DNA of 52,813 bases from Cyanobium sp. Morenito 9A2. Its GTDB lineage: Bacteria; Cyanobacteriota; Cyanobacteriia; PCC-6307; Cyanobiaceae. The stretch spans positions 1 to 52,813 of the forward strand of contig NZ_JAGQBJ010000016.1 of NCBI RefSeq assembly GCF_024345575.1, given 5' to 3'. Below are positions 1 to 52,813 of this stretch, one piece after another. Positions within the stretch are counted from its first letter, which is position 1. Every line of letters begins with the position of its first letter. The notes under the pieces were generated by a model. It was not told the DNA's origin. It was given only the letters and a program-made list of their open reading frames with translations, and searched no databases. A program made the position numbers and the translations under genes.

Positions 1-89
1 AGCCACTTGTAAGCACTGCGGAGGCTGATCCCGGCTTCCGCCGCTAGGGTCTTGGGACGGCGGTGACACTCCGACCCTGGCGACCTCAC
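1..89 (-). CDS. Partial transposase N-terminus (IS481-like helix-turn-helix)
   Basis: The minus strand is open from a GTG at 89 to the window edge (29 codons). It encodes a short basic stretch followed by RPKTLAAEAGISLRSAYKWL, which reads like the helix-turn-helix that opens IS481-type transposases. No terminal inverted repeat can be judged because the element runs out of the window. It could also be a stand-alone HTH protein. Family assignment is from motif resemblance only. Confidence 0.4.
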   Translation of the reverse strand, partial: MRSPGSECHRRPKTLAAEAGISLRSAYKW

Positions 90-366
90 ACCCCCGTGTC
101 AGCTGAGCAACGTGGTGGGGCGACACAACTAACCGGCCAGGCTGAGGAGATCAGAAATCGTGGACGCAGCAACGGTTCAGCGCGTTTCCTGGCTGCCTTC
201 CACTCTCCCGGTCGCGTGCTCACTTCACCCCGAGGGCGGCCGCGAATGCGCCCCAAACAACCCTTGCGGGCTCCATGCCGAAGCCGCTCCACGCCCTTGG
301 GAAAGGCCGTCAGGTGGGAGGCCATCTGGGTTCACTCTGGCCTGCCCCCAACTGTCCGGGTCCCCC
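90..366. other. No gene recognised
   Basis: Between the transposase fragment and the flavin reductase I see only GC-rich frames with no recognisable protein, no clear promoter and no RNA gene. It is probably decayed flanking DNA. Confidence 0.4.
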
Positions 367-993
367 TCACTCCAATCTGGGCCGCACGAGCTCAAACACC
401 TCTCCTAAGGGTGTGTAGTCGTTCAAGGCCAACTTCCCCACTGGCCGCAGGGCTTGCGCCATCGCCGCCCCTGAGGGGCCCAGGCAACGCTCCTGCACGT
501 GTACCATCACCACCCGGCCAAGGGCCATGCAAAAGCTGGTGCCTCTGACGGGAATCAACTCCATCAGCTCGCACTCCAGGCAGGCGGCGGCATCCCGCAC
601 GCGCGGGGCCACAATCCGGCTGCAGGGCATGGCGCTCAGTCCGGCGGCTTCGAATTCATTTGTACCCGGCGGGTAGTCCGTGGCGGTGATGTTCATGGCC
701 CCGGCAAGGCGTTCATCCACGACATGCACGGCAAAGCAGTGGGTCTGACGGATGTTTTGGAGGGTGTCTTTCTCGCGATCCCGCCGGGCACCGATCGAGA
801 CCATCAGCACCGCAGGTTGATCACTGATGGCATTGAAGAAACTGAAGGGCGCGAGGTTGGGTAACCCCTTGGCGCTGATGGTGCTCACCCAGGCAATCGG
901 CCGTGGCACCACCAGGCTGGTGCAGAGCCGGTAGAGAGTTCCTCCATCCAAGGCGTCCGGGTCAATGGAGCGAATCAGCTCGGGTGCGGCCAT
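367..993 (-). CDS. Flavin reductase family protein (FMN-binding)
   Basis: A 208-residue protein of the flavin reductase-like (DIM6/NTAB, split-barrel FMN-binding) family. Members bind FMN and usually supply reduced flavin to a partner or act as small NAD(P)H:flavin oxidoreductases; the substrate cannot be read here. The N-terminal half carries the family signature VPRPIAWVSTIS, then NLAPFSFFNAISDQP, the FMN-cradling strand region, followed by DTLQNIRQT and FAVHVV. Length and layout are normal for the family. The gene stands alone, divergent from the CDF transporter at 1293 with about 300 bp between them. No strong ribosome-binding site precedes the ATG. Confidence 0.85.
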   Translation of the reverse strand: MAAPELIRSIDPDALDGGTLYRLCTSLVVPRPIAWVSTISAKGLPNLAPFSFFNAISDQPAVLMVSIGARRDREKDTLQNIRQTHCFAVHVVDERLAGAMNITATDYPPGTNEFEAAGLSAMPCSRIVAPRVRDAAACLECELMELIPVRGTSFCMALGRVVMVHVQERCLGPSGAAMAQALRPVGKLALNDYTPLGEVFELVRPRLE

Positions 994-1292
994 CAGTGGG
1001 CCAAGGGCATCGGTCTCCCCATGCTGCAGCGGCCGGCAGCCTGGCTCGCGGGGACAGAGACTGCCCAGAGCCGCGACCCAAGGGGTTTCGATCGAGGATC
1101 AAACCGATCCGTTCCGTCAGCCCATGGGTCGACCTTCTGGTGGTCGCTGCTGTGCGTCTTGTGGGGCACATCCCTTGGGCCCGATGATGGGGGATTAGGA
1201 CATTGCTCCAGCCCTCAGGCGCGCTTCCCCATTGAAGGGAGACCGCCCAACCGTCCAACGTCGACGCTTTTTCCCCAGACCTGGCGTCCTGC

Positions 1293-2207
1293 ATGGCCCC
1301 GCTGTTCAACTCCCCTCGGGCTTACACCCTGCTGTCCGTAGGTGCCGCCGTGGGCACCATCCTGCTCAAAACAGCGGCCTGGCGAATGACGGGATCCGTC
1401 GGACTCCTCTCCGACGCTCTGGAATCGGGGGTGAACCTGATCGGCGCCCTGGCGGCCTTCTGGGCTCTGACCCTGGCGGCCAAGCCAGCGGATCGAACCC
1501 ATCACTACGGCCATTTCAAGGCCGAGTACTTCTCGAGCGGACTGGAGAGCGGCCTGATCGTGCTGGCCGCCCTGGCGATCATCCATGCCGCCCTCGGCCA
1601 GGTGCTGAACCCTCAGCCGCTTGAGCAACTCGGCATCGGCATGGGTCTGTCGCTGGTCGCGACGGCCCTGAACGCCCTGGTGGCCAAGCTCCTGCTGCGT
1701 GCAGCCGCTCAGTTCCATTCGATCACCCTGCGCGCCGATGCCCATCACCTGCTCACCGACGTCTGGACGTCGCTGGGGGTGGTGGTGGGCCTGATCCTTG
1801 TGAAGCTCACGGGCCTCACCATCCTTGATCCTCTGATCGCCATTGCGGTGGCTCTCAACATTGTCGTGACGGGATGGAAACTTCTGCACGAGACGGCCAC
1901 CGGACTTCTGGATCGGGCTCTGCCGGACGGAGAGCAGCTCAAACTGGAGGCCCTGCTGGCCGAACGGACTGGGGACGCCATCGCCTTCCATGCCTTGCGC
2001 ACTCGGGTCGCTGGATCCCGCCGCTTCGTGTCTTTCCACGTGCTGGTGCCCGGCCACTGGAGCGTGCAGCAGGGCCATGACCTCTGCGAGGAATTGGAGC
2101 GCGACATCGCCGTCCTCCTGCCCCGCTCCCATGTCTTCACACACCTGGAGCCGATCGAAGATCCGGTCTCATGGGATGACGCGGGCTTCCGTTGGGAGCA
2201 GGGCTGA
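1293..2207 (+). CDS. Cation diffusion facilitator (CDF) metal transporter
   Basis: A 304-residue inner-membrane CDF protein, a family that exports divalent metals (Zn, Fe, Mn, Co) by proton antiport. Several membrane helices fill residues 12-200 and a soluble C-terminal domain follows. Metal-site motifs are visible: D41 in SVGLLSDALES (helix 2) and H152-x3-D156 in the helix-5 motif HHLLTDVWTS. The conserved loop HHYGHFKAE is at residues 70-78. The second acidic helix-2 ligand of Zn transporters such as YiiP (D-x3-D) is replaced by Ser45 (E44 is adjacent), so specificity may differ from classic Zn exporters. The gene is monocistronic. Metal specificity is unknown. Confidence 0.88.
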   Translation: MAPLFNSPRAYTLLSVGAAVGTILLKTAAWRMTGSVGLLSDALESGVNLIGALAAFWALTLAAKPADRTHHYGHFKAEYFSSGLESGLIVLAALAIIHAALGQVLNPQPLEQLGIGMGLSLVATALNALVAKLLLRAAAQFHSITLRADAHHLLTDVWTSLGVVVGLILVKLTGLTILDPLIAIAVALNIVVTGWKLLHETATGLLDRALPDGEQLKLEALLAERTGDAIAFHALRTRVAGSRRFVSFHVLVPGHWSVQQGHDLCEELERDIAVLLPRSHVFTHLEPIEDPVSWDDAGFRWEQG

Positions 2208-2500
2208 AAGGAGGAATCAGCCCCGTCACCACTCCAGGCTCTCCTGCATCAGGACGTCAACTGAGGCGTATCCCTGATCCTCGCGGGCCCTCGGAAGGTC
2301 GACCGGGTGGGTAGGACCGCTCTCGGCCGGAAGGTTGCCGGGGAGAACTGACGCTGGCCCCTACAGCAGCGCGGGAGAGCAACAGATCCTGGGCTTTGTT
2401 CCCCTTGGTCCGCTCGGTCAGAGCCACCAAACAACCATCGGCTGACGCGATGGTGCTGGCTGGGTGCCGAGAAGGCAGCCCTCCCAGCAACCGTCTGGCG

Positions 2501-2782
2501 TCAGAGGTCGTCTTCCACGTTGGCCTTCACCGTGCAGTCACTCTTGGGGTAACTCACGCAGAGCAGGGCAAAGCCCTCGCCGATCTGTTCGTCATCCAGG
2601 AAGCTCTGATCAGACTGATCCACGCTGCCGCTGAGCACCTTGCCGGCACAGGTGCTGCAGGCTCCAGCCCGGCAGGAATAGGGCAGGTCGATGCCCTGTT
2701 CTTCTGCGGCGTCAAGGATGTAGGTGTCGTCGGCACACGTAAAGGAGCTGCCCCCTTCGATCGAAATGGTGTACGAGGCCAT
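2501..2782 (-). CDS. petF: Plant-type [2Fe-2S] ferredoxin
   Basis: A 93-residue soluble ferredoxin, the electron carrier that takes electrons from photosystem I to ferredoxin-NADP reductase and other reductases. The four cluster ligands are C37, C42, C45 and C75 in [15 protein letters not shown] and LLCVSYP, exactly the plant-type spacing. The segment [17 protein letters not shown] matches photosynthetic ferredoxins. I chose the ATG at 2782 (MASYTI) over an upstream ATG at 2899, because the added 39 residues are low-quality and overlap the cyAbrB pseudogene. It is slightly shorter than the usual 96-99 residues. Expected to be a single-gene, highly expressed unit. Confidence 0.9.
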
Positions 2783-2892
2783 GGCTTGCGGATGGGTTGA
2801 GGCCAGTCCACATCGTTTCTGACCAGCGGGCTGCATGGAGGAACACAGTCCCGTGACAACTCCCGGGCGTGGGGCCTGACCCGTCTTCGGCG

Positions 2893-3228
2893 GTGGCACC
2901 CAAAGACAGCAAGTGGATCTGCATGCGCCCCAGCTTGATCTCGCACTGATTGCCCGGCTTGAGATCCATCAGAGACGTATGGGTCTTCCCCGCCATCCAG
3001 TGGCCGTTGAACGGAAGCTTGGTGGGGTAGCCCAGCTTTCAGCTGCCTTCGCCATCCTTGCTCCGCTCACCAACGCTGACGCCTTTGGCCACGAGCACGG
3101 CCTCGTCAATCACCGTGAAGCTCTAGGGCTCGCTGCCGTTTGTCGTGGTGCTGTCGTCGCCAGCGGCCCTGACCAGCTCCGACTGACTGGCGCCAACCAA
3201 TTCCTTGATCTTGGCCGGACAACGTCAT
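2893..3228 (-). pseudogene. Dead copy of a cyanobacterial AbrB-type regulator gene
   Basis: The minus strand carries a decayed relative of the cyAbrB genes at 3909 and 28106. Fragments AKIKELVGASQSELVRAAG (near 3215-3160) and [17 protein letters not shown] (near 2970-2920) align with the intact proteins' AKVKELGDVSKSELVREAG and LLDLKPGDEFEIKLGR. The frame is broken by a TAG just after the NGSEP stretch, by a second stop in the middle, and by a frameshift behind the likely ATG at 3226-3228. It sits directly upstream of petF, so its 3' part runs into the ferredoxin promoter region. The left boundary is approximate. Confidence 0.8.
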
Positions 3229-3908
3229 GGCAGAGGCCCCAAGCAGTTCAAATCAGGGCTTATCTCCAGCTCATCAGTCGCATTTTCTGCCTCGTTGCTC
3301 TGGCCAATCCTCCCGCGGCGCCCATCGATGGTCTGGGTCGAACCCGCCCCATCGGTACAGGCCTCGCCCCTGCTTCAGCAGCACCGTTTCAACGCACTTC
3401 AGAGGCGGTGGGATACAACAGCCAGGCTGACGCCGTTGGATCGATCCCTGCGGCATCCACCAGAGCGCATGCCTGCACCCATCCCACCTCCCCTGGATCT
3501 GCACCACTGAGGAGCTTCGGGTGGCGCGGCACAACCAGGTGGGGTCCTCCACCATGACCCACGGAGCTGCGGAGCCAACGAAGCATCAACGAAGAGCGAC
3601 GACTGGGGTCCCAACAGAGCAACGCCGCCGCGCACAAGCCGCCCTGGATCCCGTTCCCGATCAGCGAAATCCAGCTCTGAATGCTCAGCCAAGCCGTCCT
3701 GAGCAGCCGCAAAGGCCAGTCAGTGGAGGTGCGAGGAGCGCTCAGAGCCCAAACGAGGGCTCCGACAAGAAGTGGGTCTTCAATCAGGCAGACAAGGGAT
3801 GCATCCAAGCAAGTGAAGGAGCGCTTGCTTGGCCTGGGAACCCTCGCCCAGCCTGTTCTCCAACATTCAGACAGACCGTACCTGGGGAATGGGAATTCCC
3901 CAGAACAA
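3229..3908. other. 680 bp without a supported gene
   Basis: No recognisable coding sequence between the dead and the intact cyAbrB copies. A minus-strand frame near 3460-3880 contains hydrophobic stretches (for example LLVGALVWALSAP) that could be the relic of a membrane protein, but I recognise no family and see no good start. I treat it as decayed DNA. Confidence 0.4.
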
Positions 3909-4283
3909 TCACTCCTCTTCTTCTTCCGTCGAGCCCAGGGGCACCAGGCGAATCTGCTTGCGGCCCAGCTTGATTTCGAATTCGTCCCCAGGCTTGAGGT
4001 CCAGCAGGGCGGAGTAGGCCTTGCCAATCAGCAGGTTGCCATTGCCCTGAACCGTGGCCACGTAGCTGAGCTTCCGGCCACCTTTGCCGACACCGCTGCT
4101 GCCATTGGATCCCAGGCTCACACCCTTGGCTTCCAACAGCGCCTCGTAGAACGCCGTGAAGTTCAGGCGCTCAGCCCCGTCCTTCTTGCTGCTGACGTAA
4201 CCCGCTTCCCGCACGAGCTCGGATTTGCTGACATCTCCGAGTTCCTTCACTTTTGCGAGCAGTTCAGCGCCGATGAGGGCCAT
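3909..4283 (-). CDS. cyAbrB family transcriptional regulator
   Basis: A 124-residue cyanobacterial AbrB-like DNA-binding protein, a family known to influence nitrogen, carbon and stress gene expression. The N-terminal part (LLAKVKELGDVSKSELVREA) is a helical module. The C-terminal AbrB-type swapped-hairpin domain is LSYVATVQGNGNLLIGKAY followed by LKPGDEFEIKLGRKQIRL. The protein ends in an acidic tail. The ATG at 4283 is chosen because it gives the same N-terminus as the paralogue at 28106 (MAL.GA.LLAKVKEL) and has AAGGA eight bases upstream; the frame is open further upstream without homology. It is part of a three-copy set in this window, one copy dead. Confidence 0.9.
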   Translation of the reverse strand: MALIGAELLAKVKELGDVSKSELVREAGYVSSKKDGAERLNFTAFYEALLEAKGVSLGSNGSSGVGKGGRKLSYVATVQGNGNLLIGKAYSALLDLKPGDEFEIKLGRKQIRLVPLGSTEEEEE

Positions 4284-5199
4284 GGATGAATTCCTTGTTG
4301 TTCTCCATAACTTACCTGATGCTCGGAAAAGCACCAGCCCCCAGCGAGTCCATCCGTCGTACGCCTTGCCCTCCTTGATGTATCCGTGCAGGCGCGGGCA
4401 CGCCAACTCTCCTCCATCTCCATCCAGGAATCTTTGCCCATGCCGTAACACCACCTGTGCCGGCGAGGGCGACCCCCCAACCGCGTCCCGGCCAGGTCGA
4501 TCACCGCCGCATGATCCGCACCCATGGGGCCTCGTTCACGACGACACGAGCCAGGCGCTGGCGGTTGCATCCACGGAACGTCTTCGCTTTCGCCGGGAGG
4601 AAGCCGATTGGATCGGATTATCCACCAGCTGAGTAAGGATCGTTGATGGCTTGCCTGGCTGCTCCCTTTGGCAGTCCTTGCCTTGATGCTCGGGCTCTCC
4701 CCCATGACGCGAATTCGATCAATCGAAGGATGGAGACCCCCTTCGGTACCGGATCGCCCATGGTTGGCGAACAATGACCTGGGCGAATCGGTCGGATCAG
4801 CCGCCCATGCGTTCTTCGCACCTGGAATGTGGGATGCGGAGCGAGGCTCGATGGTTCTGGGGAGGGGGAGCAAGTCGCTGGGGCTGGTTCTGACACCAAC
4901 CACTTGGACGTGGGCAGGGTGATCTCGTCAGATTCCCTCGTTCATCCTGGTTGAGAGCAGACGCGCTGGCCTTGGCATGGGACCGACGGCACATCGTGGC
5001 AGCGCTCAGAGGTCAGGAGAAGGATGCTGGCCTTCCCATCCCCGTCATCCATTTCCCAAAAACAAATCAATTCAGGAGGGGGCATGAGAGACGCGCTTCG
5101 ATTGCCCACCGGCCGCCACAGCGTTCCTATGCGCAGGAGTCGTGGATTTCATCCCTCACCTGCCTGCACGGGTGATTGCGGCTTCAGGGGTGTCTCGTT
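4284..5199. other. About 900 bp with no supported gene
   Basis: Several GC-rich frames are open here on both strands, but none shows a recognisable domain, a good start or plausible composition. The cyAbrB promoter must lie in 4284-4350. The remainder looks like decayed sequence of the same kind as 3229-3908. Confidence 0.4.
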
Positions 5200-5460
5200 C
5201 TAGGGATGGGCAAGCTTGCGCCGAAGAATTAGGCCAGCCAGGACGATCGTTACCGCATTGGCCACCATCGGAGAACCATGGCGTGTCCAGGCCCGTAGAC
5301 CAGCCCCGGGGAAAGGCCACAGGTGAAAAGAGACCGCCTGTGGAGGGAGATTCCATGCCGATCTCAGCGCCTTGGCATCTTGATGCGGCCTGGGGAAGCA
5401 AGTTCTTTGACGTCAGTGAAGCCGCCGAATGGACCAGCAGGTTGGTGGCTGCTGGTGATG
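5200..5460 (-). pseudogene. Remnant of a SemiSWEET-type sugar transporter gene
   Basis: Reading the minus strand in changing frames gives the signature of a SemiSWEET protein: SAASLTSKNLLPQA, then DRHGISLHRRSLFTCGLS with GLVYG, then PMVANAVTIVLAGLILRRK and a stop at 5200-5202. Intact members read roughly AAASLTT.AFLPQ, then RDIS..M, LYG and VANAVTLVLAG.IL.LK. At least two frameshifts and one stop are needed to join the pieces, so the gene is dead. The assignment rests on motif order, not on an alignment; the 5' boundary is approximate. Confidence 0.5.
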
Positions 5461-5674
5461 CGTTTGTGACAGCACTCCTTCCTTCACCCCCGCAGGCATC
5501 TCCAGCGTCAGGGACCCGGAATCCGAACGATTCAACGGTCGGTGATCGAACCAACTGAGCGCAGGAGTCCCGCCGCTCAATTCAAGGGCTCAGATCAGAT
5601 CGGTCGCTGATCGCCGCTGCGGAAACCTTCCTGAAGGGCGCCACGATGGTCGCACCGCATCGGTCCCGATCCCC

Positions 5675-6448
5675 GTGTCAACCGCAGCTTCCACCTCCCA
5701 TCCAGCCGGTGATGGGGCTCGCCCTGTTGCCGCCCAGGTTCTGCTTGAGCGGCTGGCGAAGGTGGAGGGGATGGGCCGGGGCCGCCGCCGGCTGGTGTTG
5801 CTGTTACCGCAGCTCGGGGATTTCGACAGCCTCGAATACGCCCAGGCCCTGGTCCCAGCCTTGCCGCAGCTTGAGTCCGCTGGCATCGAGGTGCTGGCGA
5901 TCGGCATCGGCGAGGAGGCTGGCCGTCAGCGGTTCTGTGCCTTCAGCGGGTTCCCATCCACAAGGCTCCTGGTGGATGCCGAACCGCACCTGCACCGGGC
6001 CCTGGGGCTCTACGAGGGCCTGAGGCTGGTCGGCGGCCCCTGGCCAGGCTTGCTCTTGATGTGTGCCGGCATCGGCTCCCCCTGCACCCTGGCCGAAGTG
6101 CTGCGCGGCTACACGGGCGATCGAGAGGCTCCCCAGCGCATCGCCGACGACGAGACCATTCAGGCCGGCCCCCTGCCGCCGATCCAGGGTTCCTTCTTCT
6201 CGAGAGCCGGCGGAAGAGGGTTCCAGCGGCCCTTTGAGCTGGCCACGGTCCGACTGCGCAACATGGGCGAAGTGCTGGGCCATTGGCGCACCTACGTGCC
6301 CTGCGACGCCTTCCTCACCCAGCGGGGCGGCACCTTTCTGCTGGAGGACGACGACACCTTGCTCTACAGCTACGAGGACCGCGGCCTTCTCGGCTTTTCG
6401 GCCACCATGGCCAGACCTCTCAGCTTCCTGGATCCTTTCCTGGGCTGA
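5675..6448 (+). CDS. Peroxiredoxin-like (AhpC/TSA family) protein lacking the usual Cys
   Basis: A 257-residue protein with a thioredoxin-like fold resembling the PRXL2/AhpC-TSA-like proteins common in cyanobacteria. RRLVLLLPQLGDFDSLEYA, then GIEVLAIGIG and FPSTRLLVDAEPHLHRALGL follow the order strand, helix, strand and GLY-rich loop of that family. At the position where related proteins carry the active cysteine(s), before the REYA-like helix, this one has LGDFDSLEYA, so peroxidase activity is doubtful. The C-terminal third (GQ-type GGTFLLEDDDTLLYSYEDRG) is the typical end of these proteins. Start taken at GTG 5675; an in-frame alternative is not obvious. Function unknown. Confidence 0.7.
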   Translation: MSTAASTSHPAGDGARPVAAQVLLERLAKVEGMGRGRRRLVLLLPQLGDFDSLEYAQALVPALPQLESAGIEVLAIGIGEEAGRQRFCAFSGFPSTRLLVDAEPHLHRALGLYEGLRLVGGPWPGLLLMCAGIGSPCTLAEVLRGYTGDREAPQRIADDETIQAGPLPPIQGSFFSRAGGRGFQRPFELATVRLRNMGEVLGHWRTYVPCDAFLTQRGGTFLLEDDDTLLYSYEDRGLLGFSATMARPLSFLDPFLG

Positions 6449-6468
6449 ATCCTGCGCGGGGGCCATGG

Positions 6469-6495
6469 CCAGGCAGCCGCAGGTTGGCTGCCTGG
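6469..6495 (+). terminator. Hairpin after the peroxiredoxin-like gene
   Basis: A perfect 10-bp stem CCAGGCAGCC / GGCTGCCTGG with a 7-base loop lies 21 bases after the stop codon at 6448. It has no immediate T-run, so it may be a transcript-stabilising hairpin or a weak terminator. Confidence 0.4.
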
Positions 6496-7631
6496 CTGTC
6501 GAGCGTTTCCTCAAAAAAAAGCGGACCCGTCCAGGACCCGCTCGATGACCGAATTGAGTTTATTGCGATTTGTATCGCGACCGTGGATCAGTCCCTCCAT
6601 TGGCTTGTAGAGCCTGGGGGCCGTTCCAGTGCCGCACCAGGTGCATCGGGGCCTGGCATGGAGTCACGCCTGCCTGGACGCTGTTCAGCCGGCGTGGCGT
6701 CCGTTGGGCGTCGGTCCCCAGCCCCGGGCCTCACCGGAACCAACGCGAAATCTGCTTGTCCTTCCAGACCGGGGAAGCCGGCATCGGGCGACCGACGACA
6801 GCAGGCTGCTCGGCAATCAGCCGATCAACAACGGCATGTCCGCTCCTGGTTGCCGCAGGGCCAGGCCCGTGGTGGAGAGCTTCTCCTCCAGGTCGACGGT
6901 GGAAACGGACTCTTGATGGAGGCTGCGAGCTCCTGTCCCCCCCCCGCCAGGTGCAGGGCGGGCCGGCCTTCTCCGTAGGGAGTGACTGGAACCCTTGACG
7001 GAGCCACTCCACCTTCGACCCCATCAGCCCGGTCATGGATGAGCAGGGGTTGATCGACCCCAGGACGCCCCCCCCAGGCGGAGCCTTGAGCGTTCTCCAC
7101 GAAACCGGGGAAAGCCAGCCAATGACTGCATCACGCCACCTCGATTGTTCACAACCTGCGACACACTCCCGGCGGACCTCATCCCCCTTCGGCCGGGGGC
7201 TTGCCGGCCCTAGCACATTGATCACCACTCCCATGGACGTCGATGCGCTGGTCCGGTGAGGTGCATGCTCCGGCCTGTGATCACGCCTGCCAGGCGGTGG
7301 AAAGGGCGATCAACAGAATCGACGGATCGGACACGACATCGAGCCTCCCCACACCCATTCCTGGGGCCCCGCCCGATCGACGCCTGAAGGCACTGAACCG
7401 CTGGCCACCCCCACCCGTGATCCCGCAGGGGATGGAGCTCCCAGGGATCTGAGGGTCGTGGGTGGCGGAAGTCACCAGCACCTCACCCTGGGCCATTCTT
7501 GGCTTTGTTGAGGTCCTGGCTTGAGCCGCTCCGGCGACGGTCGATCGTGCCCTGTCGATTCAGTCGTGTCCGCTGCCTTTTGCGTTGCCCCATGGAGTCA
7601 CGCTAGGAAGGAAGCTCACCTCAATCGATCC
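6496..7631. other. 1.1 kb without a supported gene
   Basis: Both strands carry only GC-rich spurious frames. Some pieces on the minus strand around 6730-6880 (VVDRLIAEQPAVVGRPM) look protein-like and may be a decayed gene, but no family can be named. The promoter of the operon starting at 7632 should lie at the right end. Confidence 0.4.
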
Positions 7632-7889
7632 ATGCCCTTCTGGCTGACGCTGCTGCTGCTCTCGCTCAGTGCGTTGCTGTGGTCGAAGGGTTCGACCAAC
7701 CGCGACGACGTGATCGGTTTGCTCGAGCAGTTGTTGGCCTCTGCGGCCCTGCTTCTGGTGATGTTCCTCGGGCATCACCTCTGGCTCGAGCTGGCGGGGC
7801 TGGCCTTGGCCCTTTGGCTTCCCCGGGGCCATTCCGGCATGCCGTCGATGCGGATCGTTGCTGGCGACGACCTCCTGCTGCCCTTTTGA
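7632..7889 (+). CDS. Small membrane protein
   Basis: An 85-residue hydrophobic protein with two or three predicted membrane segments (FWLTLLLLSLSALLW, ASAALLLVMFLGHHLWLEL, LAGLALALWLP). I do not recognise a named family. It is translationally coupled to the next gene: its TGA stop overlaps the TTG start at 7886. The ATG at 7632 is preferred because the longer open frame upstream adds 37 residues of non-hydrophobic, low-quality sequence. It heads a three-gene run with the alkyltransferase-like gene and rsmB. Confidence 0.65.
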   Translation: MPFWLTLLLLSLSALLWSKGSTNRDDVIGLLEQLLASAALLLVMFLGHHLWLELAGLALALWLPRGHSGMPSMRIVAGDDLLLPF

Positions 7890-8230
7890 GCCCTGTGGTT
7901 GCACCGGGTTTTGATCAGCGGGTCTGGACTGAAGTAGCGCGGATTCCCTTTGGCCAACTCGCCACCTACGGCCAGATCGCCGACCGCATCGGCGCCTTCG
8001 GCTGTGCCCGCCAGGTGGGCTGGGCCCTGCGGAGATTGAGCCTGCCCTCTGAGGTCCCCTGGCACCGGGTCGTGAATGCCAAAGGGCAGATCAGCTTGAG
8101 CCTCAGCCGCCTGGGCAGCGACTGGATCCAGGCCGACCTCCTGCGCGCCGAAGGCATCCCGGTGGAGCCCGATGGCCGCCTGCCCCTGGGGCGCTATCTG
8201 TGGAGGCCTGAGACCGTCGTTTCCGTTTGA
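7886..8230 (+). CDS. Alkyltransferase-like protein (ATL), MGMT DNA-binding family
   Basis: A 114-residue protein equivalent to the C-terminal domain of O6-methylguanine-DNA methyltransferase. The order IPFGQLATYGQIADRIG, then ARQVGWALRR (Arg finger helix), then PWHRVVNAKGQIS is diagnostic. The active-site PCHR of true methyltransferases is PWHR here, so Cys is replaced by Trp as in ATL proteins. Those bind O6-alkylguanine lesions and hand them to nucleotide excision repair without removing the alkyl group. The start is TTG 7886, overlapping the preceding stop (TTGA); a GTG at 7895 is an alternative. The stop overlaps the rsmB start in the same way. Confidence 0.85.
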   Translation: MSPVVAPGFDQRVWTEVARIPFGQLATYGQIADRIGAFGCARQVGWALRRLSLPSEVPWHRVVNAKGQISLSLSRLGSDWIQADLLRAEGIPVEPDGRLPLGRYLWRPETVVSV

Positions 8231-9564
8231 GCCCGTCCCCTGCGTCTGCCGCCCTTGGCCTGGAGGCCCGCCAGCTGGCCTGGCAGGTGCTGCTGGCGGT
8301 GGGCTCGGGGGCCTACGCCGATGCCGCCCTGGAGCGGGAGCTGCTGCGCCACCCGTTGCCGCCGGTCGATCGGGCCCTGGCGACCGAGCTGGCCTATGGC
8401 TCGATTCGCCGGCGCCGGGAGCTCGATGGCTGGCTCGATGCCCTCGGCAAGGTGCCAGCGGCGCGTCAGCCCCCCAAGCTGCGCTGGTTGCTACACCTCG
8501 GGCTCTATCAGTTGCTGCATGTCGATCGGGTGCCCGCCTCGGCGGCGGTCAGCACCACGGTGGAGTTGGCCAAGCGCGGCGGCCTGGGCCGGTTGGCACC
8601 GGTGGCCAACGGGCTGCTGCGCTCCCTCTTGCGGCGGCTGGAGGCCGGTGAAGGCCTGGCCCCAGCCCCCACACCGGCCGGGGCCCTGGCCCTGCGCCAA
8701 TCCCTGCCCGATTGGCTCGCGGCTGAGCTGCTCGACTGGCTTCCCAAGGAGCGGGCGGAGGCCTTCGGCGCCGCCTGTAACCAACCGCCGCCGTTGGACC
8801 TGCGCGTGAATCCTCTGCGCAGCGATCGGGACAGTTTGCTGGCGGCCTTCGCCGCCGCCGGCGTGGACGCTGTCCCTTTGCCGGGCCTCCCCCAGGGCCT
8901 GACCCTCACCTCCCGCAGCGGTGATCTGCGTGCCCTGCCTGGCTTTGCGGAGGGCCACTGGTGTGTGCAAGACCGCTCGGCCCAATTGATCGCGCCCTTG
9001 CTCGATCCCCAGCCGGGGATGCGCCTGCTCGATGCCTGCGCTGCTCCGGGTGGCAAGAGCACCCACCTGGCGGAGCTCATGGGCGATCAAGGTGAGGTCT
9101 GGGCGGTCGATCGTTCCGGCCCGCGCCTGCGCCGGGTGTTTGCCAACGCCGAGCGCCTGGGGCTGGGCTCGATCCAGGGGCTGGAGGCCGATGGGCTCAC
9201 GTTGGCCCACGACCGCCCGGAGCTGCTGGGCTCCTTCGATGGGCTGTTGATCGATGCCCCCTGCTCCGGCCTGGGCACCCTGGCGCGCCATGCCGATGCC
9301 CGCTGGCGCCTGACGCCAGCGGCGATTCCTGAGTTGGTGGCGTTGCAGCGCCATTTGCTCGAGGCACTACGGTCCCTGCTCAAGCCCGGCGGGCGGCTGG
9401 TGTACGCCACCTGCACCGTGCACCCCCTGGAAAACCAAGGGCAGCTGGAGGGCTTCTTGGGTCGCCATCCCGATTGGCCGCTGCTCAGCCAACTGCAGAC
9501 CTGGCCAGGACCCGCCGGCGGCGATGGCTTTTTTGCGGCGCTGCTGAAGGCCCCGGCTGGTTGA
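8227..9564 (+). CDS. rsmB: 16S rRNA (cytosine-967-C5)-methyltransferase
   Basis: A 445-residue RsmB/Sun enzyme that methylates C967 of 16S rRNA with S-adenosylmethionine. Residues about 10-140 form the NusB-like RNA-binding domain (ALATELAYGSIRRRRELD, LHLGLYQLLHVDRVPASAAV). The methyltransferase domain follows, with the SAM loop LLDACAAPGGKSTHL near residue 268, the DAPCSGLGT motif (C346) and YATCTVHPLEN (C396, expected nucleophile). Both catalytic cysteines are present, and length is typical. The TTG start at 8227 overlaps the stop of the ATL gene, giving coupled translation. The gene converges on the PBP gene at 9604. Confidence 0.95.
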   Translation: MSPSPASAALGLEARQLAWQVLLAVGSGAYADAALERELLRHPLPPVDRALATELAYGSIRRRRELDGWLDALGKVPAARQPPKLRWLLHLGLYQLLHVDRVPASAAVSTTVELAKRGGLGRLAPVANGLLRSLLRRLEAGEGLAPAPTPAGALALRQSLPDWLAAELLDWLPKERAEAFGAACNQPPPLDLRVNPLRSDRDSLLAAFAAAGVDAVPLPGLPQGLTLTSRSGDLRALPGFAEGHWCVQDRSAQLIAPLLDPQPGMRLLDACAAPGGKSTHLAELMGDQGEVWAVDRSGPRLRRVFANAERLGLGSIQGLEADGLTLAHDRPELLGSFDGLLIDAPCSGLGTLARHADARWRLTPAAIPELVALQRHLLEALRSLLKPGGRLVYATCTVHPLENQGQLEGFLGRHPDWPLLSQLQTWPGPAGGDGFFAALLKAPAG

Positions 9565-9603
9565 GTCGGTGGGCGGCCCTTGGGCCTCAGGGCACGGCTG
9601 CCT

Positions 9604-11721
9604 TCAGGGCAGTGGTGGGGGAGCGGAAGGGGGGAGGGGCGGCGGTGGAGCCACCGGTGCTGACGGCACGGGTGGTGGCGCGCTCGGACCAGGGCTGGGG
9701 GCTGCTGGTGCAGCTGGTTCGGGGGTACCGGGGCGCGAGGGGGCGACGGGGCCGCCGGTGGAGGGGGGTGCTTCGGTGCCTGGGGGTGCTTCGTAGGGGG
9801 TGTTTTCCGGCGGTAGCCGGTAGGGCTCGCTCTCCCAGTTGCGGTCGCGAGCTGGCTCGGTCCAGGCCTCGCTGCGTCTGGACGTCTTGGGCTTCTCGGG
9901 CCGGAACACGCCGGTCAGGACCGGTTTGGGCGGGAACGGGCGCACGGGCAGATCCTTGACGATCGGCGCCATGTAGGCACTCCAGGCGTAGGTGGCGACG
10001 ACGCTGGTGGAGCCGGTTGTGCGGTTGTTGTCGTAGCCCAGCCACACCCCTGTGGTGAGCTGGGGAATCGAGCCGATGAACCAGAGGTCACGGCCCCCCT
10101 CGGAGGTACCCGTCTTGCCGGCCACAGGGCGGCCGGGCAGGGCCGCCCCGGTGCCCGTGCCGCTGGTCACCACTTTTTGCAGCATCCAGACCATGGCGTC
10201 GGCGATATCGCTCTCGACCACTCGCCGGCCACGGTCGCCATCCACCCGGCGGCTCCAGAGCAGCTCACCGCTGGGGCCGTTGATGTCCTCGAAGGGGGTG
10301 GGGGTCACATAGACGCCGCGGTTGGTGATCGCCGCGTAGGCGGCCGTCATGTCGAGCACGGTCTGCTCGTAGGCGCCGATCGCCATCGGGTAGAACCGCC
10401 CCAGCTCCCGATGAAGGCCAAGGCTCTTGGCGGTGGCGATCACTTTGTCGAAGCCGAGCTTCTGCAGAAGCCCCACGGCCACAGTGTTCAGAGAGTTCTG
10501 CAAGGCGATGACCATCGGCACCGTGCCCATGTAGCGGTTGCCGAAGTTCTTGGGGCAGTAGCCGGCGAAGCATCGCGGCGCATCGGTGACCGGATCCTCC
10601 GGTTTCATGCCCTCCTTGAGGGCCGTGAGATAGACGAAGAGCTTGAAGGTGGAGCCCGGTGAGCGCAGGGCCTGGCTGGCGCGGTTGAACTGGCTCTTCT
10701 CGAAATCCTTCCCCCCCACCATCGCCCGCACCAGGCCTGTGCCGGGCTCCATCGACACCAACGCCCCTTCCATGGATCCGGCGGCGTAGGTGTTGATCAC
10801 CTTCTGGGCCTGGTTCTGCCAGGCCAGGTTCAAGCTGGTGCGGATCGTCAACCCGCCCACCTCCAGTTGCTCGGGAGTGAGCACCTTCGGCAGCTCCTGG
10901 GCGACCCAGCTGGTGAAGTAGGGGGCCCGGCTGTTCCAGTACTTCGGGAGGGCGGGCTTGAGCTTAAGGGGGGTGGCCTGGGCCTCCTGTTGCTGGGTGT
11001 CATCGATGAAGCCTGCCTCCCGCATCCGCCTCAGCACCACCGCCCGGCGCTCCAGGGCCAGATCGGGGTTCACCAGGGGCGAGTACACCGAGGGCGCCGG
11101 CGGCAGGCCGGCGATCAGCGCCGCCTCGGGCAAGGTGAGTTGATCAGGCGTCTTGGAGAAGAAAATCCAGGCCGCATCGGCGACCCCATAGGCGCTCGAG
11201 CCCAGATAGACGTAATTGAGGTACTGCTCGAGGATCTGGTCCTTGCTCAGCTGGCGTTCGAGCTTGCCGGCCAGGGCAGCCTCCTCCAACTTGCGCCAGA
11301 GGGTGCGGTCCTGGCTCAGGTAGACCGTGCGCGCCAGCTGCTGGGTGATCGTGCTCGCCCCTTCCTCCACCGATCCGCGGGTGATGTTGCGCACCATCGC
11401 CCGGCTGATCCCCACGGGATCGATGCCGTCGTGTTGAAAAAAGCGCCGGTCTTCGGCGGCGATGAAAGCGCGCTGCACCAGCAGCGGCATCTGGCCACTG
11501 ACCACCTTGTCGCGGGTGGCTGGGCCCAGTTTCTGGAGCACCTGGCCGTCGGCCGAGAGCACCGTGATCGTGCCTGGACGGTTGAAGCTGCTGATCCGCT
11601 CCACATCGGGGAGCAGGCCATCGATCAAGCGCACCAGGGCACCTTGAGCCACCGCCACCACACCCCCGGCGGCGGCCGCCAGCAGACCCACCAGAAGCAG
11701 TTGGCGGCGGCGTTTGCTCAC
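9604..11721 (-). CDS. Class A penicillin-binding protein (PBP1A type)
   Basis: A 705-residue bifunctional peptidoglycan synthase with a short cytoplasmic basic N-terminus and one membrane anchor (residues 8-30). The GT51 transglycosylase domain has E90 in AAEDRRFFQHDG and the motifs GASTITQQLAR and LNYVYLGSSAYGV. The transpeptidase domain has S357-x2-K360 (SPGSTFK), S410-x-N (NSLN) and K536TGT. All catalytic residues are intact. After about residue 600 the protein ends in a long Pro/Ala/Gly-rich tail probably lying in the periplasm. The start overlaps the chlG stop by four bases (ATGA), so it is cotranscribed with chlG and DUF2862. Confidence 0.93.
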   Translation of the reverse strand: MSKRRRQLLLVGLLAAAAGGVVAVAQGALVRLIDGLLPDVERISSFNRPGTITVLSADGQVLQKLGPATRDKVVSGQMPLLVQRAFIAAEDRRFFQHDGIDPVGISRAMVRNITRGSVEEGASTITQQLARTVYLSQDRTLWRKLEEAALAGKLERQLSKDQILEQYLNYVYLGSSAYGVADAAWIFFSKTPDQLTLPEAALIAGLPPAPSVYSPLVNPDLALERRAVVLRRMREAGFIDDTQQQEAQATPLKLKPALPKYWNSRAPYFTSWVAQELPKVLTPEQLEVGGLTIRTSLNLAWQNQAQKVINTYAAGSMEGALVSMEPGTGLVRAMVGGKDFEKSQFNRASQALRSPGSTFKLFVYLTALKEGMKPEDPVTDAPRCFAGYCPKNFGNRYMGTVPMVIALQNSLNTVAVGLLQKLGFDKVIATAKSLGLHRELGRFYPMAIGAYEQTVLDMTAAYAAITNRGVYVTPTPFEDINGPSGELLWSRRVDGDRGRRVVESDIADAMVWMLQKVVTSGTGTGAALPGRPVAGKTGTSEGGRDLWFIGSIPQLTTGVWLGYDNNRTTGSTSVVATYAWSAYMAPIVKDLPVRPFPPKPVLTGVFRPEKPKTSRRSEAWTEPARDRNWESEPYRLPPENTPYEAPPGTEAPPSTGGPVAPSRPGTPEPAAPAAPSPGPSAPPPVPSAPVAPPPPLPPSAPPPLP

Positions 11722-12701
11722 ATTGGGGCGGCCAGGTTGCTGTGGCCGATGGCCAGGGCGGTCACGAGCATCCCCAGCACCAGGAACGGTTGGGCGCTGG
11801 CTTGGTACTTGACGTCAAAGGCGACCGGATCGCGCAGCAGCCAGATGTCCTGGAAGGTGATCTGCGGAACGATCAACAGCACCAGCAGCACGGCGGCGAA
11901 GTGCTGGCCGATGGCGATCAGCACACCCACCATCGCCAGTTGAAAGATGTTGATCATGCCGGCACTGATCCAGCTGGCCCGCTCAAGGCCGAACACCACC
12001 GGCAGGGATTGCAAGCCCAGGGCCCGATCCCCATCGACGCTCTTGAAATCGTTGACAACGGCAATGCCCAGGCCCGCCAGGCTGTACACCAGGGTTAGCA
12101 GGGCGGTGGTCCAGGTGAGCTGGCCGAACAGGGCCTGACCGGCCCACCAGGGCAGAGCAATGTAGCTCGCCCCGAGGGCGTAGTTCCCCAGCCAGCCGTT
12201 CTGCTTGAGCTTAAGGGGCGGAGCTGAATAGACGTAACTCACCAGGGAGCCCCCGAGGGCGAGCAGCAGCAACACCGGGGTGCTGTGGCCGGCCCAGAGG
12301 TCGAGCCCCCAGGCCACCGTCAGGCCTGCGAGCAGCAGCACCCAGATCTGAATCTTGACCGCTTTCAAGCTCACGGCACCTGATGGGATCGGCCGATAGG
12401 GCTCATTGATCGCGTCGATCTCGCGGTCGTAATAGTCGTTGATCGTCTGGGTGTAGCCGGCCAGCAGCGGACCGCTCATCAGCATGCAGGCGATCGAAGC
12501 TCCCACCTGGCTGGGAGACCAATGGAAGTGGCCTGAGGCGGCTGCCCCGCAGACCACCCCCCAGATCAGGGGGATCCAGGTGACGGGCTTCATCAGCTGG
12601 AGGTGCAGCTTCCAGGTGCTGGTGGTCCCCGACGCCCCTTTCATGCCAAGGAGCTGGCGGGCGCCGCCGCCTGCGGACTTGGGCTCTGGAGGTTTGCTCA
12701 C
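11718..12701 (-). CDS. chlG: Chlorophyll synthase
   Basis: A 327-residue membrane prenyltransferase of the UbiA superfamily that attaches the phytyl or geranylgeranyl chain to chlorophyllide a, the last step of chlorophyll a synthesis. Family motifs: KPVTWIPLIWGVVCGA near residue 38, the first Asp-rich motif NDYYDREID (88-96) followed by INEPYRPIPSG, and the second, NDFKSVDGDRALGLQSLP. About nine membrane helices are evident. It directly follows the DUF2862 gene and overlaps the PBP1A gene. Presence of this gene is strong evidence for a phototroph. Confidence 0.95.
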   Translation of the reverse strand: MSKPPEPKSAGGGARQLLGMKGASGTTSTWKLHLQLMKPVTWIPLIWGVVCGAAASGHFHWSPSQVGASIACMLMSGPLLAGYTQTINDYYDREIDAINEPYRPIPSGAVSLKAVKIQIWVLLLAGLTVAWGLDLWAGHSTPVLLLLALGGSLVSYVYSAPPLKLKQNGWLGNYALGASYIALPWWAGQALFGQLTWTTALLTLVYSLAGLGIAVVNDFKSVDGDRALGLQSLPVVFGLERASWISAGMINIFQLAMVGVLIAIGQHFAAVLLVLLIVPQITFQDIWLLRDPVAFDVKYQASAQPFLVLGMLVTALAIGHSNLAAPM

Positions 12702-12702
12702 C

Positions 12703-12927
12703 TCAGGCGGGGGCGATCTCGTCGTCGAAGAACCAGCCGTTGCTGCCGTCGCTCAAGGTAACCACGACACCGACACCGCTGCCATCGGTCATCCTGTAAC
12801 CGCTAACGGTGCCCGTGGCATCACTGCGCAGCAGCTCCACCATCTCGGCGGGGATGCGGTCGCGCACGCGGGTGACCTTGACGCGGGTGCCGATCTGGAC
12901 CGTGCCGGAAGTGGCAGCCTGGGACAT
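12703..12927 (-). CDS. DUF2862 domain protein
   Basis: A 74-residue protein of a small family found in cyanobacteria and plastids. [15 protein letters not shown], then [18 protein letters not shown] and GWFFDDEI are typical of an SH3-like beta barrel. The start is placed at ATG 12927 (MSQAAT); an upstream ATG at 12957 adds ten residues. Its stop lies one base from the chlG start, so it leads the operon with chlG and PBP1A. The 55-bp gap to hisF (12983) must hold two divergent promoters. Role unknown. Confidence 0.8.
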
Positions 12928-12982
12928 GGTCTGCGCGACTGGAAAGTGGCGCAACATTAACAGTCACCCCTTGCCCAGCCTG

Positions 12983-13756
12983 ATGGTTGCCAAGCGCATC
13001 ATCCCCTGTCTCGATGTCGCCGCCGGCCGGGTGGTCAAGGGGGTCAATTTCGTCGGGTTGCGCGATGCCGGCGATCCGGTGGAACTGGCCTGCCGTTACG
13101 ACGGCTCCGGAGCCGATGAGCTGGTGTTCCTCGACATCGCCGCCAGCCACCAGGGCCGCGGCACCCTGGTGGACCTGGTGCGGCGCACCGCCGAGGCCGT
13201 CACGATCCCGTTCACCGTGGGGGGCGGCATCCGCTCGGTGGAGGGCATCACGGAGCTGCTGCGCGCCGGCGCCGACAAGGTGAGCCTCAACTCCTCCGCC
13301 GTGGCCGACCCCGCCCTTGTGAGCAGGGGGGCCGAGCGCTTCGGTTGCCAGTGCATCGTCGTGGCGATCGATGCCCGTAGGCGTCAGGGCGCCCCGGGGT
13401 GGGACGTCTATGTCAAGGGCGGTCGTGAGAACACGGGCCTCGATGCCGTGGCCTGGGCGCGACAGGTGGTGGCGCTGGGGGCGGGCGAGATCCTGCTCAC
13501 CTCCATGGATGGCGATGGCACCCAGGCGGGCTACGACCTGGCGCTCACCGCTGCCGTGGCGTCAGCCGTGGAGGTGCCCGTGATCGCCTCCGGTGGGGCC
13601 GGCTGCATCGATCACATTGCCGAGGCCCTGGGGGCCGGTCAGGCCTCGGCGGCGCTGCTGGCTTCCCTGCTCCACGACGGCGTGCTCACCGTGGAGGAGA
13701 TCAAAACCGACCTGATCGACCGGGGCCTGGCGATCAGGCCTGTGCACCGCCCCTGA
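12983..13756 (+). CDS. hisF: Imidazole glycerol phosphate synthase, cyclase subunit
   Basis: A 257-residue TIM-barrel subunit that, with HisH, converts PRFAR and ammonia to imidazole glycerol phosphate and AICAR in histidine synthesis. The start ATG 12983 gives [12 protein letters not shown], with catalytic D11 in LDV. The second catalytic Asp lies in IVVAIDARR. The phosphate-binding signatures FTVGGGIRS and VIASGGAG are in place. Length is normal. hisH is not adjacent. Downstream lies a small membrane protein and then menG, the same direction. Confidence 0.96.
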
Positions 13757-13799
13757 GCCCCGACCAAGGAGCTGCCGGACAGGGCGTTCCCGGCGATCG

Positions 13800-14258
13800 A
13801 TGGGCGCTCGTTACATTGGTTGTCACGGTCCGTATCAAGTCCCCTTGCCGCCCCTGGACTCATCCCTCTCCACCCTCCTGGCCCTGCTGATGGTGGCCAC
13901 GGTGGTGGGGCTGGTGGCCTGGGCCCTGCAGCTGATGCAGACCGCCAATGACCGCAAGGAGTTTGCGCTCATGCTGGCGGGCTGCATGGTGTGCTCCGCC
14001 GCCGTGGGCCTTGCCACGGTGATGGTGCTCACCCTCTCGGGCCCCCACGGTCTGCTGGCTGCCCGCGCGCCGGAGCTGGGGGGTGAGGGTGAGGCTGGGA
14101 TCAGTCTCGATGCGGTTGCCTTGCCCTGGGACCAATTGGCTGCTGATGAACGGGCCTGGGAACTGCCCCACGGGGAACGCTCCGGTTGGGAACGCTCCCG
14201 CCGGGTCCGTTCCCTGGGGGAACGTTCCGGCCGACCAAGCGCTGATCAGGCAGCCTGA
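13800..14258 (+). CDS. Small membrane protein with a pentapeptide-repeat-like tail
   Basis: An open frame of 152 codons with two membrane segments (STLLALLMVATVVGLVAWAL and MLAGCMVCSAAVGLATVMV) and a charged C-terminus. I recognise no named family. The annotated ATG at 13800 is not preceded by a clear ribosome-binding site; TTG 13845 just before the first helix is an alternative start. The last third is built on a 15-bp tandem repeat (14157-14231), and other frames are also open there, so the true C-terminus is uncertain. It lies between hisF and menG. Confidence 0.55.
   Translation: MGARYIGCHGPYQVPLPPLDSSLSTLLALLMVATVVGLVAWALQLMQTANDRKEFALMLAGCMVCSAAVGLATVMVLTLSGPHGLLAARAPELGGEGEAGISLDAVALPWDQLAADERAWELPHGERSGWERSRRVRSLGERSGRPSADQAA
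14157..14231. repeat. Five tandem 15-bp repeats
   Basis: Five consecutive degenerate 15-base units share the core GGAACGCTCC or GGAACGTTCC: units start at 14157, 14172, 14187, 14202 and 14217. In the annotated frame they read WELPH, GERSG, WERSR, RVRSL, GERSG. In the +1 frame they read GNCPT, GNAPV, GNAPA, GSVPW, GNVPA. All frames stay open, so the array itself does not say which is translated. Confidence 0.75.
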
Positions 14259-14264
14259 TCGCCC

Positions 14265-14963
14265 TTGAAACCCGGTGATCCCGCTGCGGTGCGCGAGCTG
14301 TTTGAAGCACTTGCTCCCCGCTATGACCTGCTCAACGACCTGTTCAGCGTTGGCCTGCACCGGGTCTGGAAGCGCCAGTCGATCGCCTGGCTGCGGCCGC
14401 GACCGGGTCTGCGCTTGCTCGATCTCTGCTGCGGCACGGGCGATCTGGCCCTGCTGTTGGCGGCCAAGGTGCGGCCCGGCGGTGCGGTGCTGGGGCTGGA
14501 TGCCGCCGCCGCCCCCCTGGCGTTGGCCCGTCGCCGATCCGCCACCCAGCCCTGGCTGCCCCTGGAGTGGCACCAGGCCGATGCCCTCGCCACGGGTCTG
14601 GCCAGCGCCAACGCGGACGGGGCCGTGATCGCCTTCGGGCTCCGCAACCTCGCCGATCCCGCCGCCGGGCTCCTGGAGCTCCACCGGGTTTTAAAACCTG
14701 GCGCCCGTGCCGCGGTGCTGGATTTCAACCGCCCCGGCGCCCCGGCGATGGCCGCCCTCCAGCGCCAGGCCCTGCGCCGGTTCGTGGTGCCCACGGCCGA
14801 GCGCTTTGGGCTGCGGGAGCACTTCGCTTATCTCGAACCCAGCCTGGAGCGTTTCCCCACGGGGGCCGAGCAGGAGTGTCTGGCCCGTGCGGCCGGTTTT
14901 GCCCAGGTGCGCCATCGCCCCCTGGCGGGGGGGCTGATGGGGCTGCTGGAGCTGGTGGCCTGA
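14265..14963 (+). CDS. menG: Demethyl(naphtho)quinone methyltransferase
   Basis: A 232-residue UbiE/MenG-type methyltransferase. In cyanobacteria this enzyme performs the last step of phylloquinone synthesis, methylating demethylphylloquinone for photosystem I. Signature blocks: FEALAPRYDLLNDLFSVGLHRVWKR at the N-terminus, SAM motif LLDLCCGTGDLALLL, then AFGLRNLADPAAGLLELHRVLKPG, and the C-terminal YLEPSLERFPTGAEQE. The start is TTG 14265 (MKPGDP), matching the expected N-terminus; a ribosome-binding site is weak. UbiE in proteobacteria is the same family, so the symbol ubiE is also in use. Confidence 0.92.
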   Translation: MKPGDPAAVRELFEALAPRYDLLNDLFSVGLHRVWKRQSIAWLRPRPGLRLLDLCCGTGDLALLLAAKVRPGGAVLGLDAAAAPLALARRRSATQPWLPLEWHQADALATGLASANADGAVIAFGLRNLADPAAGLLELHRVLKPGARAAVLDFNRPGAPAMAALQRQALRRFVVPTAERFGLREHFAYLEPSLERFPTGAEQECLARAAGFAQVRHRPLAGGLMGLLELVA

Positions 14964-15008
14964 CGCCGAAAAGTGTGCCTTCGGCTACGGGGAACGGCTC
15001 TAGGCTCC

Positions 15009-15797
15009 ATGAGAGGCATTGATCGATTGGCCTTCACTCTTCAGCCCGTGGTCGCTTTGGCGACGGAGCGCGTGGTGGGCGGCGATCTGGTGCTGGCCTC
15101 TCTGTCCGGTGCCGGTCGGGAAGAGCGGGCTTGCGAGGCGCCACCGGATGGGCAGGATCAGGGCCATGACGCCCTTGGGGAGGGGTTGCTGAAGGCCTTT
15201 GCGTTGGCGGATCGCTGGCAGAACCAGGCGTGGATCAGTGCGGGGCTCTCCCTGGGGGCCCTGGGCTCGGGTCGGGCCCTGTGGGCGAAACTCTCCTGCT
15301 CCGTTGCGGACCTCGATGGCTTGCGCCGGCGGGTGGGTCACCGGCTGCTGATCCGCTCCAGCCTCGAAGGGGCAGCGGCAGCGGCGTCTTTTCCCCTGCT
15401 GAACCAACTGGGGGAGCACCAGGGCCTGGCGATCGAGCTACGGCTCGAGGGAAAGGGGACCCTGGCCCAGCTCCTGCGCTTGAACGTTGATCGCCTGCTG
15501 CTCCCCGCATCCCTGGTGCAGGGCATTGATGCCGATGGACGCCGGCAGCGGCTCGTGCGCTGGCTGGTGGCAGGTTGCCAACAGAGCGCCGTTGAGGTGT
15601 GCGCCCAGGGGGTGGAGAGCCGCTCCCAGGCCGCCTGGCTGCGCGAGCAGGGGGTGGAGCTGGCTTCGGGGCCGCTGTGGGGGTCGCCACTGCCGCCGGC
15701 GGACTTCGAGGTTGTCTTGAAACGCGGGGTTGGCCTTGGTCCCGACGTCAGTGCACCCTTGATGGCCCTGAAGACAGTTCCAGCGCTGGATAGGTAG
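15009..15797 (+). CDS. Degenerate EAL-domain protein
   Basis: A 262-residue protein related over its length to the EAL protein encoded directly downstream. The clearest shared block is LNVDRLLLPASLVQGIDADG with LVRWLVAGC and VEVCAQGVES, followed by GPLWGSPLP. Every residue needed for c-di-GMP hydrolysis is changed: the EVL motif is DLV, the Asn is lost in KLSCSVA, and the DDFGTG loop is replaced by LEGKGTL. It is therefore expected to be catalytically dead and may bind a nucleotide or a partner. The ATG at 15009 is preferred to an upstream ATG at 14973. Confidence 0.75.
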   Translation: MRGIDRLAFTLQPVVALATERVVGGDLVLASLSGAGREERACEAPPDGQDQGHDALGEGLLKAFALADRWQNQAWISAGLSLGALGSGRALWAKLSCSVADLDGLRRRVGHRLLIRSSLEGAAAAASFPLLNQLGEHQGLAIELRLEGKGTLAQLLRLNVDRLLLPASLVQGIDADGRRQRLVRWLVAGCQQSAVEVCAQGVESRSQAAWLREQGVELASGPLWGSPLPPADFEVVLKRGVGLGPDVSAPLMALKTVPALDR

Positions 15798-15867
15798 CAA
15801 GTGTTACCAATGGTGTGGCACCTGACTGTGATTGTGATTAGAAGTCAAGTCCCGTGGATCAACCGGC

Positions 15868-16614
15868 GTGGAAAATTTCCACATTCAACCCATCATTGAT
15901 CTCGCCAGCGGTCGCGTCTGTGGTGGCGAGGTTCTTTGGCGTCCGGATGACCACCCACCGGAACCCGAGCAATTGGTGGCCCTGGAGGAAGACCCCAGTC
16001 TCAACCTCTCCGTCACCCAGGATTCCTTCGTCTTTGCCCTCAACCAACTCGATCGGATTCAGTCCAACATCTGGTTGTCGGTCAACCTCTCCTGTCGCTT
16101 CATCGGCTCGGGCCGGATGTTCTTCCGTCCGATCTCCCGGGCCGTTCCCGACCTCGACAACCTCCGCCGAAAGGTGGGAAAGCGTCTGGTGGTGGAGGTC
16201 ACCGAGCGAGGCGTCGCTGGTCACGAGGAATCAGCCTTCATCAATAAGCTCACGGGCCTGCACACCATCGCCGTCGACGACTTCGGCACTGGAGATGCCC
16301 CGCTTTCCCACATGCTTTCGCTGAAATTCAGCAAGGTGAAGGTGGATCGCTCGATCATCACCGGCATCGATGCGGATACCTACCGCCAACGTTTCCTCCA
16401 GTGGCTGCTGGCCGGTTGTCATGCCATCGGTGTGGAAGTCTGTGCCGAGGGCGTCGAAACCGAATCCGAGGCGGCCTTCCTGCGTCGCATCGGAATCGAC
16501 CAGGCCCAGGGCTGGCTCTGGAGCAAGGCACTGCCGGCGGAGACATTCGAGTCACTCACGGTGCCGATGGAGTCGGTCACCCAATCCCTCGGGCGGATCC
16601 TCAACGCCTCCTGA
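15868..16614 (+). CDS. EAL-domain protein, probable c-di-GMP phosphodiesterase
   Basis: A 248-residue stand-alone EAL domain, lacking GGDEF or sensor domains. The catalytic set appears complete: E21-V-L-W-R, N73 (SVNLS), E110 (VVEVTE), D137/D138 (DDFGTG), K158 (KVKVD), E194 and E197 (AEGVETE) and Q214 (QGWLWSKALP). Such enzymes linearise c-di-GMP to pGpG and control surface behaviour or cell buoyancy in cyanobacteria. The start is GTG 15868. It follows a catalytically dead paralogue with a 70-bp gap, so the two are probably expressed together and may work as a pair. Confidence 0.88.
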   Translation: MENFHIQPIIDLASGRVCGGEVLWRPDDHPPEPEQLVALEEDPSLNLSVTQDSFVFALNQLDRIQSNIWLSVNLSCRFIGSGRMFFRPISRAVPDLDNLRRKVGKRLVVEVTERGVAGHEESAFINKLTGLHTIAVDDFGTGDAPLSHMLSLKFSKVKVDRSIITGIDADTYRQRFLQWLLAGCHAIGVEVCAEGVETESEAAFLRRIGIDQAQGWLWSKALPAETFESLTVPMESVTQSLGRILNAS

Positions 16615-16668
16615 GCGGCGGTCTGGGATCATCGGGATCGAACAGGGTGATTCCAGCAGGGCGCGGCG

Positions 16669-17553
16669 ATGCATTTCCAGGACATCATCTCCACCTTGAA
16701 TCGCTTCTGGGCCGACCGGGGCTGTCTGCTGCTCCAGCCCTACGACACCGAGAAGGGGGCCGGCACGATGAGCCCCCACACGGTGCTGCGGGCGATCGGA
16801 CCCGAACCCTGGGCCGTGGCCTACCCGGAACCCTGCCGCCGCCCCACCGATGGCCGCTACGGAGACAACCCCAACCGCGCCCAGCACTACTTCCAGTACC
16901 AGGTGCTGATCAAGCCCTCCCCCGACGGCATCCAGGAGACCTACCTGGCTTCCCTTGAGGCCTTGGGCATCCGCGCCGCTGACCACGACATCCGTTTTGT
17001 CGAGGACAACTGGGAATCCCCCACCCTCGGCGCCTGGGGGGTGGGCTGGGAGGTGTGGCTCGATGGGATGGAGGTGACCCAGTTCACTTACTTTCAGCAG
17101 TGCGGCGGTCTCGATTGCCGGCCGGTGTCGATCGAGATCACCTACGGCCTTGAGCGCCTGGCGATGTACCTCCAGGACGTGGAGAGCATCTGGGAGCTGA
17201 GCTGGAACAGCGAGCGCACCTACGGCGACATCTGGCTGCCGTTTGAGAAGGGCCAGTGCACCTACAACTTCGAGGCCTCCAGCGCCGAGCGGCTGTTTCA
17301 GCTGTTCGCCCTCTACGAGGCTGAGGCCACCGAGCTGGTGGAGCGCCGCCTGCCCGCCCCGGCCTTGGATTACGTGCTCAAGTGCAGCCACACCTTCAAC
17401 CTGCTGGAGGCCCGGGGCGTGATCTCCGTCACCGAGCGCACCGCCACCATCGCCCGCATCCGGCACCTGGCCAAGCAAGTGGCGGAAATCTGGCTGCAGG
17501 AGCGCGAGGCCCTGGGCTTTCCGCTCCTCAAGCCCCAGGCCGTGCGGGCGTGA
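16669..17553 (+). CDS. glyQ: Glycine--tRNA ligase alpha subunit
   Basis: A 294-residue alpha subunit of the bacterial (alpha2beta2) glycyl-tRNA synthetase. The start [17 protein letters not shown], then [16 protein letters not shown], and the block [17 protein letters not shown] are diagnostic; [19 protein letters not shown] carries the class II motif 3 region. Length is normal. glyS, the beta subunit, is not adjacent and not in the window. The stop overlaps the start of a small downstream gene (GTGA at 17550-17553). Confidence 0.96.
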
Positions 17554-17735
17554 TCAAGCGGATTCTGTTGCTGGTGGTGGTGGCCGCCGGCAGTTTCCAG
17601 GGCGGCAGGCTCACTGAGCGGGCCATCGGTCCGTGCCGCATGCGGCCCTTGGCCGCTCTGGTGGCGCCCCTCTTCGGCCAGAAGATGCCCAGCCCACAAC
17701 TCTGCGAACTCATGCTCAAGCTGCCCAGCCCCTGA
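17550..17735 (+). CDS. Small hypothetical protein with N-terminal anchor
   Basis: A 61-residue frame starting with GTG that overlaps the glyQ stop codon by four bases. The first 18 residues ([19 protein letters not shown] with GTG read as Met) look like a signal or membrane anchor. Two cysteines follow (GPCRMRP, QLCELM). No family recognised. The tight coupling to glyQ and the sensible N-terminus support it as a real gene. It ends five bases before the stop of the convergent LysM gene. Confidence 0.55.
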
Positions 17736-17739
17736 GGGC

Positions 17740-18627
17740 TCAGGGAGCCACGGGCAGGGCCGGAGCATCGAGGGTGTTGCTGCACAGGTCGATCACGATT
17801 CGCTGGCCCACAGATCTGGGTTCGGGCGGTGCCCAGGCCTCCCAGTCCCCATCGATGCGCCAGGTCTGACGGAGGCTCTCGCACTGCACCGCCACCGCCG
17901 TCGCCCCGGAGCGGCGCACACCCAGATCAGCCACGGAGGCTTTCACCAAGGTGATGCGCACCCCGCCTGGGTGCAGGCGCCAGCCGGCCCAGTCGACGTC
18001 AGTTTGTCCGAAGCGGCGCCAGCGGGCGCGGCCCGATTGCTCCCGCAGGTTGAGATCGGCCCGGTCGCGGCGTTCGGCCGGGCTCAGCAGCAGCGCGGCG
18101 GCGGCGGTCTGCTCGCCCGTGCCGGCCGGGGGGGCTGGCACCGTGGGCCCCTGGGCCCGTGGCGGTGCAGGCGATTCGGGGCGCGGGATGAGCGCTCCAT
18201 CCAGGGCGCTGCCGCCCGTCGGCAGCTTGAGCCAGCCGCCCACCTGCAGCGCTTCGGCTTGCACTCCGGGGTTGAGCCGTAGCAGGGCCTCCACCGTGGT
18301 GCCCCTGCGGCTGGCGATCGCGTCGAGGGTGTCGCCCGAGCGAATCAGCACGCCGGCCCCCGGGGGGGGGAGCAGCAGTCGCTGGCCCACCACCAGTTGG
18401 TTGGCGTCCTTGAGTTGGTTGATCTGGATCAGACCCTCGAGGCTCACCCCATGGCGGAGGGCAATCGCTTCGAGGCTGTCGCCCTCGCGCACCGTGATTG
18501 AGCCCCCTGAAGGGAGGCCCTGGGCCTGGGCCTGGGCCTGGCTCCCGCTGCCGAGCACCCAGGGCCCGGGCAGCCAAGTCCCGGGGGCGACCAGCAGCAG
18601 GGCAAAAACCACGGCGAAGGCGCGCAC
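17740..18627 (-). CDS. LysM domain protein, secreted
   Basis: A 295-residue protein likely exported or anchored by residues 2-22 (VVFALLLVAPGTWLPG region). It carries two LysM peptidoglycan-binding domains: ITVREGDSLEAIALRHGVS, and VLIRSGDTLDAIASRRGTT. A proline-rich linker follows, then a unique C-terminal domain of about 110 residues ending in a beta-rich segment (GQRIVIDLCSNTL). The start is taken as GTG 18627, just before the hydrophobic segment; the longer frame upstream overlaps the comEC promoter and is Pro/Ala-rich noise. An AQAQAQ run after the anchor comes from a short CTGGGC repeat. Likely role: cell-wall binding. Confidence 0.8.
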   Translation of the reverse strand: MRAFAVVFALLLVAPGTWLPGPWVLGSGSQAQAQAQGLPSGGSITVREGDSLEAIALRHGVSLEGLIQINQLKDANQLVVGQRLLLPPPGAGVLIRSGDTLDAIASRRGTTVEALLRLNPGVQAEALQVGGWLKLPTGGSALDGALIPRPESPAPPRAQGPTVPAPPAGTGEQTAAAALLLSPAERRDRADLNLREQSGRARWRRFGQTDVDWAGWRLHPGGVRITLVKASVADLGVRRSGATAVAVQCESLRQTWRIDGDWEAWAPPEPRSVGQRIVIDLCSNTLDAPALPVAP

Positions 18628-18707
18628 GGGCTGGGAGTGCTCAGGACGTTGGCGGAACCCTAAGAGAAGTCCCTGGGAACTCTGAAGCGATCTTCGCCTG
18701 CTTCCCG

Positions 18708-20819
18708 ATGCCAGCCATTGTGGTGTCGCTGGCCCTGCTGGCCCTGGGCCTCGGGGTGCTACCCCTGGCGGAGCCGATCCGCTGGCTGGCGCTGGTGCCG
18801 CTGCTGGCCTTCGCCGGCTGGCTGACCCAGCGCCGGGGCTGGGGCCTGCGGCCACGGGCGCTGCTGGTGGTCTTGCTGCCGCTGCTGTTGCTCTGGGGGC
18901 AGGTCCACCGCGTTCACCCGGGCCCTGACGACCCGAGCCGGTTGGTGGAGGGCACCAGCCCCACCGTGCTGGAGGGGCGGCTGGTGGCCGATGCCAGGCC
19001 ATTGAGCGTCGGAGAGGGGTGCCAGGCTGTGCTCATGGAGGCCGGGGGCGCCACTGAGCTGCGTTTCCCCAGCTGCGCCGACCTGCGCCAGGGCTGGCGC
19101 GTGAGGGTCATCGGTGAGCTGCGCCGACCCGCCACGGGCCCCCATCCCTTACTCAGCAGTGCCGCTGAGCGCTTGGCCCGGCAGGGGATCTGGAGCCAGA
19201 TGAACGTGGCCAAACTGGAAGTGCTGGAGCGTCCCCCCACACCGGTGGCTGACCTGCGTCGGCGCATGGCGACGGCCTTGATCAAGGCAGGTGGTCCCGA
19301 AAAGGGCGGGGTGCTGGCGGCCCTGGTGCTGGGCAGCGCTGTGGTGCCCGTGCCGATCGCCGTAAGGGAGGCCTTCCGGGTGGCCGGCCTCTCCCATGCC
19401 CTTGCCGCCAGTGGCTTTCACCTCACGGTGCTGCTGGGGGCGGTGATGGTGCTCGGACGGCGCTCCCCCAGGGCGATCCGCTGGACCATGGCCGGCGGGG
19501 CGATGCTGCTGTTTTTGTTGCTCGCAGGGCCCCAGCCGTCCGTGGTCAGGGCCGTGCTGATGGGGGCGGTGGCCTTTGTGGTGCTGGAGAGCGGCCAGCG
19601 CGGCAGGCCCCTGGGGGTGCTGCTGCTCACGCTGCTGGCCATGCTGCTGGTGCAGCCCCTTTGGCTGCTGGATGTGGGCTTTCAGCTCTCGGTGGCAGCC
19701 ACCGCCGGCTTGATGCTCACCGCCCGCGACCTGGAAACGGCCCTGGCCGCACGCCTGCAGCCGCTCGGCTCGGCTCCCTGGGCGCGCAAGGTGGCGGTTG
19801 GCCTGGCAGCCGGGCTGGCGGTGCCGCTCGCCGCCTCCCTCTGGACCCTGCCCCTGCAGCTGCTGCATTTCGGCAGCGTGCCCCTGTGGGCCGTTCCCTC
19901 CAATGTGGTGGTCTCTCCACTGCTGACACCCCTCACCCTCGGGGCGATGGCGATGGCGCTGGTGGCCGTGCTGGCGCCACCGCTGTTGGGGCTGTTGGCC
20001 TGGCCCCTGGTGCCGCTCACCGGCCTGCTGCTGGCGACCACGCGCTGGTTTGCGGCCTTGCCGATGGCTCAGTGGCAGTTGGGGCGCCCTAGCCCGCTGC
20101 TGGTGCTGCTGTTAAGCCTGGGCCTGCTGCCTGTGCTGGTGGCGTCCCTGGGCCGCTGGCGCCAGGGGCGGACCTGGGGGGTGGCCCTCATCGCCCTGGC
20201 GTGCGTGGTGCACCTGGGCCTGATCGGGGGCGACCGGCTCTTGCTCGTGCACCAGGGATCGGGGGATCTGCTCATCGCCACCCACCAGGGCCGCGGGGCC
20301 CTGGTGAGCACCCGTGGGGACGGGCTCAGCTGCAGCCGTGCACGGCAGCTGGCCTTGGGTCTGGGCCTGCAGCGGTTCGATTGGCTGCTCGTGAGCGACC
20401 CGGTGGCGCCGGCCGAGCCAGCCTGCTGGCAGGCGCTGTCCACTCTGGCGCTCAGCTTCGGCGGGGAGGCGTTGCCCCTGGGGCCGGGCCAACGGATCGA
20501 AAGTCCAGGGTTGACCCTTGCCCCCCTCGCCGCCGACGGTGCGGCCCTGCGGTTGCAGGTGGGAGCACACCGCTGGGTGCTGCTGCCGGATCGCCAGGCG
20601 CTGTGGTCGTGGCGCAGCGTTTCAGAGGCCAGGGGGCAGGAGCGCCTGGCGGGGCTTTGGCTGGGCTTTCGCCCCCGGCGCTCCGAACGTGCCTGGTTGC
20701 AGGCGCTCGCCCCGTCCCGCCTGTGGCTCAGTGGACGGCCACCTTCTGGGCCGGAGGGCTTGCCCGGGGGCTGGCGGGCCAGCGGTGCCAGCGGCTTCCT
20801 GCAGGGGGAGGCCGGCTGA
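18708..20819 (+). CDS. comEC: ComEC/Rec2 family DNA-uptake channel protein
   Basis: A 703-residue polytopic membrane protein. Family landmarks are the N-terminal helices, the soluble OB-like segment (LEGRLVADARPLS), and the ComEC competence core LAASGFHLTVLLGAVMVL, then RAVLMGAVAF and LLVQPLWLLDVGFQLSVAAT. ComEC forms the inner-membrane pore for transformation DNA. Most ComECs end in a metallo-beta-lactamase domain; here the C-terminal 200 residues show a remnant (LLLVHQGSGDLLIATHQG) but no HxHxDH metal site, so nuclease activity is not expected. Start ATG 18708 (MPAIVV) is chosen before the first helix. Divergent from the LysM gene. Confidence 0.88.
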   Translation: MPAIVVSLALLALGLGVLPLAEPIRWLALVPLLAFAGWLTQRRGWGLRPRALLVVLLPLLLLWGQVHRVHPGPDDPSRLVEGTSPTVLEGRLVADARPLSVGEGCQAVLMEAGGATELRFPSCADLRQGWRVRVIGELRRPATGPHPLLSSAAERLARQGIWSQMNVAKLEVLERPPTPVADLRRRMATALIKAGGPEKGGVLAALVLGSAVVPVPIAVREAFRVAGLSHALAASGFHLTVLLGAVMVLGRRSPRAIRWTMAGGAMLLFLLLAGPQPSVVRAVLMGAVAFVVLESGQRGRPLGVLLLTLLAMLLVQPLWLLDVGFQLSVAATAGLMLTARDLETALAARLQPLGSAPWARKVAVGLAAGLAVPLAASLWTLPLQLLHFGSVPLWAVPSNVVVSPLLTPLTLGAMAMALVAVLAPPLLGLLAWPLVPLTGLLLATTRWFAALPMAQWQLGRPSPLLVLLLSLGLLPVLVASLGRWRQGRTWGVALIALACVVHLGLIGGDRLLLVHQGSGDLLIATHQGRGALVSTRGDGLSCSRARQLALGLGLQRFDWLLVSDPVAPAEPACWQALSTLALSFGGEALPLGPGQRIESPGLTLAPLAADGAALRLQVGAHRWVLLPDRQALWSWRSVSEARGQERLAGLWLGFRPRRSERAWLQALAPSRLWLSGRPPSGPEGLPGGWRASGASGFLQGEAG

Positions 20820-20941
20820 GGACTGGGCGATGGCCTTCGCCGGGCGGCCGTGGGCGGCTCCATCCAGCGCTGGGCCCGGGTCTAAGGTGCCCATGGCCTG
20901 CGGGCCGGCCCTTCGTTGTGCCCTTGGCGACGCGGTGGTCT

Positions 20942-21026
20942 GGAGAGGTGGCTGAGTGGTCGAAAGCGAACGACTCGAAATCGTTTGAAGGGAAACCTTC
21001 CGTGGGTTCGAATCCCACCCTCTCCG
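20942..21026 (+). tRNA. tRNA-Ser (anticodon CGA)
   Basis: An 85-base type II tRNA. The acceptor stem GGAGAGG (20942-20948) pairs with CCTCTCC (21019-21025), discriminator G21026. The anticodon stem AACGA/TCGTT encloses a loop with CGA at 20976-20978, reading UCG serine codons. A long variable arm and the T loop GTTCGAATC are present. CCA is not encoded; a T-run follows. The 3' end is the likely attachment site of the integrase gene 186 bp downstream. Confidence 0.96.
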
Positions 21027-21211
21027 TTTTTCTTGGTTCCGAGAAGGGTTTGGTTCGCCCAGACTCTTTGCTGTGCCTAGGTTTTTGACGTTTTGATGGT
21101 CCGAGGTAGGCCGGTTATTTCCCCTCGGTGCGCAATTTTAAGTTGGGGTATTTGGTGGGGTATAGCCAGAGCCATGTTGGGGTAGAATCGGGGTGTTGGG
21201 GTATTGCTGAA

Positions 21212-22444
21212 ATGCCTTTCACTGACAGCGATCTTAGGTCCCTTCAGCCACAGGCCAAGCGATTTCGTGCTTCAGCGGGCGAGGCCCTCTTTGTAGAGGT
21301 CTATCCATCAGGAGGGCGGTATTTCGTCTGGCGGCACCGCTTTCCACCTGGGAAGGAGGGGAAATTGCGTGATTACCAGATCGGGCCCTATGGCAAGGGT
21401 CCGGGGCAGTGGACGCTGAGGGAGGCCCGTCAGGAGCGTGACCGCCTTGATGTTCTCCGCCGGCAGGGCGAGGACCCCAGGGAACTGAAGGCAGAGCGGC
21501 GTCAGAGCATCCAGCGCACGGGGGTGGTGACCTTTCAAAAGGCAGCAGAGGAGTGGATCGCGGGGAATACCAGAAAGCTCGCCGCAACCACTCTTAAGGA
21601 CTACAAAAACAAGTTGGAGAACCAGATTCTGCCTGTGTTTGGTAGGCGCTCAATCAAGGCGATCACCCGCGGTGAGTGCCTGGCGTTCAAGCGCACCATC
21701 GAAGCTCGGGGCGCACTGAACCAGTCAGACAAAGTGTTTATGGTCCTGCGCCTGGTCTTCTCCTATGCCATTGACCAAGAATGGGTCTCAGATCCCAACC
21801 CAGCAAGGAATTCCAGGCACTCCCATTCGGGGCACATCACCAGGAATCATCCCTCGCTCGACTGGAATGACGTCCCAGGATTTTTGGCAGACCTTGCGAG
21901 GAACAAGGGGAACGGAGACCCGATTGCTATTGCCTCGGTCAAAGTTCTATTGCTGACGTTTATGAGGGTGGGTGCTGTGGTGCCTGGTGAATGGGCTGAA
22001 ATTGATTGGCAACAAAGGATTTGGACCATTCCTGCCAAGCGGATGAAAGGAAGAAACGCCACTCGGCAGGAGCATTTAATCCCGATGTCACAACCATTGG
22101 TCGATGCTCTGGAAAGGCTTCGAGAACAAACAGGAGACTCGCCATATATTTTTCAGAGCTCCCGGGGCAAGGGCACTGAGCACATCGCTTTGGAAACGCC
22201 AAATCACCTCATTAAGCGCATGGGATATCAGGGAAAGCTCGTTGCTCATGGCGTGCGCAGCTTGGCACTGACCAATGGTCAGGACATCCTTAAGACCCCG
22301 TTTCATGTGATTGATCTGCAGATGGGACATAAGCCGCCAGGTAAGGTGCGTCAGGCTTATGACAAGGCGCAATACCTTGAGGAGCGGACGGTATTTATGA
22401 AGCGCTGGGCAGACCTTTTGCTGGAAAAGGGCCTGGTGGTATGA
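21212..22444 (+). CDS. Tyrosine recombinase/integrase of a genomic island
   Basis: A 410-residue integrase of the phage/island (P4-like) type. An N-terminal DUF4102-like arm-binding domain (GEALFVEVYPSGGRYFVWRHR, then LREARQERDRL) is followed by a SAM-like core-binding domain (residues about 100-195). The catalytic domain has Arg252 (FMRVGAVVPGEW), H346-x2-R349 (HGVRS), a later His (MGHK) and Tyr in AYDKAQYLEER. The start ATG 21212 follows an AT-rich leader; an upstream ATG at 21128 adds 28 residues. Its place directly behind tRNA-Ser indicates site-specific insertion into the tRNA 3' end. Confidence 0.93.
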   Translation: MPFTDSDLRSLQPQAKRFRASAGEALFVEVYPSGGRYFVWRHRFPPGKEGKLRDYQIGPYGKGPGQWTLREARQERDRLDVLRRQGEDPRELKAERRQSIQRTGVVTFQKAAEEWIAGNTRKLAATTLKDYKNKLENQILPVFGRRSIKAITRGECLAFKRTIEARGALNQSDKVFMVLRLVFSYAIDQEWVSDPNPARNSRHSHSGHITRNHPSLDWNDVPGFLADLARNKGNGDPIAIASVKVLLLTFMRVGAVVPGEWAEIDWQQRIWTIPAKRMKGRNATRQEHLIPMSQPLVDALERLREQTGDSPYIFQSSRGKGTEHIALETPNHLIKRMGYQGKLVAHGVRSLALTNGQDILKTPFHVIDLQMGHKPPGKVRQAYDKAQYLEERTVFMKRWADLLLEKGLVV

Positions 22445-22455
22445 AGTTAATGACG

Positions 22456-22653
22456 TCACCGCCTAGCGGCAGAAACCTGCTGATTCATCCACTTATGGAT
22501 GTCAGATTCGAGCCAGACCACAAGGCGTGGGCCTAGAGAAATTTGCTTTGGGAAGGATCCTTCGGCGATACGGGCATAGATGGTTGATTTGGAGAGTCCT
22601 GTGACGGATTTGACCAGAGGAAGGCGGAGGAATTTGGTGGATAAGTTAGTCAT
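22456..22653 (-). CDS. AlpA-family DNA-binding regulator (excisionase-like)
   Basis: A 65-residue protein with the winged-helix/HTH pattern of AlpA and MerR-like excisionases: FLRLPLVKSVTGLSKSTIY, then IAEGSFPKQISLGPRLVVW and ESDIHKWM. Such proteins bind near attachment sites and promote excision or regulate the integrase of islands and prophages. It ends 11 bases from the convergent integrase stop, a typical int/alpA arrangement. Confidence 0.85.
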   Translation of the reverse strand: MTNLSTKFLRLPLVKSVTGLSKSTIYARIAEGSFPKQISLGPRLVVWLESDIHKWMNQQVSAARR

Positions 22654-22824
22654 GCGAAGTGGTTTTGGTCTTCAGTCAATTGTAGCTTCGGGGGTACGTT
22701 TGTAAATTCCGAGCATGGGGGACTGCGTCCAGCGTGGTTTGATTGATGTGGTCCTAGTCGCGGTAGGTAGACTTACCGGGTCCTCTTGATTGGGGAGTCA
22801 CGATGGAAGGCTGCGCTGATCCGT

Positions 22825-23247
22825 TCATGCTTGATCCGCTTGGCAATCGCCAATGGCCTCCAGCCGCCTCAAGACGGCTTGGATAAACCCACCATCAATT
22901 AGACATGCAAGCTGCCCCGCGCAAAAACGATCCTTTCTTGCAATGGCTGTAAGGAGTTTACGAATATCCTGGAGGCTTGCCGTCTGGAGCGTTTCTGGCT
23001 TGCAGATATACGCATCAACCCGGTCAGTCCAACGGACCCAATCAAAGGGAAACACAAAACCGTTGTCATAAAGGGCGTGAACAAAACGCAGAACGTCCCT
23101 GGAATTCATGAAATCTGGGAAGAACCCAGGCCTTGACTCGGAAGTACCAGAAACAAAGCCCTTCGTCTCAAAGACGGGCAGATACCGAACCAGGGCTTGA
23201 ATTTCCTCGGCTGTGGGGACGTACGTGGCATCAGAGATTTCGTTCAT
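22825..23247 (-). CDS. DUF6508-like protein
   Basis: A 140-residue protein. The C-terminal segment DIRKLLTAIARKDRFCAGQLACLIDGG followed by AVLRRLEAIG resembles the DUF6508 family, in which a short R.DRF..G.L motif near the end is characteristic; the N-terminal half (FVHALYDNGFVFPFDWVRW) fits too. Function unknown; such genes are common in islands. The ATG at 23247 is preferred; an upstream ATG at 23289 would place the start inside the divergent promoter at 23277-23306. It is divergent from the MerR gene. Confidence 0.6.
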   Translation of the reverse strand: MNEISDATYVPTAEEIQALVRYLPVFETKGFVSGTSESRPGFFPDFMNSRDVLRFVHALYDNGFVFPFDWVRWTDRVDAYICKPETLQTASLQDIRKLLTAIARKDRFCAGQLACLIDGGFIQAVLRRLEAIGDCQADQA

Positions 23248-23276
23248 AGGGGATGGGGCAGGGCTGATAGGACGAG

Positions 23277-23306
23277 TTGACACTTGCACTGTAGCTGTGC
23301 CATACT
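23277..23306 (+). promoter_or_regulatory. MerR-type promoter with operator dyad in the spacer
   Basis: A perfect -35 TTGACA (23277-23282) and a -10 CATACT (23301-23306) are separated by 18 bp. The spacer contains the dyad GCAC-N7-GTGC (23286-23300), the placement used by MerR-family activators. The next gene is a MerR-like regulator, so autoregulation is likely. The ATG at 23313 lies about where transcription would start, implying a leaderless or very short leader mRNA. Confidence 0.6.
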
Positions 23307-23312
23307 AGCTTC

Positions 23313-23972
23313 ATGGTCAAACCCGGCCCCACAGGCGAACCCAGCTCAGACGCCGCTTCCCAGGCCACCTTCGGCCTTGAGGAGCTTCTGGCGATGGCAC
23401 AGGCCCGCCTCGGGTCCGAGGTTTCAGCGCGCACTGTGCGCCTTTACCAAACGCAGGGGCTTCTGGACAAACCCGACAGGGAGAGCAGAAGCGCCGTCTA
23501 CACCACCCGCCAACTCAACCAACTACTGCTTATCCGAACTCTCGCAGCCAAAGGCCTCTCCCTTTCAGCCATTGCCCCGCTATGTGGGCAACCGGACAAG
23601 GAACTGGAGGCCCAGCTTTCTGAAATCCTTGGTGCCGAAACACCTCCATCAGTCCACCGACAACTCAGCGGTAATCCTGCTTTGGATTACCTAGAGGAAC
23701 TACGTGAGGATGATGCAAGGGCTTCGCCAGGGACCAAGGAGAATTCGGTCCTGCCATTTCTAGGCTCGTCACTTTCCTCAGGAAAGGCAAGTCCCTCCCA
23801 GGGCAGCAGAAGCGCCGCTAACCGCTGGAACCGGTTCAATCTCGCCCCTGGTGTAGAACTGCATATCAGTGATTCGGTGTCCATCCCCCCAGCGGGATCA
23901 CGGCGATTCGCATGGTTAGAAAAGCTGGCGCAGCGTTTTGCGGAACAGCTCGATGAGCGCAGTAACCAATAG
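23313..23972 (+). CDS. MerR-like transcriptional regulator
   Basis: A 219-residue protein. Residues about 20-90 form a MerR winged HTH: FGLEELLAMAQARLG, then RTVRLYQTQGLLDKPDRE and YTTRQLNQLLLIRTLAAKGLS. After a linker of low complexity (residues about 125-170, Ser/Gly-rich), a unique C-terminal segment includes GVELHISDSVSIPP and may be the sensor or partner-binding part. It is first in a three-gene cluster with a vWA protein (70-bp gap) and a metallophosphatase. The promoter in front carries a MerR-type dyad. Confidence 0.8.
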   Translation: MVKPGPTGEPSSDAASQATFGLEELLAMAQARLGSEVSARTVRLYQTQGLLDKPDRESRSAVYTTRQLNQLLLIRTLAAKGLSLSAIAPLCGQPDKELEAQLSEILGAETPPSVHRQLSGNPALDYLEELREDDARASPGTKENSVLPFLGSSLSSGKASPSQGSRSAANRWNRFNLAPGVELHISDSVSIPPAGSRRFAWLEKLAQRFAEQLDERSNQ

Positions 23973-24042
23973 TTTCCACGGCACCGGCCACCAAGTGCCT
24001 ACACACCTAGATACCACCTAACCTGTAACCCTACTTTCAAAA

Positions 24043-25305
24043 ATGGAACAACCCACGATTCGCTTCCGGGCCCTGCGTCCGGCGGTGGCAAATGATGGTG
24101 CAACAAAGCTTGACCTTCTGGTGAGCGTTAAGGCACCGGAGCTTCCACCAAACCAGGCAACGGCTCAACGCCCTGCGCTGAACCTATCCCTTGTGATTGA
24201 TCGGAGCGGTTCCATGCACGGATCGAAACTGAGCAACGCAAAACAGGCTGCGAAATTCTTGGTCGGTGAACTGGGGGCCAATGACCGGCTATCTATCGTG
24301 ACCTTCGACGAAAGGGTCAACGTTGTGGTGCCCTCGCAGCCGGTAACCGACCCTCTGGTGTTCCTATCCGCCATCAGCACCATAAAAAGCGGGGGGTACA
24401 CGGACTTGTACCAGGGTTGGGTGGAGGGGGCACACCAGGTGGCAGAGTTTGTGAACCCTGCTGGGGTGAACCGAGTTCTTTTACTCTCCGATGGTGAGGC
24501 CAACGAAGGCCTGACATCACATGTTGAAATCGGGCAAAAGGTCGCCGGGCTCAATGCTCGTGGCATCAGCACCAGTGCCTTTGGGATTGGGGAAGGATTC
24601 GATGAGGACCTGATGGGGGCCGTGGCCAGTGGCGGGGATGGAACGCTGGCCCACATTGAAAACCCTGACCAGCTTGCAGACCTTTATGCCTCTGAACTCA
24701 GGGGCCTCGTAGCTACGGCAGGGCGCCGTGTGAGTTTCAACGTTCAACCCAAGAACGGGGCTGCGGTGTCTGATGTTCTGAATGATCTACCTGTGCTCAA
24801 GGGGGGTGAATACCAACTTCCAAACCTTCGCTACGGCCAAGAACTGAACATTGGGTTGCGGTTGACCTTGCCGGCATGGGAGCCAAACCAGCACATCCTC
24901 TCCCTTCAGCTTGGCTGGGATGATCCTGGGGCAACAGAACGCCAAATGCTCGAGCAGAGCTTGATCATGCCAATCATGGCGGGTGCGGAACTCTTGGCTA
25001 TGGAACCCGATGGGGTTGTGGCTGAAAAATTTGCCCTGCTTAAGGCTAATCGGACTCGCCGGCTGGCCATCGCTGAGATGGACAAGGGGAATGACCAGGG
25101 GGCAACAGCCTATATGGCCAAGTGCGATGCGGAACTGGCTCTGCTGGATCAGACAGATGACGTGGTCATGGAACGAAAGTTGCTGGCTGAGAAAAGAAAA
25201 ATGATCGGTAAGAACCGCAACATGACTAGGAAGCGTCTATCCAAGGAATCATTACGTAGCAGTACCAACGTGTGGAATAAAGAAGATGCTGACTCAGGGC
25301 AATGA
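24043..25305 (+). CDS. von Willebrand factor A (vWA) domain protein
   Basis: A 420-residue cytoplasmic protein. The vWA domain spans about residues 45-235 with an intact metal-ion-dependent adhesion site: D53-x-S55-x-S57 (VIDRSGSMHG), T120 (GGYTDLYQG) and D150 (LLLSDGEANEG). A beta-sandwich segment (VSFNVQPKNGAAVSDV; LNIGLRLTLP) follows, then a helical C-terminus. The layout resembles stand-alone bacterial vWA proteins that scaffold signalling complexes with kinases or phosphatases. No signal peptide. The last 20 bases overlap the start of the phosphatase gene, so the two are translationally coupled. Confidence 0.9.
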   Translation: MEQPTIRFRALRPAVANDGATKLDLLVSVKAPELPPNQATAQRPALNLSLVIDRSGSMHGSKLSNAKQAAKFLVGELGANDRLSIVTFDERVNVVVPSQPVTDPLVFLSAISTIKSGGYTDLYQGWVEGAHQVAEFVNPAGVNRVLLLSDGEANEGLTSHVEIGQKVAGLNARGISTSAFGIGEGFDEDLMGAVASGGDGTLAHIENPDQLADLYASELRGLVATAGRRVSFNVQPKNGAAVSDVLNDLPVLKGGEYQLPNLRYGQELNIGLRLTLPAWEPNQHILSLQLGWDDPGATERQMLEQSLIMPIMAGAELLAMEPDGVVAEKFALLKANRTRRLAIAEMDKGNDQGATAYMAKCDAELALLDQTDDVVMERKLLAEKRKMIGKNRNMTRKRLSKESLRSSTNVWNKEDADSGQ

Positions 25306-25921
25306 TGTTGTTGCCATAGGGGATGTCCATGGCTGTGCCTCCCTGCTCAGGCAGGAGCTGGAGAAATACCGGGACAGTGGCGCTGAAATCATTCTCCTTG
25401 GGGATCTCCTCGACCGGTCCCCGGAGGACGGTGGGGCACGGGCTGTGCTCGAGCATGTATGGGCTATCCAGGCCGATCCCGGTGCCTATGGGCTGAAAGC
25501 ACTAAGCGTCATCAGGGGGAATCACGAGCAAATGGCCATTGATGCACTTGCGCAAGGGGAGACGGGGGAAGCCTCTGACCTCTGGTTCTGGAATGGTGGG
25601 GATCTCAGTGTCACGGGGCTCCTGAGGGAGAGGATGGATTGGTTGACATCCCTGCCCCATTACCTAATCAGAGGCGATTACCTCTTTGTTCATGCTGGGG
25701 TTAGGCCAGGAATTCCACTGGAGCAGCAAAGTATGGACGACATGCTCTGGATTCGCCAGCCCTTCCTTGGCCAGCCTCATGGATTACGTTATGTGGTCGT
25801 CCACGGTCACAGCATCACCGCCTCTAAGCAGGTGGAGCGAAAGCCATGGCGCATCGGCATCGATACAGGGGCCTTCCTTACCGGGAAGCTGTCCAGCTTG
25901 AGGATATCTCCAGGGGGCTGA
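25286..25921 (+). CDS. Metallophosphoesterase, PPP-type Ser/Thr phosphatase
   Basis: A 211-residue calcineurin-like phosphatase of the bacterial PrpA/ApaH-like group. Metal ligands appear in order: D13-x-H15 (IGDVHGC), D40 (LLGDLLDRS), N79-H80 (RGNHEQ), H in LFVHAGVRP and H in VVHGHS. It probably removes phosphate from serine/threonine, possibly also histidine or tyrosine. It overlaps the vWA gene by 20 bp, implying a matched pair. No Ser/Thr kinase is encoded nearby, so its substrate is unclear. Confidence 0.9.
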   Translation: MLTQGNDVVAIGDVHGCASLLRQELEKYRDSGAEIILLGDLLDRSPEDGGARAVLEHVWAIQADPGAYGLKALSVIRGNHEQMAIDALAQGETGEASDLWFWNGGDLSVTGLLRERMDWLTSLPHYLIRGDYLFVHAGVRPGIPLEQQSMDDMLWIRQPFLGQPHGLRYVVVHGHSITASKQVERKPWRIGIDTGAFLTGKLSSLRISPGG

Positions 25922-26005
25922 TCCAGGCAGACAGCGCCGGGGCACCATTGCGATTGCCATGGGGGACCGGGGAGACACGGGGCACGAAGCGGTGTCCCAT
26001 TTTTT

Positions 26006-26782
26006 TTGAACCACATATCAAACACACAACGACCGTTGAACGAAATTAAAAATCCAAAATTCGTGAAATACCTAAGGGTCTCAACCCAGGAACAGGGCAA
26101 GGGCGGCCATGGGATCGGAGCCCAAGCCCGTGATCTGGAACTGTTCCTTGGGTCTCTGGAGGCGGCAGAGATTGTTGGGACGTTTGTTGAGGTGGCTAGT
26201 GGGGCAAAGGGGGATAGGCCAGAACTTATTCAGGCCCTGGCCTTGTGCCGCAAAAGCGGGGCGAAACTCCTGGTTTCCAAGCTGGATAGGCTCAGCCGCA
26301 ATGTGGCTTTTATAGCCAATCTCCTCGAGGATCGGTCGGTGGAGTTTGTTGTGGCGGCATTGCCTCGAGCCGACCGGTTCCAACTGCACCTTTATGCCGC
26401 TCTCGCCGAGCAGGAACGGGAGTTTATCTCCCAACGCACAAAGGCTGCGTTGAAGGTTGCCAAGGAAAGGGGTGTGAAACTTGGTGGGGCAAGGCCTCAT
26501 CTGCACGCACTGAACGCACGTAAGGGTGAGGAGGCCCTACAGCAGGCCAGAAGCGTCGCTGGGATTATTATTCCCCTTCGTCGGAATGGTGCAACGCTGC
26601 AAAAGGTGGCAGATGCACTGAATAATGCAGGGATCCGAACCCAGAGGGGGTGCATGTGGAGGCCCACCCAGGTATCTAACGCAATTCAACGATTGGGGTA
26701 CAACAAATTAAATACAGAGAGGGCTTCAACCCTTCATGATCAAAAGTGCCTCACTCGAATGGCAATCAGGCAACAATCCTAG
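26006..26782 (+). CDS. Serine recombinase (resolvase family)
   Basis: A 258-residue small serine recombinase. The catalytic serine lies in [10 protein letters not shown] (S26), followed by [16 protein letters not shown] and the helix [21 protein letters not shown], then a C-terminal DNA-binding HTH ([18 protein letters not shown]). TTG 26006 is the first start; GTG 26063, right before KYLRVST, is also possible, and neither has a clear ribosome-binding site. The gene ends two bases before a 142-bp inverted-repeat element, so its last residues may have been altered by that insertion. Likely functions: resolution or inversion within the island. Confidence 0.88.
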
Positions 26783-26784
26783 GG

Positions 26785-26926
26785 GGGTGTGTTATGTCTG
26801 GGAAAGGGAGAGAGCCTAAAAAGTTCCTGGCACGAGAAGCAAGAGAAAAATTATAAAAAAATTCTCTATGCCGCTCCTCCCAAAGGAAAGACCTGCTGCT
26901 CCCTATGCAGGAGAAAACGCACCCTG
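26785..26926 (+). mobile_element. MITE-like element, copy 1
   Basis: About 142 bp related at roughly four of five positions to the reverse complement of 46879-47021. The ends are inverted repeats: the left begins GGGTGTGTTATG and the right ends GAAAACGCACCC (its complement GGGTGCGTTTTC). Shared internal blocks include GGGAAAGGGAGAGA, AAAAAGTTCCTGG and CTCCCAAAGGAA. It encodes no transposase. No target-site duplication is obvious. A short frame shared by both copies (SMP.LPKE, then APY..ENAP) may be chance or a gene remnant. Confidence 0.65.
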
Positions 26927-26966
26927 TCTGCAGACAATAGCGGCGCATTGCACTACCAGCGCTCGA

Positions 26967-27698
26967 TCAATCTGCTGACGTTTCGCTCCTCCTCAGTATT
27001 CTACGACCTCTCACCATCTTAAGGACCAGGCGCTTGTCCTCCATTAGCTGCCTTGCCCATTGCTTCACAACAGAAGTTGGGAGGTTGTTCAATCTTGCAA
27101 ATTCTGTCGCTGTAATGCCCTCGGGAAGTCCGTATTTGGCCTCTAACAAGTGGTACAGCTTTTCTACATTAACTTGAACATATGTGTGGCGAGGCCTCTC
27201 CTCCCCAAGAACGCTTCTGTAGCGCTTAACCGTTCCCCTGTCTTCATAACCATATAGGAATGATCTGTCGAAGTATGTCTCGGCTCGCCTGATCTCTTGA
27301 TCGGAGTAGGACTTTGTTCGCTTCCTACCGGTTTTGCGACAGCGTGTGAACGTAATGTAATCTTTGGCTTTCAGAAAATCTGTGATCACTTCCCAAGTGG
27401 CGCGTGTGTAGTTGCCATATCCCCCGCTAGAGTTTAGGAATGTTAGTACTTCATAATTATTTTGAAAATAAAAACAATGCACTCTATTCTTGTACTCCTT
27501 GCTCCCGAGAAATGTAAATAATACTGATTCTGCGATTTCCCGAGTCTTCTCTTCGTTATTGCTTAAAGCGTAGAACTCCCGTGAGCCCTTGCTGTAATCC
27601 TCGTCGTTGTCGTGCTTGATTGATCCAGTCATGTCTATTTTGAATTGGTTTTTTTCTTTGTGCTGCTCTAATGAATAGCGTATCCATTTGACTGCCAC
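26967..27698 (-). CDS. Hypothetical protein with C-terminal helix-turn-helix
   Basis: A 243-residue protein I do not recognise. Its composition (many Lys, Asn, Tyr; AT-rich codons) differs sharply from the GC-rich neighbours, suggesting transfer. The N-terminal two thirds are mixed alpha/beta with many aromatic residues (HCFYFQNNYEVLTFL, SFLYGYEDRGTVKRYRS). The C-terminal part, TATEFARLNNLPTSVVKQW followed by a basic tail GRRILRR, has the look of a DNA-binding HTH. Two perfect dyads lie upstream (27745-27759, 27784-27800). It might be a plasmid/island replication or regulatory protein, but no evidence decides this. Confidence 0.6.
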   Translation of the reverse strand: MAVKWIRYSLEQHKEKNQFKIDMTGSIKHDNDEDYSKGSREFYALSNNEEKTREIAESVLFTFLGSKEYKNRVHCFYFQNNYEVLTFLNSSGGYGNYTRATWEVITDFLKAKDYITFTRCRKTGRKRTKSYSDQEIRRAETYFDRSFLYGYEDRGTVKRYRSVLGEERPRHTYVQVNVEKLYHLLEAKYGLPEGITATEFARLNNLPTSVVKQWARQLMEDKRLVLKMVRGRRILRRSETSAD

Positions 27699-27744
27699 AG
27701 CCCAGGTTCATGCCAAGCAGGAATCCCGCAAGGTGGTTGTAAGG

Positions 27745-27800
27745 GTGTTGACCCAACACTGTTGAGGCCCAGCTTATTGCCTCCTTTCAAGTTGAAAGGA
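27745..27800. promoter_or_regulatory. Two perfect dyads upstream of the HTH protein gene
   Basis: GTGTTG-ACC-CAACAC (27745-27759) and the 17-bp palindrome CCTTTCAA-G-TTGAAAGG (27784-27800) lie 47 and 86 bp upstream of the minus-strand gene at 27698. Both are odd-length symmetric sites typical of operators. The rest of the 400-bp gap 27699-28105 holds no gene; a TACAAT at 28088-28093 is a candidate -10 for the cyAbrB gene. Confidence 0.45.
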
Positions 27801-28105
27801 TAGGCGGATATGTCTATACCAGTTTCGCGGATCGCAGGGCTTTAAGGCCGTGCGTTCGCTTTTGAGCAGACTACAACTATACCATGTATTTCGTGCATTT
27901 GGGTGGTAGATAGCGCCAGAGAAGCGAAGGCCGTTTTGCCTGTTGCGGATTCCCTCCTTTTCTCTCGAGGGTGATGCTGAAGGGGTGGCCTATGTGGAGA
28001 TGGGATGATTCAATATGTTGTGCAAGCCTGCCACCACAATCCAGGATCAGTGCTGGTGCTCCCGGGACCATAAGGTACATTGTGGGTTACAATCACGAAT
28101 GACCC

Positions 28106-28474
28106 ATGGCATTAACCGGCGCAGACCTGCTGGCAAAGGTGAAGGAACTAGGGGATGTGAGTAAGTCCGAGCTGGTGCGGGAAGCTGGCTACGTGTCCAC
28201 TAAGAAAGATGGGTCGGAGCGCCTGAACTTCACAGCCTTCTACGAAGCCCTGCTGGAAGCTAAAGGGGTATCCCTGGGCTCCAATGGCAGCACCAGTGTT
28301 GGCAAAGGTGGCCGGAAGCTCAGCTATGTCGCCACTGTTCAGGGGAACGGCAACCTCCTGATCGGCAAGGCGTATTCAGCCCTGCTGGACCTCAAGCCCG
28401 GCGATGAGTTCGAGATCAAGCTGGGTCGCAAGCAGATCAAGCTCATCCCCCTCGGTGCTCCAGAAGAGGAGTGA
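28106..28474 (+). CDS. cyAbrB family transcriptional regulator, second copy
   Basis: A 122-residue paralogue of the protein encoded at 3909-4283, nearly identical in both the N-terminal helical part (LLAKVKELGDVSKSELVREA) and the C-terminal AbrB-type domain (LSYVATVQGNGNLLIGKAY, LKPGDEFEIKLGRKQIKL). Differences cluster at the ends. Start and stop agree with the paralogue. A possible -10 TACAAT at 28088-28093 lies only 12 bases before the ATG, which would give a very short leader. The high protein similarity, with many synonymous DNA changes, suggests strong selection on both copies. Confidence 0.92.
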   Translation: MALTGADLLAKVKELGDVSKSELVREAGYVSTKKDGSERLNFTAFYEALLEAKGVSLGSNGSTSVGKGGRKLSYVATVQGNGNLLIGKAYSALLDLKPGDEFEIKLGRKQIKLIPLGAPEEE

Positions 28475-28603
28475 ACTGAAGATTCCGGCATAGGCGCCAG
28501 CCTTTCCTTTCCAGCCCGCTCCTGAGAACCCACCTCTGTTCCTCCCGGGGAGTTCTTGTTGTTCGCCATCAAGGGGTAGCTAGTGCCTATCGGGACTAGT
28601 TTC

Positions 28604-28879
28604 TCATCGCGGAAGAGGGCAGAGCCAGGGCACAGGGGCGCGGCAGGTGCGCCAGTCGCCATTGGTGCTGCTCACCTCCACACCGATCAGGCTGGAGGGA
28701 TGGTCGGATTCGCTGAGGTGACCGATCCACTCGATCGCATCGGCAATGGCGTCATCAAGGGAGCTGTATTGGCCGTCGAGCTGGCCGTGCGGCTCGCAGC
28801 TCCCATCGATGAGCCGGTAGCTGCGCTCGCTTGACCTGGCTGCCTTGCTCAGCAGAGCAGCGGTTACGTATGACGGCAT
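28604..28879 (-). CDS. Small conserved hypothetical protein
   Basis: A 91-residue protein beginning MPSYVTAALLSKAARSSE, with a central SLDDAIADAIEWIGHL helix and an ending with two cysteines (DWRTCRAPVPWLCPL). It resembles small proteins I recall from picocyanobacteria, without known function. The start is ATG 28879, supported by an excellent ribosome-binding site AAGGAGA seven bases upstream. No signal peptide. Single-gene unit. Confidence 0.7.
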   Translation of the reverse strand: MPSYVTAALLSKAARSSERSYRLIDGSCEPHGQLDGQYSSLDDAIADAIEWIGHLSESDHPSSLIGVEVSSTNGDWRTCRAPVPWLCPLPR

Positions 28880-29019
28880 GTCAGTTCTCCTTGGGTCAAC
28901 ACCTTGGTTAGAGCAAGGGGCGAGCGGCTGTATCCAGCGGAACACTTTGATCTGTCGTTACAGCGACGGCAACCAAGGTTCATGCCTTCCAAGGCGGGCG
29001 CAGGGGTAGTAATTGCTCT

Positions 29020-29355
29020 TCAGTCGTGGCGGAGGCTACTGGGAAAGAAGTTCGGGTTGCTGCTGAGTTGCTGTGGATGTGGGGATTGCTCCGCGTTGGC
29101 CTCCGCATTCGCCTCCATCGCCTCCCTGCAGCGGTGCAGCATCACCTGCCTACGGGCATCGGGCTTTTCGATGCGGATGCCGCCGCCAAAGAAGCGCTGC
29201 AGCTGCTGGCCGCGCAGCTTGGCGATTGGTGCGGGCACCAGGCGGCAGGGGCGCACCGCCTGGCCGGTGGCATCGAGGAACCAGATGCGGGCCTGGGCGC
29301 CGGGGTGATCGGCCGGCTCGAGGAACTCGACGCCGATGCAGGCGATGGCGGACAT
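29020..29355 (-). CDS. Hypothetical protein
   Basis: A 111-residue frame beginning MSAIACIGVEFLEPADHPG, with plausible mixed composition (ARIWFLDATGQAVRPCRLV, then LRGQQLQRFFGGGIRIEKP). The open frame extends upstream, but that part is low-complexity and antisense to the next gene. Start at ATG 29355 chosen because sensible protein sequence begins there. No family recognised. Divergent from the gene at 29472. Confidence 0.55.
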   Translation of the reverse strand: MSAIACIGVEFLEPADHPGAQARIWFLDATGQAVRPCRLVPAPIAKLRGQQLQRFFGGGIRIEKPDARRQVMLHRCREAMEANAEANAEQSPHPQQLSSNPNFFPSSLRHD

Positions 29356-29471
29356 GGATGGCGAGCGACGGACACCCGCGCCCCGCCCCGCCAGGGGCAT
29401 CCTGGCCGCGGTGCCGAGCCGCCATCCAGCCGCCACGGGCGCAGTACGCCCGGCCGGCGCTGGCCAACAGG

Positions 29472-29816
29472 ATGGAACTCCTGCTAGTACGGGTGTACTT
29501 CCTGCTTGGCGCTCTCGTGTCTGCTCCCCCTGCTCGCTCTCGCGGTTCCCATCGGGACAGCAACCCCAGCGGGGAGGAAGCAACCATCGAGGCCTGGCCC
29601 TATCTCGATGGGGCTGTGCTGCGCCCCAGCCGCAGCCGCAAGGTCTGCATGACCTGCCACTTCTTTCGCCACCACGCCGGGGTGAACTGCATCCCCCTGC
29701 TCACCTGCCAGCTGCACCAGGGCCTGCTGGCCCAGGGAGAGCACCTCACCCGCCGCTGTCAGGGTTGGACCGACGACATGACGCGCCAGCGGGGCTGGTG
29801 CCCGGAGGTGGCCTGA
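29472..29816 (+). CDS. Small cysteine/histidine-rich protein
   Basis: A 114-residue frame whose second half is distinctive: CMTCHFFRHHAGVNCIPLL, then TCQLHQGLLAQGEHL and RRCQGWT, ending RGWCPE. The spaced Cys and His residues suggest a small zinc-binding protein; similar proteins occur in marine Synechococcus in my recollection. ATG 29472 is the longest sensible start, but the first 45 residues are poor and translation may begin further in (for example at ATG 29649). Seven bases separate it from the DUF1651 gene. Confidence 0.6.
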   Translation: MELLLVRVYFLLGALVSAPPARSRGSHRDSNPSGEEATIEAWPYLDGAVLRPSRSRKVCMTCHFFRHHAGVNCIPLLTCQLHQGLLAQGEHLTRRCQGWTDDMTRQRGWCPEVA

Positions 29817-29822
29817 TCAGGC

Positions 29823-30074
29823 ATGGCCATCAGCAAGGGACCACCCCTGTCGCCCAAAGACGGGTGGCTCAGCGATGGCCGCCAGGTGCTGCGCTTCCGC
29901 CCGACGCGCTGGGAGCGCACCTACCAGCGGCTGGAGATCACCAAGGGAGAATTACTCCCCGGCGAACCGGTGCCGCTGCTCAAGAACCGCCGGGAGATCA
30001 GCCGGGATGAGGCCCTCAAGCTGTGGGCCGCCAAGCGCCAGGAGGGCTGGAGCCCCTGCGAGCCCCAGTGGTGA
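29823..30074 (+). CDS. DUF1651 family protein
   Basis: An 83-residue protein with the DUF1651 layout: GWLSDGRQVLRFRPTRWER near the N-terminus, then PLLKNRREISRDEALKLW and a GW...PQW end. The family is restricted to picocyanobacteria as far as I know and has no assigned role. It lies seven bases after the Cys-rich gene, so the pair probably shares a transcript ended by the hairpin at 30213-30240. Confidence 0.82.
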   Translation: MAISKGPPLSPKDGWLSDGRQVLRFRPTRWERTYQRLEITKGELLPGEPVPLLKNRREISRDEALKLWAAKRQEGWSPCEPQW

Positions 30075-30212
30075 TGGGGTGTGGCCCTGGAGTGAGGTTT
30101 GCCGTACTGACACCACGGCCCAACGGATCTATCCATGAAGCAGAGGCCTCGACCAGGGCGGTTCAAACCAGTTCCCTGCAACCGACCTAGCCCTTGGCTT
30201 CTGCGCAGTAGT

Positions 30213-30240
30213 AGGGCGCCCGACACGGGGCGCCCTTTCT
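30213..30240 (+). terminator. Rho-independent terminator
   Basis: A 9-bp stem AGGGCGCCC (30213-30221) / GGGCGCCCT (30228-30236) with a short loop, followed by TTTCT. It lies 140 bp after the DUF1651 stop. Confidence 0.65.
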
Positions 30241-30290
30241 ATTGGGCGCATTCAGCCTTTCCACAGCAGCGCCTCGACCCTGGTCACCTC

Positions 30291-30557
30291 TTAGTCGAGC
30301 GGCTGGCCCCTATCGGTCGGGGTGGTGATCGTTGCGGTGGTGTAATCGTGACGGCAGCCAACGCCATAGTCCGTCCGATGGCAGGCCTCAATTGCGGCGA
30401 ACACAGGGCACCACTCGCCCTCGATAGCAGTGCCGTTGGGGTGCAGCTGGATCTTGAGGCCGGCTTCCGTGAGCACCTTCTCGCAGGCGGCGATGTAGGG
30501 CGCCAGGTGCACGCCCACACCGATCGGGACGACGCACAGATCCACGATCACCTTCAC
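30291..30557 (-). CDS. Thiamine-binding family protein (MTH1187/YqgV type)
   Basis: An 88-residue single-domain protein with a ferredoxin-like fold. VIVDLCVVPIGVGVHLAPYI, then VLTEAGLKIQLHPNGTAIEGEW and FAAIEACH match the MTH1187/YkoF-like family, thought to bind thiamine or a related pyrimidine. The start is GTG 30557 with AGGAG seven bases upstream; longer frames run into the divergent gene. No thiamine biosynthesis gene is adjacent. Confidence 0.82.
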   Translation of the reverse strand: MKVIVDLCVVPIGVGVHLAPYIAACEKVLTEAGLKIQLHPNGTAIEGEWCPVFAAIEACHRTDYGVGCRHDYTTATITTPTDRGQPLD

Positions 30558-30615
30558 GGTCAGCTCCTCTGGCTTGGATTGCTCCCATCGTGGGAAACGG
30601 TGCACAGGAGCTGCC

Positions 30616-31065
30616 GTGTCTGCTTTCCCTCTGCTAGTGATCGTGCATGCCCTGGCCGCCACGGTGTGGACCGGCGGGCATCTGGTGTTGGATCTGGGAG
30701 TGCTGCCCAGCGCGCTGCGGGAGGGAAGCGCGGCACCGATCCGCAGCTTCGAAGAGACGTTTGAGCCGCTGGGCCTCACCGCCCTGGCGATTCAGGTGCT
30801 GACGGGGCTGTGGATGGGCTGGATCTATCTGCCGGGGTTCCAGGGGCTCTTCAGCCCAGCCAACCCGATCGGGATGCTGGTGGGCGTCAAGCTGTCGCTG
30901 CTGGCCGGCACTGCCGCCCTGGCCCTGCACGCCCGGTTGCGGCTCATCCCCAACCTCACCGACGAGACCCTGGGCGGCCTGGCATGGCACATCCGTGGCA
31001 TCACCGCCTTGGCCATCGCCTTCGTGGTGGTGGGGGCCTTTATCCGTCTGGGGGGCCTGAGCTGA
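30616..31065 (+). CDS. CopD-like membrane protein
   Basis: A 149-residue integral membrane protein with four helices. PLLVIVHALAATVWTGGHL contains the HxxxxxxWxGGH pattern of CopD-type and related haem- or metal-handling membrane proteins; a second His occurs in GLAWHIRGITAL. Substrate unknown. Start GTG 30616 with AGGAG seven bases upstream. Its 3' end overlaps the convergent LysR gene by 26 bp. Divergent from the thiamine-binding gene with only 58 bp between starts. Confidence 0.7.
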   Translation: MSAFPLLVIVHALAATVWTGGHLVLDLGVLPSALREGSAAPIRSFEETFEPLGLTALAIQVLTGLWMGWIYLPGFQGLFSPANPIGMLVGVKLSLLAGTAALALHARLRLIPNLTDETLGGLAWHIRGITALAIAFVVVGAFIRLGGLS

Positions 31066-31996
31066 GCTTGGATCCAGCAACTAGCCCTGCCCCCGCCAGT
31101 GCCTGCGTCAGCCGCGGCTGCACGAACTCGATGAAGGCCCGCGTGCGGGCCGGCAGGCGGGTTCCGCCGGGGAGCAGCAGCTGCACTGGCGTGGGTGGGG
31201 TTGCCTGATCGTCCAGAAGCGGCACCAACCGTCCGGCCTGGATCGCCTCATGGGCCAGCAGGCCAGGCAGGCGGGCGATGCCCAGGCCCTGTTCGGCCGC
31301 CGTGCGCAGCACCACAAAGTCGTCGCTGACCAACCGGCCGCTGACCATGACCTCGCTGCTGCGGGCCCCGGCGCCAAACGGCCAGCTGCTGCGCACCTCC
31401 ATCCCAGCGCGCGAGAAGCGCAGACAGGCATGGGACGACAGATCCGAGGGGCGCTGCGGGGTGCCGTGGCGGGCCAAATAGGCGGGGCTGGCGACAACGC
31501 GGTCGTAAGCGCTGCCGATCCGCCGGGTGATCAGGCTCGAATCCCGCAGCTGCCCGGCGCGGATCGCGACGTCAAAGCGCTCCGCCACCAGATCCACCAG
31601 GCGGTCGCTGAGAAGCAACACCACCTCCACCGCCGGATAGGCCTCAAGAAACTGGCTGAGCACCGGCGCCAGAAAGAGTTCGCCGATCGACACCGCGGTG
31701 GTGATCCGCAACCGGCCCCTGGGTTCCCGCTGTAATTCCGTCACGGCCTCCTGCGCCGCTTCCAGCCGGGCGATCGCCGCTTCTGCCTCCTCCACGAAGG
31801 CCAAGCCCGCGTCGGTGAGCGACAGCTTGCGGGTGGTGCGCTGCAGCAGCTGCACCCCCAGCTGGGCCTCCAGCTCGGAGACCTTGCGACTCACGGTGGT
31901 CTTGGGCATGCCGAGCCGCTCGGCGGCGGCGCGGAAGCTGCCCGCCTGCACCACGCGCACCAGCACCAGGGCGCCGTTGAGATCAAACTGACCCAT
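31040..31996 (-). CDS. LysR family transcriptional regulator
   Basis: A 318-residue LTTR. The N-terminal winged HTH (FDLNGALVLVRVVQAGSF, then AAERLGMPKTTVSRKVSEL) is followed by the effector-binding domain (GRLRITTAVSIGELFLAPVL and the second lobe ending near FVQPRLTQAL). It resembles the CrgA/DsdC-like subgroup annotated near oxidoreductases. It is divergent from the CDGSH and dioxygenase genes, the usual arrangement for LTTR targets; a dyad at 32011-32028 lies between them. Inducer unknown. Confidence 0.92.
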   Translation of the reverse strand: MGQFDLNGALVLVRVVQAGSFRAAAERLGMPKTTVSRKVSELEAQLGVQLLQRTTRKLSLTDAGLAFVEEAEAAIARLEAAQEAVTELQREPRGRLRITTAVSIGELFLAPVLSQFLEAYPAVEVVLLLSDRLVDLVAERFDVAIRAGQLRDSSLITRRIGSAYDRVVASPAYLARHGTPQRPSDLSSHACLRFSRAGMEVRSSWPFGAGARSSEVMVSGRLVSDDFVVLRTAAEQGLGIARLPGLLAHEAIQAGRLVPLLDDQATPPTPVQLLLPGGTRLPARTRAFIEFVQPRLTQALAGAGLVAGSKLSSGPPDG

Positions 31997-32010
31997 ATGC
32001 GGGACAGTTT

Positions 32011-32028
32011 ATCCCGATAATGAGGGAT
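32011..32028. promoter_or_regulatory. Possible LysR operator dyad
   Basis: ATCCC-N8-GGGAT lies 15 bases upstream of the LysR start and 70 bases before the CDGSH gene. Position and symmetry suit an LTTR site that controls both directions; the sequence is not a textbook T-N11-A box. Confidence 0.35.
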
Positions 32029-32096
32029 TGTCCTGCCCGTGGATTCATTACAAGGTGAATGGGCGCAGCGATCCCCTCGTTGCATCCCCACACCCG

Positions 32097-32378
32097 ATGT
32101 CCGTCATGACCACCGCCACGCACCCCTCCCCGCTCACCCTGCCGGCCGGCACCCATGCCCTCTGCAGCTGCGGCCTGAGCAAAAACGGAGCCTTCTGCGA
32201 CGGCAGCCACCAGGGCAGCAGCCATTCCCCAAGCATCCTCAAGCTCGAAGAGGAGCAGACCGTTTATTTGTGCAGTTGCTGTGCCTCCGCCAAGAAGCCC
32301 TTCTGCGATGGCAGCCATCTCCAACTGAGCGCCTCCACCCCCCAGAGCCAGGGCCCGTGGTGGAAGTTCTGGGGCTGA
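32097..32378 (+). CDS. CDGSH iron-sulfur domain protein
   Basis: A 93-residue protein with two CDGSH zinc-finger-type motifs, each of the form C-x-C-x9-CDGSH: CSCGLSKNGAFCDGSH and CSCCASAKKPFCDGSH. Each binds a redox-active [2Fe-2S] cluster with three Cys and one His (mitoNEET-like). Tandem CDGSH proteins of this size are common in bacteria, with roles in iron or redox homeostasis. Start ATG 32097 (MSVMTT); an internal ATG at 32106 also fits. Sixty-two bases separate it from the dioxygenase gene; both lie opposite LysR. Confidence 0.92.
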   Translation: MSVMTTATHPSPLTLPAGTHALCSCGLSKNGAFCDGSHQGSSHSPSILKLEEEQTVYLCSCCASAKKPFCDGSHLQLSASTPQSQGPWWKFWG

Positions 32379-32440
32379 TCAGATCTGCTGCACCGCACCG
32401 TTTGCCCTCTCCTGGCCACACCAGGAAGCTGTTGTCACCC

Positions 32441-33250
32441 ATGACTCCCTCACCAGCCCCTTCCGTTCTGTTCGTGGCCCATGGCTCGCCGATGTTCGCC
32501 ATCCGGCCCGGTGCGGCTGGAGCGGCACTTACGGCCCTGGCCGATGAGTTGGCGCGGCCTAGCGCTGTGCTGGTGATCAGCCCCCACTGGGAAACGGAGA
32601 TCGCCACTGTTGGCACAGCCAGCCAGCTGGAGACCATCCACGACTTCGGGGGATTCGATCCGGCGCTCTATGCCATCCAGTACTCGGCTCAGGGTTCACC
32701 TCAGGGAGCGCAAGAGGTTGTGGCTGCGCTGGAGGCCGCCGACCTGCCATTGCGCACCGATGCACAGCGTGGCCTCGACCACGGCGCCTGGGTGCCGTTG
32801 CGGGTTTTGTTCCCGCAGGCCGACGTGCCCATCGTTCCCCTGTCGATTCAGCATCACGGCGGCCCTATTCACGCCTTCCGCGTGGGCCAGGCTCTGGCGC
32901 CCCTGGTCAAGCAGGGCTGGTTGATCGTGGCAACGGGCAACATCACCCACAACCTCCGCGACTGGCAGCAGGCCGAGATGGGCGCCTCCATCGACAGCAG
33001 CTACGCCCAGCGCTTCTCGGACTGGATCAATGGGCAGCTGCTCAGTGGGAACACCGCGGCCCTGCTGGACTACCGGCAGCGCCAGAGCGATGCGTTGCGG
33101 GCCCAGCCGCGCGACGAGCATCTGCTGCCGTTGTTCACCGCCCTCGGTGCCGCCGGGTCTGGAGCACAGGCACACGCCATCCACCGCGGCATCACCGATC
33201 ACGTGATCGCGATGGATGGCTATGCGTTCGAGCAGACAGCAGCTCAATAG
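32441..33250 (+). CDS. Extradiol ring-cleavage dioxygenase (DODA/YgiD, LigB family)
   Basis: A 269-residue class III extradiol dioxygenase of the 4,5-DOPA dioxygenase type, a non-haem iron (or Zn) enzyme. Expected metal ligands and active-site histidines are visible: H14 (FVAHGSPMF), SPHWET, then ETIHDFGGF, QRGLDHGAWVPL and GNITHNLRD. The start ATG 32441 follows an AGGAAG. Substrate cannot be inferred; cyanobacterial homologues are usually annotated as DODA-like. Likely controlled by the divergent LysR. Confidence 0.88.
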   Translation: MTPSPAPSVLFVAHGSPMFAIRPGAAGAALTALADELARPSAVLVISPHWETEIATVGTASQLETIHDFGGFDPALYAIQYSAQGSPQGAQEVVAALEAADLPLRTDAQRGLDHGAWVPLRVLFPQADVPIVPLSIQHHGGPIHAFRVGQALAPLVKQGWLIVATGNITHNLRDWQQAEMGASIDSSYAQRFSDWINGQLLSGNTAALLDYRQRQSDALRAQPRDEHLLPLFTALGAAGSGAQAHAIHRGITDHVIAMDGYAFEQTAAQ

Positions 33251-33311
33251 AGAACTGCACCGCAGCGATCGAGCTCTTCATCGGGGGCAACAGCCCTTCA
33301 TAAGCGGGGGC

Positions 33312-33554
33312 TCAACAGCAAAGGGCTGCAGGGCGGACCACCGGACGGATGCTGCTGACGGCAGCACTGGGGCCGCGGCGCATTCGCACCCGAACCGTGC
33401 AATGGGCCGGCCCCAGGTGTTCGATCAGGGCCTCGCGGGCTTCGTGCTGCAGCTCCTCGAGGGTGGGCGCGCTGATGTGGATGGGCAGGGTTTCGGCCTG
33501 GGCTTCCAGGTGGCCGGGACGCTCAGCCTCCAGGCGGAACACGACCTCACGCAT
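33312..33554 (-). CDS. HicB-like small protein
   Basis: An 80-residue protein with the HicB/UPF0150 partial RNase-H-like fold: MREVVFRLEAERPGHLEAQ, then LPIHISAPTLEELQHEAREAL. Such proteins are antitoxins when paired with HicA, but no HicA-like frame is adjacent, so it may be an orphan. Start ATG 33554 is preceded by a strong AAGGAGATA. The last 20 residues are unlike the family. Confidence 0.72.
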   Translation of the reverse strand: MREVVFRLEAERPGHLEAQAETLPIHISAPTLEELQHEAREALIEHLGPAHCTVRVRMRRGPSAAVSSIRPVVRPAALCC

Positions 33555-33660
33555 GCGGGGTATCTCCTTCTTTCCGGCTCCATCCTTGGCCCGCTGAGGC
33601 GTTCCAGCAGGTGCGGCCGGATACGGGGAACCGGTCCTGCGGGCACCTGTCGCTGCATGG

Positions 33661-34227
33661 TCAGGCGAGCCAGTCCCGCCCAGCTGCCAGCCGGCCTGCT
33701 TCCTGAACCGCCTCGATGCAGCGCTTGGCACGCCGTTTGAGGTCGTCTTGGCCCTGGGCCCGCAGCAGGTAGGCCTCCATTGCTTCTGGGGTTTCGATCA
33801 CCGTCAGCAGCCCACTGGTGCGCTCACCGATGGCGGGATCGTTCAACAGACGGCTCACCAGGTTCAGCTCCCAGAGTTGCGCTCCCATGCCGCCGGCCTG
33901 GAACAGCTGCTGGTGCAGCACATTCAGGCAGCTCGCCTTGAGCGCATCCAGCTGGCCGGGCTTGAGGCGGCGGCTGTTGGGCAGGTCTTCTGCGGGGCCG
34001 GCGGGGATCGCTGCGCGCCGGCCGATGGGCTCCTCCCCTCCCTGCTCGACACTCCAGCTCAGGCCGGTGCCGGGCAACCCCACCGTGGTGCGCGCTCCAC
34101 CGGAGCGAGATACGGGGATGTTGAAGGAGGCCCCAGGGCCACCGAGCGAGATCGAGCTGAGGCCGGATTTGGAGAAGTTGAAGCGCAGAGGCCCCAGGCG
34201 GGCGCTGCGGCGGAAGCGGAAGGGCAT
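33661..34227 (-). CDS. DUF4236 domain protein
   Basis: A 188-residue protein. The first 55 residues are a DUF4236 domain: FRFRRSARLGPLRFNFSKSG, then LSSISLGGPGASFNIPVSR and TTVGLPGTGLSW. The C-terminal helical region (residues 90-188) is unassigned. The domain is of unknown role and occurs in phage, island and chromosomal contexts. Start ATG 34227 chosen because it begins the domain; the open frame runs 29 codons further upstream. It is divergent from the defence operon at 34455. Confidence 0.8.
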   Translation of the reverse strand: MPFRFRRSARLGPLRFNFSKSGLSSISLGGPGASFNIPVSRSGGARTTVGLPGTGLSWSVEQGGEEPIGRRAAIPAGPAEDLPNSRRLKPGQLDALKASCLNVLHQQLFQAGGMGAQLWELNLVSRLLNDPAIGERTSGLLTVIETPEAMEAYLLRAQGQDDLKRRAKRCIEAVQEAGRLAAGRDWLA

Positions 34228-34454
34228 GGGAGCGCACTGGCTCAGGGGCCAGGGTGTAGGCCGATCTTGACTCCTCCTGCCTGGGCTGCGGTGTTTCTCT
34301 CCTGGATACCCCAATTCGGCCGCGGTCCGGTCAAACTGCGCGCTAGTCGCTTCCTTAGCGTGCGCGTTACCAGTGCCTGCCTGGTTCTTCGCATGAACGG
34401 AAGGATCTTGCTGGCAAACGAGGCTGACAGTGCCCGGACGGCCCTGATGAGCCG

Positions 34455-37400
34455 ATGACCCGCCTGGAAGACCTCAAACCCGACGCCCTCGTCAAGGGCC
34501 TGGTTGGCAAGGAGGCCGTGCGGCTGATCAGCGTCCAGCGGATGGGGGACATGGCTTGCCAGGTCTTCTATCGGGGCCAGGACGGGAGCACAGGCGACAC
34601 GATCGTGTTCCGCAGCAGCGAGGCCGATCTGGAGCTGGTCTCCGGTGGCCGCAAGTGGAGCTTCGAGGGGGACGGCGAGCTGTTCCGACTGGTCTCGGAG
34701 GCCGAACGCATCCGGCTGGCCTACCTGTTCGATCCCTACGTGGCGGTGAGCAGCAGCGCCATCGACCCGCTGCCCCATCAGATCAGCGCGGTCTACGAGC
34801 ACATGCTCCCCAGGCAGCCGATGCGCTTCCTGCTCGCCGACGATCCCGGTGCGGGCAAAACGATCATGGCCGGCCTGCTGATCAAGGAGCTACTCATCCG
34901 GGGCGAACTGGAGCGCTGCCTGATCGTGGCCCCGGGCTCGCTCACGGAGCAGTGGCAGGACGAGCTCAAGGAGAAGTTCGAGCTGCAGTTTGAGCTGCTC
35001 ACCCGTGACCTGATCAATGCCACCGGCCTGGGCAACCCGTTTGCGGAGCGGCCTTTGCTGATCGCACGGATGGATCAGCTCTCGCGTGATCAGGAGCTGC
35101 AGACCCGGCTGGAGCAGGCGCCCGAGTGGGACCTGGTGGTGTTCGATGAATCCCACCGCATGAGCACCCACTACTTCGGCAGTGAGGTGAAGCGGACCAA
35201 GCGCTACGACATGGGCAAGCGGGTGGGCAACCACGCCCGCAACCTGCTGCTGATGACAGCGACGCCGCACAACGGCAAGGATGAGGACTTCCAGCTGTTC
35301 ATGGCATTGCTGGATGAGGACCGCTTCGCGGGACAGCAGAAGGACGCCGTGCATCGCAGCGACCCCACTGACCTGATGCGCCGGCTGGTGAAGGAAGACC
35401 TCTACACCTTCGCCGGCACCAAGCTGTTCCCCGAGCGCCGCAGCTACACCGCCGAATACGAGCTCTCGGAACCAGAGAAGGTGCTCTACGAGAAGGTGAC
35501 CGAATACGTGCGCGAGGAGATGAACCGCGCCGACCGCAACGCCCAGGCCGAGGGAGGGGGCAAGAAGCGGGTGAACGTGGGCTTCGCTCTGATGACCCTG
35601 CAACGGCGCCTGGCCAGCTCCCCATTCGCAATCCATCGCTCGCTCGAACGGCGGCGGGAGCGGCTGGAGAGCCGGCTTAAGGAAGAACGGCTGCTGCTGG
35701 AGGGCCGCGAGGCGGGCAGCAAGCTGCTCCTCGATGCCAAGTACGCGCCCGGCGCCATCAGTGACGACGACATCGCCGAGCTCTATGAGGAAGACACCGC
35801 CAGCGAAGTGGAAGCCACCGAGGAGGCCTTCACCGACAACGCCACCACCGCCCAGACCCTGGCCGAGCTGGAGCTGGAGATCGAAACCCTCAAGGGCCTG
35901 GAGAAGCTGAGCAAGAAGGTGGTGGATCAACGCTGCGACGCCAAGTGGAGCGAACTTGATCGGATCCTTGATGACGAGCAGATGCGCGAGCCCAACGGGG
36001 GGCGCCGCAAGCTGGTGCTGTTCACCGAGTTCAAGGACACCCTTACCGATCTGGCAATCAAGATCCGCGATCGGCTCGGGCGGCCAGAGGCGGTGGTGGA
36101 GATCCACGGCGGGGTGCCGCGCGACAAACGCCGCCAGATCGTGCATGCGTTCATGAACGACCCCCAGGTGGTGGTGCTCCTCGCCAACGACGCCGCCGGG
36201 GAAGGGGTGAACCTCCAGCGGGCCCATCTGATGGTGAATTACGACCTCCCTTGGAATCCCAACCGATTGGAGCAGCGCTTCGGGCGCATCCACCGGATCG
36301 GCCAGAAGGAGGTGTGCCATCTCTGGAACCTGCTGGCCAAGGACACCCGCGAAGGAGATGTGTACATCCAGTTGCTCCACAAGTTGGAGATCGCCCGCGA
36401 AGCTTTGGGCGACAAGGTGTTCGACGTGCTGGGGCAGTTGTTCTCCGGTCGCTCACTGCGGGATCTGCTGATGGATGCCGTGCGCTACAACCAGCAACCC
36501 GAACGGCAGCTTCAGATGGAGCTGGAGATCGAGGGGGCCGTGAACCAGGACCACCTGCGGCAGTTGCTCAATGAGCGGGCCCTGGTGCAGCAGGGCATGG
36601 ATGTCCACAAGGTGGAGCTGCTGCGCCAGCAGATGGAGCGGGCGATGGCACGCCGCATCCACCCCCACTACGTTCACGACTTCTTCATCGAGGCGTTCCG
36701 GCGGCTCGGCGGCAAGGTGTTCGAGCGGGAGAAGGGCCGCTACGAGATCACCTACGTGCCGCCGCTGCTGCTTGATCGCAACCAGCAGATCGGCTTCGGG
36801 GTGCCGGTGCAGGCCCGCTATGAGCGGATCTGCTTCGAGAAGGAGCAGGTGGGCGAAAGCCCACGGGCGGAGCTGGTGAGCCCGGGGCATCCGCTGCTGG
36901 AGGCCTGCCTCTCCCTGGTGCTGGAGCGAGATGGCGCCGTGCTCGGCCAGGGAGCGGTGCTAGTGGATGAACGCGATCTCGGAATCGAACCCCGGATGCT
37001 GTTCTGTCTGGAGCACGGGCTGCAGGACGGCCGCCGCAACCGGCATGGTCAGCAGCAACTGATTTCGAATCGGCTGCAGTTCCTGGAGATCAACCGCCAG
37101 GGCGAAGTGGCGATCGCCGGCTCAGCGCCCTATCTCGACTATAGGCCCTTGAAGGATGGCGAACGGCAGCAGATCGAAGGGGTGCTGGGTGAGAGTTGGC
37201 TGGCCCAGGACTGGGACCAGTTGGTGATCACCCAGGCCCTCACCACCTTGGTGCCCGAGCACCTCGAAGAGGTGAAAGGCGAACGGCTGGAGCGGATCGC
37301 CAAGGCGGGCCAGGAGATCCAGTCGCGGATGCAGCGGGAGATCAACCACTGGTACCGCCGCTACGAGGAGCTGAAGCTGCAAGAGTCGGCTGGCAAGCAG

Positions 37401-37979
37401 GTACGGCTGCCGGCCCAGGTGGCTAAGGAGCGCTACGAGTTGCTGGTGGCCCGGCTGGAGAAGCGCAAGGCCCAACTGGCGTTGGAAGCTCAGATCAGCG
37501 CCAAGGTGCCGATCCTCAAGGGCGGCACTCTGGTGATCCCCGTGGGCTTGCTGCTGGCGGCAAGCACAACTGGGTCTGAAGCCGGGCCCGATGCCGCCGC
37601 CCGCAAGCGGGTGGAGCTTCTGGCGATGAACGCGGTGTTTGAGGCCGAGAAGGCGATGGGGCGGATGCCGAGGGATGTGAGCGCACAGCGGGGTCTCGGC
37701 TACGACATCGAATCGATCGACGCAGACAGAAACCTGTTCTTCATCGAGGTGAAGGGCCGCGTCGGCGGGGCTGACTCGGTGACACTCACGATCAACGAGG
37801 TGAACACCGGCCGCAACTCGCCCCACCGTTTCCGGCTGGCCCTGGTGTCCGTAAACGGGGATCAGGCTGCAGCGCCGGTGTACGTGAGCGGCATCGACTG
37901 GGGTGTGCCTGGCTTCGGCGACACCCAGATCACCAAGAACCTGCAGCAACTTCTGGCGGCAGGGAGGCCACCCCATTGA
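34455..37979 (+). CDS. SNF2-family helicase with C-terminal DUF3883
   Basis: A 1174-residue superfamily 2 ATPase. Residues 1-90 form an N-terminal beta-rich module, then Walker A DDPGAGKT (K135), DEAH-box variant DESH (231-234), TATPHNGKDEDF, and a C-terminal helicase lobe ending with the QRFGRIHRIGQ arginine-finger motif near residue 605. The last 130 residues carry a DUF3883 module (RKRVELLAMNAVFEAEKAMG; LFFIEVKGRVGGAD), often linked to nuclease-like functions. It resembles SNF2 helicases of DISARM-like systems. A 227-bp upstream gap contains a hairpin (34338-34365) and presumably the operon promoter. Confidence 0.9.
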   Translation: MTRLEDLKPDALVKGLVGKEAVRLISVQRMGDMACQVFYRGQDGSTGDTIVFRSSEADLELVSGGRKWSFEGDGELFRLVSEAERIRLAYLFDPYVAVSSSAIDPLPHQISAVYEHMLPRQPMRFLLADDPGAGKTIMAGLLIKELLIRGELERCLIVAPGSLTEQWQDELKEKFELQFELLTRDLINATGLGNPFAERPLLIARMDQLSRDQELQTRLEQAPEWDLVVFDESHRMSTHYFGSEVKRTKRYDMGKRVGNHARNLLLMTATPHNGKDEDFQLFMALLDEDRFAGQQKDAVHRSDPTDLMRRLVKEDLYTFAGTKLFPERRSYTAEYELSEPEKVLYEKVTEYVREEMNRADRNAQAEGGGKKRVNVGFALMTLQRRLASSPFAIHRSLERRRERLESRLKEERLLLEGREAGSKLLLDAKYAPGAISDDDIAELYEEDTASEVEATEEAFTDNATTAQTLAELELEIETLKGLEKLSKKVVDQRCDAKWSELDRILDDEQMREPNGGRRKLVLFTEFKDTLTDLAIKIRDRLGRPEAVVEIHGGVPRDKRRQIVHAFMNDPQVVVLLANDAAGEGVNLQRAHLMVNYDLPWNPNRLEQRFGRIHRIGQKEVCHLWNLLAKDTREGDVYIQLLHKLEIAREALGDKVFDVLGQLFSGRSLRDLLMDAVRYNQQPERQLQMELEIEGAVNQDHLRQLLNERALVQQGMDVHKVELLRQQMERAMARRIHPHYVHDFFIEAFRRLGGKVFEREKGRYEITYVPPLLLDRNQQIGFGVPVQARYERICFEKEQVGESPRAELVSPGHPLLEACLSLVLERDGAVLGQGAVLVDERDLGIEPRMLFCLEHGLQDGRRNRHGQQQLISNRLQFLEINRQGEVAIAGSAPYLDYRPLKDGERQQIEGVLGESWLAQDWDQLVITQALTTLVPEHLEEVKGERLERIAKAGQEIQSRMQREINHWYRRYEELKLQESAGKQVRLPAQVAKERYELLVARLEKRKAQLALEAQISAKVPILKGGTLVIPVGLLLAASTTGSEAGPDAAARKRVELLAMNAVFEAEKAMGRMPRDVSAQRGLGYDIESIDADRNLFFIEVKGRVGGADSVTLTINEVNTGRNSPHRFRLALVSVNGDQAAAPVYVSGIDWGVPGFGDTQITKNLQQLLAAGRPPH

Positions 37980-38028
37980 CGGCAGGTGCCATGCTGACCC
38001 AAGAGTCCGACTTCAGGAGGCCCAAACC

Positions 38029-38259
38029 ATGAAAGTGACCGTTGAGCTTTCAGATACGGAGATGGCCGAAATCCTGGACCTCACTGGAGAGCGCAAGAAG
38101 GGGCCCGCCATCCGCCGTCTGATGGAGGAGGCCCTGCAGCAGCGCCGTCGCGCCCAGATCGCCCAGCGCTTCCTCAGCGGCGAGTGGGGCGTGGAGCTGG
38201 AGAGCTACGAGGCCGACCAGGAGCGCGAGCGCCAGCGGGATCAGGAGCTCGCCTCATGA
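38029..38259 (+). CDS. Ribbon-helix-helix antitoxin (VapB-like)
   Basis: A 76-residue protein. MKVTVELSDTEMAEILDLTG with GPAIRRLMEEALQQRR is the short beta strand plus two-helix pattern of ribbon-helix-helix antitoxins, followed by an acidic C-terminal tail (QERERQRDQELA) suited to masking a PIN toxin. The start ATG 38029 is preceded by AGGAGG. It ends with an ATGA overlap with the toxin gene. The pair sits inside the defence operon between the helicase and the methyltransferase. Confidence 0.85.
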   Translation: MKVTVELSDTEMAEILDLTGERKKGPAIRRLMEEALQQRRRAQIAQRFLSGEWGVELESYEADQERERQRDQELAS

Positions 38260-38660
38260 CCATGCTGCTCGACACCAGCCTCTGGATCGACTTCACCCGT
38301 GTCCGCAGCCCGGCCCCGCTGAAGCAGTTCATTGCGCCCTTTGTGCTGGATCCGGAGGCCCACCTGGCCGAACCGGTGCGCTTCGAGCTGCTGCGATCAG
38401 CCCGGCCGCACGAGACGCGCCAACTGGAGGCCCAGTTCGCCACCCTGCCCACGCTTCCCACTCCGGCGGATCTGTGGCAGCGGGCGATCGACCTGGGCCA
38501 GGGCTGCCGCCAGATCGGCCGCACCGTGCTCAGCCTGGATCTGCTGGTGGCCGCCGTGGCCCTGCACCACAACGCCGTGTTGGTGAGCTTCGACGCCGAC
38601 TTCGAGGCCATCGCCTCGGTGAGTGAGCTGCGCCTGCAACGCCTTGAACGCCCCGTCTGA
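38256..38660 (+). CDS. PIN-domain ribonuclease toxin (VapC-like)
   Basis: A 134-residue PIN protein. Acidic active-site positions: D6 in MLLDTSLWIDF (with a second Asp at W-I-D), E in EPVRFELLRSA, D in SLDLLVAAVALHHNAVLVSFDADF. That is the usual VapC set for Mg-dependent RNA cleavage. Start ATG 38256 overlaps the antitoxin stop (ATGA). Its stop is five bases before the DUF1156 gene start, so the toxin-antitoxin pair is embedded in the operon and could guard against its loss or be an effector. Confidence 0.87.
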   Translation: MTMLLDTSLWIDFTRVRSPAPLKQFIAPFVLDPEAHLAEPVRFELLRSARPHETRQLEAQFATLPTLPTPADLWQRAIDLGQGCRQIGRTVLSLDLLVAAVALHHNAVLVSFDADFEAIASVSELRLQRLERPV

Positions 38661-38664
38661 ATCC

Positions 38665-41571
38665 ATGACCCCCCACCCCGTCCACCGCCGCAAGAAGCTG
38701 ATCGAGGTCGCCATCCCGCTGGAGGCGATCAATGCGGCCTCGGCTCGGGAGAAGAGCATCCGCCATGGGCACCCGAGCACCTTGCACCTGTGGTGGGCAA
38801 GGCGGCCATTGGCAGCGGCGCGGGCGGTGATCTTCTGCCAGATGGTGGACGACCCCTCGGCGGTGCCTGAAGAGTTCCCCACGGAGGACGACCAGGAGCA
38901 CGAGCGGCTGCGGCTATTCGCCCTGATCAGCGAGCTGGTGACCTGGGAGAACACCACCAACGAGCAGGTACTGAACCGGGCGCGGGCTGAGATCCGCCGT
39001 AGCTGGCGGCGAGCCTGTGCCGACAACGCCGATCACCCCGAAGCGGCTGAGCTGTTCAACCCGGAGAAGCTGCCTGGCTTCCATGACCCCTTTGCCGGGG
39101 GTGGTGCCTTGCCGCTGGAGGCGCAGCGGCTTGGGCTGGAGGCCTACGCCAGCGATCTGAACCCGGTGGCGGTGCTGATCAACAAGGCAATGATCGAGAT
39201 ACCGCCGAAGTTTGCCGGGCTGCCGCCGGTGAATCCGGACAGCCGTCGCAACTTTGATGTTCGGCAATGGAAGGGAGCCCAGGGGTTGGCAGACGATGTG
39301 CGCTACTACGGACAGTGGATGCGCGACGAGGCGGAGAAGCGCATCGGCCACCTGTATCCGAAGGTGGAGGTGACGGCCGAGATGGCGAAGGAACGGCCCG
39401 ACCTGAAGCCTTACATGGGCAAGAAGCTCACCGTGATCGCCTGGCTCTGGGCCCGCACGGTGAAGAGCCCAAACCCGGCTTTTGCGCAAGTGGACGTGCC
39501 CCTGGCCTCCACCTTCATGCTCTCCACCAAGGCGGGAAAGGAGGTCTATGTGAAGCCGATAATCGAAGAAGGTGGCTATCGCTTTGCGGTGCAGATAGGC
39601 AGGCCGGAGGATCCGGAGGCAGCGAAGAACGGCACTTCAGCAGGCAAGCGCGCAGCTTTTCGCTGCCTGATGTCAGAGACTCCACTTACCTATGAATACA
39701 TCCGCACAGAAGGACAGGCCGGCCGTATAGGCAAACGGCTGATGGCGATCGTGGCGGAAGGGAATCGCGGAAGGGTCTATTTGGCGCCAACACCAGAGAT
39801 GGAAGCCATCGCGTTGACCGCTCAGCCAAGCTGGAAACCAGAGACGCTCCTTCCCGTCAATCCGCGCGACTTCAAGACACCCAACTATGGCCTCACCACC
39901 TACAGCGACCTTTTCACCTCCCGCCAGCTTGTGGCGCTCACTACCTTCTCGGACTTGGTGCAGGATGCGCGGGAACGGGTCAAGACTGATGCGCTTGCTG
40001 CAGGGCGCGTGGATGAAGCGATGCCACTAAGTGAGGGCGGGGGTGGTGCTGGTGCTTACGCAGATGCTGTGGGGGTTTACTTGGGGATGTCGGTAAGCAA
40101 GCTCGCAGATGCACAGAGCACGCTATGCCGTTGGAAGTCTTCAATGGATCAGTCAATTGCAACATTCGGGAGGCAAGCCCTGCCGATGACATGGGATTAC
40201 TCGGAAGCAAATGTTTTTGGCGGAATGGCTGGAGATCCTCTAACTTCTCTGGGGAACATGATGCGTGTGCTTGATCATCTCCCTGCCGTGAGGCAAGGAA
40301 GCGCTATGCAGAAAACCGCGCAGGGCCAGCAGATTAGCTCTGATTGTATTGTTTCAACTGATCCTCCTTACTACGACAACATTGGCTATGCAGACCTCTC
40401 CGACTACTTTTATGTCTGGCTTCGCCGCTCACTGAAGCCGATCTTTCCTGAACTGTTCGCAACCCTGGCGGTTCCAAAGGCAGAGGAACTGGTGGCCACG
40501 CCCTACCGACACGGTGGGAAGGAAAATGCCGAAGCCTTCTTTCTTGATGGAATGACATTGGCGATGGAGCGGATCGCCATCCAGTCACATCCCGCCTTCC
40601 CCGTTACCATCTACTACGCGTTCAAACAGTCTGAAACGAAGACGGCTGCAGGCACAGCCAGCACTGGATGGGAGACTTTCTTGGCGGCAGTAATCCGCGC
40701 TGGCTTTGCTCTGTATGGCACCTGGCCGATCCGCACAGAAATGGCCAATCGCATGATCGGCGCGGATGCCAATGCCCTTGCCTCCAGTGTGGTGCTGGTC
40801 TGCCAGCGGCGTCTGGAGTCTGCCCTCACCCTTTCACGCACTGAGTTCCGCCGTCAACTGCGCCAAGAGCTGCCCAACGCCCTTAAGGAGCTGGAGCGCG
40901 CCAACATCGCTCCCGTCGATCTGGCCCAAGCCGCGATCGGACCCGGCATGGCGATCTACAGCAGCGCCAAGGCCGTGCTCAACCCCGATGACAGCCCGAT
41001 GAGCGTGCGGGAGGCCCTGATCGAGATCAACGCCGCCCTCGATGAGTACCTTTCCCAGGACGAAGGCGAGCTGGATGTCGACAGCCGCTTTGCTCTCACC
41101 TTCTTCGAGAGCTTCGGATACAGGGAGCGCGACTTCGGCGATGCGGAAGGCCTGGCCAAGGCCCGCAACTTGTCGGTGGCTGGAGTGGCCGAAGCTGGCA
41201 TCGTGCGATCTGTGGCCGGCAAAGTACGCCTGCTGCCGCGCGCGGAACTTCCAGAGGACTGGGATCCCGGAAGCGACAAGCGCCTCTGCGTGTGGGAAGC
41301 CACCCAGCAGCTCATTAAGCGATTGGAAGCCGGCGGCGAAGACAGAGCAGCCGACCTGCTGCTCCAGCTAAAGAGCATTGCTGGCCATGGTGATCTGGCA
41401 GCCAACTGCCGAGCTCTCGCCTACCGCCTCTACAACCACTGCGAAAAAACCAAGCAGGCCGAGGAAGCCCGCTCCTACAACGGTCTGGTAATCGCCTGGC
41501 CCGAGCTGGAGAAACGCGCCGCTGCGGCCTCCAGCCGTTCAACAGCCCCCCTTCAGACCACCCTGATCTGA
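38665..41571 (+). CDS. DUF1156 DNA N6-adenine methyltransferase
   Basis: A 968-residue protein. Residues 1-60 contain the DUF1156 signature (KKLIEVAIPLEAINAASARE, then HPSTLHLWWARRPLAAARAV). A Rossmann-type methyltransferase has motif I HDPFAGGGALPLEAQRLG (D141) and motif IV DPPYYDNIGYADLSDYFYVW (566-569 DPPY), typical of adenine-N6 enzymes. Long inserts separate the motifs. The C-terminal 200 residues are helical and probably make partner contacts. Annotation resources list such proteins as anti-phage-associated by context; I recall this without checking. Between VapBC-like genes and DUF499, with only 10 bases to the next start. Confidence 0.9.
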   Translation: MTPHPVHRRKKLIEVAIPLEAINAASAREKSIRHGHPSTLHLWWARRPLAAARAVIFCQMVDDPSAVPEEFPTEDDQEHERLRLFALISELVTWENTTNEQVLNRARAEIRRSWRRACADNADHPEAAELFNPEKLPGFHDPFAGGGALPLEAQRLGLEAYASDLNPVAVLINKAMIEIPPKFAGLPPVNPDSRRNFDVRQWKGAQGLADDVRYYGQWMRDEAEKRIGHLYPKVEVTAEMAKERPDLKPYMGKKLTVIAWLWARTVKSPNPAFAQVDVPLASTFMLSTKAGKEVYVKPIIEEGGYRFAVQIGRPEDPEAAKNGTSAGKRAAFRCLMSETPLTYEYIRTEGQAGRIGKRLMAIVAEGNRGRVYLAPTPEMEAIALTAQPSWKPETLLPVNPRDFKTPNYGLTTYSDLFTSRQLVALTTFSDLVQDARERVKTDALAAGRVDEAMPLSEGGGGAGAYADAVGVYLGMSVSKLADAQSTLCRWKSSMDQSIATFGRQALPMTWDYSEANVFGGMAGDPLTSLGNMMRVLDHLPAVRQGSAMQKTAQGQQISSDCIVSTDPPYYDNIGYADLSDYFYVWLRRSLKPIFPELFATLAVPKAEELVATPYRHGGKENAEAFFLDGMTLAMERIAIQSHPAFPVTIYYAFKQSETKTAAGTASTGWETFLAAVIRAGFALYGTWPIRTEMANRMIGADANALASSVVLVCQRRLESALTLSRTEFRRQLRQELPNALKELERANIAPVDLAQAAIGPGMAIYSSAKAVLNPDDSPMSVREALIEINAALDEYLSQDEGELDVDSRFALTFFESFGYRERDFGDAEGLAKARNLSVAGVAEAGIVRSVAGKVRLLPRAELPEDWDPGSDKRLCVWEATQQLIKRLEAGGEDRAADLLLQLKSIAGHGDLAANCRALAYRLYNHCEKTKQAEEARSYNGLVIAWPELEKRAAAASSRSTAPLQTTLI

Positions 41572-41581
41572 TCCCTTCCCC

Positions 41582-44500
41582 ATGGCCATCTCCAACCGCG
41601 ACCGTGTCGGCAAGGCTCTCGATCAGCTGCGGGATGGACTGCTGCCCTACATCAGCCGTGAGCTCTACCAGGGCATCGGCAGCAACTGGCAGGAGGGACT
41701 GGCGCCCAACACCAGCCTGCAGGACGTTTCCGTGCTGCTCAAGCTGTTCATGGAGCACTGGCAGGGCGTCTTCAAGCGGTTGCTCAGCCAGGCAGACCGC
41801 TCCTATGTGAGCGAACTGCTTGACGCCCGCAACCGCTGGGCCCACCAGGAAGCCTTCTCCTCCGACGACACCGACCGCACCCTCGACACCGCCGCTCGCC
41901 TCTGTCGCAACATCGCCGCGCCCGAGCCCGCCGAGGCGATCCGTCTCCTGCGTGAGGAGCTGCAGCAGCAGGTGTTCAACGATCGAGCCCGCAACCGCAC
42001 GCGCTATCAGGTGTCGATCGAGAACCAGGTGCAGGCCGGCCTGGTGCCCTGGCGCGATGTGATCACGCCCCACCCCGATGTGATCACCGGCAAGTACCAG
42101 CAGGCCGAGTTTGCCGCCGACCTCGACCAGGTGCGCCGAGGCATCGGCAGCAAGGAGTACACCGATCCCAGTGAGTTCTACCGCCGTACCTTCATCACCT
42201 CCGGCATGCGCGCCCTGCTGCGCATCGCCCTCGAACGCCTCAACGGCCAGGGCGGCGAACCGGTGATCGAGCTGCAGACCAACTTCGGTGGGGGCAAGAC
42301 CCACTCGATGCTGGCCCTCTATCACCTCTGCTCCGGCCAGACCCTCGCCAGCCTGCCGGGCCTGGATGAAGTGTGCAGCGAGGTGGGCATCTCCTCAGTT
42401 CCTCGTGCCTCCCGTGCCGTGTTGGTGGGCACCGCCTTCAGTCCCTCCAAGGCCACCACCTATCCCGACGGCACGGTGGTGAACACCCTCTGGGGGGAAC
42501 TCGCCTATCAGCTCGGTGGGCCCCAGGGCTATGCCCTGATCGCCAGCAGCGACCAGCAGCGGGTGGCCCCCGGCGCCCAGGATCTGGCCGCCCTATTCAC
42601 TGCCCATGCCCCCTGCCTGATCCTGGTGGATGAGTGGGTGGCCTACGCCCGCAACCTGGTGAGCAACGCCACCCTGCCGGCGGGCACCTTTGATTCGCAG
42701 GTGTCCTTCGCGCAGGCGCTCACCGAGGCCGTCAAGCAGGTGCCCAATGCCCTGCTGCTGATCTCCGTGCCCCAGAGCGTCAACGAGATCGGCGGCAGTG
42801 ATGGCGAGAAGGCTGTTGATTCACTCAAGAACGTGGTCACCCGCATCGCCTACCAATGGCGGCCCGCCACCGGCAACGAGGGCTTCGAGATCGTGCGGCG
42901 GCGCCTGTTTGAGCCGATCACCACCAAAGAGGCCGGCGCGGCCCGCGATGCAGTGGTGCGCAGCTTCACCGACCTGTATTCCCAGAATCCCTCCGAGTTC
43001 CCGGCCGAAACCCGCGAAGCCGGCTACCGCGATCTACTGATCAGCGCCTATCCGATCCACCCGGAGCTGTTCAAGCGCCTCTACGACGACTGGAGCACCC
43101 TTGATCGCTTCCAGCGCACCCGGGGCGTACTGCGTCTGCTGGCGCTCACGATCGAGGGCCTCTGGAACGGCAACAGCAAGGATCTGCTGATCATGCCCAG
43201 CTCTATCCCACTCGACGACAACGACGTCAAGAACGAGCTGGTGCGCTTCCTCGACAACCAATGGGAGCCGATCATTTCCCAGGACGTGGATGGCCCCCAG
43301 TCCACCCCCACCCGGCTGGATACGGAGAACCCCAACTTTGGCCGCGTCAGCGCCTGCAAGCGGGTGGCCCGCTCCCTTTACATCGGCACCGCACCGGATG
43401 CCGATGCCCTGCGCAAGGGGATCGGCGATCAGCGGGTGAAGTTGGCCTGCGTGATGCCAGGCGAGCCGATCGGCGTGTTCGGTGATGCTCTGCGGCGCCT
43501 TGGTGATCGGGGCCGCTTCATCCAGCAGGACGGTGACCGTTACTGGATCGATACCCGCCCCAACCTCAACCGCACCGCAGAAGAGCACCGCGAGAGCTAT
43601 CTGCGTCAGCGCGAGGAGCTGCTAGCCGAACTCAACACCCGCCTGGCCCAGGAGGCCACGAAGCGGGGCGATTTCGCTGGCCTCCATGCCGCGCCGCTTG
43701 AGCACAGTGCTGTGCCCGATGAGGCCTCCACCCGGCTGGTACTGCTGGCAGGGCAGTTCACCCACCGCCGGGGCGTGGAGTTCGGCGCCGCGCTGCAATG
43801 GGCCTCTGCCTGCCTGCAGAGCAGGGGCAACAGCCCCCGCCAGTTCGCCAACACCCTGATCTTCCTGGCACCCGATGAAGCCAGTCTCGAAAACCTGTTC
43901 CATGCGCTGGCCGATCGCCGAGCCTGGCAGCACATCATCGACAACGAGCTGGAGCTGAACCTCACGGTGGCCCAGAAGAATCAGGCGATCGGCAAGATCG
44001 CGGAAGCCACCCAGGCTGTGGCCAGCCGCATCCCAGAAACCTGGTGCCACCTGCTGATCCCCTACCAGAGCCAGCCTGGCCCAGGCGGGGCTCTCTGGGA
44101 CGAGAAGAAGCTGACCAGTGGCAAGGGCAGCCTGGCCGAGAGAGCCAGCGACCGCTGCGTGCAGGAAGACGTGCTCTTCCTGCAGCTCGGTGCCCGCCGC
44201 CTCCGCGACGACCTCAACCGCTTCCTCTGGACCGACAAGCCCCACGTGGCCGTCCGCGACCTCGTCGACTGGTGCCGCAAGTACCTCTACCTGCCGCGCG
44301 TGGCCACCAATCAGGTGATCCTCAATGCCCTGGTGAACCCCCAGGCGGCGCTCACCGGTGAAACCACCTTCCACCTGGCCGATGGCTTCGATGAAGCCAC
44401 AGGGTGCTACAGCGGCCTGAGGCCCCAGCAGGCCTCCAGCTCCAGTCCGGCGTCATTGACGAGCCTGGTGGTGAAGGACGAGGTGGCGGCCGTCCAGATC

Positions 44501-44893
44501 GAGGCGGATCGGTTGGCGGAGGAGGAGCGGAAGCGGCAGGCATCGAAGACCGATGGGGATGGGTCTGGTGGAACGGGATCGGTGATCGAGAAACCTGGAG
44601 ATCAGGTTGGGCCGCTGCCAGTTCCGCCGCCACCACAGGTACCGGGGCCGGTCGCAGCCAAGTTGCCCACCACCTACACCGCTTCCGTGAAGCTGAGCTC
44701 GGTCACGGCCGGGCCGCAGGTGGGCAAGTTTCTCGATGAGGTGATGTCGCACCTGCAGGCACTACCGGGGGTGGAGATCGAGATGACCCTGGAGGTTCAT
44801 GTGCGGGCTCCTGGCGGGATCGATGAGGTGACGGCGCGGATCGTGCTGGAGAACTCGGCGGCACTTAAAGTCGACAAACCTGGTCTGTACTGA
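41582..44893 (+). CDS. DUF499 ATPase with N-terminal Swt1-type HEPN domain
   Basis: A 1103-residue protein. Residues 1-120 resemble a Swt1-family HEPN domain with the catalytic-type motif R83-N-R-W-A-H88 (RX4H). The DUF499 AAA-like ATPase follows with Walker A NFGGGKTH (K239) and Walker B LILVDEWV (D350, E351). Later regions include a helicase/ATPase-like lobe and a low-complexity, Pro/Gly-rich stretch (about 945-1000) before a C-terminal beta-rich module. DUF499 proteins are usually next to DUF1156 methyltransferases. Only two bases separate its stop from the next gene, arguing for one operon. Confidence 0.88.
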   Translation: MAISNRDRVGKALDQLRDGLLPYISRELYQGIGSNWQEGLAPNTSLQDVSVLLKLFMEHWQGVFKRLLSQADRSYVSELLDARNRWAHQEAFSSDDTDRTLDTAARLCRNIAAPEPAEAIRLLREELQQQVFNDRARNRTRYQVSIENQVQAGLVPWRDVITPHPDVITGKYQQAEFAADLDQVRRGIGSKEYTDPSEFYRRTFITSGMRALLRIALERLNGQGGEPVIELQTNFGGGKTHSMLALYHLCSGQTLASLPGLDEVCSEVGISSVPRASRAVLVGTAFSPSKATTYPDGTVVNTLWGELAYQLGGPQGYALIASSDQQRVAPGAQDLAALFTAHAPCLILVDEWVAYARNLVSNATLPAGTFDSQVSFAQALTEAVKQVPNALLLISVPQSVNEIGGSDGEKAVDSLKNVVTRIAYQWRPATGNEGFEIVRRRLFEPITTKEAGAARDAVVRSFTDLYSQNPSEFPAETREAGYRDLLISAYPIHPELFKRLYDDWSTLDRFQRTRGVLRLLALTIEGLWNGNSKDLLIMPSSIPLDDNDVKNELVRFLDNQWEPIISQDVDGPQSTPTRLDTENPNFGRVSACKRVARSLYIGTAPDADALRKGIGDQRVKLACVMPGEPIGVFGDALRRLGDRGRFIQQDGDRYWIDTRPNLNRTAEEHRESYLRQREELLAELNTRLAQEATKRGDFAGLHAAPLEHSAVPDEASTRLVLLAGQFTHRRGVEFGAALQWASACLQSRGNSPRQFANTLIFLAPDEASLENLFHALADRRAWQHIIDNELELNLTVAQKNQAIGKIAEATQAVASRIPETWCHLLIPYQSQPGPGGALWDEKKLTSGKGSLAERASDRCVQEDVLFLQLGARRLRDDLNRFLWTDKPHVAVRDLVDWCRKYLYLPRVATNQVILNALVNPQAALTGETTFHLADGFDEATGCYSGLRPQQASSSSPASLTSLVVKDEVAAVQIEADRLAEEERKRQASKTDGDGSGGTGSVIEKPGDQVGPLPVPPPPQVPGPVAAKLPTTYTASVKLSSVTAGPQVGKFLDEVMSHLQALPGVEIEMTLEVHVRAPGGIDEVTARIVLENSAALKVDKPGLY

Positions 44894-44895
44894 TC

Positions 44896-45912
44896 ATGAG
44901 CAACAGCCAACTCACAGTTCAGGATTTCAGCTTTAATCGTGACGTCATCCAGCTCCTGGTTTCGATCAAATACTGGGGCATTCGTGCAGAAGCCCAAAGC
45001 AGCACTTCATTCAGTCGGCTGCGGAAGCACTTCATGGGCGAGGAGGCAAAGGCCCGTGAGCAACATCAGTATGTCGAGAAGAAGCATGCCTGGGCTGATG
45101 AGTGGAAGGAGATCACGCTAAAACTCCTCGGCATCGATGCGATTACTCCGGAAAAGCACCTCGGCGAAAAGCTCAAAGAGCTGGGTCTTACAGAAGCCAG
45201 AAAAAACGCCCTGTGCGTTGAGCTTGCGACGTTCACTCCATACTTCGAATTTGCCGAAGACTCCAAGGAGTGGGAAAGCCTTTCATTTGATGATGACGAT
45301 CGAAAGCGATATTTCGCTTTCTCTGGTCACATCATGGGGGAATCACCAGCGACCCTCCAACGGACCTGGCTGGAGTTCAACAACGCGATTGAAAAGATCG
45401 TGAAGGCCAACGCTGGGCCAAACCTCACTTGGGTCTGGACAGGTCTTGGGGCCGCTGTCTTGATCATCCTGGCTCCCTACATGGCTGGAGTCATCGGGGG
45501 TGTCATGGGCCTTAGTGGGGCTGCAGCGACATCGGCTGGCCTCGCCTTGCTTGGAGGTGGCTCTTTGGCTGCTGGGGGGCTTGGCATGACTGGTGGTTAT
45601 ATCGCCGTCATGGCAGGAGGTGCCATTTTTGGCTATGGATCAGGGTCTGCTCAATACCGACAGAAGTTGCGAGAGACCAGCAAGGAAGAACTCCTAATCA
45701 ACTGCGGCAAACTCTATGCCGCCTCTACAGTGTTCAATATTTATGGTGATCAGCGACACGACATCTGCAAGGCCGCACTTGGCCTGCAAACCGATTTAGA
45801 GGCTGATGCTGATCTGTCCTTTCTGCAAGGCAAGGAAAGTGAAGGTAAGCAGCTGGAAGCGAAGACTGTTGTGATGCGGTCGTTCCGCCGCCTTATGCGT
45901 GGCGATCTCTGA
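44896..45912 (+). CDS. Unknown glycine-rich membrane protein in the defence operon
   Basis: A 338-residue protein of no family I recognise. Residues 1-170 are soluble and helical, rich in charged residues. Residues about 175-250 are a strongly hydrophobic, glycine/alanine-rich region (AAVLIILAPYMAGVIGGVM, GAAATSAGLALLGGGSLAAGG, GGYIAVMAGGAIFGYGSGSA) resembling pore-forming or membrane-perturbing modules. The C-terminal 90 residues are helical again. The layout resembles DUF726-like or Bcl/colicin-type effectors only superficially. It starts two bases after the DUF499 stop. GC content and codon use are lower than upstream genes, so it may be a recent addition. Confidence 0.7.
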   Translation: MSNSQLTVQDFSFNRDVIQLLVSIKYWGIRAEAQSSTSFSRLRKHFMGEEAKAREQHQYVEKKHAWADEWKEITLKLLGIDAITPEKHLGEKLKELGLTEARKNALCVELATFTPYFEFAEDSKEWESLSFDDDDRKRYFAFSGHIMGESPATLQRTWLEFNNAIEKIVKANAGPNLTWVWTGLGAAVLIILAPYMAGVIGGVMGLSGAAATSAGLALLGGGSLAAGGLGMTGGYIAVMAGGAIFGYGSGSAQYRQKLRETSKEELLINCGKLYAASTVFNIYGDQRHDICKAALGLQTDLEADADLSFLQGKESEGKQLEAKTVVMRSFRRLMRGDL

Positions 45913-45937
45913 TAACCACTTGCGAACTCTTTAAGCT

Positions 45938-46360
45938 ATGGCGAACAAACTTTGGGAGATCTTCGTTAAGCATCTTTGGCCATTGCTGTGGCCAATCATT
46001 CGTGATCTAATGACTCACTTTGCCCAGGATCTCTCGTCCTGGATCAAAAAAGCAGTTTCTGATAGATTCGAGAAAAGTTCTGCAGAGCAGCAACAACGAG
46101 CAAGCGAGCGAGCCACCTCGGCAGAGAATCGAGCACATGAAGCTACTAGCAGCGAGGAGCGAGTAAGGGCTCAAGCCGAGGCCAATGCCTGGAAGGAGAT
46201 TGCTGAAGAACTGAAACAGGACAATGCTGTTCTCAAGCGACAACTTGATGAAGTAATCACACAATCGCAGGTCTATGCCCGTAAGCGGATTGATTCAGAA
46301 GCCGAGAAAGGGAAGGTAGAGGAGCGAATTCTGTCGATCAGGCCTCCATCTGAAAGTTGA
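45938..46360 (+). CDS. Coiled-coil protein at the end of the defence operon
   Basis: A 140-residue protein. An aromatic, amphipathic N-terminus (LWEIFVKHLWPLLWPIIRD) could bind membrane, and a long coiled coil follows (residues about 45-130: EQQQRASERATSAENRAHEA, then KEIAEELKQDNAVLKRQ). No enzymatic motif. It is 25 bp downstream of the membrane protein gene, and a partner role (assembly with the membrane effector) is plausible. Family unknown. Base composition matches the gene before it. Confidence 0.65.
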   Translation: MANKLWEIFVKHLWPLLWPIIRDLMTHFAQDLSSWIKKAVSDRFEKSSAEQQQRASERATSAENRAHEATSSEERVRAQAEANAWKEIAEELKQDNAVLKRQLDEVITQSQVYARKRIDSEAEKGKVEERILSIRPPSES

Positions 46361-46485
46361 TGGACTGGCGAGCCCATTGGCTCCAAAAGAAGCTTCATGC
46401 TTTGGCAGCAAATTCCCTACTTGCATTAGCGAGACGCCTCCTTCTATGCCCTCCTCCGATCCGGCAAGGGCCGTCGCAGCTTTGA

Positions 46486-46800
46486 TCAGGGCAGGGAGCG
46501 AGTCCATGGAGTTGCGGCCTTCAGGGGGAGGGGGGCCTCGCCCTGGCACTCCATCTTCTCCAGCGCCTCCGGACAGATCAAATCCGCCGCCTGCCTTGCC
46601 TCACTGAGCACCTGAAACAGCACTTTCGGTGACTCCTTGAGCAGCTCGATCCAGTGGCCGAGATAGGCGGCATGGCTCTCGATCTCGCTGCCGATTTCCA
46701 GCCGATCCCCCAGCAGCACCGCCCCCAGCTCAGCGACCAGCTCCTTGCTCCGCATCCAGGAAACCTGACGGCTCTGCGGGCCGGTCTTTCGGTCCCAGGG
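46486..46800 (-). pseudogene. Remnant of an ArdC-like zincin metallopeptidase gene
   Basis: The minus strand encodes RSKELVAELGAVLLGDRLEI, then AAYLGHWIELLKESPKVLF and AARQAADLI-like sequence (EARQAADLICPEA). This is the C-terminal block of ArdC-type proteins, with E..EL.AE.GA, AAYI..W, and A..AADYI at the end. Residues before it lack the expected HExxH region, and no start is available, so only a fragment remains. ArdC-type proteins are anti-restriction factors of conjugative elements. The left end has a GC-rich tail without homology. Confidence 0.55.
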
Positions 46801-46878
46801 ATTTGGTTCAGCGCTCGCCCATGGCCTAGAACTCAGGCAGTTTGTGGCGGTTGCCCAGGTAGTTGTGTCGCCCCGGCT

Positions 46879-47021
46879 CAGGGTGCATTTTCTTCTACAT
46901 AGGGAGCACTAGCCTCTTCCTTTGGGAGGTGCGGCATAGAGGATTTTAAAAAAAATTTCTCTCTTGCTTCGCGTCCCAGGAACTTTTTGGGTTCTCTCCC
47001 TTTCCCAAACAAAACGCACCC
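46879..47021 (-). mobile_element. MITE-like element, copy 2 (inverted relative to copy 1)
   Basis: A 143-bp block whose reverse complement matches 26785-26926 at roughly four of five positions. Its ends form an inverted repeat: on the minus strand it begins GGGTGCGTTTTG and ends GAAAATGCACCC, 10 of 11 complementary positions. It has no coding capacity for a transposase. An open minus-strand frame of 89 codons runs through it (46878-47147), but reading-frame continuity outside the element is not convincing. No clear target duplication. Confidence 0.65.
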
Positions 47022-47183
47022 TTTGATCAAGGTTGGCTGATGCCGTAATGGGTTGTGCCGACATGTTGTCGGGCGGTGTTTTTGTTGCCGAAAACGGGCG
47101 CTAACCAGTTGTCCAAATTCATCACAACCTTGACAAGAGAATTGCAACGTCTCAAGAAACCATTGCGATCCCCTCGTTAACAG

Positions 47184-47411
47184 TTAGGTGATAGGGCTCT
47201 TTTGGCCAACCTTCCGCGCCAACCGCGCCACCCGCTTCCGTTCTGCCTCAGCCCCCAGGCCCTCGGGGGACCTCCTCCAGCATCTACTGCACAGGGACCC
47301 TGTCCTAGGTGGCCGGATCTTCTTCCCGCACGGACATACCGTCAATTGTGGGATGAGGCCTGCCGCACGCTGCCTGAGGCGTTGGACACGATCCAGTGAC
47401 TCGCAGGACAT
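47184..47411 (-). CDS. Small zinc-ribbon-like cysteine protein
   Basis: A 75-residue protein with four cysteines in two pairs: VCPCGKKIRPPRTG and SLCSRCWRRSPEG, spaced like a zinc ribbon, followed by a basic helix (AEAERKRVARLARKVG). Similar short proteins occur in cyanobacterial genomes in my recollection, without a role. The ATG at 47411 starts the frame. It may bind nucleic acid. Confidence 0.65.
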   Translation of the reverse strand: MSCESLDRVQRLRQRAAGLIPQLTVCPCGKKIRPPRTGSLCSRCWRRSPEGLGAEAERKRVARLARKVGQKSPIT

Positions 47412-47482
47412 GGGAGGGCGCTCGGCGCACCAAGCGTAACCAGTGGCGGATTTTTGGGCTTGGGGTCCTGGCCGGGCGCGGC

Positions 47483-47686
47483 TCAGAGGCCGGCGACGTA
47501 TTGGATCAGGAATGCTGCAGCAAGATCTGCAATGTCCATCGATGGGTCCCCCCTAAGAAGCCCCGCAACGATGTGGCGGGAGCCACGGACCTGGGCACGC
47601 AGTTCCTCATAGGACGGATTGACGCCGGAGTCAGCAGCCATTTCCTCCAGAATCATTTCGGTGTAGTGGTCGATGGTGTTGCTCAT
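47483..47686 (-). CDS. Small hypothetical protein, end of a four-gene set
   Basis: A 67-residue acidic helical protein (MSNTIDHYTEMILEEMAADS, then IADLAAAFLIQYVAG). Unrecognised. It starts with an ATGA overlap with the gene at 47683, so it belongs to the minus-strand operon 48591-47483. Confidence 0.6.
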   Translation of the reverse strand: MSNTIDHYTEMILEEMAADSGVNPSYEELRAQVRGSRHIVAGLLRGDPSMDIADLAAAFLIQYVAGL

Positions 47687-47919
47687 TGAACGTCAACCCA
47701 TTTCATGCACGTCACAAGAAGGTTGTCGTAGTTCCCGGAGAAGCACTCGAGCTTGAACTTAGCTACTTCTTCCGGACTCACATTGTTCCGCTGAAGCGCT
47801 TTGGCAACGGCGCCAACAATCGCGAAGGCGTTGCCGTCAGTGCCGATGAGCACAACCCCGATGCTGTAGCGCGGCGTTGATTCGGATGGGGTTTGAAAGG
47901 TGCGTGGGGTGTGGGTCAT
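47683..47919 (-). CDS. Small phage-like hypothetical protein
   Basis: A 78-residue protein. IGVVLIGTDGNAFAIVGAV, then ALQRNNVSPEEVAKF and CFSGNYDNLL..CMKWVDV resemble a short family found in phages and islands (pattern GQDGNAF.I......SGDYD.LL...M.WV). ATG 47919 (MTHTPR) is one of two possible starts; an ATG at 47934 is 15 bases upstream. The stop overlaps the next gene (ATGA). Confidence 0.6.
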   Translation of the reverse strand: MTHTPRTFQTPSESTPRYSIGVVLIGTDGNAFAIVGAVAKALQRNNVSPEEVAKFKLECFSGNYDNLLVTCMKWVDVQ

Positions 47920-47968
47920 AGACGTTCTGGTCATGGGGTGATGGATTGGCCTGCCAGAGCCGCAAAGG

Positions 47969-48331
47969 TCATCGACCTGCGGAAATCCCCTCGGCATAAG
48001 CATCCAGGAGCGCCTTCTCGATGGCCCATACGGATTGGTTGGAGAAATCGAGGCTGTCCCGGTTGCGAGTGGCCAGGGTTTCGAGCCCGAGAGTCGTCAG
48101 GGCGATGGCTCTGACGCTGTGCTCTCGGCTGATGTAGCCGGGTTGCGGCTCGGTGTTAGGGGATGCCCGTTGCCCTGCCTCAAGGGCATCCTCAAGGGCC
48201 TGCTTCAGCCCCCATGCGGCTTGCTCGGAAAAATCGAGGGCATCGGAGTTCCGGCGCCCAAGCGTTTCAAGGCCCAGGATGCCAGCGGCGATTTCATTGA
48301 GGATCCCTTCGGGGCTTGCGGCATCACTCAT
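47969..48331 (-). CDS. Tandem DUF6900-like repeat protein
   Basis: A 120-residue protein made of two related halves: ILGLETLGRRNSDALDFSEQ followed by AAWGLKQALEDALEAG, and TLGLETLATRNRDSLDFSNQ followed by SVWAIEKALLDAYAEG. This matches the DUF6900 pattern (LGIETLE.RNSDSLDF...AVW....AL..AY.AG), normally a single copy of about 50-60 residues. Here it is duplicated. Such domains are frequent in phages and mobile elements. The start overlaps the stop of the gene at 48328 by four bases. Confidence 0.75.
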   Translation of the reverse strand: MSDAASPEGILNEIAAGILGLETLGRRNSDALDFSEQAAWGLKQALEDALEAGQRASPNTEPQPGYISREHSVRAIALTTLGLETLATRNRDSLDFSNQSVWAIEKALLDAYAEGISAGR

Positions 48332-48591
48332 GGCTCATGTTGCGGTGGTGGATTTTGGGAGTGGCTTCGGGGCACGGCTGCACGGGCGTACTCACCCCTG
48401 TGCGCGAACTGGTCGGCGAGGTCGTGGAGTTTGGCGTTGGCATCGTTGAGCCAACCGACCTGTTCCCAGAGGGTTTCGTCAGGATCGGCGCCAAAGTGGT
48501 TGTTGCTCGCTTCGGCAAGCTCGGCTAGATGGGTGTCAAATTCGGCCTTCTGGGCGACAAAGGCTTCAACGGAGCGGGCTTGATTCGACAT
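48328..48591 (-). CDS. Small hypothetical protein, first of the four-gene set
   Basis: An 87-residue protein, helical and acidic (QKAEFDTHLAELAEASNNHF, then WEQVGWLNDANAKLHDLAD), with a His/Pro-rich tail (SQNPPPQHEP). No family recognised. It overlaps the DUF6900-like gene (ATGA). The operon resembles a set of small accessory genes from a phage or plasmid. Confidence 0.6.
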   Translation of the reverse strand: MSNQARSVEAFVAQKAEFDTHLAELAEASNNHFGADPDETLWEQVGWLNDANAKLHDLADQFAHRGEYARAAVPRSHSQNPPPQHEP

Positions 48592-49141
48592 AGATGTTCT
48601 TGGAGGTAGTGATCTTTTGGTCTATGGCGATTTGGTGGTTGGGGATTAGATGGCGATTGACTCCCGGCGGGCGGACAGCAGAGAGCGCCAACAGGCCTGG
48701 GGGCCGCACAAGATTTGTTCTCAGGGCACCGGAGCACCTAGAAGGCGCGGATCGAGCGAAAATCCCAGTCGCTCAGTGCCCACCAGGCGGGCTTTGGCCG
48801 GGAGGCCAGCATCCGTCCGGCTCTTGGCCTCTGGTCCCTTGGTCGGTCCGGACAAGGGCTAAGGGACGGGGACCGGCTTCGAGGGCGGAATCTCTGGATC
48901 CATTGCAGTGGAAGGGGTTTAGGGTGATCTGAACGTTGATCCTAGCGTAACGTATGCCGGACAGTGTGGGTCGGTCATATGGGCTACCCGACCCAGTTAG
49001 AGGCGCCGAAGGGGGGGGCAGCCCCCTTAACGTCGTAGCTCTCCGACAAATGAGGTATGCAATCTATGAAGAGCCCACATTGTCGCGATGTCCGACCTGC
49101 GTGAACCTGACCCCTGGCGACTAAGCAAGGATCGAGTAGAC
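48592..49141. other. Gap between small-gene operon and cassette array
   Basis: About 550 bp without a supported gene. It contains GC-rich non-coding frames and a homopolymer G run (about 49009-49017). No attC-like site or attI-like site is evident, so the cassette array appears to end at 49142. Confidence 0.4.
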
Positions 49142-49226
49142 GTCTAACGCTCTAGATCAGAAGCGGGCCGGAAACTCGAATGTAGATCAAGCCTCTGCTC
49201 CCGTCTTCTGTATCTTGATGTTAGGC
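49142..49226 (-). repeat. attC-like recombination site 1
   Basis: An 85-bp imperfect inverted repeat, read on the minus strand: GCCTAAC (49226-49220), a stem arm complementary to GATCAGAAGCGGG with extra bases, a variable centre, and GTTAGAC (49148-49142). The outer 7-mers match the consensus RYYYAAC...GTTRRRY of integron attC sites, and two bases in one arm lack partners (extrahelical). It begins 10 bases after the SIR2 gene stop, as expected for the 3' end of a cassette. Confidence 0.82.
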
Positions 49227-49236
49227 AGCATTTGCG

Positions 49237-50841
49237 CTAAAAGTTTGCCTGTGCAATTACCTGCACTCCGCTAACAATTCGCTCCGCCTTTGCCTTCGTT
49301 ATATTCTTTAATCCATGAACGACTTCATTGCGAATCATCAGCCAGTCTTGAACCTCTCTAATAGGCGTATCTCGCAAGAGTCCTTGACTTTCGGCATGAT
49401 GCAGTAGATCCCGCAGTGTGACAGCCCTAGGTGACGATACGGCAGGCATGTCAACGCGCCTTCTCAGAACGCTTTCTAAGAGCGAAATTGCCGAGATAAC
49501 TGCGGCGCGATTCTCCCCTGCCGCAAGTAGTCGTGAGGGTTCTGCAAGTAGCGTTGGGCGCAGGTCCTCCGCAGCAGCTCTGAGCCATTCGTGAACTGAT
49601 TCAAGGAAGGCGTCGGGTTCTTCCAGGTTTACATCGGGTCTTTGAATGTAGAGGTAGCTTGCAAGGTCACTTGGGAGTCGCGTGCCTTGCTGCCCAATTA
49701 GCAAGATCCTTCCAGCTGGCAGTCTTCGGATACCGAATCGAAACTCGGCGAGTGTGAACTCCGAAGATGCGTCGACAATCATTAGCAGAGACCTGCCAAT
49801 TAGAGCGTCAACCTTCGGCAGTATCGTGTCACCGGGTGTTACTACGTCGTCAGCGGTTACCGGGACGAATCCATGTTGCCTCACAAGCGGAAAAACTCGC
49901 TCACGATAAAACGAGTGCAATGATAGTGGAACCGCGACAAAGCAAAGGCGCGTCAGTGCGTCTACAGGCAAAGACAGTTCGCGGAGCGACTGTTCCTCTT
50001 TGACTTGGCTCGACGGGATGACAGCAGCTTGCCAATAGTCGCGAAGTTCTTTAAAAGCATCGGCCAAGACGTCACCGTACTTGGACTTGCCCAACGGCAG
50101 GTTGATGATCTTGACGCCTCGGCGGTCGAACCGAGAGACATCTGTTGGTTTGGCGCCAACGGCGAGTGCGTATGCCATGCGACGCGACCTTCCGAGACGT
50201 TCCCCGACGATTTGCCAAACTTGACGGAAATCTGGATCGTCAAGACTGTACCCGACAAGCACTGCCGTTCTTGTGATTAGTAGATTGGCCAAATATGTCG
50301 CGAGCATCGGATACTTGTCCAGAAATCGATCGTAATCAGTTTCTGTCGCAATCAATCTCGCTGGATGACGGAGGTCGCCGTGCAGCTTCAGTAAAGATAC
50401 TCCCGAATCCCGGACGTTTATCGAAAGTTGCTCTTCGTCGACTAGCGGTGTGCAATTCCGTGGGATACTCTCGTATTGCCGCTCAAGCAGAAAGTCGAAG
50501 TTCGTCGTGCAGACGAGGTCGAACGGCACTGAGCAGAAGGCTTGGTGAGCGTTGCCAGGCCTCGATTCCGTTATGAGGAGCGCTTCGGACAAGCGCTCAA
50601 TTAGTTTAGGCCTTCCGAACTCGTGCTCGAAGGCAGATATTGCGTCGAGCGCACCTGTTGACGAGTAATCACCGAGTTCTCCCGCCAAATCACTCCCCAG
50701 GTCAGCCCAAAGTGGCATCTGCTTGCCGTCAGGCAGTATTGCATTTTTGGAGAAACCGGCGCCAATGATCGGCAGCCAGCGCCCGGCAACGAGGTCGTCG
50801 AGGAGAGGCTTGGGGAAGTGTTGGAGGTATTTTGTTGCCAT
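49237..50841 (-). CDS. SIR2 / TIR-like / HEPN three-domain protein
   Basis: A 534-residue protein. SIR2 NAD-binding domain: GAGFS (27-31), TTNFD (112-116) and KLHGD (H154), then GYSLDDPDF (197-205). Middle domain (about 295-400): a TIR/deoxyribosyltransferase-like fold (LCFVAVPLSLHSFYRERVF, then LIGRSLLMIVDASSEFTLAE, with D357 and E366 as candidates). C-terminal HEPN-like helices with R504-N-E-V-V-H509, the RX4H RNase motif. Such combinations suggest an abortive-infection toxin that depletes NAD and/or cleaves RNA. It starts 26 bases from one attC-like site and stops 10 bases before the next: it is a gene cassette. Domain calls are from motifs only. Confidence 0.82.
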   Translation of the reverse strand: MATKYLQHFPKPLLDDLVAGRWLPIIGAGFSKNAILPDGKQMPLWADLGSDLAGELGDYSSTGALDAISAFEHEFGRPKLIERLSEALLITESRPGNAHQAFCSVPFDLVCTTNFDFLLERQYESIPRNCTPLVDEEQLSINVRDSGVSLLKLHGDLRHPARLIATETDYDRFLDKYPMLATYLANLLITRTAVLVGYSLDDPDFRQVWQIVGERLGRSRRMAYALAVGAKPTDVSRFDRRGVKIINLPLGKSKYGDVLADAFKELRDYWQAAVIPSSQVKEEQSLRELSLPVDALTRLCFVAVPLSLHSFYRERVFPLVRQHGFVPVTADDVVTPGDTILPKVDALIGRSLLMIVDASSEFTLAEFRFGIRRLPAGRILLIGQQGTRLPSDLASYLYIQRPDVNLEEPDAFLESVHEWLRAAAEDLRPTLLAEPSRLLAAGENRAAVISAISLLESVLRRRVDMPAVSSPRAVTLRDLLHHAESQGLLRDTPIREVQDWLMIRNEVVHGLKNITKAKAERIVSGVQVIAQANF

Positions 50842-50867
50842 GTGCCGTCAAAGGACCTTGCTATGCT

Positions 50868-50955
50868 GCCTAACGCTCTAGATCAGAAGCGGGCATGGGT
50901 GAATGTGCAATGGGAAAAACCCACTGCTCCCGTCTTCTGGATCTGATTGTTGGGC
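50868..50955 (-). repeat. attC-like recombination site 2
   Basis: An 88-bp site of the same family: GCCCAAC at its minus-strand start (50955-50949) and GTTAGGC at its end (50874-50868). The arms CCAGAAGACGGG and CCCGCTTCTG pair with extrahelical bases, and the centre is unrelated to site 1. It separates the SIR2 cassette from the DUF1254-type cassette, and the SIR2 gene starts 26 bases beyond it. Confidence 0.82.
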
Positions 50956-50999
50956 CCTTGGGCTTGTCGTGGACTCGTGATGGTGCAGCAGCAAGCACG

Positions 51000-52415
51000 C
51001 TATTGAACCTTATTGATAATGGGCGGCGTCCAGGTGGCGTTCAGGATGGAGGGGGTCTTGTCCTTAGGCCAGTACATGCGCAGCATCGGGATGAACTCAC
51101 CTGAAGGAGCAGGTAGCCAGTTTGACTCCTTGTCCTTGCCCGGCGAATCCTTCTGGAAGTAAAGCGTGATCGAGCCGTCGGGGTTCGCCTTCAGATTGTC
51201 GCGCGGGCTGACGGTGAACTTGTTCAGCGGGTTTGGAACGAACCACCAGCCCTGGTCGATCATGTACATCGTGATCGACCAAAAGCCGTTGACAGGTGGT
51301 GTCTGTCCCTTTGAAAAGGTCAGTGTGTACTTGTTGGCACCAGTGAGCTTGGTCCCTGTGCTGTCAACAAGCGTGTATGGATAGACTGCGTCGTCCTGCA
51401 GGTTTGCCGGCCAGCCAAAGGCTGCGACGACCGCACGCTTCATATAATTGGTTCCGTACTGGCCCAATCCTTTGGTGATCTGCCAGCCGTCGACCATCGC
51501 GCCAAGACTCTTCTGGTTGGCATTGATCCTGTCGAGCGCAGTCTGGGGCAGATCCTTTAATGCAGATTGCGCGGCAGGGTCGAGCTTGCTCAACGAGAAG
51601 GGCTTGCACGGTTTTAAACCGATTCTGGCGAAGCGCGCCAGCGCCAGCGCATCTGCCGCATAGGCGGGCGAATCCGTGCACATGCGCTTGCTCAGCCAGT
51701 TGAAGTAGCCCTCGGTACCCATCGCCAGGATCACGGCCTGCGGCTTGTCGGTCATCGAAATGCCAGGATTCGCATCAACCGGAGGTGCGACGGGCGTGTA
51801 CGACTTACCCCAGGCCGACAAGGGAGTGATTTTGTACTGCGCCTGCAACGCGTTGGTGGCCTTGTAGTCGGCCTCGGTGCCGTTGGCATAGGTGCGGCCA
51901 AGGATCACCACATAGCGCGACGCCGCTGGGATGTGCTTCATCCCGTTGGGCACCTTGCCTTTCCAGGCCGGGCCTGTGATCAGGTAGTTGGCGGCCTTGC
52001 TGTCGCCGGTGCGGGTGCCCGGGCTCGCGAAGATCGTCATCCACAGGTCGACCATCGGGAACAGGTGGAAGCGATCGCCCATGTCCGGATGGCTGAAGAC
52101 CTGCGGCTCCTTCAGGTCGAGCCAGGCGATCGAGTAGAGCGTGTCGGCATTCGGCGCCGACACGCCGCGGTAGTCTGCCGGCGGATACCGCTTGACGTTG
52201 AGAAATTGATTCAGCGGCGCCTTGAGCTCGGTGGGCTTGGCGACGTTGGACATCTGGATCCGCGTCACGTCAGTGGTGACGAGGGAATAGCCGTAGACAT
52301 AAGCATCGGTCGCGATGGCGACAGCCTCCTGCGGCGACACTGATGCAGTGGCCGCTATGGGGGCAGTTGCCATTGCCAGCATCGCAGCTGCCAATGACAG
52401 GGTTGGCTTGCGCAT
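51000..52415 (-). CDS. Secreted DUF1254/DUF1214-type protein
   Basis: A 471-residue protein with a Sec signal peptide (MRKPTLSLAAAMLAMATAP, cleavage near ATASV). The N-terminal DUF1254 domain (VAIATDAYVYGYSLVTTDVT, then RGVSAPNADTLYSIAWLDL) and C-terminal DUF1214 domain (FWSITMYMIDQGWWFVPNPL, then WLPAPSGEFIPMLRMYWP) match a family of periplasmic proteins of unknown activity. Length and domain order are normal. It has a 186-bp leader after the attC-like site 3. It ends 44 bases before attC site 2, so it is the second cassette. A large secreted protein is unusual for a cassette. Confidence 0.9.
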   Translation of the reverse strand: MRKPTLSLAAAMLAMATAPIAATASVSPQEAVAIATDAYVYGYSLVTTDVTRIQMSNVAKPTELKAPLNQFLNVKRYPPADYRGVSAPNADTLYSIAWLDLKEPQVFSHPDMGDRFHLFPMVDLWMTIFASPGTRTGDSKAANYLITGPAWKGKVPNGMKHIPAASRYVVILGRTYANGTEADYKATNALQAQYKITPLSAWGKSYTPVAPPVDANPGISMTDKPQAVILAMGTEGYFNWLSKRMCTDSPAYAADALALARFARIGLKPCKPFSLSKLDPAAQSALKDLPQTALDRINANQKSLGAMVDGWQITKGLGQYGTNYMKRAVVAAFGWPANLQDDAVYPYTLVDSTGTKLTGANKYTLTFSKGQTPPVNGFWSITMYMIDQGWWFVPNPLNKFTVSPRDNLKANPDGSITLYFQKDSPGKDKESNWLPAPSGEFIPMLRMYWPKDKTPSILNATWTPPIINKVQ

Positions 52416-52601
52416 GTGTTTGCCCTGTGGTGTTAGTTGACGTAGGCTATTTGCATGAAACTAGCCTGAGTCCATACAAGGAATCCAATACTTCAAAGAT
52501 TGTCACGCTATCGGGGGTGACCCGGCTATGCATCGGGAACCAACGTGTTCATTTGAGCCAATAATCCTTCTCAAGGAATGGCTGCTTCTGATTGTCTTGT
52601 C

Positions 52602-52688
52602 GCCCAACGCTCCAGATCAGAAGCGGGCAAGAGAGCAAAGGATGCACAGGCAATCTACGCTCCCGTCTTCTGTATCTGGATGTTAGTC
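52602..52688 (-). repeat. attC-like recombination site 3
   Basis: An 87-bp site of the same family: minus-strand start GACTAAC (52688-52682) and end GTTGGGC (52608-52602), with arms that again contain CAGAAGACGGGAGC and GCCCGCTTCTGATC. The start 7-mer departs from RYYYAAC at one position. It bounds the DUF1254-type cassette on the right; a third cassette extends beyond the window. Confidence 0.8.
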
Positions 52689-52695
52689 CGCGCCA

Positions 52696-52813
52696 TCATG
52701 CCTGCACATTGCGGATCAACCCTGAATGCCATGCAACAAAACCCGCGACGTTGATGGCCACTGTGACCCAGAAGATAGCCACGAAGTTTGACTTGGAACA
52801 CTTGTGGCGCAGT
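52696..52813 (-). CDS. C-terminal end of a membrane protein in a third cassette
   Basis: The last 38 codons of a minus-strand gene that enters from the right edge and stops at 52696. The sequence (NFVAIFWVTVAINVAGFVAW) is a single membrane helix with a short polar tail. It stops eight bases before attC site 3, as a cassette gene should. Family cannot be determined from this fragment. Confidence 0.65.
   Translation of the reverse strand, partial: LRHKCSKSNFVAIFWVTVAINVAGFVAWHSGLIRNVQA

Follow-up and report, generated by a model that had tools for sequence, protein, structure and literature searches.

A MerR-vWA pair joined by a PPP phosphatase in a cyanobacterial island and the predicted likeness of its vWA protein to archaeal ArnB

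TerY-P is a triad of a vWA protein, a PP2C phosphatase and a kinase. In archaea, ArnB acts together with ArnA to repress genes, and the PPP phosphatase PP2A dissociates the two proteins, as described in the available parts of the literature (PMC7472852, PMC12852372, PMC6509490, PMC10470591), where repression of DNA-damage genes by ArnA/ArnB is also described for Saccharolobus (PMC10470591). Additionally, ADP-ribose systems containing vWA and calcineurin-like phosphatases have been proposed (PMC9503650, section 3.8), and the accessible text of that paper gives Nudix or WYL regulators for more than 42% of ARG-centric systems, so that a regulator mismatch alone does not exclude membership.

The locus described here lies in a 52,813-nucleotide stretch from Cyanobium sp. 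Morenito 9A2, referred to as the window, where a MerR-vWA-PPP unit is carried by an island, a lower-GC stretch with integrase and AlpA genes adjoining a tRNA-Ser gene. The features are as follows.

20941..21027, + strand: tRNA-Ser (CGA), located by ARAGORN, the island's left edge
21128..22444, + strand: tyrosine integrase (Pfam PF00589 and Arm-DNA-bind_3; PHROG 1 integrase)
22456..22653, - strand: AlpA-type excisionase/regulator (PF05930)
22825..23247, - strand: DUF6508 protein, divergent from MerR (PF20118, 102.7 bits)
23277..23312, + strand: MerR promoter/operator, with TTGACA, the dyad ACACTTGCA-C-TGTAGCTGT, CATACT and the ATG 6 nt on
23313..23972, + strand: MerR-family regulator, with a C-terminal hairpin-helix common to vWA-coupled MerRs
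24043..25305, + strand: vWA protein with a predicted three-part ArnB-like fold (split beta-sandwich, vWA, helix bundle)
25286..25921, + strand: PPP phosphatase, NinI/PrpA-like, overlapping the vWA gene by 20 bp
26006..26782, + strand: serine recombinase, an island gene (PF00239)
26967..27698, - strand: unassigned island protein of 243 aa (no Pfam, PADLOC, PHROG or NCBIfam match)

For the DUF6508 gene, the ATG at 23247 was preferred as start over a GTG at 23289. The GC content of the island is about 0.50-0.57, whereas the nearer flanks have 0.63-0.72; low values (0.54-0.59) also occur at 44-52 kb of the window. The stretch holding the cassette is probably mobile; the integrative setting proposed in the initial annotation is borne out by the tRNA-Ser, integrase, AlpA gene, serine recombinase and lower GC. 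The same tRNA-Ser is present in another genome of the genus, where different genes lie behind it. The right-flank proteins of the window that were tested are also missing from that genome, so the comparison does not place the island's right edge. No direct repeat of at least 16 bases occurs within 20900-31000 to mark an att site, and shorter exact matches to the rest of the window reached no more than 11 bases.

The regulator matches MerR_1 (PF13411) with 44.3 bits against a cut-off of 21.6 and retains the N-terminal MerR winged helix, and the best fold matches of its predicted model are MerR-family structures (best E 1.2e-3). Its tail consists of a long linker and the hairpin-helix, whose hairpin includes the glutamate E182. 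Among the C-terminal residues, R, G, E and P are kept in 37, 39, 38 and 40 of 41 MerRs, respectively. With the metal regulators MerR, CueR and ZntR it shares the winged helix and a dyad placed between -35 and -10, but it differs from them in this tail, in falling well short of the equivalog thresholds (its top NCBIfam score is 28.6, where 150.85 is required), in its spacer of 17-18 bp and in having a single cysteine, hence no metal-binding cysteine pair. Metal sensing by this protein is unlikely, given the one cysteine.

Promoters of MerR activators have stretched -35/-10 spacing. In the window, the dyad sits between the TTGACA and CATACT elements with a best-scoring spacer of 18 bp, and because 17-18 bp is a usual distance and not the stretched one of activators, the MerR protein is read as a repressor. 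The promoter is probably leaderless and fixed in layout among these MerRs, judging from 31 of the 32 Cyanobium-family MerR promoters (L068 left out) and 22 hand-picked wider ones (L105, L108, L114, L115 and L240 left out). The -35 element is TTGACR in 30 of the 31 family promoters, the exception being TCGACG in L039, which was measured one base out of register, and it lies about 35-36 nt from the ATG in all 31; in the wider set, TTGACA stands 33-36 nt before the ATG in 18/22. The dyad reported from the initial reading is real and its promoter conserved, with imperfect arms in the window (6/9 paired, against 8/9 in 19/31 family promoters).

A search of 12 genomes, selected for carrying the vWA gene, found 14 distinct sites with at most two mismatches to the operator pattern, of which 13 lie directly upstream of a family MerR and one is an orphan outside MerR promoters, a distribution that exceeds chance. 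Since the pattern was derived from MerR promoters, what carries information is how rarely it turns up elsewhere; it is also missing from G149, the only one of the 12 in which no MerR accompanies the vWA locus. A reversed control pattern gave 3 matches at up to three mismatches. In another genome (G162), an operator-like site with three mismatches that stands some 60 bases away from a kinase match was dismissed by eye for its poor dyad.

The vWA protein scores 56.7 bits against the Pfam VWA cut-off of 23.8, and its MIDAS is intact, with D53-x-S55-x-S57, T120 and D150 invariant in a 24-row alignment. In the AlphaFold model, the vWA domain is inserted in a split beta-sandwich followed by a C-terminal helix bundle, as in ArnB-type proteins, and the model aligns with archaeal ArnB (8s05_A) over its whole length (residues 2-412; 375 residues aligned, Z 29.8, rmsd 4.3, 15% identity). 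By predicted fold, the closest parallel is therefore ArnB, working with PP2A, and not TerY, to whose vWA/phosphatase pairing the initial annotation had pointed, a likeness that stands. In the ArnA-ArnB-PP2A system of Sulfolobus (archaellum regulatory network), ArnB likewise controls genes jointly with a partner protein and a PPP-type phosphatase is involved, according to the available text of PMC7472852. In contrast, the partner gene here encodes a MerR protein and not the FHA/zinc-finger ArnA, the PPP is encoded beside the vWA gene, no kinase is linked and vWA identity is low. A common fold proves no function for the vWA protein. The Pfam scan gave no ArnB_C (IPR040929) match at E 0.01, a negative that counts only if the copy used includes that model, and no FHA match was found by Pfam in MerR, vWA, PPP or six other ORFs scanned.

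The vWA loop matching the ArnA-binding site shows no special conservation in MerR-coupled proteins. At positions 127-137 and 158-173, 38 coupled proteins show stronger conservation than 22 uncoupled ones, a signal taken as a lead only because the two sets also differ by clade. Among about 420 columns, no Ser/Thr position tracks the PPP convincingly: the two columns below an uncorrected p of 0.01, position 87 in the right direction (18/18 against 9/14, p 0.0099) and position 414 in the wrong one (p 0.0045), are as many as chance would give. The radiation-induced VWA protein of Deinococcus deserti (Deide_18690, CoxE-like), as described in the available part of PMC5552922, is a different gene.

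The phosphatase matches Metallophos with 46.1 bits against a cut-off of 21.5 and contains all the PPP signatures (GDVHG, GDLLDR, GNHE, VHAG, VHGH). It resembles NinI, PrpA and lambda-type phosphatases in these metal-site motifs and in its matches to phrog_246 (118 bits, phage NinI class) and to the serine/threonine phosphatase 1g5b (E 5.3e-10), but differs from them in being encoded with a MerR-vWA pair; a putative diadenosine tetraphosphatase entry, 2qjc, scored slightly better than 1g5b. The vWA stop ends at 25305 and the PPP ATG lies at 25286. Coordinates, Pfam scores, MIDAS and PPP motifs agree with the compact unit, complete metal site and overlap first described. No kinase was found by Pfam among nine ORFs scanned in the stretch, in line with the same description. 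The host genome has two Pkinase matches, both on other contigs, and PF00069 matches occur in 11 of the 12 genomes, one having none; most of these are partial matches within long frames and could represent other kinases. Both TerY-P and the present unit combine a vWA protein with a phosphatase, but here PPP replaces PP2C, no kinase is linked and a MerR is added. Membership in TerY was accordingly rejected, which upholds the separation from TerY sets made in the initial annotation; PADLOC and NCBIfam scans gave no TerY-named match, as far as these sets include TerY models. The searches done matched no described system, again as first noted, and literature titles and abstract openings, in which subscription journals are thinly covered, yielded no description of a MerR-vWA pair.

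The triples recur: a second MerR-vWA-PPP triple is present in the same genome, and PPP follows vWA in 18 of the 41 scored Cyanobium/Synechococcus-family loci (of 42; L069, with a broken vWA, drops out). In distance matrices of 17 of these 18 triples (L059 is cut by a contig end), the correlation is r=0.945 for vWA-PPP and r=0.829 for MerR-vWA, neither reached in 2000 permutations, and partly reflects species history. Because the triples recur and their genes co-vary, the outcome named as telling against the unit, non-recurrence or dispersal in relatives, is contradicted. The wider unit is nonetheless the MerR-vWA pair. MerR precedes vWA in 32/41 family loci; the nine others comprise L070-L074, a distant vWA group (33-36% identity), L046 at a contig end, L054 with 717 bp of upstream sequence, and L036 and L067, without MerR. 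Twenty family loci with sequence beyond vWA lack PPP (four of the 23 loci without it end less than 400 bases past vWA), and seed searches detected none outside the Cyanobium family, so the pair does not depend on it. MerR and vWA together form the older core, and the three-gene unit first proposed holds within the one family in which PPP was detected.

The pair is sparse yet spans ten cyanobacterial families and Deinococcota. The vWA gene occurs in 39 of 400 Cyanobium-family genomes and in 40 of 386 phylum genomes, in which 22 of 26 full-length MerR places adjoin a vWA place and four have no vWA beside them; 20 non-family loci from the phylum search were opened, L122 and L123 (262 bits or less) not being counted. 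An alignment-based scan of genome contigs gave at least 80 loci (best of 564 confirmed), and a single-sequence scan gave 13 pattern matches with no relative confirmed. The pair was present in 12/12 plasmid loci opened, of 28 matched records, including copies in nine Deinococcus and one Meiothermus, while phages gave only 2 partial vWA matches.

Our leading reading, held tentatively, is a mobile autoregulated signalling switch in which an ArnB-like co-regulator is coupled to MerR and reset by the phosphatase. It builds on the observed genes, co-inheritance and conserved promoter and on predicted folds; we infer the function of every component throughout. MerR would repress its own transcription by binding the promoter dyad. 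The vWA protein would bind the MerR C-terminal hairpin as co-regulator, with phosphorylation, a peptide or a metal ligand as its signal, and the PPP would strip phosphate from the vWA protein or MerR and so reset the complex, much as PP2A acts on ArnA/ArnB, with the kinase presumably encoded elsewhere in the genome.

More doubtfully, the MerR-vWA pair may be an undescribed mobile bacterial counterpart of ArnAB, with a MerR repressor in place of the FHA partner and a swappable hydrolase, whether PPP, tyrosine phosphatase, Macro or PARG, setting which mark, phosphate or ADP-ribose, is read and erased. Outside the Cyanobium family, vWA is followed by a fused Macro domain (Synechocystis pSYSA and further cyanobacteria), PARG (Deinococcus ficus), a tyrosine phosphatase (D. 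deserti), other genes or nothing evident. If correct, this would bring a regulatory fold known from archaea as a phospho-switch, the ArnB/Sec23-24-like vWA, to a transcription regulator of bacteria. It would also set apart a group of MerR regulators whose signal may come from a partner protein and not from a metal or drug, and would connect transcriptional control with Macro and PARG domains; the pSYSA copy of the pair (MerR SGL_RS00905, vWA-Macro SGL_RS00910) is tractable.

The same third components suit an ADP-ribose-reversal conflict system, in which vWA would be a Mg-dependent chaperone for ADP-ribosylated proteins, Macro, PARG or ADP-ribosylglycohydrolase would remove ADP-ribose, a PPP, PTP or HD phosphatase would process the product and MerR would sense it. 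Related loci resemble the ARG-centric systems noted above in vWA with calcineurin-like phosphatase and in Macro, HD and helicase genes, the latter two near some cassettes, and a DUF6508-ADP-ribosylglycohydrolase fusion lies near the genome's second cassette. The window, however, has DUF6508 alone and no ADP-ribose enzyme among its scanned proteins, Macro, PARG or ARG occur at a minority of MerR-vWA loci (seed searches), and MerR stands in place of the published Nudix or WYL regulators, being unnamed in the accessible text of PMC9503650, where two string matches are the surname Merrill. We consider this reading unlikely.

Control of distant stress or DNA-damage genes by MerR-vWA, merely tuned by PPP, would accord with the Saccharolobus role of ArnA/ArnB and with the Deinococcus and Meiothermus plasmid copies, but is quite improbable, since an operator nearly confined to the MerR promoter in the 12 genomes searched leaves no evident regulon. 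An anti-phage abortive cassette or toxin-antitoxin-like unit, as the defence reading of the initial annotation would have it, gains some weight from the mobile setting, the NinI-class phosphatase and relatives adjoining CRISPR genes (pSYSA) or a nucleotidyltransferase/DUF86 pair (pAQ7); it is nevertheless very improbable, as PADLOC matched 0/6 island proteins, no toxin is evident, and an M28 gene kept near many chromosomal relatives (21/41 family loci) resembles vertical inheritance. Decayed or selfish cargo is scarcely credible: the 6/9 dyad arms and the long branch of the window vWA would fit it, but motifs, frames and overlap are intact, and across the 17 triples the three genes have diverged to a similar degree.

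The MerR regulator, vWA protein and PPP phosphatase of Cyanobium sp. Morenito 9A2 are favoured to form a MerR-coupled ArnB-like switch, a reading that rests on observed gene order, promoter, co-inheritance and predicted folds. The initial annotation had placed the three genes correctly, including a 20-bp overlap of vWA and PPP, which is present, and a vWA metal site, whose MIDAS is complete:

23313-23972, + strand, MerR regulator
24043-25305, + strand, vWA protein
25286-25921, + strand, PPP phosphatase

The surrounding stretch, positioned after tRNA-Ser, encodes a tyrosine integrase, an AlpA protein and a serine recombinase, and its GC is ~0.50-0.57 vs 0.63-0.72 in the nearer flanks; the window at ~44-52 kb is also low in GC. 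In another genome of the genus, different genes follow the same tRNA-Ser, and none of the tested island and right-flank proteins was found in the fetched piece behind it. A 243-aa island protein (26967-27698) had no family match in Pfam, PADLOC, PHROG and NCBIfam scans.

Homologous triples, on whose recurrence the earlier reading had been staked, do recur. A vWA match (E <= 1e-30) was found in 39 of 400 genomes of the Cyanobium/Synechococcus family; among its 41 loci with a scored vWA, MerR lies directly upstream in 32 and PPP directly downstream in 18. Twenty-one of the 41 have an M28 peptidase gene, whole or in pieces, at most ~2.7 kb from the start of vWA, and in L072-L074 an M28 gene lies immediately 3' of a MerR-less vWA. 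At L035, L041, L049 and L050, an HD_4-type gene divergent from MerR occupies the M28 position of other loci. A second triple exists in the window genome itself, at locus L004 on a different contig, with identities to the window copy of 56% (vWA), 51% (MerR) and 58% (PPP).

Across 17 complete triples, gene distances are correlated for vWA-PPP (r=0.945) and MerR-vWA (r=0.829), values reached by 0 of 2000 permutations; without the window copy, r is 0.925 and 0.808, respectively. Part of this correlation is owed to species history. Compared with the other triples, the window copy has diverged to a similar extent in all three genes (45-53, 55-60 and 54-59% identity), a pattern that would fit joint transfer as one unit.

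The MerR promoter is conserved in the family. A -35 element lies ~35-36 nt upstream of the MerR ATG in all 31 promoters measured, reading TTGACR in 30 and TCGACG in one, and a dyad, mostly ACACyTGCA-S-TGCAAGTGT, occupies the spacer. Its arms match at 8 of 9 positions in 19 promoters, 7 of 9 in seven and 6 of 9 in four, including the window, with one out of register. Since the best-scoring -10 ends 6 nt upstream of the ATG in 29 of 30 promoters, a leaderless MerR transcript is predicted. The -35/-10 spacer is 17 bp in 23 of 30 promoters and 18 bp in seven, as in the window. MerR activators use a stretched promoter spacer; this ordinary spacer would therefore fit repression better. Of 22 promoters from the wider set, 18 have TTGACA at 33-36 nt upstream of the ATG, the four lacking it all being from Deinococcus.

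In the MerR model, a winged helix is joined to a hairpin plus helix predicted with confidence (172-218) through a linker of low prediction quality (~110-168) that contains a single weak helix. This tail, covered by no Pfam match in a scan of the window MerR, is conserved over 41 MerRs, 40 from Cyanobacteria/Deinococcota, the single Paracoccaceae one being largely without it. Along its full length the vWA model aligns with Sulfolobus ArnB, an archaeal vWA regulator (Foldseek E 2.2e-23; 375 residues, Z 29.8); Catenulispora 4fx5 (Z 27.9) ranks next, then the ArnB paralogue 5a8j (Z 24.7). According to PMC7472852, PMC12852372, PMC10470591 and PMC6509490, ArnA and ArnB are repressors whose complex is tightened by phosphorylation and dissociated by PP2A, a PPP phosphatase. 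By analogy, the vWA protein would modulate MerR and the coupled PPP would reset the vWA/MerR switch, with DNA binding, protein contact, phosphorylation and repression by cassette proteins as presumed steps. Two results count against details of this switch: no vWA Ser/Thr position convincingly tracked PPP, and the vWA loop matching the ArnA-docking loop has no special conservation.

An ADP-ribose system rather than a phospho-switch is a live alternative, as Macro, PARG, tyrosine phosphatase and PPP occur at the same place in MerR-vWA loci. Twenty-eight plasmid records have a match, and MerR precedes vWA in 12 of 12 opened. Synechocystis pSYSA (L230:7360-9767) carries MerR then vWA-Macro, followed after ~340 bp by csx2, a gene of a CRISPR region; a tyrosine phosphatase follows MerR-vWA on a Deinococcus deserti plasmid, a microbial-type PARG on a D. 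ficus plasmid, and a nucleotidyltransferase/DUF86 pair on pAQ7. On the remaining opened plasmids, genes after vWA are unrelated or without assigned function. Related ADP-ribose sets described in PMC9503650 (section 3.8) share vWA and phosphatase with the cassette and differ in having regulators other than MerR. A literature search by title and abstract start returned no paper concerning a MerR-vWA module; the component families are known, and their combination and spread appear new.

With matches (E <= 1e-40) in only 40 of 386 phylum genomes, the vWA gene is sparse. Twenty non-family loci were opened; at the 18 scoring at least 284 bits (L104-L121), MerR precedes vWA in 15, vWA-Macro fusions occur in three and no PPP was seen. 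Ten numbered families of the sample contain the MerR-vWA pair: f1 (the Cyanobium/Synechococcus family), f4, f6, f8, f12-f15, f22 and f23. Among the best 80 of 564 named-genome relatives, it appears in further cyanobacteria, three Deinococcota loci and, weakly, one Paracoccaceae locus; MerR was not found beside the planctomycete and Eremiobacterota vWA relatives. A reverse search of the 386 phylum genomes with MerR hit 24 of them, at 26 full-length places, of which 22 adjoin vWA; all four exceptions (L273-L276, family f19) keep the C-terminal tail. L273, L275 and L276 place MerR beside aroA-like and DUF4388-like genes (named by eye), and L274 is different.

At L004:10548-12738, two genes point away from the second MerR, one for an M28 peptidase and one for a DUF6508-ADP-ribosylglycohydrolase fusion. 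The operator pattern built from MerR promoters has a third copy in this genome, a perfect one (L004:14490-14512, - strand; G000:C4:88489-88511), which precedes a 40-aa ORF instead of MerR. It may be the relic of a promoter, or a target including small downstream genes without assigned function. The cyAbrB-like genes near both cassettes (window 28106-28474; end of L004:15604-16350) may be there by chance, because the genome has similar sequences at many other sites. Downstream of the L004 PPP gene, at L004:3107-7681, lie genes for a protein without Pfam match and for a large RNase_H-AAA helicase, the latter partly resembling PADLOC MkoA models.
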